From positions 1 through 37,301 of the forward strand of contig CANKHC010000007.1 in assembly GCA_947481595.1 (NCBI GenBank): 37,301 bases of DNA. The letters run 5' to 3'. Numbering within the stretch: the first letter of the stretch is position 1; every line of letters starts with the position of its first letter. The translations under genes were made by a program, and so were the position numbers. The DNA comes from Fidelibacterota bacterium (lineage in GTDB: Bacteria > Pseudomonadota > Alphaproteobacteria > Rhodospirillales > Rhodospirillaceae). The notes beneath the pieces are model-generated. The model did no database searches. It saw only the letters and a program-made list of their open reading frames with translations, and had not been told where the DNA came from. Shown here in pieces: positions 1 through 37,301 of this stretch.

Positions 1-145
1 CTTCCCCTATCATTCCGTGCCGGGCATCTTACCTTGGCCGGAAGCGCACGCAATTCCGGTTTTTCGCTAAGTCCGCTTCAACCATACCGCGATCGGCCGC
101 GCGGCGATATCATAGCAAGATCGGTGGAGGATCGTCGGAAACCAG

Positions 146-1372
146 ATGCGTTTGATTTACGCGGACCCAGGATTGTTAGGCATCGGCGGCCATCACATGA
201 CGGCGTGCGAGAACATCATCAACAAGGCACGGGCGCGCGGTTTCGAGCCTCGGGTTTTCGCCAGCGCGCGCATGGCGCCCTACCTGCGCGAAAAACTCGG
301 AGCCACGCCGCTCTTTCGCGCCGATCCCACCAAGGTCACCGACGACGATCCCTTTTGCGGCTTTATGAATTCTTGTTTTGCGGACTCCGCCTCCCTCATC
401 GAGGACCTTGAGAACATCCCCGACGTCACCGCCGAGGATCTGATCTATATGCCGTCCGCTCAGGGCGCCCAATTGCTTGGCCTGGGACAATGGCTGGGAC
501 GGCGTGCGTCCCGCGGTGTACCAACAGCCGTTATTGACCTCAATTTTCAGCCGGGTCTCGAGCCCGTCGAGGAGAACGGCAAGCGCTTCTGGGAAATGCG
601 CAATCCGCTCGTCGACCCGCGCGCCGCCATCTATCGGTATGCCGCACGCAGCCTCGCGGCCATCCCCCTCCCAACGCTGCACATCTTCACAGGGTGTCCC
701 GACTGGGTGGATGTCTACGGCGAGCTGTTGATGCGCAAGGTACACCTTCATCCAACGCTGCCGTTCGAAGGGCCGAAGACACTGTTCAAGCGCGGCGCGC
801 GCAAGCGGTTGACCATCGTCACCCTCGGCCACCAGTGGGAACAAAAGGGCTTTCATCTTGTGCCCGGGATTTTCGCGAGCCTGCTGGAACGGCCGGAAAG
901 CCTTCGCCTCGTGGCGCACAACAGCAACGCCAAAGCCGACGCGACAGCGGAAGCGCGCGCGTTGACCGCGATGGCGGCGGCGCACGAACACGTGATTTAC
1001 GACAACCGCATCCTGAGCGGCGAAACCTACCAGGAGTTGCTCGACGCCGCCGACATCCTACTCTGCCCCTACAATCCCGATCATTATCGCACCACCCTTT
1101 CGGCCGTCGTTACCGAAGCCGTTGCCAACGGCATACCCGTGGTCGTGCCCGGTGGCACGGCCTTGGCCGCCGACGCAGCGGCTTACGGTGTCGGGGTCAC
1201 GTTCGATTCTTTCGACGCACCGGCAGTGGCGGCGGCCGTCGCGCACGTGCTTGATGATTACGATGCCCACGCCACAAAAGCCCTTGCCGCTGCCGAAAGG
1301 TGGAACAGGGAAAAAGGCGTGGGCCGGTTTTTCGACGAGATTCTGCGCATTGCGCGCGGCGGAGCTTCATGA
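146..1372 (+). CDS. GT-B glycosyltransferase (GT4-like), paralogue A
   Basis: 408-aa ORF MRLIYADPGLLGIGGHH...; C-terminal region LLCPYNPDHYRTTLSAVVTEAVANGIPVVVPGGTAL resembles GT-B nucleotide-sugar binding domains; paralogue at 6225-7445. Confidence 0.8.
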   Translation: MRLIYADPGLLGIGGHHMTACENIINKARARGFEPRVFASARMAPYLREKLGATPLFRADPTKVTDDDPFCGFMNSCFADSASLIEDLENIPDVTAEDLIYMPSAQGAQLLGLGQWLGRRASRGVPTAVIDLNFQPGLEPVEENGKRFWEMRNPLVDPRAAIYRYAARSLAAIPLPTLHIFTGCPDWVDVYGELLMRKVHLHPTLPFEGPKTLFKRGARKRLTIVTLGHQWEQKGFHLVPGIFASLLERPESLRLVAHNSNAKADATAEARALTAMAAAHEHVIYDNRILSGETYQELLDAADILLCPYNPDHYRTTLSAVVTEAVANGIPVVVPGGTALAADAAAYGVGVTFDSFDAPAVAAAVAHVLDDYDAHATKALAAAERWNREKGVGRFFDEILRIARGGAS

Positions 1373-3363
1373 GCGAAAGCACGCCGGCGGCGCGCCTTTT
1401 TGATCTCGGCTTGGCCGCGCATAAAAATGGTGATGGCGCGGAAGCGTTGCGTCTCTACAGCGAAGTGTTGGTGCAGGATCCGTGGCATTTCAACGCTCTT
1501 CACCTGTCGGGCCTCCTGGAAACCGAGGCCGGCAATTTGGCACGCGCCGTTCACCTGTACCAAGTAGCCCTCACCGCCAAACCCGACAGCGGCGTCGCTT
1601 GGTACAACCTCGGTGTCGCCCGTCAGGCCCAGGGCAACGACCGCGAGGCGCTGTTAAATTACGACCGGGCGATCACGTTCAAGCCGGATCTTGTCCAGGC
1701 CTTCATCAACCGCGGCAACATTCTGCGGAGCCTGCGGCGGGAAGCCGAGGCGCTGGCCAACTACGAAGCCGCACTCGCGGCCGACCCGGACTTCGTACCG
1801 GCTCTGGTCAATCGCGGCGTCGCACTGCGCGCGCTCAAACGACCTGAAGCCGCGCTGGCGAGCTTTACCGCCGCACTTGAGCGTAGTCCGCGCACACCCG
1901 AGGCTCTCTTCAACCAAGCCATGACGCTGATCGACCTGAAGAACTACCCAACCGCAATCGACGTGCTCGACCGGCTCGCGGCCGTCAGTCCACGTTACCC
2001 CGAGCTTGCGACGTCAAAGCTCTTCACCCAACTGCGCCTGTGCGACTGGCGCGACTACGACACCAGCAAAGCCGCCGTCCTCAGCGCCGCACAAAATTCC
2101 GAAACCGTCATCGCCCCGTTCCCGATCCTTACCTTGACGGAGGCTCCAGATATCCAGCGCCTCGTGGCCGAAGCCTGGACAAGAGAGAAACACCCACCGA
2201 ATGCGGTCCTCGGGGCGTTTTCGCCCAGGCCCGCCGGTTCGAAGATACGCCTTGGCTATTTCTCGCTTCATTACCGCGATCACGCCACCGCGCACCTTAT
2301 TGCCGGCCTCATCGAGACCCATGATCGCGACCGCTTTGAAGTCATCGCGTTCTCCTATGGTCCAGAGACCGGCGACGCCATGCATAAGCGTCTTGTCGCG
2401 GCGTTTGATACGTTCGTCGACATTTCCATCCTCTCCGACGTCGACGCAGCAGCGCGCAGCCGTGCGATGGGAATCGACATCGCCATTGAGCTCGCCGGAC
2501 ACATCGACGAGGCGCGCACCGGCATCTTCGCCGCGCGTGCTGCGCCGCTGCAAGTGAACTACCTCTGCTATCCCGGCACGATGGGGGCGCCGTATTTCGA
2601 CTACATCATTGCCGATCCGGTCGTTGTACCGCCGGGGGCGGAGCGCTTCTACAGCGAGAACGTCGTCCGCCTGCCCCACAGCTACCAGCCCAACGACCGC
2701 CACCGCACCATCGGACCGCGAGTCTTCACACGCGAAGATCTGGGCCTGCCGCCGTCGGGCTTTGTATTCTGCTGCTTCAACAACTGCTTCAAGATCACTC
2801 CGGCCACCTTCAGGAGCTGGATGAATATCCTCGCCCAGGTCGACGGCAGCGTCTTGTGGCTGCTTGAGGACCACCCCGCTGCGGTTGCCAATCTACGCAT
2901 TGAAGCTGCTGCGCGCGGCATCGCACCGGCGCGCCTCGTCTTTGCGCGGCGCGCATCCCATGCCGATCACCTGTCGCGGCACAGGGCCGCCGACCTTCTC
3001 CTCGACACCCTTCCTTACAACGCACACACCACCGCGAGTGATGCGCTGTGGTGTGGGATGCCGGTTTTAACGCAGGCGGGCGCCTCTTTTGCCGGGCGCG
3101 TCGCGGCTTCTCTGCTCGCAGCCGTGGGACTATCCGAACTGATCACCACGACAGACGAAGAGTACGTAGCCCTGGCGGTAAAGCTCGCGCGCGACCCGCT
3201 GGCACTCGCCGCGCTCCGCCAGCGGTTACAAGAAGCGCGCCTGACCGCCCCCCTGTTCGATACCGAACGCTACACGCGCGATCTGGAGGCTGCCTTCACG
3301 CACATGTTGAAACGCCACCACGACGGCCTCGATCCCACCCCGCTTGATATTCCCGCCGGCTGA
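1369..3363 (+). CDS. TPR-repeat O-GlcNAc transferase / SPINDLY-like (GT41) protein
   Basis: N-terminal TPR repeats (AWYNLGVARQAQGNDREALLNYDRAI, LVQAFINRGNILRSLRREAEALANYEAAL) plus GT41-like C-terminus (LGYFSLHYRDHATAHLIAG, QVNYLCYPGTMGAPYFDYIIADPVVVPP, LLLDTLPYNAHTTASDALWCGMPVLT). ATG overlaps the upstream stop (ATGA). Confidence 0.92.
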   Translation: MSESTPAARLFDLGLAAHKNGDGAEALRLYSEVLVQDPWHFNALHLSGLLETEAGNLARAVHLYQVALTAKPDSGVAWYNLGVARQAQGNDREALLNYDRAITFKPDLVQAFINRGNILRSLRREAEALANYEAALAADPDFVPALVNRGVALRALKRPEAALASFTAALERSPRTPEALFNQAMTLIDLKNYPTAIDVLDRLAAVSPRYPELATSKLFTQLRLCDWRDYDTSKAAVLSAAQNSETVIAPFPILTLTEAPDIQRLVAEAWTREKHPPNAVLGAFSPRPAGSKIRLGYFSLHYRDHATAHLIAGLIETHDRDRFEVIAFSYGPETGDAMHKRLVAAFDTFVDISILSDVDAAARSRAMGIDIAIELAGHIDEARTGIFAARAAPLQVNYLCYPGTMGAPYFDYIIADPVVVPPGAERFYSENVVRLPHSYQPNDRHRTIGPRVFTREDLGLPPSGFVFCCFNNCFKITPATFRSWMNILAQVDGSVLWLLEDHPAAVANLRIEAAARGIAPARLVFARRASHADHLSRHRAADLLLDTLPYNAHTTASDALWCGMPVLTQAGASFAGRVAASLLAAVGLSELITTTDEEYVALAVKLARDPLALAALRQRLQEARLTAPLFDTERYTRDLEAAFTHMLKRHHDGLDPTPLDIPAG

Positions 3364-3425
3364 GGCAGCGTCCATGGGGTCAGGCCCGCTTGCGATCGTC
3401 GCATCCGCGTGAGATATCGGTAGGC

Positions 3426-4406
3426 ATGTACATCGACGGCAAAACCATTTTCGTCGCCGGGGGCACCGGCATGGCCGGCTCGGCCATTGTCCAACAGCTC
3501 CTCGCGGCGTCACCGTCCGTGAAGATACGCGCCTCCTTTCGCAGCAAGATCGGGCATTTCATCGACGACCCGCGTGTCAGCTATGAGCAAGCCGACTTCC
3601 GCAACGCCGACGATTGCGCCCGCATCGCGCGCGGCTGCGACGCCGCGGTCCTCAGCGCCGCCGTCACCGGCGGCGCCCGTCAGGCCACGGAAGAGCCCTG
3701 GCGCATCCTCACCGACAACGTGGTCCTCGATGTCCGCCTGATCGAGGCCGTCTGCCTTGCCCGCACCAAGCGCGTGATCTACGTGAGCTCGGCGACAGTC
3801 TATCAGGAGTTCGAGGGACTGATCGCCGAGGACCAGCTCAATTGGAACATCGACCCGGTGCGCTCCTATATGGGCACAGGCTGGGTCAACCGTTACGCCG
3901 AGAAGCTGTGCCAATTCTGGCACCAGCAGCGCGGCGTATCCTTCACGATCGCGCGCGCCTCCAACATCTTCGGCCCTTACGGCAAGTTCGATCCCCGCAG
4001 CGCCAATTTCATTCCCGCACTGATCCGCAAGGCCGTCGACCGCATGGACCCTTTCGAAGTCTGGGGCAACCCCGGCGTCACCCGCGACGTGATCTATAGC
4101 GAGGACTTTGGCGGCGCCGTCGTGGCTCTGCTGAACGCCCCGGATGCCGGCTACGACATCTTCAACGTCGGTACGGGCCGGCGCACGCAAGTGGGCGAAG
4201 TCGTCGACTGGGCGCTACGCTGCGCCGAACACGCCCCACGCGAGGTCGTCTGGCGCGGCGATGCGCCCATCTCGACGGCGTTCCGCGCGCTCGATTGCAG
4301 CAAGCTGACCCGCGTGACCGGTTGGCGCCCGACCGTGGCAATTGAGGATGGGATCGCACGCACCACCCGCTGGTGGCAGGAAAATCACGCCACTTGGCCG
4401 AGATAA
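3426..4406 (+). CDS. NAD-dependent epimerase/dehydratase (extended SDR; fucose synthase/UDP-sugar epimerase-like)
   Basis: N-terminal Rossmann motif IFVAGGTGMAGSAIVQQLL; VSSATVYQ and ARASNIFGPYGKFDPRSANFIPALI; internal ATG at 3426. Confidence 0.88.
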   Translation: MYIDGKTIFVAGGTGMAGSAIVQQLLAASPSVKIRASFRSKIGHFIDDPRVSYEQADFRNADDCARIARGCDAAVLSAAVTGGARQATEEPWRILTDNVVLDVRLIEAVCLARTKRVIYVSSATVYQEFEGLIAEDQLNWNIDPVRSYMGTGWVNRYAEKLCQFWHQQRGVSFTIARASNIFGPYGKFDPRSANFIPALIRKAVDRMDPFEVWGNPGVTRDVIYSEDFGGAVVALLNAPDAGYDIFNVGTGRRTQVGEVVDWALRCAEHAPREVVWRGDAPISTAFRALDCSKLTRVTGWRPTVAIEDGIARTTRWWQENHATWPR

Positions 4407-4455
4407 TCTAGGCCGAGATAATCTAGGCCGAGATAATCTAGGCCGAGATAATCTA
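4396..4455. repeat. Perfect tandem repeat, 4 x 15 bp (GGCCGAGATAATCTA)
   Basis: Read directly: four consecutive identical units, the first overlapping the epimerase stop codon. Confidence 0.98.
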
Positions 4456-4462
4456 GGCCGCG

Positions 4463-5392
4463 CTAAACCGGCTGCCAGACGATCACCGAATACCCTTCGT
4501 GGAAAAGGCTGCCGAAGCCGAGGCGCCGCTCGTCGAAGATGCGAATGCGTCCCGTGCTTTCGAGCCCTTTCAGATGGGTTTGGAAACCGGTGAGATAGTT
4601 GCGGGCGCTGTGGAACGCGACGGCGAGATGATCGACCAAGCTCTGCTCCGGGCGGTAGAATTCGAGGATGGGTTCCAGATGCACGCAGACGGCAGGGCGT
4701 TTGCGCAGGAGGAAATCGACGAAAGGCTCGAACTTCGGGCCGATCTGTTCGAGCGCACAGAAGGTGAAGACCGCGGCGTCGCGCGGCATTTCCAATGAAT
4801 CGTCCGGCGCGAAGAAATCGAAGGCGCGGCCGCGCATTTTGAAACCACGTTGGCGCGCCATGTCGTCGACCAGCGCGACGGCCGCCGGCGCCCAGTCGAG
4901 CCCGGTGATCGGGAGCGCCGGATACATCAGCGCGAGATCTTCGAGGTTGAAGGCGCTGCCGCTGCCGAATTCAAAGGCCGCGCTGGCTTTTCCCGCCCAC
5001 TGGTGGAACAGGATGCGCCGCACGACGGCATAGACGTCGAGTTCCAAGCGCGGCGAGGCCGCCAACGCGAAGTCGCCCGCGATACGCACCACCGCGTCCC
5101 CCGACACGAAACCGGGTTCTAGCGCCTGCGTGGAAAAAGCGCCCGAGGCCGCTTTGGCGTGCTGGTCGCTCCAGACATCGGCCCACAGGGCGCGCCGCTT
5201 CTCATCCAGCACCGACTGCGGTCCTTGCGCCAGGCGCTTGAGGATGCGCACGACGACGGCGTCACGTTCAGCCGGAGAGAGCCGGCGGTAGCGCAGGTCG
5301 GCCGCGGCGACCTTCTCCACCGCGAAGGCCGGCAGCGCGGCTGTCGAGAGGTCGAACCAGCGCGCGAAGGTCTCGGAGTCCAGGGTGTTCAT
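4463..5392 (-). CDS. Class I SAM-dependent methyltransferase-like protein
   Basis: ORF from MNTLDSETFARWFDL; FEFGSGSAFNLEDLALMYPALPITGLDWAPAAVALVDDMARQRG resembles a SAM-binding region; ATGA overlap with upstream PhyH gene. Confidence 0.65.
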   Translation of the reverse strand: MNTLDSETFARWFDLSTAALPAFAVEKVAAADLRYRRLSPAERDAVVVRILKRLAQGPQSVLDEKRRALWADVWSDQHAKAASGAFSTQALEPGFVSGDAVVRIAGDFALAASPRLELDVYAVVRRILFHQWAGKASAAFEFGSGSAFNLEDLALMYPALPITGLDWAPAAVALVDDMARQRGFKMRGRAFDFFAPDDSLEMPRDAAVFTFCALEQIGPKFEPFVDFLLRKRPAVCVHLEPILEFYRPEQSLVDHLAVAFHSARNYLTGFQTHLKGLESTGRIRIFDERRLGFGSLFHEGYSVIVWQPV

Positions 5393-6120
5393 GCGCGTGG
5401 CCGGAGGGGGATTTCGCTGCGCTTGGCGTGCCGCCCCGGATTGAAGGACGATCCCGCCCGGATATAGGTGCACAACAGGACATAGCGGAACTTGTCCGAC
5501 ATGTTCGGATTTGACCCGTGCACAAGGTCGCCGTCGAGAAGCACGGCAGCCCCTGCCGGCGCCGATAAGTCTTCGGCTTGCGCCTCATAACCTGCGGGAA
5601 AGACCGCTTCGCGCGAATAGCCGTCGACGTCTTGATCGGCAGTGGCCGGCAGGTGGGTCTCGCGGATCGGCAGAAGGCCCAGTTCCTGGCTGCCGGGAAA
5701 CATAAACAACGACCCCATGCGCGGGGTCACGTCGACCAGGGGAATCCACGCGGAGACGAACTTGCCACGTTCGCCGCGCACGAAAAAATTGTCCTGATGC
5801 GCCGTGAAGCCGCGGGTCCCCGGCTTACAAAAGAACATTTCGCTTTGCAGGGCGGCGGGTTCTCCGCCCACAAGCTGGGCGACGATGTTGGCCAGACGGG
5901 GATGTGCGAGCGTGGCCAAGAACACGTCATGCTGGCGGTGCGGCTGCATCACCGGCTTGAACGAGCCGGTCTTGGGGCCCTCCAACTCCTGGGCCGCGGC
6001 AATCACCGCCGCGCATTCAGCCGCCGACAGAACACCTGGCACGATGGCGTAACCGCGCGCTGCGAATTCCGCCACCTGCGCGTCGGACAGCGGATTTTGA
6101 CCTTTTGAATTGCCGGACAT
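5389..6120 (-). CDS. Phytanoyl-CoA dioxygenase (PhyH) family Fe(II)/2-oxoglutarate oxygenase, canonical HxD
   Basis: FTAHQDNFFVRG (HxD), VLLDGDLVHGSNPN (distal His), MGSLFMFPGSQ; start MSGNSKGQ at 6120. Confidence 0.85.
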   Translation of the reverse strand: MSGNSKGQNPLSDAQVAEFAARGYAIVPGVLSAAECAAVIAAAQELEGPKTGSFKPVMQPHRQHDVFLATLAHPRLANIVAQLVGGEPAALQSEMFFCKPGTRGFTAHQDNFFVRGERGKFVSAWIPLVDVTPRMGSLFMFPGSQELGLLPIRETHLPATADQDVDGYSREAVFPAGYEAQAEDLSAPAGAAVLLDGDLVHGSNPNMSDKFRYVLLCTYIRAGSSFNPGRHAKRSEIPLRPRA

Positions 6121-6224
6121 CACTTTAATACACGATTGGGTATCACCACGGGGCGCGCCATCATACCGGCGGACGTGGGTTGCTTGCCAGAGCCGCAACA
6201 CGACGGGATGGTATCTCACCTGCC

Positions 6225-7445
6225 ATGCGCTTGATCTATGCCGACTCAGGGCTTCTTTCCAACACCGGGCACCACGCACCCGTGTGCCGCACCATCTTGC
6301 GCGAGCTGCACGCCCGCGGAGTTCAAACCGTACTGCTCGCGGGCGCCACTATCGACTCCGACCTGCGCGAGGAACTGGCGGCCTTCCCGCTGTTTCGTAT
6401 TTCATCCTACCACTTCACCACCGGTGACCCGCTGTGCGGCTGGTTCGACGGCTTCCTGCGCGGAACCCAGCAGACGGCGGAGGACTATAGCCGGCTCTCA
6501 GACACGACGCGCGACGACATCCTCTATGTCACCGGCGTCCAGCCGGCGCATCTTGCGGGGTTGATCGAATGGCTTGGCAAGCTGCCGCCGGAACGCATGC
6601 CGGCGGTGGTCGTGGACCTGATCTTCCCGCCGGGGATGGACCCCAAGCCCGGCAGCAACAATGAAGTCTGGGAAAGCCGTGACCCGCGCGAGGATGGTCG
6701 CGCCGTCTTCTATCGCCATATCGGCCTGCGCCTGAAGGAGATGAACCTCACGCGGCTGCGCTTTGTCACCGAGTATCCGGATTTGCCGAAGATCTATGGC
6801 ATCCTGCTGCTCCGCGACATTGCCTACACCCCTGCCCTGCCCCTTGCCCTGCCTGCAAATCTGCGCCGGCGCGCCGGCGTGCGTCCCATGACGGTGGGCA
6901 TCGTCGGTCACCAGCGCCCCGATAAGGGCTATGCCTTCATGCCCGAGGTCTTTGGCGCGCCCTTGAAGGCGCGCGACGACATCCGCATCCTGGTGCACAA
7001 CAGCGGGCCGATGAAATTCAGGCTGCCTGAGACCGACCGCGCGCTGGCCGATCTTGCCGCGCGCGACCCGCGTCTCGCTCTGCGCGACGAAGCCCTCTCC
7101 CCGGATCAATATGAAGCTGTTCTGGCCTCGATCGACCTGATGCTGTGTCCCTACGATCCTAAAATCTATCGGACGGCCCTTTCCGGCGTGGTCATGGAGT
7201 GCCTGATCCGTGCGATCCCGGTCGTCGTCCCAGGAGGCACGGTGAACGCCGATCAATTCCGGATCTTTGGGCCGAGCGGTGTTGCTTTTGAGCGCTTCGA
7301 TGCCGCCTCCATCACCGCCGCCGCACTGAAGGCCCTCGACCACTTCGATGACCATGCGGCTGCCGCGGTGACGACGGCGCACACCTGGGCGCGCGACAGG
7401 GATCCGGGGAAATTCGTCGACGAAATCCTGCGCCTGGGCGCTTAG
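6225..7445 (+). CDS. GT-B glycosyltransferase (GT4-like), paralogue B
   Basis: MRLIYADSGLLSNTGHHAPVCRTILRELHARG... clearly paralogous to 146-1372; LCPYDPKIYRTALSGVVMECLIRAIPVVVPGGT. Confidence 0.8.
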   Translation: MRLIYADSGLLSNTGHHAPVCRTILRELHARGVQTVLLAGATIDSDLREELAAFPLFRISSYHFTTGDPLCGWFDGFLRGTQQTAEDYSRLSDTTRDDILYVTGVQPAHLAGLIEWLGKLPPERMPAVVVDLIFPPGMDPKPGSNNEVWESRDPREDGRAVFYRHIGLRLKEMNLTRLRFVTEYPDLPKIYGILLLRDIAYTPALPLALPANLRRRAGVRPMTVGIVGHQRPDKGYAFMPEVFGAPLKARDDIRILVHNSGPMKFRLPETDRALADLAARDPRLALRDEALSPDQYEAVLASIDLMLCPYDPKIYRTALSGVVMECLIRAIPVVVPGGTVNADQFRIFGPSGVAFERFDAASITAAALKALDHFDDHAAAAVTTAHTWARDRDPGKFVDEILRLGA

Positions 7446-8500
7446 CCGCCGGGGGTTTTGATCGTGTCGTCGGGCACGTCGTGAACGTCGTTGAGGTGAC
7501 GGCGGCTGTCGACGAACCGCGCGGTTGCCAGGTTGGCCTGATCGGGGCGGCGCTCGACCTTTTCCATCAAGGCCCGCACCGCATCGCCCGCGCTTTGGAC
7601 GTCGCGTTCCGCCAGCGCCACGACCAATGCGGCGCGCTTCTCAGCCTCCGCGCCGCCGATCGCCTCGGAGATCTCGAGAGCGAAGTCATAGTATTCGAGT
7701 GTGGCGGCAATCAGGAACAGGGCTAGCCCGCGGCGGCCGGTCAGCACGGACCTATCCCCGCCCCGGTCGAAGGGGTCCTTGAAAAAAACCATGTCGGCCC
7801 AAAACAGGCGCTCGCGCCCCGCGGCGCGGGCCTTGTCGAGCCGCTTCTGGGACCGGTAATTCATCGTCTGAAAGCCGTAGAAGGCGAAGCCGCGCGCGCG
7901 CAGGAATTGCTCAACTTCACTGAAGCGCGGCTGGTTTTCGTAAAATTCGCAGAACTCGGCTTCGGCGACCACACACAGTGTGCTGTCGCGCAGCGTCTTC
8001 TCTGCGCCCGCGAGGATCTCGAGTTCGCTGCCTTGGGTGTCGAGTTTGATGAACTCTCCGGCTTGAACGCCACCGGCTTTGGCGATCACCTCATCCAGCG
8101 GCTGAACCGCGATGCGTTCGACGCGCGTGACATTGTTGCCGCGGGGACGATAGCGGGCGGTAAAATCCGGATTGGGGTTAAGCAGTGAAATGTTGGTGGC
8201 AAGCTGCGTGATGTAGAGGTCGCGCTCCTCCGCAACCCGGCCGAGCGCGACCGGCAGGGTTTGACATCGCGCCCACGGCGCCTTGAAGGCGGCATCGGCG
8301 TTCATACGCTCGCTTTCGGCGCCGTCTGGCTCGAACCCGAGGAACGATGCGAGCCGGCCGATGGGCGCAGCCAGAGGCGGGGCACCTGCCCGTGCCCCAA
8401 CGTCGATGAAACCGAGGGGCTGGGCCTTAAATGCCGCTTCCAGCGCGCTGCCTTTGAGCAGCGGGTGGTCGGCGATGGTGTTGAAACGGGGAGTGGACAT
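7442..8500 (-). CDS. FkbM family methyltransferase
   Basis: VQPLDEVIAKAGGVQAGEFIKLDTQGSELEILAGAEKTLRDSTLCVVAEAEFCEFYENQPRFSEVEQFLRARGF is a typical FkbM signature. Confidence 0.88.
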   Translation of the reverse strand: MSTPRFNTIADHPLLKGSALEAAFKAQPLGFIDVGARAGAPPLAAPIGRLASFLGFEPDGAESERMNADAAFKAPWARCQTLPVALGRVAEERDLYITQLATNISLLNPNPDFTARYRPRGNNVTRVERIAVQPLDEVIAKAGGVQAGEFIKLDTQGSELEILAGAEKTLRDSTLCVVAEAEFCEFYENQPRFSEVEQFLRARGFAFYGFQTMNYRSQKRLDKARAAGRERLFWADMVFFKDPFDRGGDRSVLTGRRGLALFLIAATLEYYDFALEISEAIGGAEAEKRAALVVALAERDVQSAGDAVRALMEKVERRPDQANLATARFVDSRRHLNDVHDVPDDTIKTPGG

Positions 8501-8607
8501 GTGGGCGGCGGCGAAGATAGTTCAGCCGCCGCGAAAATGAAAGTGCGCGAGACACGCCGTCCGTGCCCCGCGCACTGTAATATCGCAGCGCTTAAATGCC
8601 GGCGTGT

Positions 8608-9420
8608 TTACGAGCGCGTCGCACTCCAGGCGGCGCCGCCTTCGATGGTGCCTTTGATGGCGTTGCCGTCGACCTTGCCGGTGTACTTCTTGCCGCCGGC
8701 GGTGAAGGCAATGTCCGCACCGTTCAATTTGGCGTTGGTGACGGGGATCTGCTGGCCGCCCGCCACCATCGTGCCGCTCAGCATCTGGTAGGTCTGGTTC
8801 AGCCTGAGCTGGCCGTCGCCCATCTTCCAATCGCCGCCGACTTTCGCAGGAATGATCCACTTATAGGCGGTGCACCAACTGACACAGTCGCCGCCGGCGT
8901 TGATGGTGTCGTCGGGCATCCAATCGCCCATGTTGAAGGTATTGGACACCACGCGGGTGCCCGGTTTCATGTTGAGCAGGATCGGGCGCAGCTTCAAGTT
9001 CAGGTCGGTGAGCAGGAACAGGCTGATGACCGAGGCCTTGGAGAAGTCGGACTGGAAGATGTCGGCTTTGGCGAACGTCGCCTGGCCAGCCACACCTTCG
9101 GTTTTCGCCGCGGCTTCGGCGAGCGTCACCATGTCGGGATTGTACTCGATGCCGTGTGCGCGCGTGCCGCGCTTGGCGGCGGTGATCACGGTGCGCCCGT
9201 CGCCCGAGCCGAGATCGATCAGGTAGTCGGACTTGCTGATCTGAGCCATGTCGAGCATGCGGTCGACCAGAGCCTGCGGGGTCGGCACCCAGACCACGTC
9301 CTTGCCGGCTTGGCCGACTTGCGGGACGAAGGGGGCGTCAGCCGCGTAGGAAACGGCAACTGCACCGTTCAACGCAAAGGCTGCCACGGCGCAAAGAAGG
9401 GTTATTTTTCGGAAGCTCAT
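8608..9420 (-). CDS. Exported class I SAM-dependent methyltransferase
   Basis: Sec signal peptide MSFRKITLLCAVAAFALNGAVAVSYAADA followed by SAM motif I YLIDLGSGDGRTVITAAKRG. Confidence 0.82.
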   Translation of the reverse strand: MSFRKITLLCAVAAFALNGAVAVSYAADAPFVPQVGQAGKDVVWVPTPQALVDRMLDMAQISKSDYLIDLGSGDGRTVITAAKRGTRAHGIEYNPDMVTLAEAAAKTEGVAGQATFAKADIFQSDFSKASVISLFLLTDLNLKLRPILLNMKPGTRVVSNTFNMGDWMPDDTINAGGDCVSWCTAYKWIIPAKVGGDWKMGDGQLRLNQTYQMLSGTMVAGGQQIPVTNAKLNGADIAFTAGGKKYTGKVDGNAIKGTIEGGAAWSATRS

Positions 9421-9912
9421 GAGCGCATCTCCAGAGTTGGACTATGGGGGACGGTCGACATGATGCGGGGATGATAGCCTACAGCCTAAGGTCGCGCGAT
9501 AGCTGGAATGGGGCTTGGGCGCTCGAAAAAGACCCGAAAACCATCCCCTCGATGAGTAAGGGCGGCGCCGACCACCAGTCTGAAGCCCACCGCCTGTCCG
9601 CGCGGGACGTCACGCAGCACAGCCCAACGCGACCCACACACCTTTGCGCTGCGCGCGAGGGCTCCCATGGAATCTTCTCGTGGGCAAAACACGCGCTGCC
9701 GATTTGATACGGAGCATCTGTCTCGTTTTCAGGACGGCCGGTTTGCTTTTTTCCGTAAGCCGCGCACGCAGATGTGAGGAGAACATCCCCACGGGGATGT
9801 GACCTTTCACTGCTGAATAGGTCTTTCACGAAAAGAGCGCCGGCTGTAAAAATCCCGGCGTTGGAATTCACACGCTGCGTTTTGTACGCACGTATCCTGA
9901 GGAGGATTACTC

Positions 9913-10500
9913 ATGAAAAAACTGATCATCGGCTCTCTGCTCGCGACCGCCATGGCGCTGCCTGCCTATGCCGCGCTCAAGGACGGCAACAAAGCCCCCG
10001 ACTTCAAGGCGCGCGCTTCGCTCGACGGCAAGGAATTCGATTTCTCGCTGGCGGACGCGCTGAAGAAAGGCCCGGTCGTGGTCTACTTCTATCCCGCGGC
10101 CTACACCCCGGGCTGCAACGCGGAAGCTCATGAGTTCGCGGTCGCCAAAGAAAAGTTCGACGTGGCGGGTGCCACCATCATCGGCGTTTCGCAGGACAAC
10201 ATCGAACGCCTGATCGAATTCTCGTCCGATCCGGCCTATTGCGCCGGCAAGTTCCCGGTCGCCTCGGATTCCAAGGGCGAAATCTCCAAGGCCTATAACC
10301 TCTCGGTGCGCGTGCGCGAAGACGGTTCGAAAGATATCAAGGGCCGCGACCTGTCGAAGCGCAACTCGACCGAACGCACCACCTTCGTGATCGGCAAGGA
10401 CGGCCAGATCGTCAAGACGCTATCCTCGGCCGACGACGGCATCAAAGCGTCCGACCACGCCGAGAAGTCGCTCGAAGTGCTGGCGAGCCTGAAGAAGTAA
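9913..10500 (+). CDS. Periplasmic peroxiredoxin (AhpC/TSA, Bcp/PrxQ-like)
   Basis: Signal peptide MKKLIIGSLLATAMALPAYA; thioredoxin-fold PVVVYFYPAAYTPGCNAEAHEF; GGAGG-like SD upstream. Confidence 0.9.
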   Translation: MKKLIIGSLLATAMALPAYAALKDGNKAPDFKARASLDGKEFDFSLADALKKGPVVVYFYPAAYTPGCNAEAHEFAVAKEKFDVAGATIIGVSQDNIERLIEFSSDPAYCAGKFPVASDSKGEISKAYNLSVRVREDGSKDIKGRDLSKRNSTERTTFVIGKDGQIVKTLSSADDGIKASDHAEKSLEVLASLKK

Positions 10501-10521
10501 ATCTCCGCTCGCGCGGATAGG

Positions 10522-10557
10522 AAACGGCACGGGATCGCTCCCGTGCCGTTTTTATTT
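10522..10557 (+). terminator. Rho-independent terminator after peroxiredoxin gene
   Basis: Perfect stem CGGCACGGGA-TCGC-TCCCGTGCCG (AAA/TTT extension) followed by TTTTTATTTT. Confidence 0.92.
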
Positions 10558-10562
10558 TACCC

Positions 10563-11000
10563 ATGACCGACATCCTCGCTTACGGCGGATTGTTCATTGC
10601 GGCTCTTGCTGCCGCTACCATTTTACCAATGCAGTCGGAGGCGGCGCTCGTCGGCCTTCTTCTTTCGGACGCCTATCCACCGTGGGCACTGCTCGCCGTC
10701 GCCAGCGCAGGCAATGTATTGGGTGCCGTGATCAATTGGCTGCTGGGACGCGGGATCGCACGCTATCGCGACCGGCCCTGGTTTCCGGTCAAAGCCGAGA
10801 CGCTGGCGAAAGCCGAAGCTTGGTATCGCCGTTATGGCAAGTGGTCGCTGCTGCTGAGTTGGGCGCCGTTGATCGGCGATCCGCTGACGGTCGCGGCGGG
10901 TGTGCTGCGCGAGCCGTTCCCCGTGTTTCTGGTCCTGGTGACGGTCGCCAAGGTCGGCCGGTACCTGGTCCTGGCCGCAGCGACGCTCGCGCTGGTCTGA
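10563..11000 (+). CDS. YqaA/DedA-like membrane protein (SNARE-associated/VTT)
   Basis: Hydrophobic 145-aa protein; LPMQSEAALVGLL, GNVLGAVINWLLGRGI, WAPLIGDPLTVAAGVLREPFPVFL typical of YqaA proteins. Confidence 0.85.
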   Translation: MTDILAYGGLFIAALAAATILPMQSEAALVGLLLSDAYPPWALLAVASAGNVLGAVINWLLGRGIARYRDRPWFPVKAETLAKAEAWYRRYGKWSLLLSWAPLIGDPLTVAAGVLREPFPVFLVLVTVAKVGRYLVLAAATLALV

Positions 11001-11097
11001 TCCTTTTTGTAACAGCTGGGAGGTCAAAAATCATATCGGCATCATATTGATATCATGTCACGATGCCTGCGCTGGGTCGGGCCATGGGAGATACCAT

Positions 11098-11661
11098 ATG
11101 ACCATCCTCAAATATGCAGCGGCGGCCGGGTGCGGGTTCGCATTCGCTCTCGCCCTCACACAGAGTGATCTTTGGGCGGCCGCGGTCGCCCCGCGCTTTC
11201 CAAAAGGCATTCCGAACCTGACTGAAAACAACACCGGCGCTCCCGGCGGCAACTGGCTGGCCGGCGCCAAGGACGACGCCGAGCGCATCCGGCGCCTGCA
11301 GATCTACGCCGGCGGTACCGACCAGCAGATGTGGCAGGTCGGCTATCGCTACGAACAGACCTTTCATGCGATCACCGACGGCAACTGGGACTTCGCGCTC
11401 TATCAATGGGGCAAGCTGCGCGACGTCATGAATGTCGCGTTCATGAAGCGCCCCAACCGCACACCGAACGGCGAAGCGTTCTTCCTCGACAGCGTTTGGG
11501 GCCAAGTCGAAGGCGTGCTGAAGAGCAAGGACCCCCAGGCGGCCCGCGCGGCGTTCAACCAGGTCGCGCGTCAGGCCTGCCAAGGCTGCCACGAGGCCGA
11601 AGCCATGCCCTGGCTGAACACCCAGGACGTCTTCAAGCGGACCGCAAGTTTTCCGAACTGA
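11098..11661 (+). CDS. Exported monohaem cytochrome c'-like protein
   Basis: Signal-peptide-like N-terminus; single C-terminal haem motif CQGCH (QVARQACQGCHEAEAMPWLN) as in class II cytochromes. Confidence 0.65.
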   Translation: MTILKYAAAAGCGFAFALALTQSDLWAAAVAPRFPKGIPNLTENNTGAPGGNWLAGAKDDAERIRRLQIYAGGTDQQMWQVGYRYEQTFHAITDGNWDFALYQWGKLRDVMNVAFMKRPNRTPNGEAFFLDSVWGQVEGVLKSKDPQAARAAFNQVARQACQGCHEAEAMPWLNTQDVFKRTASFPN

Positions 11662-11707
11662 CGCGGGCGAGAAAGAAGCGCGCCGGCGCTGCTTGACCTG
11701 CCCCCAT

Positions 11708-11729
11708 TATTTCGTTATTTTACGAAATA
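11708..11729. promoter_or_regulatory. Inverted repeat TATTTCGT-N6-ACGAAATA, candidate SdpR/ArsR autoregulatory operator
   Basis: Perfect 8-bp arms about 18 nt upstream of the ArsR-family ATG. Confidence 0.6.
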
Positions 11730-11746
11730 CCGAAAGAGGGAGAGCG

Positions 11747-12076
11747 ATGGGCGATCTTTTCGAAGCTTTGGCGAACCCGGCACGGCGGCAGATCCTGGCC
11801 TTGCTGCGCATGAAGGACATGACCGCCGGCGAGATCGCCGAGCATGTGCCGCTCGCCAAATCCACGCTTTCCCAGCATTTCAATGTGCTGAAGGCCGCCG
11901 ACCTGGTGCGGTTCAAGCGCGAGGGGACGACCATCACTTACAGCCTCAACACCTCGGTCATTGAAGAAGGCCTGATGGACGTCATGCGCCTTCTGAAACT
12001 GGACAAGGCATCACGGGAGAAAAAACCATGGGCACGGCACTCCGCGTTGGCTGGATCCTCTTCGCGCTCTCGGTAG
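11747..12076 (+). CDS. ArsR/SdpR-family HTH transcriptional repressor
   Basis: LFEALANPARRQILALLRMKDMTAGEIAEHVPLAKSTLSQHFNVLKAADLVRFKREGTTITYSLN. Confidence 0.9.
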   Translation: MGDLFEALANPARRQILALLRMKDMTAGEIAEHVPLAKSTLSQHFNVLKAADLVRFKREGTTITYSLNTSVIEEGLMDVMRLLKLDKASREKKPWARHSALAGSSSRSR

Positions 12077-12723
12077 TCGTCGGGATCATCGCCGCCGTCA
12101 CAACGACAGGCGAGCTCCGCGCGGCAAGCATGTTCTCGGACGAGGCGAGCGTGCGCGCGCCGTATATTTACTACTTCTTCTTTCCCGGGACTTTGGCCTT
12201 GATCCTGCTGCTCGCCGGCGTGGTTCTGCGCGACAAGCCAGCTTCCAAATTCCGCGACGCCGTCGTCATCGGCACGGCCGCCGTCATGCTGCTGACGCAG
12301 GTGGGCAACGTCGCGAAACAGCTCGATATGGAGTTGGTTTTCCTTGGCCCGCTGCAACGGCTCGGCTTCCTCGCCGGCGTCCTCTTGATCATCGCCGGCA
12401 ACTACCTCCCCAAAGCCGCGCGCGAGGATGCTTTGGCGCTGCCGCGGCCCTGGAGCTTCTTCTTCTCCATCCCCTGGACGCTGCCCTTCGCCTACCTGTT
12501 CGGCGTGCGCACCTGGTGGACGCTGGCCAGCGAGCGCGTCTGGAACCGCACGCATCGTCTCGCTGGGCGGCTGTGGATCGTCAGCGGCATCACCGTTGCC
12601 GCCACGTCCTGGATGGCCGACACCGGCGTTCTGAAGAGCGCCATCATGGGGTCGCTGGTCCTCAATATTGCCGTGCCGATCTTCTATTCATTCGCCATCC
12701 GCGAAGACCACGCCGCGGCGTGA
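12028..12723 (+). CDS. SdpI-family membrane protein
   Basis: Multiple TM segments; LFGVRTWWTLASERVWNRTHRLAGRLWIVSG is the SdpI signature; overlaps the repressor ORF by 49 nt. Confidence 0.85.
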   Translation: MGTALRVGWILFALSVVVGIIAAVTTTGELRAASMFSDEASVRAPYIYYFFFPGTLALILLLAGVVLRDKPASKFRDAVVIGTAAVMLLTQVGNVAKQLDMELVFLGPLQRLGFLAGVLLIIAGNYLPKAAREDALALPRPWSFFFSIPWTLPFAYLFGVRTWWTLASERVWNRTHRLAGRLWIVSGITVAATSWMADTGVLKSAIMGSLVLNIAVPIFYSFAIREDHAAA

Positions 12724-12754
12724 GGCGTCGCCGCGCCCTCAAGAGAGGTGGGAC

Positions 12755-13912
12755 ATGATCGAACTCGTTCTCGGCATCGCCATCGTCGGGCCGATCTTGT
12801 TCATCTTCGTTTTCCCGACAGTCGTATTTGTCGCTGGCGAAATAGAACAAGGTCGTTGGGCGCGCCGCATGGCGCTTACGCGCAACGCGCACATACAGCG
12901 CATGGTGGAGCATACCGGTGATCAAAAAGACCTCGGCGCGCCGCCCGCCCTAAAACGCCGCTGGAAAATGTCGCGGATCGCCGCCGCTGTCGGCATCGTC
13001 TATGCGGTTTTGCTCGTATTCCTTGTCATTCAAGCCAACGTTGCGATCTCGGGCCGCGAAGTGCTCGCGCCGGAGGCCGAAGCGCCCGGGCGATTTGTAG
13101 TGATGGACGGACACCGGCTGCATGTGGCCACGCGCGGCGACGTGCACGGCGATCCCAGCGGCGCACCTCTGCTTCTCATTCATGGTTTTGCCACGCCGGG
13201 CCACGCCACGTTCCTGCCCTGGGCAGAGAAACTCACCCCGAAACGCGCGCTCATCCTGCCCGATCTTCTTGGGTATGGATTCTCCGAACGCATCACCGTC
13301 CCCGGTCCCTACTACGGCCAAAAGGGCCAGACGGCTGCAGTGGCGGCGATGCTCGATGATCTCGGTGTCGCACAGGTCGACGTGGTCGGTCATTCTTACG
13401 GCGGGGTCATCGCAGCACAGTTCGCCATCGACTATCCCGAACGCGTGCGGCGGATCATTTTTATGGATGCGGCGATTTATTTCCCGCCATCGCGCGTGTC
13501 CGAGGCCATCATCCAAGCGCCGCTCGGCATCGGCCGTACGGTGTTCTGGCATGGCTTCGGCGGCGGGCCACTCAGCATCGTGTCGATGTTCTGCAAGACG
13601 CGCCCGGATTGCCCATGGATGCCACCGACGCGCATCAAAGACACCACGGACGCCGTCCGCGCCACGATGTATTCCCAGCGGCACTACACCGAAGGTGCGT
13701 TCACCTTCGACGACATCGCCAAAATCACCGCCCCCGCCCTGGTGCTGTGGGGCGAGGATGACATTCTTGTGCCCGTTCGTGACGGCTACCGCCTTGCCGA
13801 CGCGCTGAAGGCGCCGCTGGCCCTCGTTCCGGGCGCCAAGCACATGCCCTATCTGCAGAAGCCGGACGCCGTCGCCGACTGGGTGATGGATTTTCTCACG
13901 CCGCCGCCCTGA
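12755..13912 (+). CDS. Membrane-anchored alpha/beta hydrolase
   Basis: LLLIHGFATPGHATFLPW, VDVVGHSYGGVIAAQFAIDYPERVRRIIFMDAA (GHSYGG nucleophile elbow), GEDDILVP; SD AGAGGTGG. Confidence 0.88.
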   Translation: MIELVLGIAIVGPILFIFVFPTVVFVAGEIEQGRWARRMALTRNAHIQRMVEHTGDQKDLGAPPALKRRWKMSRIAAAVGIVYAVLLVFLVIQANVAISGREVLAPEAEAPGRFVVMDGHRLHVATRGDVHGDPSGAPLLLIHGFATPGHATFLPWAEKLTPKRALILPDLLGYGFSERITVPGPYYGQKGQTAAVAAMLDDLGVAQVDVVGHSYGGVIAAQFAIDYPERVRRIIFMDAAIYFPPSRVSEAIIQAPLGIGRTVFWHGFGGGPLSIVSMFCKTRPDCPWMPPTRIKDTTDAVRATMYSQRHYTEGAFTFDDIAKITAPALVLWGEDDILVPVRDGYRLADALKAPLALVPGAKHMPYLQKPDAVADWVMDFLTPPP

Positions 13913-13923
13913 TATATCCCGCA

Positions 13924-14238
13924 CTACTCCAGCGTGCGCATCAGGAAGGCGCGCACCACGATTTCCTGCTGGCCGAGCTTGGATTCAAGACCTTTGCGGA
14001 AATCACTCCACCAGGTTTCGTCGAGCGCCCCAGCCATGACCTCGACGATGACGACATCGTCGTGCTGCGTCCGGTTGGGACCGGCCCACACGCCGTGCGC
14101 CGGCGCGCGCCCGAAAGCGGTCACGCCGCCGAATTTCGCGACCAGGGTGGTTTTGACGCTCTCCAGGACATCATCCGGAAAAGCGCGGCCCTGGTTGTCG
14201 GCCACGGGCAAAAGCAACTGGATCAAATGGGAGAACAT
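13924..14238 (-). CDS. Hypothetical protein, 104 aa
   Basis: Coherent ORF MFSHLIQLLLPVADNQGRAFPDDVLESVKTTLVAKFGGVTAFGRAPAHGVW..., convergent with the hydrolase gene. Confidence 0.6.
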   Translation of the reverse strand: MFSHLIQLLLPVADNQGRAFPDDVLESVKTTLVAKFGGVTAFGRAPAHGVWAGPNRTQHDDVVIVEVMAGALDETWWSDFRKGLESKLGQQEIVVRAFLMRTLE

Positions 14239-14638
14239 GGTGCTGTAACCTGCCGCACGTCATTTGGGTTCCGAGATGAAGCCCGGCGCGGGCCTCTTTC
14301 CCGCCGTGGCAGCGCAACCGTGGCGCAGGAACAAGCAGAACGGTCAGGAGCGGTGAGGATGCACCCGCATGGACCGCAAAAAGCAGCACCCCCGTTCTCG
14401 TTCCGCGGCGTCGATCGCGCCCAGTCTCGTCCGCGGCGCGGATGATGTGATGCGCCTTGTGAGATTCCGGGGAGTGGCGGTGGTGAGGTCGGACTCCTCG
14501 TCTTCCGCCGTCGCGCAACGTGGCCGCGCGTCAGGGCGAACAGGGTATTAAACTCGAGGTTGTAACTCACGTATATGGCAACTAACCCAAGCGGATGCTA
14601 CGTTGGAGGCAACTTTGCTCCCATGCCCCGACCTCGTC

Positions 14639-15175
14639 ATGAATGCACCCGCGAAGAAAAACCCCAAGGACCGCAATCTCTTTGCGAGCTTGGTCAATGC
14701 TCGCAAGGCCAACGTCATCACCGTCACCGCCGACGCCAGCCGTTTAAATCGCCCCGGTTCGCCGGTGTGGAATTCCGGTGAGAACGTGGCCCCCATCTTG
14801 GCGATGATGGTGATTTCGCTTGTGCTGATGTTCACCGCGAACGTCATCGTCGGCACCGCTGCGATGATCCTCGGCGTGTTGATTTATTTTACGGCGATTC
14901 GTCCGTGGATCCTGCAGCGCGTGTACGACCGCGCGGTCGAAGCTGCCCTGACCAATCCTCACAACTGGGATCTGCTTTGGAAAAAAGGCGGACTGATTAT
15001 CAAGCTCAACGACGCCAAAGGCCTGCGATGCGAAGCCCCGCGCGGCGATTGGCGCGCTTTTGCCGCGAACCACCTTCCCCGCGTGGAAATCGACGGTGTG
15101 CAGCAATACACCGAGTTCAATCGCAACACCAAAAGCGGCGACCTCGCCGTTGCAACGAGCGACCTCAGTATGTGA
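14639..15175 (+). CDS. Hypothetical protein with two predicted TM helices
   Basis: NVAPILAMMVISLVLMFTANVIVGTAAMILGVLIYFTAI followed by a soluble domain. Confidence 0.65.
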   Translation: MNAPAKKNPKDRNLFASLVNARKANVITVTADASRLNRPGSPVWNSGENVAPILAMMVISLVLMFTANVIVGTAAMILGVLIYFTAIRPWILQRVYDRAVEAALTNPHNWDLLWKKGGLIIKLNDAKGLRCEAPRGDWRAFAANHLPRVEIDGVQQYTEFNRNTKSGDLAVATSDLSM

Positions 15176-15208
15176 GGTCGGTATGGAGCTGTCCCAAGCG
15201 GACGGCTG

Positions 15209-16339
15209 TCACGTCGCCTGCGGCGAAGGCGCGGGAAAGTACTTGATCAAGTCCCGAATGTGCGCGGGATCGATCGTGTAGTCCCAATAGATTTCAGCCG
15301 GGTCGGTGTTGTCGGGAAGACTCACGCGCTGCCCCACCATTCTCATAAAGGGCTGACCAAGGAGGAGTGCGCCGAAGGTCGCGTTGTATTTGCCAAGAAT
15401 AGCCGGCGAGGGAGTCAACTCGACGACGATGCAGTCCGCCGGCGCGATGGCGGCCGCCGCGGTCGCGGCACCAAGGGGCGCCACGATGATGTCGGCGTTG
15501 CGCACATAACCGATGAGATCTTGCTGCGATGTGTTGGCGCCGGTCAGGAAGCGAAAGCCGTGCGGCTCGAGCAGCGCGAAAACTTCGGCCTCGTTGACGC
15601 AGCGCTTCTGGGCTGCGTCCGATCTGCTGAAGAACAGGCGTTCGCGGCGGGGGGCGGGTGCTGTGTTCTCCCAAACGCGCCGGCGCAGGTCGTGAAGGGA
15701 TTCCTCGTGCAGCACGATGTTCTTGTTTTCGTCATGGGCGAACGGCGCGGTCCCGATGAAAAGCGTATCGACCTGTACCGCGGCCTCCGTGGGAATGGGG
15801 ATCAACCGCTGGCGTTTGATACCGGCGGCCTCGATCCACGCGAGATAGCGGTCAGGCACGACATCCGGATAGAGAATCTTGAGACTCTCATGTCCCGGAA
15901 TGCGGCTCAGCATCAGGCATTTGGCCACCGCTTCCCAGATGAAGTGTCCAAAGTTGCTGTTGCCCACGGACAGGCGGAAGGCCGGTTCGGTGATATGCAT
16001 CACCGGTTCGCCGAGTTCGGCTTCGACACCGCCGGCGACTTGCGTTTCCCAGGCTTGCGTATGAAAGGTCGGGTTGATGTCGCGGTAGGCCAGGCGCCGC
16101 GTGACGAAGACCTGGTTCTGGGGTGAATAGGGCGTGGAGTTCACGCTTTTCAGCACGACGTTGCGCACTTTCGCCACCGCCATTTCGGGGATGACGTAGC
16201 TAAACGGCTTGCCGGGAGTGGGTTGGCGGCCGATGTTCGTGAACGACTTAGCGGCCCGCTGCGCCGGCGGTCCAACCCAAATCATTTCGCCGCCCGTGGC
16301 ATCGGCGAATGTCGGCAGATCGACGTCCCGGAAAAACAT
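15209..16339 (-). CDS. Glycosyltransferase family 61 (DUF563) protein
   Basis: SNFGHFIWEAVAKCLML, RERLFFSRSDAAQKRCVNEAEVFALLEPHGFRFL, ADIIVAPLGAATAAAAIAPADCIVVELTP. Confidence 0.82.
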   Translation of the reverse strand: MFFRDVDLPTFADATGGEMIWVGPPAQRAAKSFTNIGRQPTPGKPFSYVIPEMAVAKVRNVVLKSVNSTPYSPQNQVFVTRRLAYRDINPTFHTQAWETQVAGGVEAELGEPVMHITEPAFRLSVGNSNFGHFIWEAVAKCLMLSRIPGHESLKILYPDVVPDRYLAWIEAAGIKRQRLIPIPTEAAVQVDTLFIGTAPFAHDENKNIVLHEESLHDLRRRVWENTAPAPRRERLFFSRSDAAQKRCVNEAEVFALLEPHGFRFLTGANTSQQDLIGYVRNADIIVAPLGAATAAAAIAPADCIVVELTPSPAILGKYNATFGALLLGQPFMRMVGQRVSLPDNTDPAEIYWDYTIDPAHIRDLIKYFPAPSPQAT

Positions 16340-16556
16340 TCAATGTCTCTTTGCGACCTGAACCCAGCGCGGTGTTCGCGCCGCCTATCCTTAAGGCGTC
16401 AGCAGGTCGCACACAAGCGAGCCACCGGAGCGCTTCGCGATCACAAATAATTGTACCAAGCACAGCCGTTTTGCTGAAGCCGCGCAGACCGGCGTCGTGA
16501 CATAAACGACGAAGGCAGATAAATGTACGGCTTAATACCGCCACGCGGGGGCGGGG

Positions 16557-18512
16557 TTGTTTTCGGGGGTTGGTTTGCAAAATCGGTATTGGCTTTGGGG
16601 CTGGGCGGCCTTCGCGGCGCTCAACGTGACGGGCCCTGCGGCCTATGCGCAGCGCGCGGATGAGAACATCGTCAAGACGGCCGATGACGCCTTCGGCTCG
16701 CGGGTGGGGAGCGAGAACATCGGGCTCTACAGTTCGTCGAGCGCACGCGGGTTCAACCCCGCGCAGGCCGGCAACACGCGCTTCGAGGGGCTCTACTTCG
16801 ATCAGCAAGCTTTCATGGGCCGTACGGTGGTGCCGCGCACCAGCATTCGCGTCGGCCTCTCGGCGCAGTCCTATCCGTTTCCGGCGCCGACCGGCATCGT
16901 CGATATCGCATTGTTCATTCCCGACGACAAAACCACCTTCAGCTTTATTCACGAAACCCGGCGGCCCACCGGCCTCAATCTCGAACTTTTCGACTTCAAG
17001 ACACCGATCAACGAGAAGGTCTCGATCAGCGCCGATCTCGGCGGCTTCCACATCTACAGCGACGGCGATCAGCACGCCAATTTGTGGCTGGCATCGTCGG
17101 TCGTGCGCTGGCGCCCGGCTGATGACCTCGAAGTGATCCCTTTCTTCTACTTCCAGCGCAGCGAAGACGGCGAAGTGTCACCTTCGGTGTTCACGGGCGG
17201 GGCTTATTTGCCGCCGCGCATCGACCGCGGGGTCTTTTACGGCCAGGCGTGGGCAGACCGCTCGATGGACGAACTCACTTATGGGGTCGTGGCGCGCGGC
17301 AACGCTTGGGACAACTGGCGTCTGCAGGCGGGGCTCTTCCAATCGGATTTGACGCGGCCGAAGAACTACGTGGTCTTTTACCGCAACGTTCAGCCGAACG
17401 GTGTCGGCAGTCTCGATATCCTGCGCTATCCCGAGCACAGCGCGGACTCGGTCTCGGGCGAAGCGCGGGCGTCGGGCACGTTCACGAATGGCGCGTTCCG
17501 TCATACCGTGCATTTCGCCGTGCGCGGGCGCGATACGCGCCGGCTGTTCGGCGGCGGGACCACGACGAACTACGGCACGGCCACGATCGGGGTCGAGCGC
17601 GCGGTCAGCGAGCTCGACGGCTGGCGGTTTGGTGCGCGCGACCGGGACGCCGTCAAGCAGGTCTCGCCGGGCGTGTCCTATGTCAGTCAGTGGGCCAATG
17701 TGGGCGAGTTCAGCGTAGGACTGCAAAAGAGTTTCTATCGGCGCAACTCAGGCAAAGAGAATGCGTCGCCGACCACGACCAAGAGTCAGCCCTGGCTCTA
17801 CAACGGCACGCTCGCGTACTACGCTACGCCTAAGCTCGCGTTCTACAGCGGCTATACGCGCGGGCTCGAGGAATTCGGCACTGCGCCCGACAACGCCGCC
17901 AATGCCGGCGAACCGCTAGCGGCCCAGCTCACCAAACAGGTTGATGCGGGTCTGCGCTACACCATCAAGCCCGGCTTGACCTTCGTGGGCGGCGTGTTCG
18001 AGGTGAGCAAGCCCTACTTCGATCGCGATCCGGCCAACGTCTACAGCGTGGTCGGCAGTCTCAAGCACAGCGGCGTCGAGATGTCGTTGAGCGGCCAGCC
18101 CTTCACCGGTCTGACGGTCGTCGCGGGGGCAGTGTTCCTGAAGGCGCGTGTTTCAGGCTTGCCGGTGGACAACGGACTGATCGGCAAGATCTCGCCGGGC
18201 ACGGCGCCGCGTCTTCTGCGGCTCAACCTGCAATACGGCGCACCGTCGTGGAAGGGCTTCACCATCGAAGCCAATGTCGAGAACGAAGGATCGCAGGTCG
18301 CCAACCGCGCCAACACACTCCGAGTTCCGTCGTTGACGACGCTGTCGGCGGCGGCGCGCTATCCTTTCGCGGTAGGGGATGCCCATGTGAACGTGCGCGT
18401 TCAGGTGATCAACCTGCTCGATACATTTGCCTGGACGGTGGAAGGCAACTCGGGACGGTTTACGTCGAGCCCAGCGCGCGCGTTCTTCTTCAGGATCGCG
18501 GCGGATTATTGA
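16557..18512 (+). CDS. TonB-dependent receptor-like outer-membrane protein (compact plug), copy 1
   Basis: ADENIVKTADDAFG (TonB-box-like), SARGFNPAQAGNTRFEGLYFDQQAF, barrel region, C-terminal aromatic (FFFRIAADY). Near-collinear paralogue at 35237-37159. Start uncertain (track start is TTG). Confidence 0.85.
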   Translation: MFSGVGLQNRYWLWGWAAFAALNVTGPAAYAQRADENIVKTADDAFGSRVGSENIGLYSSSSARGFNPAQAGNTRFEGLYFDQQAFMGRTVVPRTSIRVGLSAQSYPFPAPTGIVDIALFIPDDKTTFSFIHETRRPTGLNLELFDFKTPINEKVSISADLGGFHIYSDGDQHANLWLASSVVRWRPADDLEVIPFFYFQRSEDGEVSPSVFTGGAYLPPRIDRGVFYGQAWADRSMDELTYGVVARGNAWDNWRLQAGLFQSDLTRPKNYVVFYRNVQPNGVGSLDILRYPEHSADSVSGEARASGTFTNGAFRHTVHFAVRGRDTRRLFGGGTTTNYGTATIGVERAVSELDGWRFGARDRDAVKQVSPGVSYVSQWANVGEFSVGLQKSFYRRNSGKENASPTTTKSQPWLYNGTLAYYATPKLAFYSGYTRGLEEFGTAPDNAANAGEPLAAQLTKQVDAGLRYTIKPGLTFVGGVFEVSKPYFDRDPANVYSVVGSLKHSGVEMSLSGQPFTGLTVVAGAVFLKARVSGLPVDNGLIGKISPGTAPRLLRLNLQYGAPSWKGFTIEANVENEGSQVANRANTLRVPSLTTLSAAARYPFAVGDAHVNVRVQVINLLDTFAWTVEGNSGRFTSSPARAFFFRIAADY

Positions 18513-18539
18513 GGAGCGCTCACCTGTGGTGGCGCGCGC

Positions 18540-19400
18540 TTATTTGAAGATTTCTGCGCGGGGGAAATACGCCTTCTGCTCGTCGGTATACCTTTCCCAA
18601 GCGTCGGCGTGAACGCGCATGTAGCCGTTGTAGTGTACGGGGCTTTGTGACGGCACCCACTGTTCGCTGAACATGAGATGCAGCGATTTCCGGGTCTTTC
18701 CGGGTTTTGTGCGTAAGCCGCCGTGCCGCAGATTTTCAGTGAAGAAGAGCACGTCGCCCTTATTCAACAAGGCCATTTGAAGGCCCGGCTGGGCGTAAGG
18801 ATTGTCGCCATGCGGCGAGTGTAGGCTTGATTTGTGGCTTCCGGGCACAAAGCAAAACGGTCCGTCGTCCATCGTCGTGTCGTGGAGGGCAATGACGATG
18901 CGGCACTGGAGAAGATGTATGTGTCTCGGCCGGACGGTACGGCCGTCCGCTGACTGCATGTACGTTCCAATCCACGAATACCTGCTTCTGGCGTCGACCG
19001 GTCCGCCCATATGCATGGGCGTGTAGCTGTCGCCATCGCGGTAAAATATCATCCCGCTGGCCATGCTATGGGGCGGCTCGACCATTTCGTTGACATAGGA
19101 CAGAAGTTTTGGATTGCCGATCAGCATGTCGAAGGATTTCGATGCGCCGATGAAATCCTCCACGATCAGCGTCAGGCCGGGGTTACGCCTCACCATCACC
19201 GACGCGCCGGTCTTCGCATCAATGCTATAGGGCTGGCCGAAATGATCCGCCAATTTCGGGGCATTTTCGGCCACGGAGCGGAAATGACCTTCTAGATCGT
19301 CGACGGCACGGATAAGCGGCTCAAGCTCGGCGTCACTGAAGAGACGAGGTGCGACCAAGCATCCGACGAGATCGAATTGATAGATTTCTTCTTTTTTCAT
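18540..19400 (-). CDS. Phytanoyl-CoA dioxygenase (PhyH)-like protein with HxG motif
   Basis: GMIFYRDGDSYTPMHMGGPVDARSRYSWIG, DGPFCFVPGSHKSS, GDVLFFTENLRHGGLRTKPGKTRKSLHLMFSE; start MKKEEIYQFD at 19400. Confidence 0.8.
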   Translation of the reverse strand: MKKEEIYQFDLVGCLVAPRLFSDAELEPLIRAVDDLEGHFRSVAENAPKLADHFGQPYSIDAKTGASVMVRRNPGLTLIVEDFIGASKSFDMLIGNPKLLSYVNEMVEPPHSMASGMIFYRDGDSYTPMHMGGPVDARSRYSWIGTYMQSADGRTVRPRHIHLLQCRIVIALHDTTMDDGPFCFVPGSHKSSLHSPHGDNPYAQPGLQMALLNKGDVLFFTENLRHGGLRTKPGKTRKSLHLMFSEQWVPSQSPVHYNGYMRVHADAWERYTDEQKAYFPRAEIFK

Positions 19401-19509
19401 ATTGGGTGCGGCGCTCAGCTCAAGAAGATTGGAATGGCGCCCACTCGGATCGCTGCGCGATCCATGCGGGCCGTTCACGGCCCGCAGATTTTGAGTCAGG
19501 GGGCGCTCA

Positions 19510-19543
19510 CTTTTTCTAAGCGCGCGTAGCGCGCTAAGAAAAA
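19510..19543 (-). terminator. Probable terminator downstream of tRNA-Arg
   Basis: Inverted repeat TTCTTAGCGCGC-TAC-GCGCGCTTAGAA with one mismatch and flanking T/A tracts, directly after the tRNA 3' end. Confidence 0.6.
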
Positions 19544-19620
19544 TGGCGTACCCGGAGGGATTCGAACCCCCGACCTTCGCCTCCGGAGGGCGACGCTCTA
19601 TCCAGCTGAGCTACGGGTAC
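19544..19620 (-). tRNA. tRNA-Arg (anticodon CCG), CCA encoded
   Basis: Reverse complement GTACCCGTAGCTCAGCTGGATAGAGCGTCGCCCTCCGGAGGCGAAGGTCGGGGGTTCGAATCCCTCCGGGTACGCCA folds as a cloverleaf; anticodon loop CTCCGGA. Confidence 0.97.
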
Positions 19621-19675
19621 AACCGCCCGCAATCTAGTTCATCGCCGCGAGCGGCGCAAACGTAAGGGCCGGGAG

Positions 19676-20104
19676 TCACTTCCAAGGTGTAACGGGCGGC
19701 ACGGCGCACGGCCCCTCGGCATCGACGGTGCCGAAATCAGCGGGACCTACGACCTCGAGGTATTCCATGTCGGGCGAGTAATCGAACAGGTAGTGCACGA
19801 TGCCCGGGCGCTGGTGCACGACGTCGCCGGCTTCGACCAGCGTGACTTTGTCCTCGTACATGAACTTGGCCCAGCCTTTGGTCATGATCACGATGTGGAA
19901 ATCAGCCACATGGCGGTGCCAGCCGGTGCCGTTACTCGGCGGCGAGGAGGCGCGCACCAGATGGGCGACGACCTTGCCGTGGGTGGCTTCGGCGATGCCG
20001 AGATCGCGGTACTGGAAGAAGCCGCGCAAGCCGCCGTCCTTGAAGTCGGTGTCGGCGGGTTTGACGTGGGAGAACGTGGTCGGCTCGGAGGTGGCGTCTT
20101 TCAT
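19676..20104 (-). CDS. Cupin-domain protein
   Basis: GTGWHRHVADFHIVIMTKGWAKFMYEDKVTLVEAGDVVHQRPGIVHYLFDYSPDMEYLEVVGP. Confidence 0.85.
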   Translation of the reverse strand: MKDATSEPTTFSHVKPADTDFKDGGLRGFFQYRDLGIAEATHGKVVAHLVRASSPPSNGTGWHRHVADFHIVIMTKGWAKFMYEDKVTLVEAGDVVHQRPGIVHYLFDYSPDMEYLEVVGPADFGTVDAEGPCAVPPVTPWK

Positions 20105-20291
20105 GGCGGAGGCCTTTCCTGAACAGGTGCCTGGCAACTCAGCCTCCCGAGCGTGAGCGTGGCCCTAGGTTAGGCCGCTTTAGATTGCGGTGCACTATTT
20201 TCGTCTAATCCATTCATATCCCGATATAATTATGGGTGTTCGACACGGGGCCGGCGTCTGTTACAAGAGCACCCCTTCAGCGGATAGAGCC

Positions 20292-21539
20292 ATGAACCCA
20301 GCTTCCGAAACGCCGCCGCCGGCGAAAATCAAGTTCACCGGCTACCAGAAGTTCGTCGTCGGCATGCTGGCGTTCCTGCAGTTCACCATCATCCTCGACT
20401 TCATGATCCTCTCGCCTTTGGGCGCGATCGTCATGCCGGCGCTCGCGATCGGCCCGCAGCAATTCAGTCTGGTGGTGTCGGTCTATGCCTTTGCCGCCGG
20501 CGCCTCGGGTCTGCTCGCGGCGGGATTTGCCGACCGCTTCGATCGCAAAAAATTGCTGCTGTTTTTCTATGTGGGCTTCCTGCTCGGCACCGCCATGTGC
20601 GGGTTGGCGCAAAGTTTTCCCGTCCTGCTGTTCGCGCGCGTGGTAACCGGGATCTTCGGCGGGGTCATCGGATCCATCGTCATGGCGATCACCACCGACC
20701 TCTTCCCGCTCGAGATGCGCGGGCGGGTGATGGGGGTGCTGCAGACCGCCTTTGCCGCCAGCCAGATCCTTGGTCTGCCGGCGGGGCTTTATTTCTCGAC
20801 CCTGTGGGATTGGCATGCGCCCTTTGTCGTCATCGTTGTGATCGGCGCGGCCGTCGGCGTGGTCATCGCGCTCTATATGCGCCCGGTGGATGCGCATCTG
20901 CGCCTCACGCAGGAGCGCGGGCCTTTGTCGCACCTGGTGGCGACGGTCACCGAGCCCAAGCACCTTCTCGCTTTCTGCGCGATCGCGCTGTTGTCGACCG
21001 GCGGCTATATGATCATGCCCTTCGGCAGCGCCTTCACCGTCAACAATCTCGGGATCGACCTCGCGCACCTGCCGACGATTTATCTGGTGACCGGCATTGC
21101 GACGATTTTCATCGGTCCGATGATCGGCCGGGCCAGCGACCGCTTCGGCAAGTTCCCTGTGTTCCTGTTCGGCACGTTGGTTTCGATCGCACTCGTGCTG
21201 TTCTACACCCACATGGGGCCGACACCGCTGGTCGGCGTGATGGTGGTCAACGTCATCCTGTTCGTCGGCATCTTTTCGCGCATGATCCCAGCGCAGGCGC
21301 TGATGTCCGCGATTCCGGACATCACGAAGCGCGGGTCGTTCAGTGCCATCAACGCGTCGCTGGCGCAGGTCTCGGGCGGCGTCGCGGCCGTGCTGGCGGG
21401 GAGCTTGGTGGTGCAAGGGGCCGACGGCCACTTGGAGCACTTCGAACGTATCGGCTATGTGGTGGCCAGCGCTTCGCTGATCACACTGTTCCTGATGTAC
21501 CGGATCAGCCGCGCGGTGCCGGAGCGGACGAAAAGCTGA
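20292..21539 (+). CDS. MFS transporter
   Basis: 12-TM-like; LGAIVMPALAIGPQQFSLVVSVYAFAAGASGLLAAGFADRFDRKKLLLFFYVGFLLGTAMCG is a typical MFS motif region. Confidence 0.93.
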   Translation: MNPASETPPPAKIKFTGYQKFVVGMLAFLQFTIILDFMILSPLGAIVMPALAIGPQQFSLVVSVYAFAAGASGLLAAGFADRFDRKKLLLFFYVGFLLGTAMCGLAQSFPVLLFARVVTGIFGGVIGSIVMAITTDLFPLEMRGRVMGVLQTAFAASQILGLPAGLYFSTLWDWHAPFVVIVVIGAAVGVVIALYMRPVDAHLRLTQERGPLSHLVATVTEPKHLLAFCAIALLSTGGYMIMPFGSAFTVNNLGIDLAHLPTIYLVTGIATIFIGPMIGRASDRFGKFPVFLFGTLVSIALVLFYTHMGPTPLVGVMVVNVILFVGIFSRMIPAQALMSAIPDITKRGSFSAINASLAQVSGGVAAVLAGSLVVQGADGHLEHFERIGYVVASASLITLFLMYRISRAVPERTKS

Positions 21540-21990
21540 GCTCCATCGTTGCGCCGAAGGGCGTGGCTTTCCACTGGCCCATGAGGGCTTTGAAGCGTGC
21601 CGATGTCGCAGCGATCGTCTCCGGCGTCAGCCACGTAGGCACGTCGCGTCCCAGGTCGGTGAAATAGCCGGCGAGCCGTGCGGTAAAGGCCGGTGCGTCG
21701 ATGTCCCCGCGCAAGGCACCACTGAGCGGCCCGACCACCGTCTCGATGGCGAGGGCTTCGCCGGTCACCGGCTGCGCCGTTTCGCCGGCCAGCGCGCCGT
21801 AGGGCGTTCCCGCCGCCAGCGCGCCGTAGAATCCGCCGCTGAGCTTGGCGGTGCTCTCCAGAGCAAAATGCGTGAGGTCGTGGATGAGGAAACTGCGCGT
21901 TTCCAGTTCCAGACTTTCAACGCTGCCATTGGCGCGCGTTGCAGCGAAGCGATGCTTGCTCTCGCTGATCTTGGTCAGCGCGATCTTCAT
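21505..21990 (-). CDS. Hypothetical protein, 161 aa
   Basis: MKIALTKISESKHRFAATRANGSVESLELETRSFLIHDLTHFALE...; start overlaps upstream hydrolase stop (TAATG); 3' end overlaps the convergent MFS gene. Confidence 0.7.
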   Translation of the reverse strand: MKIALTKISESKHRFAATRANGSVESLELETRSFLIHDLTHFALESTAKLSGGFYGALAAGTPYGALAGETAQPVTGEALAIETVVGPLSGALRGDIDAPAFTARLAGYFTDLGRDVPTWLTPETIAATSARFKALMGQWKATPFGATMELSFSSAPAPRG

Positions 21991-22994
21991 TACCGCGCAG
22001 CGCTGAGACGCTGCACCGCCATGACGTCGGCGCCTGAGGGCAGCGCTTCCTGCGGGTTGGCGAGGAACGCCACGATGTCGGCCATCACCACGGCCGACTG
22101 TTTGTCGCGCAGGATCATGTGCCAGCCCTTTTCGTAGAAGGCCGGATGCAGACCGGCGTCAGCCTTGCCCATGGCGGCGATGGCTTCGCGCGTCGGCTCC
22201 TTGGGGATGATCTGGTCGTTCTGACCGTAGAGATACAAGACCGGCGTCCCGGCGATTTTCGGGGCCGAGGCCAGGGCTTCGTCCATCAGGCCGGTGAGAC
22301 CGTAGACGGAATCGATGCGCGTCTTTTTGATGAACAGCGGATCGCGGCCGTTGGCGCGCAGCGCTTCGATGTTGTCGCTGGCGAGGCGCCCCAAACTTTC
22401 ACCCGAAGGCTTGAAGCCGGGCAGGATGCGCGAGCCTAACCATAGCGCAGCCCGGTAAAACACCGGCATGGTCGAACGGCCCCACACCGCGGGGGCGACC
22501 AGCACGGTGCCCGCAACCTTCGGCGCATCGGGCTCAGCGAGAGCCGTCATGACCACCGCCCCGCCCATGCTTTCGCCCAGCGGATAAAACGGCACGCCGG
22601 GATACATCGCCTGCAGTACGGCGGCGAAATCCTTGAAGTCGCGGATCATGGCGTCGCGCCCGGGCCACAGGCCCCAGTGCGGCGAAGCGCCAAAGCCGCG
22701 CTGGTCGTAGGCGTAGACCGCCACACCGCGTTCGGCGAGGTAGGGCCCGACGCCGGGCGTGCCGGGAGCGACGTCGAAAGCCCTGCTGTAGTCGTTGAAG
22801 CCGTGCACGGCGAGGACGACGGCGCGCGGAGGGCCGGCCGGAAGCCATTTGCGCGTGGCGAGCTCGAGCCCATCCGAGGCCTGGAAATGGGTTTCGGTCA
22901 GGCGCGGCGCCGCGGGGCCGGGTCCGGGCGGGGCGAAGCGTGGTGCACAGGCGGAAAGCAATAAGGTGAGCATGACGACCAGGATACACCGCAT
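21990..22994 (-). CDS. Alpha/beta hydrolase lipoprotein (monoacylglycerol-lipase/serine aminopeptidase S33-like)
   Basis: Lipobox LLLSAC; VVLAVHGFNDYSRAF, YDQRGFGASPHWGLWPG, YPLGESMGGAVVM. Confidence 0.9.
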   Translation of the reverse strand: MRCILVVMLTLLLSACAPRFAPPGPGPAAPRLTETHFQASDGLELATRKWLPAGPPRAVVLAVHGFNDYSRAFDVAPGTPGVGPYLAERGVAVYAYDQRGFGASPHWGLWPGRDAMIRDFKDFAAVLQAMYPGVPFYPLGESMGGAVVMTALAEPDAPKVAGTVLVAPAVWGRSTMPVFYRAALWLGSRILPGFKPSGESLGRLASDNIEALRANGRDPLFIKKTRIDSVYGLTGLMDEALASAPKIAGTPVLYLYGQNDQIIPKEPTREAIAAMGKADAGLHPAFYEKGWHMILRDKQSAVVMADIVAFLANPQEALPSGADVMAVQRLSAAR

Positions 22995-23007
22995 GACAGC
23001 CGCCGGC

Positions 23008-24006
23008 CTACTGGACCGATGTCTGCACGCTTCCTGCCGTCAGCTGCAGGAAGATGTCTTCAAGGTCCACTTCGTCGGTGCGGATGTCGCCAACCGTCAC
23101 CCCAGATGCACGTACGGCGTCGAGAATGTCCTGCATGGCGCCGGCGCTGGGGCGGTAGTTGATGTGCAGCTCGGTCGGCGCCGGCAGCGTCGCATGGAAA
23201 TTCGCCAGCGCCGCAGGGATGTGCGCCAGCGGCTGGGTCAGGGTGAGGATCACCGCCTTGTTGTCGATGCGCTTGAGCAGCGCGCGCGTGGTATCGTGCG
23301 CCACCAGGCGGCCATGGTTGATGATGGCGATGCGGTCGCACAAGGCCTCAGCCTCTTCCAGGTAGTGCGTGGTGAGCAGAATCGTGGTGCCACGGGCGTT
23401 GAGTTCGCGCAGGTGGCGCCACAACTGCTGGCGCAGCTCGACGTCGACGCCGGCGGTGGGTTCGTCCAGCACCATCACCGGCGGCGTGTGCACCATGGCC
23501 TTGGCGATCAACAGGCGCCGGCGCATGCCGCCCGACAGCGCGCGCGCGTAAGCGTTGGCTTTGTCGGCGAGGCCGACGACATCGAGGATTTCTTTCGTGC
23601 GCCGCTCTTTCTTCGGGACGCCGTAGAGGCCGGCCTGGACTTCGAGCAGTTCAAAGGGCGTGAAGAAAGGGTCCAGGTTCAGCTCTTGCGGCACCACACC
23701 GATGGCGCAACGCGCATTGCGCTCGTCCTTGTCGATATCAAAATCCCAGATCTTCACGACGCCACTGGTCTTTCTCACCAGCCCCGCCAGGATGTTGATG
23801 GTAGTCGACTTGCCCGCGCCATTGGGCCCGAGCAGGCCGAAGAACGAGCCGCGCGGCACCTCCAGCGAAAAGTCCGCCACCGCTTGTTTGGAGCCGCGTT
23901 TGCCGCCGCCTTGGTAAAGCTTGTTGAGCCCGCGGATTTCCACCGCCAAGTCAGGGAGTGCCGGAGCCGGCGAAGGGACGGAAACCTGGGTTTCGCTCAT
24001 GGTCAT
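23008..24006 (-). CDS. ABC transporter ATP-binding protein (ABC-2 type)
   Basis: Walker A GPNGAGKST, signature ALSGGMRRRLLIAKAM, Walker B PPVMVLDEPTAGVD, H-loop LLTTHYLEEAE; start MTMSETQ (or MSETQ at 24000). Confidence 0.95.
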   Translation of the reverse strand: MTMSETQVSVPSPAPALPDLAVEIRGLNKLYQGGGKRGSKQAVADFSLEVPRGSFFGLLGPNGAGKSTTINILAGLVRKTSGVVKIWDFDIDKDERNARCAIGVVPQELNLDPFFTPFELLEVQAGLYGVPKKERRTKEILDVVGLADKANAYARALSGGMRRRLLIAKAMVHTPPVMVLDEPTAGVDVELRQQLWRHLRELNARGTTILLTTHYLEEAEALCDRIAIINHGRLVAHDTTRALLKRIDNKAVILTLTQPLAHIPAALANFHATLPAPTELHINYRPSAGAMQDILDAVRASGVTVGDIRTDEVDLEDIFLQLTAGSVQTSVQ

Positions 24007-24102
24007 TTGGGTATCACCCTGGGAAAGAGGCGGCAATGCCCGCTTGAAATCTATAGTCCCCCGCCGCATAAACATGCCCTGACATTTGCGTAAGGAAACG
24101 CC

Positions 24103-24291
24103 ATGGCTGACGCCCTTGAGACCATCAAAGTCGAAACCACCACCGTGAATTGCGACGGCGGCGGCGGGGCCTTGGGCCATCCGCGGGTGTATCTGCAGAT
24201 CAAGCCGGAAGTGGGCGAGATCGAATGCCCCTATTGCAGCCGCCGTTACGTCCTGGACAAACACGCGGCGGCCCACGCCGGCGGCCACTGA
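24103..24291 (+). CDS. Zinc-finger domain protein (zf-CHCC, NDUFS6-like)
   Basis: CDGGGGALGHPRVYLQIKPEVGEIECPYCSRRYVL. Confidence 0.92.
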   Translation: MADALETIKVETTTVNCDGGGGALGHPRVYLQIKPEVGEIECPYCSRRYVLDKHAAAHAGGH

Positions 24292-24319
24292 CGCTTTTTC
24301 TCGCAAGACGGGGCGGCCT

Positions 24320-27145
24320 ATGGCCAAAGCCGCATCCTCAACGCCGCAGCGCCTCTACCTGATCGACGGATCGGGCTACATCTTCCGCGCCTTCCACGCG
24401 CTGCCGCCGATGACGCGCCCCGACGGCACGCCGGTGAATGCCGTCTACGGTTTCGCCAACATGCTGATGAAGCTGATGGACGACCTGCGCGATGCCACGG
24501 TCGAGGAATCCATCGCCGTGGTTTTTGATACCAAGCGCCACACCTTCCGCAGCGAGATCTACAAAGAGTACAAGGCGCAGCGCCCCGAACCGCCGGACGA
24601 ACTCAAGCCGCAGTTTGCGATCATCCGCGACGCCGTGCGCGCCTTCAACGTCTGCTGCCTGGAGATGGAAGGCTTCGAGGCGGATGACCTGATCGCCACC
24701 TACGCCAAGATGGCCGAGGCGAAAGGGATCGACGTGGTCGTGATCTCCGCCGACAAGGACATGATGCAGCTGATCCGCCCGGGCGTCAGCATGTTGGACC
24801 CGATGAAGAACCGCACCATCGGCCCAGAGCAGGTGGTGGAGAAGTTCGGCGTCGGGCCCGACAAAGTCATCGAAGTGCAGGCGCTCGCGGGCGACAGCTC
24901 CGACAACGTGCCCGGCGTGCCCGGCATCGGTGTGAAGACCGCCGCCGAACTCATCCTGCAGTACGGCGATCTCGAGACGCTGCTGAAGAAGGCCGGCGAG
25001 ATCAAGCAGCCCAAGCGGCGTGAGAACTTGATCGCCTTCGCCGATCTTGCGCGGATTTCAAAACAGCTGGTCACCTTGCGCGACGACGTGAAGGTGGAGG
25101 TCGGTCTCGACAAGCTTAAGTGGGTCGAGCCTGATCCCGAGACCCTGCTCACCTTCATTGCCGCGCAAGGCTTCAAGAGCCTGGTGAACAAGGTCACCGC
25201 CCGGTTGGGCGGCAATGGCCACTCGTTGCAGAGCATCCCCGAGTCCGCGCCGGGCGCCGCCCCCTCGCCTGCGCCCGCGAAAATCGTCTCCGCCGCCGCG
25301 GGGTGGCCGGGCGCTTATGAGACGATCACCACGATCAAAGACCTGCAACGCTGGGTCGGGACGGCGGCCGCCAACGGCTGGGTCGCCGTCGACACCGAAA
25401 CCACGGGGCTTGATCCGATGCAGGCCAAGCTGGTCGGTGTCTCGCTCTGCGTGACCCCGGGGACCGCCTGCTACATTCCGCTCCGCCACACCGGTTCGGC
25501 GCCAGCGGGGACATTGGATCTAGCGGGAGACGCCGCACCGCCGCAAATTCCGCTGAAGGACGCGCTGAAAGCGCTGAAGCCTTTGCTGGAAGATCCAGGC
25601 GTGCTCAAGGTCGGCCACAACATCAAATTCGACATGCACATCCTCGCGGGTGAAGGCATCAATATCGCCCCGGTCGACGACAGCATGGTGATCTCCTACG
25701 TGCTCGAGAGCGCCGGGCACGGACACGGCATGGACGAGCTCGCCGAACTGCACCTCAGCCACAACACCATCAAATTCGCCGATGTCTGTGGTTCGGGGAA
25801 AAACCAAATCACCTTCGACCGCGTTCCGCTGGACAAGGCCACCGCCTATGCCGCCGAGGACGCGGATGTGACGCGCCGGCTGTATGACATGCTCAAGCCG
25901 CGTTTGCGTGAAGAAAAGCTGGTGGCGATCTACGAGAACATGGACCGCGCCATGATCGGCGTGCTGCACGACATGGAAGCGCGCGGCATTCTGGTCGACA
26001 AGAAAGTGCTGACCGCGCTGTCGCACGACTTCGGCACGCGCATGGCGGCGCACGAGGCCGACATCCACAAGCTTGCCGGCGAGCCCTTTAACGTCAATTC
26101 ACCCAAGCAGCTCGGCGAGATTCTCTTCGAACGCATGTCCCTGCCCGGCGGCAAGAAGGGCAAGACCGGCGCCTATGCCACGGGCGCCGAGGTGCTGGAA
26201 GAGCTGGCAGCGCAAGGTCACGACCTGCCGGCGCGGGTGCTCGAACACCGCCAGCTGCAGAAGCTAAAGAGCACTTACACCGATGCGCTGATGGAAGTGA
26301 TCAATCCCGACACCGGGCGTGTGCACACCTGCTTCGCGCAGACCATTGCCTCCACCGGGCGTCTGTCGTCGGTTGATCCCAACTTGCAGAACATCCCGAT
26401 CCGCACCGAGGATGGCCGCAAGATCAGGACGGCCTTCGTCGCCCCGAAGGGCAAAAAGCTGCTGTCGGCCGACTACAGTCAGATCGAGCTGCGCCTGATC
26501 GCCCACGTCGGCGACGTCAAGGCCATGAAGCGCGCCTTCAAGGACGGCGAGGACATTCACGCGGCCACGGCTTCTGAAATGTTCGGCGTGCCGATCAAGG
26601 GCATGGACCCGATGATCCGCCGCCGGGCCAAGGCCATCAACTTCGGGATCATCTACGGCATCTCGGGCTTTGGCTTGGCGCGCCAGCTCGGCATCCCGCG
26701 CGGCGAAGCGCAGGAATACATCAACGCCTATTTCGCCAAGTTCCCCGAGATCCGCGACTACATGGAAGAAACCAAGACCCAGGCGCGCAAACAGGGCTTT
26801 GTCACCACGCTGTTCGGCCGGCGCGTGACGATCCCCGGCATCAACGACAAGAACCCCAATATGCGCGGCTTTGCCGAACGCGCCGCCATCAACGCGCCGA
26901 TCCAAGGCGGGGCCGCCGACATCATCAAGCGTGCGATGATCAAATTGCCCGACGCGCTCAGGGACGCGAAACTTTCGGCCCTCATGCTGCTGCAGGTGCA
27001 CGACGAACTGGTGTTCGAAGTCACCGAGGCCGAAATCGCCAAGACCAGCGCGCTCGTCAAGAAGACCATGGAGGCCGCAGTCCAACTCGACATCCCGCTG
27101 ACGGTCGACGTCGGCACCGGCGCCAACTGGGCCGAGGCGCATTAA
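24320..27145 (+). CDS. polA: DNA polymerase I
   Basis: 941 aa: 5'-3' exonuclease (LIDGSGYIFRAFHALPPM), 3'-5' exonuclease (VAVDTETTGLDPM), polymerase A motifs (SADYSQIELRLIAHVGD, RRRAKAINFGIIYGISGFGLA, LLQVHDELVFEV). Confidence 0.98.
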   Translation: MAKAASSTPQRLYLIDGSGYIFRAFHALPPMTRPDGTPVNAVYGFANMLMKLMDDLRDATVEESIAVVFDTKRHTFRSEIYKEYKAQRPEPPDELKPQFAIIRDAVRAFNVCCLEMEGFEADDLIATYAKMAEAKGIDVVVISADKDMMQLIRPGVSMLDPMKNRTIGPEQVVEKFGVGPDKVIEVQALAGDSSDNVPGVPGIGVKTAAELILQYGDLETLLKKAGEIKQPKRRENLIAFADLARISKQLVTLRDDVKVEVGLDKLKWVEPDPETLLTFIAAQGFKSLVNKVTARLGGNGHSLQSIPESAPGAAPSPAPAKIVSAAAGWPGAYETITTIKDLQRWVGTAAANGWVAVDTETTGLDPMQAKLVGVSLCVTPGTACYIPLRHTGSAPAGTLDLAGDAAPPQIPLKDALKALKPLLEDPGVLKVGHNIKFDMHILAGEGINIAPVDDSMVISYVLESAGHGHGMDELAELHLSHNTIKFADVCGSGKNQITFDRVPLDKATAYAAEDADVTRRLYDMLKPRLREEKLVAIYENMDRAMIGVLHDMEARGILVDKKVLTALSHDFGTRMAAHEADIHKLAGEPFNVNSPKQLGEILFERMSLPGGKKGKTGAYATGAEVLEELAAQGHDLPARVLEHRQLQKLKSTYTDALMEVINPDTGRVHTCFAQTIASTGRLSSVDPNLQNIPIRTEDGRKIRTAFVAPKGKKLLSADYSQIELRLIAHVGDVKAMKRAFKDGEDIHAATASEMFGVPIKGMDPMIRRRAKAINFGIIYGISGFGLARQLGIPRGEAQEYINAYFAKFPEIRDYMEETKTQARKQGFVTTLFGRRVTIPGINDKNPNMRGFAERAAINAPIQGGAADIIKRAMIKLPDALRDAKLSALMLLQVHDELVFEVTEAEIAKTSALVKKTMEAAVQLDIPLTVDVGTGANWAEAH

Positions 27146-27298
27146 CTCAGCACGGCGCCCTGACACTGGGTCCCAAGGACGAGCCTTGCGACGACGAAGT
27201 TGGGGGCCATCATTGTGCATTTGATGCCTGGGCGCGATTGGCCGGGCGCGGCTGACATGCTACCGTCAGGCATCGTGCAACTCCTCGCGAGATAGACC

Positions 27299-27832
27299 AT
27301 GCGCACCCTCATCTACAGCCTCGCTGCTGCCCTTCTCTGCGCCGCGCCCGCGCGCGCCCAGGAGGCCGCCGACGTCACGGAAGCGTTCGCGAAACTCGTC
27401 ATCGACGGCTGCTTGCCGCACATGAAGGCGCACGCCTCGCTGTCGGCCTTCGCCAAGACCGCCGGCTTGCAGGTGGTCCCGGCGGAACTGGCCGGTAGTT
27501 TTCTGCGCACCCAGCCCGGCATCGGCTATCTCAAGGTCGATTCCAAGTTCCCGATGCTGATCTTCGGTGTCGCCGATGGCTCGTGCCGCGTCTACGCACG
27601 CTTTGCGCCAGACCTCGAAGCGCTCGCCGCCGGTGTCAGCAAGAAGATGCTCAGCACTCAGGGGGGGTTCACCGACAGTGGCGTGTCGACCGACATCGAT
27701 GGCCCCAACAGCGTGACCACCGTCCACCGCTATAAGGGCAAGTTCGGCAGCGAGAGCTTCGCGGCGATGCTGTCCACGACCCCGGCGCGCAACACCTCCG
27801 CCCAGGTGAGCTTCATCATCACGACGGACTGA
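27299..27832 (+). CDS. Secreted hypothetical protein
   Basis: Signal peptide MRTLIYSLAAALLCAAPARAQ followed by a 156-aa domain. Confidence 0.7.
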   Translation: MRTLIYSLAAALLCAAPARAQEAADVTEAFAKLVIDGCLPHMKAHASLSAFAKTAGLQVVPAELAGSFLRTQPGIGYLKVDSKFPMLIFGVADGSCRVYARFAPDLEALAAGVSKKMLSTQGGFTDSGVSTDIDGPNSVTTVHRYKGKFGSESFAAMLSTTPARNTSAQVSFIITTD

Positions 27833-27844
27833 GACGCGGCGGGC

Positions 27845-29263
27845 GTGAACAGCAATACGCGCTGCCTCCTTTTGCTCGCGGCGGCTTTCGCCGCGGCCGA
27901 TGTTCACGCCCAGGCGAACAGTCTCGCCTGCTTTGCGGCGGGCACACCGGCGGCGAAGATCGCGGCGTGCACGCAAAGCCTCAATGACAACGCGCTCGCG
28001 CCGGCGACACGCGCCCTTGCGCTGCTGGCCCGCGCCGATGCTTATGTCGCCGCCGGGGAGAAGGCCCAGGCGCTCGCCGACTATGACGCGGCGTTGGCGT
28101 TGGCTCCCGATGCCGCCGGTTTCGTTGCGCGCGGGAAACTCCATGAGGCGAACGGCGACGTCTCAAAAGCCGAAGCGGATTATTCCGCGGCGCTGGGTCG
28201 CGATGCCGCCAATGCCGGCGCGCTCGTCGCGCGCGCGCGCCTGCGCACGGCGCGCGGCGCGCACAGCGAGGCGCTGGCCGATCTTTCCGAAGCGCGCCGC
28301 TTGGCTCCGGGCGACGCGCAAACGCAAAGCCTCTTTGCCGCCGCAGAGCTCAGGGCGGGGCAAAGCGGTGCGGCCACTGCGGCCTATTCCGCCGCGCTGC
28401 AAGCGACACCGGACGGCGGAGCCTTGCGGGGCCGCGCCACGGCAGCCGCGCGGGCGGGCGATTTCGCCGGCGCCGTCTCTGATTTCACCGCGGCCCTCAC
28501 CCTCAATCCCCGCGACATGGCGGCGCTCGAAGGCCGCGGCATAGCGCAGCTGCAAAGCGGCGCTTATGCCGCCGCGATTGCCGATTTCTCGGCGCTGTCC
28601 GGCCTTCGGCCCAATGACCCCGCGCCGCTGTTCTTCCGCGCCGCTGCCAAACTTCAAGCGGGCGACAGCACTGCGGCCACGGACTACACCGCGTTCCTCG
28701 CCTCCCGTCCCGGCGACGTCGAGGCGTTGATGGGACGTGCGCTGAGTTTTCAGTTCGCCGGCGACTTTTCCGCCGCTGACTCGGACCTCTCGGCGGTCCT
28801 GAAGGTGCAGCCCGAGGCGGCCCAAGCGCTGGCGGCGCGCGGCATGCTGCGGCTGATGCGGGCCGACTTCGTGGGTTCGGCGGCTGACTTGAGCCGCGCC
28901 GGCGCCCAGCCGAATGCGCCGGCGCATGTGGCGCTGTGGCGCTTCGTCGCCGCGGCCCGCGCCGGCGACGCAGGTGCGACTGCGACCCTCGCCAAATCGG
29001 CATCCATTGGACCTTGGCCAGCACCAGTCGCCGCCTATTTCCTGGGGCGATTGTCCGGCGATGAGGTGCTGGCTGCGGCGGCTCGGGAACCTCGATCCGC
29101 ACCGGGGCGTTTATGTGAGGCTTACTTCTACCTTGGCGAAGCTGCGCTGCTTGAGAACGACACGCAACAGGCCGCCAAACTGTTCAAAGCGGCACTCGGC
29201 ACCGGTATGACGCGTTTTTCCGAATATGCCGCCGCCAAGGCCGAATTGGCGCGATTGAGATAA
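27845..29263 (+). CDS. Exported TPR-repeat protein
   Basis: GTG start; signal-like N-terminus (LLLLAAAFAAADVHAQ); repeated TPR units (AEADYSAALGRDAANAGALVARARLRTARGAHSEALADLSEARRLAPGDA). Confidence 0.82.
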   Translation: MNSNTRCLLLLAAAFAAADVHAQANSLACFAAGTPAAKIAACTQSLNDNALAPATRALALLARADAYVAAGEKAQALADYDAALALAPDAAGFVARGKLHEANGDVSKAEADYSAALGRDAANAGALVARARLRTARGAHSEALADLSEARRLAPGDAQTQSLFAAAELRAGQSGAATAAYSAALQATPDGGALRGRATAAARAGDFAGAVSDFTAALTLNPRDMAALEGRGIAQLQSGAYAAAIADFSALSGLRPNDPAPLFFRAAAKLQAGDSTAATDYTAFLASRPGDVEALMGRALSFQFAGDFSAADSDLSAVLKVQPEAAQALAARGMLRLMRADFVGSAADLSRAGAQPNAPAHVALWRFVAAARAGDAGATATLAKSASIGPWPAPVAAYFLGRLSGDEVLAAAAREPRSAPGRLCEAYFYLGEAALLENDTQQAAKLFKAALGTGMTRFSEYAAAKAELARLR

Positions 29264-29374
29264 TTATTCCAACGTCAAAGCGCCTTTGGCCTGACATGGC
29301 TTTGCGGTAATTTCGCCACAATGCGGCGCTGAGATGAGAGCGTTAGAGTTGAGATTGCAGGAGAGGGTACAGCC

Positions 29375-30097
29375 GTGGCTAATCGCATCGCACTGGTTGA
29401 CGACGATCGCAACATCCTGACCTCGGTGACCATGGTCCTCGAGCAGGAGGGCTTCAAGGTCACCACCTATCGAGATGGGGCCGAGGCGCTGCGCGGGCTG
29501 ACTGCCGAGCCGCCGGATCTGGCCATCCTCGACATCAAGATGCCGCGCATGGATGGGATCGAACTGCTCCAGCGCCTGCGCGAAAAAACCTCCTTGCCAG
29601 TGATCTTCCTCACCTCCAAGGACGATGAAGTAGATGAGCTGCTCGGCCTGCGCATGGGGGCAGACGACTACATCAAAAAGCCCTTCTCCCAGCGCCTGTT
29701 GATCGAGCGCGTGCGCTCGATCTTCCGCCGCGTCGAGGCTCAGAAGGCCCAGGCCAGCAGCGGCGCGGCCTCGGCCACCTCCGTCGCCCGCGGCGACCTG
29801 GTGCTCGACCCCGCCCAGCACCTCTGCCTGTGGAAGGCCCTGCCGGTGAACCTGACGGTCACCGAGTTCCTGATCATCCAGGCCCTGGCCCAGCGCCCCG
29901 GCCACGTCAAAAGCCGCGACCAGCTGATCGATGCGGCCTACGGCGAGCACATTTACGTCGACGACCGTACCATCGACAGCCACATCAAGCGTTTGCGCAA
30001 GAAGTTCCGCGAGGTCGACAAGGACTTCTCTCATATCGAAACCTTGTACGGCGTAGGCTACAAATATAACGAAGCGAACGCTCCCGCCCCGTCATAA
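29375..30097 (+). CDS. chvI: OmpR-family response regulator, ChvI-like
   Basis: GTG start; [48 protein letters not shown], winged-helix DNA-binding domain; precedes a ChvG-like kinase. Confidence 0.85.
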
Positions 30098-30151
30098 CCC
30101 GCGCTCACGCGCGGCCTTCAACCCGGAGCGTTTGCGACTGAGGGCCTCCGG

Positions 30152-31876
30152 TTGCTCAAGAAGCCTGACCTTAAACTCGACGATCTGCGTGTCGCGCCCA
30201 CTGGGCCCGAGGTGGGCATGCGCGCGCCGTCGTGGCGCAGCGGTTTGTTCTCGCCGCTGACGGCGCGGTTTTTGGCGGTCAACCTGGCCGCACCCGTGTT
30301 GTTGGTCCTCGGCCTCTTATTCCTCGACGAGTACCAGGACAACCTCATCGCCACCGAGATCGAAGGCCTGCGCACCCAGGGCGAACTCATCGCCGCTGCG
30401 ATTGGCGAAGGGGCCGTGGTCGTCGCCCAGCAGCCGCGCGGCCGGCGCGCCAAAGAAGACGACTTCGGCCCCACAGGCGCGCCGCGCGTCATCGACGCCG
30501 ACGCCGCCGGCCAGATGCTGCGCAACCTCGGTGGGCTGGCCCACCTGCGCGCGCAGATCTTCGACCGCTCCGGCAACCTGATTGCCGACACGCGCCGCCT
30601 GCAGGGGCCCGGCGGCGAGATCCAGGTGCTCGACCTGGCGCCCCTCGATGAAGGTCCGGTCGTGCGTTTCATGCGCGGTCTCTACGACGCATCCATTGGC
30701 CGTTACGCTTATGACCGCAGCCTGGACCCCTACGTCGAGAAGCCGAAGATCGTCGCAGCCGACTATGCCGAGGCCGCCAAAGCACTCGAAGGCACGGCGG
30801 GGTCGCGCGTGCGCATCCGCGCCGACCGCCAGAAAATCCTCTCGGTCGGCGTGCCTGTGCAGTTTTATAAACAGATTGTCGGCTCGCTCTTGGTCAGCCG
30901 GGACGGCAGTAGCATCGACAAGCGCCTGTTCGCGGTGCGCGGCTCGATCCTCGGTATGTTCGCCTGGGTGCTGGCATTGACCGTGCTGACCTCGATCTAC
31001 CTCGCCAATACCATCGCCCGGCCCGTGCGCCGCCTGGCCAATGCGGCCTTGCAGGTGCGCCAGGCCAAGAACCGGCGTTATCCGATCCCCGATCTCACCA
31101 GCCGCTCGGATGAGATCGGCGAGCTCTCGGCGGCCCTGCGCGATATGACGGAATCGCTGTGGCAGCGTCTCGACGCCATCGAGCACTTCGCCGCCGACGT
31201 CGCCCACGAGATCAAGAATCCGCTGACGTCCTTGCGCAGCGCGGTCGAGACCGTGGCGCGCGTCAAGGATCCGGCGCAGCAGAAACAATTGATGTCGATC
31301 ATCATGGAGGACGTGGGCCGCCTCGACCGCCTGATCACGGAAATTTCCGATGCCTCGCGCCTCGATGCCGAGTTGTCGCGCGCCGAGTTGGAACCCGTCG
31401 ACGTGGGCCGCCTGGTGGAAGCCCTGGGCCAGGTGCAGAACGCCAACGACAACCCGGATGCGCCCAAAGTGCGCGTCATCGCCGAGGCCGATCCCAAGCG
31501 CGCCGAGAAGGGCCTGATCGTGCCGGGTCTGGAGACGCGGTTGGGCCAGGTTTTTCGCAATCTGATCAGCAATGCCGTCTCGTTCTCACCGGTCGCAGGC
31601 GAAATCTGCATTCGCACATTCCGCGAAAAATATCACGTCAAGATCACGATTGAGGATCAGGGCCCCGGCATCCACGCCGGCAAGGAAGAAGACATCTTCA
31701 ACCGCTTCTATACGGAGCGGCCCGAAGGCGAGAAGTTCGGCACGCACTCGGGGTTGGGATTGTCGATTTCCAAGCAAATCGTCGAAGCGCACCGCGGCAC
31801 GATTACCGCCACCAACATTGTCGAAGACGGCAAGGTCAAGGGCGCGCGGTTTACGGTGAGATTGCCCGCCGCCTGA
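30152..31876 (+). CDS. chvG: Sensor histidine kinase, ChvG-like
   Basis: TM plus sensing domain, HAMP-like region, H-box HFAADVAHEIKNPLTSLRSAVETVARVKD, ATPase GLGLSISKQIVEAHRGTITATN. Start uncertain (TTG 30152 or ATG 30218). Confidence 0.85.
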   Translation: MLKKPDLKLDDLRVAPTGPEVGMRAPSWRSGLFSPLTARFLAVNLAAPVLLVLGLLFLDEYQDNLIATEIEGLRTQGELIAAAIGEGAVVVAQQPRGRRAKEDDFGPTGAPRVIDADAAGQMLRNLGGLAHLRAQIFDRSGNLIADTRRLQGPGGEIQVLDLAPLDEGPVVRFMRGLYDASIGRYAYDRSLDPYVEKPKIVAADYAEAAKALEGTAGSRVRIRADRQKILSVGVPVQFYKQIVGSLLVSRDGSSIDKRLFAVRGSILGMFAWVLALTVLTSIYLANTIARPVRRLANAALQVRQAKNRRYPIPDLTSRSDEIGELSAALRDMTESLWQRLDAIEHFAADVAHEIKNPLTSLRSAVETVARVKDPAQQKQLMSIIMEDVGRLDRLITEISDASRLDAELSRAELEPVDVGRLVEALGQVQNANDNPDAPKVRVIAEADPKRAEKGLIVPGLETRLGQVFRNLISNAVSFSPVAGEICIRTFREKYHVKITIEDQGPGIHAGKEEDIFNRFYTERPEGEKFGTHSGLGLSISKQIVEAHRGTITATNIVEDGKVKGARFTVRLPAA

Positions 31877-31905
31877 CCGGCGCGCGTCCGCGCGCCTTGC
31901 ACCGC

Positions 31906-32745
31906 CTACACTTGTTTTGAAATACCCGACAGGACCAGCTTGCACCGGTCCTTCATGTCTTCGGTGAAGTGATCCGGGATGATCACGGATAGATTGGTGA
32001 AATCGGGGTCAACGAAGCCACCGGCGCTCTTACGCGCGCACCAGAAACCGACGACGCTCGGCACGCGCCCCCCGAAGAATTCATGACATGCCAGCGTAAC
32101 GCCCGGATGGAAGCCCACGCCGGTTGACGGATGCGGGATGTTGTCCTTTTCCAACGACTGGCGAACCAGCGCCAGGTCCACGTCGCCGATTTGCGCCTCG
32201 AGATCGTCACCGCACAAGATGCCGCCGTCGCGCAGCAGAGGCGCTGCGAGTTTGAGGTCTTGTAGGACATCGTCGTAGTAGTGCGAACCGTCGATATAGA
32301 CGAGGTCGTATGTGCCCATTTCCAAAGTCGGCAGGATGTCCGCCGCTTTGCCGCGGCGCACCTCGCGTGTGAGGGGTGCAACAATGGATTTGGTGTTGTG
32401 CAGAAACAGCTCGTGCGCCAACCCGCTGCGCAGCAGCTCATCCCACGTTCGCACCAGCGAAACGTTCGCAAGGTCGTTTGTGGTGGAAAACGAGATCCAC
32501 GGGTCCACACACGTGATGCTTCCGCCGTGCGGAGAAAAGGTGCGGATGGACTGAGCCCACGTCAATGCGCTTGAGCCGACCCAGGACCCTATCTCCAAGA
32601 TTCTGACGGGACGGTCCGCCGGCAACGCACGTTGGAGTGCTGCTGACAGGAACATATGCCGCTCGGGTTTGCCGGCGTACCCGAACGCGCCGAAGAACGG
32701 TGCTTCGCCGAAAAGAAGGCTCAGCAGGTTGCTGGTCGATGTCAC
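31906..32745 (-). CDS. Class I SAM-dependent methyltransferase
   Basis: PVRILEIGSWVGSSALTWAQSI, ITCVDPW, YDLVYIDGSHYYDDVLQDLKLAAPLLRDGGILCGDD. Confidence 0.8.
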   Translation of the reverse strand: MTSTSNLLSLLFGEAPFFGAFGYAGKPERHMFLSAALQRALPADRPVRILEIGSWVGSSALTWAQSIRTFSPHGGSITCVDPWISFSTTNDLANVSLVRTWDELLRSGLAHELFLHNTKSIVAPLTREVRRGKAADILPTLEMGTYDLVYIDGSHYYDDVLQDLKLAAPLLRDGGILCGDDLEAQIGDVDLALVRQSLEKDNIPHPSTGVGFHPGVTLACHEFFGGRVPSVVGFWCARKSAGGFVDPDFTNLSVIIPDHFTEDMKDRCKLVLSGISKQV

Positions 32746-32787
32746 AGACCTACCTCACACGCGACGTTGAACGGAATGAACGTCCGG

Positions 32788-33438
32788 TTATATCTGCGCC
32801 GCGATGTTGCGCAAAGCTTCCTCGAACGCTGCCGCCGGCTGGCCGCCGGAGATCAGGAATTTGCGGTTGACCACGACCGCAGGCACCGAATTAATCCCTG
32901 AGCTGAGCCACATGCTCTCGGCCTCGCGCACTTCGCTGGTGTAGCGGCCTTCGGTGAGGACTTTGCGGGCCTCAGTGCCGGCCAGGCCGGCGCGTTCGGC
33001 GGCAGCTACCAGCACGTCGTGATCAGACACATTCTTGGTCTCGGAAAAATACGCGCCGAATAACTCGTGCTTCAGCGCGATGGCTTTGCCTTGGGTTTCC
33101 GCCCAGTGCAGCAGGCGGTGGGCGTCGAAGGTGTTGTAGATGCGGCTGCCGTCGCGGTTGGCCATGGGGAAGCCTAAGTCCTTGGCGCGGCTTTGCAGCA
33201 TCTCGCGCGTCGCCTTCATCTGCTCGGGCGGACGGTGGCCGTATTTCTTGGCGATGTGCTCGTTCAGGTCTTCGCCTTCGGGGACCATCTGCGGATTGAG
33301 CTCAAAGGGCTGCAGGGTGATAGTCGGCGTGACCACGTCGGTGAGTTTGGCGAGCGCCTGTTCCAGGCCGCGCAGGCCGATTACGCACCACGGGCAGACC
33401 ACGTCGGAGACGAACTCGATCTGAATGGGTTTCGCCAT
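32788..33438 (-). CDS. DsbA-family (FrnE-like) oxidoreductase
   Basis: IQIEFVSDVVCPWCVIGLRGLEQAL (CPWC), NTFDAHRLLHWAETQGKAIALKHELFGAYF, INSVPAVVVNRKFLISGGQP. Confidence 0.92.
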   Translation of the reverse strand: MAKPIQIEFVSDVVCPWCVIGLRGLEQALAKLTDVVTPTITLQPFELNPQMVPEGEDLNEHIAKKYGHRPPEQMKATREMLQSRAKDLGFPMANRDGSRIYNTFDAHRLLHWAETQGKAIALKHELFGAYFSETKNVSDHDVLVAAAERAGLAGTEARKVLTEGRYTSEVREAESMWLSSGINSVPAVVVNRKFLISGGQPAAAFEEALRNIAAQI

Positions 33439-33447
33439 GGCTGGCCT

Positions 33448-33504
33448 CCCGCTGAAGAGTGGGCAAATAATTGTACCTGGTACAATTATTTGCGTTTCAG
33501 CGGG
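33448..33504. repeat. Extended inverted repeat: CCCGCTGAA ... GCAAATAATTGTACC-T-GGTACAATTATTTGC ... TTCAGCGGG
   Basis: Core 15-bp perfect arms (33463-33477 and 33479-33493) around one T; outer 9-bp arms (33448-33456 and 33496-33504). Confidence 0.97.
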
Positions 33505-34159
33505 CGTTGTCGATGGCGGCGGAGACCTGGGCGGCGAGGTTGTCGAGAAAACCGTGGCACTGGGCGTCGAGGCGGGTGCGTGGGCTGACGCCCGCTACCA
33601 GGAAGCCTCCCAACTGCCGGCGCGGGGTTGAGGTGATCGGCAGGACCACGGCTGTGTGCGTCGGTTCGGCGCGCGAGCCCGGCGGCACGTCCGCCAGGAC
33701 GGTGCCGAGGTGGGTGATCGTCACCGGGCGCATGCCGGCGCGCACGTCGGCAAACCGCCAAAAGGTGCGCCCGTCGAGGGCCAGCACCGGCAGCGCGCCA
33801 TCATGGCCGTCAGGCACGCCAGAGGCTGCCGCGAGCTTGGCGGTCCGGCCCTCTGCTTCGACCAGGTAGAAGAGCGCGAAGGCTACATCGCCGGGATGAT
33901 CGGCCAGGGCTTCGGCGGCCAGCGCGCAGGCCTGCTCGGGGGTTTTCGCGCTGCGCGCCCGCGCGGCGAGATCGTTGAGGGCCCGGTTGCGGCGCACCCC
34001 ATTGAGAGATGCAGCCTTGGAAGAAGTAGCGGGGGAAGATGCAGCGGGAGCAAAGGCTTGGGCCTTGCCGTCCTTGGATGTCGTTCGCATTTGCGAAACC
34101 CCCGTGCTGCCAACCCGTGTAATTGAACGGGAGAAGAAGGCGAAGGTTCCACGCAGCAA
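33497..34159 (-). CDS. GAF-domain protein, possible 5' remnant of a hybrid sensor histidine kinase
   Basis: RARSAKTPEQACALAAEALADHPGDVAFALFYLVEAEGRTAKLAAASG ... GFLVAGVSPRTRLDAQCHGFLDNLAAQVSAAIDNAR then stop. Start may be ATG 34090. Confidence 0.65.
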   Translation of the reverse strand: MLRGTFAFFSRSITRVGSTGVSQMRTTSKDGKAQAFAPAASSPATSSKAASLNGVRRNRALNDLAARARSAKTPEQACALAAEALADHPGDVAFALFYLVEAEGRTAKLAAASGVPDGHDGALPVLALDGRTFWRFADVRAGMRPVTITHLGTVLADVPPGSRAEPTHTAVVLPITSTPRRQLGGFLVAGVSPRTRLDAQCHGFLDNLAAQVSAAIDNAR

Positions 34160-34199
34160 CGCTGGGCGGGAGAATTAATAGGACTGCACCGTGGGTTTT

Positions 34200-35174
34200 T
34201 TAAATCGGCGGCGCTTTGCAGGTCGGGCAGTCGTAAATGTATTTCGCGTCGGAGATCTGGATCCTGAGGCCGTCGGGATCGGTCACCATGATGCTCTCGA
34301 TCAGATTGTCCTTGGCCGTCGAGATGCTGACGTTGAAGCCTGCGTCCTGCAGCCGTTTGCCGTCACGCGCGGACTCGAAGTTGTCCACAGCGATGCAGTA
34401 GTGATCGATCACGCCGGCCTTCTGCTTGATGACGCCGCGTCCCGGGGCGTTCACGTCGTCGGTGATCAAAGTCAAGCTGATGAACTGGCCGTTGAAGTCG
34501 AGCGCGAAGGCCGGCACGCGCGGCGGGGCCAGCGTGCGCATGTCGCGCGGCAGGGCGAATAGCTTCTGATAAAAAACCTTGGCGCGTTTCAGGTCAGACA
34601 CCGTGAGGCTGATGTGCGAGATCAGGCGCGGCGTCAGCAGCCCCTTGCCCGGCGGCGGCATCGAGGCGCCGCCCGGCGGCGGGGCGCAGGTGGGACAGTG
34701 TGCGGTGTAGGCCTTGTCGAAAATCTGCACGCCGATCTTGTCCGCGTCGGGCAGGATCACCCAGGAATTGGCCTCGTTGGTGTCGATGCGCACGCCTTCA
34801 AAGCCGGCATCCATCAGGCGTTTGCCGTCCTTGACCGGGTCGAAGGACTCGCAAGAGATGCAGTAATGGCTGATGCGGCCGGCGCGCTCTTTCGGGGCGG
34901 GATTCAGGCTGATGAATTTATCGCCGCCGAAGTAAAAGCCGAAGGTTCTGGCACTGGCGGGCGTCGTGGTCTCCAGCGGTGTGAAGCCGAAGAGCTTTTG
35001 ATAGAACGCCGCCGAGGCCTTGAGGTCGGAAACGCCGAAACCGACGTGCGAGATGAAGGCGGGCTTCAAGAGACCGTTGGAGAGCGTTTGCGCTCGCAGC
35101 GGCGGCGCACTGAGAGCGACACCCGCGCCTGCCAAACCTGCCAGCACTTCGCGACGGTTGAGATGACGTGTCAT
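34200..35174 (-). CDS. Tat-exported tandem VOC/glyoxalase-domain protein
   Basis: Twin-arginine signal NRREVLAGLAGAGVALSAPPLRAQ; two homologous VOC repeats (ISHVGFGVSDLKASAAFYQKLF / ISHISLTVSDLKRAKVFYQKLF), each ending in CPTC. Confidence 0.87.
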   Translation of the reverse strand: MTRHLNRREVLAGLAGAGVALSAPPLRAQTLSNGLLKPAFISHVGFGVSDLKASAAFYQKLFGFTPLETTTPASARTFGFYFGGDKFISLNPAPKERAGRISHYCISCESFDPVKDGKRLMDAGFEGVRIDTNEANSWVILPDADKIGVQIFDKAYTAHCPTCAPPPGGASMPPPGKGLLTPRLISHISLTVSDLKRAKVFYQKLFALPRDMRTLAPPRVPAFALDFNGQFISLTLITDDVNAPGRGVIKQKAGVIDHYCIAVDNFESARDGKRLQDAGFNVSISTAKDNLIESIMVTDPDGLRIQISDAKYIYDCPTCKAPPI

Positions 35175-35236
35175 ACGCGCCCCCTATGGATATGGAGGCA
35201 CGATCTTAGCCTTTGGCCGGAGGACCCGGAAGGCGC

Positions 35237-37159
35237 CTAGAAGTCGGCGGCGAGGCGGAATAGGACAACACGCGGCGTGCTTTCGGAGTAGCGACCCGAG
35301 TTCCCGTCCACGCGCCACTTGAACGTATTGGCGAGGTTGTTGACGACGAGACGCACGTTGGTGGGCGTTCCTGCCACCTGGAACGAGTAGCGCGCCCCGG
35401 CCGAGAAGGTCGTCAGCGAGTCGACTTTCAGCGTATTGAGGCGATTAGCGTAAGTGGCGCCCTCGTGCTCGACCTGACCTTCGATCGAGAAGCCACGCCA
35501 CGACGGCGGACCATATTGGAGATTGAGGCGCACGAGACGCGGCGTCGTGCCCGGTGCGATCGGGCCGATCACGCCCTGATCGACGGGCAGACCCGAAACC
35601 CGGGCTTTCAACAGCACGGCCCCGGCCACCACGGTCACGCCGGGCAGAGGCCGTCCGGTCAGCGAAATCTCGACACCACGGTGCCGCAGGCCGCCGACGA
35701 CGGTGTAGACGTTGGCGGGGTCGCGGTCGAAGTAGGGCTTCTTGATCTCGAAGACGCCGGTGTTGAGGGTCAGGCCCGGCATGATGGTGTAGCGCAGGCC
35801 GGCGTCGATCTGCTTGGTGAGCTGGGCGGGCAGCGGCTGGCCGGCGTTGGCGGCGTTGTCGGGGGCCACGCCAAATTCTTCGATGCCGCGCGTGTAGCTG
35901 GTGTAGAGCGCGAACCGCGGGGTGACATTGTAGGCCAGCGTGCCATTGTAGAGCCAAGGCTGGCTCTTGGTTTGGGTCGGGACCGCGCCTTCCTTGCCGT
36001 AGTCGCGGCGATAGAAACTTTTCTGCAAGCCCACGCTGAACTCGCCGACGCCGGCCCATTGGCCGACATAGGACACACCCGGTGTGTACTGCTTGACCAA
36101 GTCGTCGTCGCGCACGCCGAGGGCCCAGGTCGCGGGCTCGGCCACGTCGCGATGCACGCCGATCATCGCCGGACCGTAGCTGACGGTGGCATTGCCGCCG
36201 AAGAGACGGCGCGTCTCGCGGCCGCGCACGGCCAAGTGCACGGTGTGACGGAAGCTGCCGGTCGTATAGACGCCAGAAGCCCGAACTTCGCCCGAGGTCG
36301 ACGCGGATTGGTGCTCCGGCGAACGCTGGATATCGAGATTACCGATTCCGGTGGTCTGGACATTGCGGAAGAACACCACGTAGTTCTTCCCACGGGTCAC
36401 GTCGGAGCGGAAAACGCCGGCCTGCAGACGCCAGTGATCGAAGATGTTGCCGCGCGCGATCACGCCGGCGTTGAAATCGTCGGTCGAACGGTCCGCCCAG
36501 TACTGGCCGTAGAAGACGTTGCGGTCGGTGCGCGGCGGCAGGAAAGCGCCGCCGGTGAACACCGAGGGTGCCACTTCGGCGTCGAAGCCGCGCTGATAGA
36601 AGGCGAAGGGGATCAGCTCGAAATTTTCATGCGGCTTCCAGTCGACAATGGAATTGACCTGAAAGGATTTGTTCGCGGCCCAGCCGTTGATGGGACTCAT
36701 GAACTCCGCCGTGCCCACCGCCATGGCCAAGGTATCGGTGATGGGAAACTTTGCATCGACGCTGAACACATTGATGCCCACCGGCAGGTGGAGTTCGATG
36801 GCCGGGCTGAAGGTGGTTTTGCCGTCGGGGAGGAACAGCGCGGTGTCGGCGATGCCGGTCGGGGCCTGGAAGGGATAGGACTGCGCCGAGAGGCCGACGC
36901 GCATGGTGGTGCTGCGGGCGATGGCACGGCCCAAGAAGGCCTGCTGGTCGAAGTAGAGCCCTTCGAGGCGGACGTTGCCGGCCTGCATGGGGTTGAAGCC
37001 GCGCGCGCTGTTGGGGCTGTAAAGGCCGATGTTTTCGCTGCCGACGCGGGTGCCGAAGGCGTCTTCGGCGCTGGTGACGATGTTCTCATCGGCGCGCTGC
37101 GCCAGGGCCGGCGCTGCAAAACCCACCAGCGCCGCACAACCCAACAACCAAACTCTCAT
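35237..37159 (-). CDS. TonB-dependent receptor-like outer-membrane protein (compact plug), copy 2
   Basis: Signal peptide MRVWLLGCAALVGFAAPALAQ; ADENIVTSAEDAFGTRVGSENIGLYSPNSARGFNPMQAGNVRLEGLYFDQQAF; C-terminal VLFRLAADF; near-collinear with 16557-18512. Confidence 0.87.
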   Translation of the reverse strand: MRVWLLGCAALVGFAAPALAQRADENIVTSAEDAFGTRVGSENIGLYSPNSARGFNPMQAGNVRLEGLYFDQQAFLGRAIARSTTMRVGLSAQSYPFQAPTGIADTALFLPDGKTTFSPAIELHLPVGINVFSVDAKFPITDTLAMAVGTAEFMSPINGWAANKSFQVNSIVDWKPHENFELIPFAFYQRGFDAEVAPSVFTGGAFLPPRTDRNVFYGQYWADRSTDDFNAGVIARGNIFDHWRLQAGVFRSDVTRGKNYVVFFRNVQTTGIGNLDIQRSPEHQSASTSGEVRASGVYTTGSFRHTVHLAVRGRETRRLFGGNATVSYGPAMIGVHRDVAEPATWALGVRDDDLVKQYTPGVSYVGQWAGVGEFSVGLQKSFYRRDYGKEGAVPTQTKSQPWLYNGTLAYNVTPRFALYTSYTRGIEEFGVAPDNAANAGQPLPAQLTKQIDAGLRYTIMPGLTLNTGVFEIKKPYFDRDPANVYTVVGGLRHRGVEISLTGRPLPGVTVVAGAVLLKARVSGLPVDQGVIGPIAPGTTPRLVRLNLQYGPPSWRGFSIEGQVEHEGATYANRLNTLKVDSLTTFSAGARYSFQVAGTPTNVRLVVNNLANTFKWRVDGNSGRYSESTPRVVLFRLAADF

Positions 37160-37301
37160 AACAATCCCCCAAACATACTAAGGGGAGCAGTGTCGCATTT
37201 GACCCCACCCCCATCAACTAAGACGCAGGCGGCGGGCCAATCTGCACTTAAGAGGTTCGTCCTTTAGTTAGTGACTCAGCACAAAGGCCATCAACAGGGG
37301 C

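Follow-up and report, generated by a model that had tools for sequence, protein, structure and literature searches.

Does a glycine in place of the proximal iron-binding carboxylate make a PhyH-like protein a halogenase? The question is raised by a minus-strand gene at 18540-19400 of the window, that is, the whole stretch of 37,301 nucleotides that was analysed. HxG or HxA serves as a signature in genome mining for Fe/2OG halogenases, and the general mark of these enzymes, Ala or Gly for the proximal carboxylate, is present in the encoded protein as H-M-G. A wide group of bacterial oxygenases, few of them characterised, normally has HxG as well.

Results

The raw reading frame in the ORF list spans 18540-19478 (312 aa, minus strand). 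The N-termini of the homologues coincide in the alignment with an internal ATG at 19400, and the gene was therefore bounded at 18540-19400 (286 aa), identical to the coordinates given in a preliminary description; the frame is intact. All residue numbers refer to the 286-aa protein. It matches Pfam PhyH (PF05721) with an E-value of 6.6e-11 and 43.3 bits, above the curated cut-off of 22, and aligns with its homologues over the full length. The H-x-D/E...H iron triad of PF05721 is incomplete: the distal histidine is present, and H-M-G is read at the proximal position. The protein reads YTPMHMGGPVDA in the proximal motif and FTENLRHGG in the distal motif, and the arginine expected to bind 2-oxoglutarate (2OG) lies within KTRKS. 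In alignments A3 and A4 and in an alignment of 147 rows, the proximal motif His130-Met131-Gly132 (19005-19013, minus strand, as for all residues below) keeps the iron histidine and has Gly for the carboxylate. His130 (19013-19011) falls in the proximal iron ligand column of PhyH proteins, His226 (18723-18725) in the distal one and Arg237 (18690-18692), the expected anchor of the 2OG carboxylate, in the 2OG column, while Gly132 (19007-19005) occupies the carboxylate column. The alignments thus bear out the earlier claim that H-M-G replaces H-x-D/E with the distal histidine and the 2OG arginine intact. It had also been described correctly that the second PhyH protein of the window (5389-6120, minus strand; Pfam PhyH E 3.1e-24), used here for comparison, keeps a canonical HQD; its proximal motif is FTAHQDN and its distal motif LVHGS, with the arginine kept.

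Scans with the single protein or with a two-row alignment gave no relatives, and searches with the protein alone gave few, the nearest of which (L009) already read HMGG. With the four-row alignment A2 as query, 406 relatives were obtained from a collection of one genome per species (84,980 species), and 80 of the 406 were fetched. Since these 80 rows were selected for their likeness to HxG queries, they indicate the breadth of the clade and not the frequency of HxG among PhyH proteins. The six nearest homologues (L059-L064; their labels are Reyranella, Enhydrobacter, Asaia and Rhodospirillales) show 36-40% identity to the window protein over the full length and carry HMGGPID or a similar motif. 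Because the nearest homologues share HMGG and no clade row in the 147-row alignment has Asp or Glu at the column two residues past the proximal histidine (proximal His+2), HMG is more than a product of chance or sequencing error, and a frameshift origin is likewise ruled out. The C-termini of the six homologues bear an extension of about 40-70 residues, charged, Leu-rich and coiled-coil-like, which is absent from the window protein.

The clade was sampled in 12 phyla, namely Acidobacteriota, Armatimonadota, Chloroflexota, Gemmatimonadota, Planctomycetota, Poribacteria, Latescibacterota, Actinomycetota, Verrucomicrobiota, Kiritimatiellota, Bacillota and Pseudomonadota. Its proximal motifs are HMGG, HSGG, HHGY and HGGG, with a few cases of HxH, HxA and HxS and one of HxP. 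The distal histidine and the arginine are invariant in all rows that have the proximal histidine (84 of 84). A maximum-likelihood tree built from 90 rows unites the carboxylate-less proteins in one branch with support of 100/99, found in all 200 bootstrap trees, and the HxD PhyH proteins fall on its other side; a quick tree of 105 rows gave the same split. The window protein is placed on the carboxylate-less side together with HygX, and it carries both marks of the clade, having neither Asp nor Glu at proximal His+2 and an acid (Asp or Glu in the clade) four residues before the distal histidine (distal His-4). Judged from its sequence, it adds a divergent member to a broad bacterial clade related to HygX and devoid of the proximal carboxylate.

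Among solved proteins, HygX matches the single window protein best (E 3.7e-9) and is also the top match of the family profiles (E 1.7e-20 and 7.3e-29), and HygX entries make up the 16 best Foldseek hits of the predicted structure (mean pLDDT 93.4). The PDB titles describe HygX in complex with iron, and also with nickel, 2OG and hygromycin B. The enzyme acts as an oxygenase in the biosynthesis of hygromycin B, which contains no halogen. In the tree HygX sits inside the carboxylate-less clade; its branch is long, and its exact position within the clade is therefore unsure. The abstract of the HygX paper by McCulloch et al. (2015) reportedly speaks of variation in metal coordination in HygX, and the ligands may already be described there; a literature search of limited scope gave no publication detailing the metal ligands of HygX or Ser231 of SyrB2.

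Several clade members are unusual in themselves. Tandem PhyH pairs occur as adjacent ORFs, for example near 6000-7800 of the loci, in Acidobacteriota, Poribacteria, Verrucomicrobiota and Gemmatimonadota (L070, L072, L073, L074, L081, L086, L089, L092, L101, L105, L106, L112, L116, L123 and L130). Copy 1 reads HHGYAELL or HHGYSELL, and copy 2 reads TQGGxADP or SQGGxADP and has lost the proximal histidine and mostly the 2OG arginine. By analogy with the TlxI-TlxJ heterodimer, the two copies could be catalytic and non-catalytic partners. The primary copies at L067, L068, L075 and L094 constitute a subclade with LHMHGTP, that is, with His at the carboxylate position, and a three-His iron site is conceivable for them. 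A near homologue at L065 (6010-6816) reads THQ--PTG, the GG of HMGG being removed by a two-residue gap, with the distal motif intact; its locus holds two more PhyH genes, both HxD.

The residue at distal His-4 separates the clade from its relatives. In the 147-row alignment it is Asp or Glu in all 101 carboxylate-less rows, among them HygX and 17 rows in which no proximal histidine can be recognised, versus none of the 46 HxD relatives; in both SyrB2-type controls it is Ser. Since the rows share ancestry, this is to be read as one event long preserved and not as 101 independent ones. A set gathered separately by whole-genome search gave the same pattern in a profile alignment, except for rows that are seemingly mis-registered. 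A few rows of that profile alignment seem to lack both acids; of these, L027 proves to be HRD in the full alignment, L008 is HID, and the others (EWH, RSS, TMH and SMH) resemble register slips.

The acid of the window protein is Glu222 (18735-18737). In the predicted secondary structure it lies in the turn between a strand ending at model residue 221 and the strand that opens with the distal histidine (Glu223 and His227 in the numbering of the predicted model). The known topology of the fold puts this turn on the side of the barrel where the metal sits. The clade-wide acid beside the distal histidine is a new point of the present analysis. It may compensate for the missing carboxylate; Glu222 could be an iron ligand in a new position, hold a water in the second sphere or play a structural part. 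In the strongest form of this idea, the whole clade, HygX included, would have a permuted facial triad with the carboxylate moved from His+2 to the distal His-4 loop, and its members would be two-His-one-carboxylate oxygenases; we regard this as possible but rather doubtful. The tandem copies without the proximal histidine, and mostly without the 2OG arginine, still carry the acid, which disfavours a purely metal role for it.

Degenerate second genes of this kind (TQGG/SQGG) also lend some credit to the view that the window protein has merely retained the fold and serves without catalysis, for example as a partner subunit or a binding protein. However, it keeps the proximal histidine, the distal histidine and the arginine, so that it looks different from the degenerate copies, and, being the sole clade member found in the source genome, it has no tandem partner. 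The non-catalytic option, which had been left open earlier, is thus distinctly unlikely.

The halogenase reading put forward in the preliminary description fares no better. Gly132 would open a halide site on the iron, as in WelO5, BesD and SyrB2, and a substrate would be chlorinated or brominated; the proximal H-x-G is that of known Fe/2OG halogenases, and the remaining iron and 2OG site is intact. Against this, the chlorinating family TIGR01762 (cut-off 226.3 bits) has no match to the window protein at E <= 1, the nearest solved protein, HygX, is no halogenase, and at the site of the clade's Asp or Glu the SyrB2-type controls carry Ser. These controls were two TIGR01762 loci, L140 (HQA) and L141 (HQG), with L139 and L142 left out; WelO5, BesD and AdaV were left out of the tree, so the placement covers the SyrB2 type only. 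In the 90-row tree L140 and L141 group with the HxD proteins, and a topology uniting the SyrB2-type loci with the carboxylate-less rows fails the AU test (p 0.008). On these results together, kinship to SyrB2-type halogenases is rejected. As the controls group with the HxD rows and apart from the carboxylate-less clade, the alignments and tree indicate that the carboxylate has been lost at least twice in the PhyH fold. Among the best 60 of 69 PDB matches to the family profile, none could be recognised as WelO5 or BesD. It had been held beforehand that a close HxG oxygenase homologue without halogenation would tell against a halogenase, and HygX is largely such a homologue, though at about 20% identity only. 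Moreover, human aspartate/asparagine beta-hydroxylase (AspH) is a natural HxG 2OG hydroxylase with two protein ligands, and FIH with Asp replaced by Gly retains some activity (PMC10947486); HxG alone therefore does not make a halogenase. Halogenation by the window protein is very unlikely in our judgement, and the protein is most likely an iron-dependent oxygenase and not a halogen-adding enzyme.

Of the earlier suggestion that another carboxylate, such as the Asp of GGPVDA, might serve, the idea survives better than the residue. Asp136 (18993-18995), six residues past the proximal histidine, is kept in 8 of 9 immediate-clade proteins but in just 23 of the 101 carboxylate-less rows, many of these degenerate and without the proximal histidine, a count on which it was rejected as a clade-wide iron ligand, Glu222 being the better candidate. 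Since the other subclades and HygX lack its equivalent, it is not a general solution, and even a two-His-one-carboxylate oxygenase confined to the subclade, with Asp136 as the substitute, is highly improbable.

As to gene context, GT4, TPR-GT41, epimerase, FkbM methyltransferase, GT61 and MFS transporter genes accompany the window gene, and no orthosomycin cluster was noticed in the gene context of the window. The successive genes at 146-8500, for GT4, TPR-GT41, an epimerase, a methyltransferase-like protein, the PhyH protein with HQD and an FkbM methyltransferase, look like a glycan-decoration island. The neighbours of the near homologues include FkbM methyltransferases (L059, L061 and L064), weakly matched methyltransferases (L060, L062 and L064), a GT2-GT41 protein (L064) and, at L059, a further PhyH protein; L063 is a near homologue without such glycosyltransferase or methyltransferase neighbours. 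The neighbour genes, compared without a background set, suggest a glycan or decorated-sugar substrate for the window protein.

The source genome yielded no clade member besides the window protein. No clade-like score was obtained in 18 congeneric genomes (best 2.8e-10), and in a 299-genome sample of the phylum, for which the best first-look candidates per genome were scored, no other genome reached E 1e-20. The gene looks accessory in its lineage. Its third-position GC is 0.69 versus 0.85 for polA, which is weakly in line with acquisition.

Discussion

The product of the window gene is probably a PhyH-fold Fe(II)/2-oxoglutarate oxygenase from the HygX clade without the proximal carboxylate, perhaps one for the hydroxylation or cyclisation of a polar metabolite. 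We infer the following course of catalysis. The iron would be bound by His130 and His226, and 2OG would occupy two further iron sites, anchored by Arg237. Water would take the site of the missing carboxylate, or else an acid from another part of the protein, for which Glu222 is the best candidate. A ferryl intermediate would then abstract hydrogen, and the substrate would be hydroxylated or oxidatively cyclised; it is perhaps a sugar, a glycan or another polar metabolite handled by the products of the adjacent glycosyltransferase and methyltransferase genes.

The acid at distal His-4 provides a simple sequence rule, which split the clade from both SyrB2-type controls examined. If this acid binds iron, it represents another way of building the facial triad. 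If it is no ligand, the clade offers natural two-histidine oxygenases for asking what decides between hydroxylation and halogenation.

When compared with known systems, the canonical PhyH-type oxygenases (human PhyH, 2a1x; EctD, 3emr; and the protein at 5389-6120 of the window) share with the window protein the fold, the two histidines and the 2OG arginine, but they keep H-x-D and have no acid before the distal histidine. The SyrB2-type halogenases (TIGR01762; SyrB2, 2fct, and CytC3, 3gja, which are weak profile matches at 6e-7 and 6e-6) share with the window protein the fold and Ala or Gly for the carboxylate, and they differ in their separate tree branch and in the Ser before the distal histidine. 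AspH likewise has HxG, although it belongs to a different family of the fold. HygX (4xc9, 4xca, 4xcb and 4zpi) comes from an actinomycete antibiotic pathway, whereas no aminoglycoside cluster was seen near the window gene, and the identity between the two proteins is low. Nevertheless, HygX has the same fold, belongs to the same clade and keeps the arginine; its proximal motif LHGGN is H-x-G, and in NEALMHG it carries an acid four residues before the distal histidine, as the window protein does.
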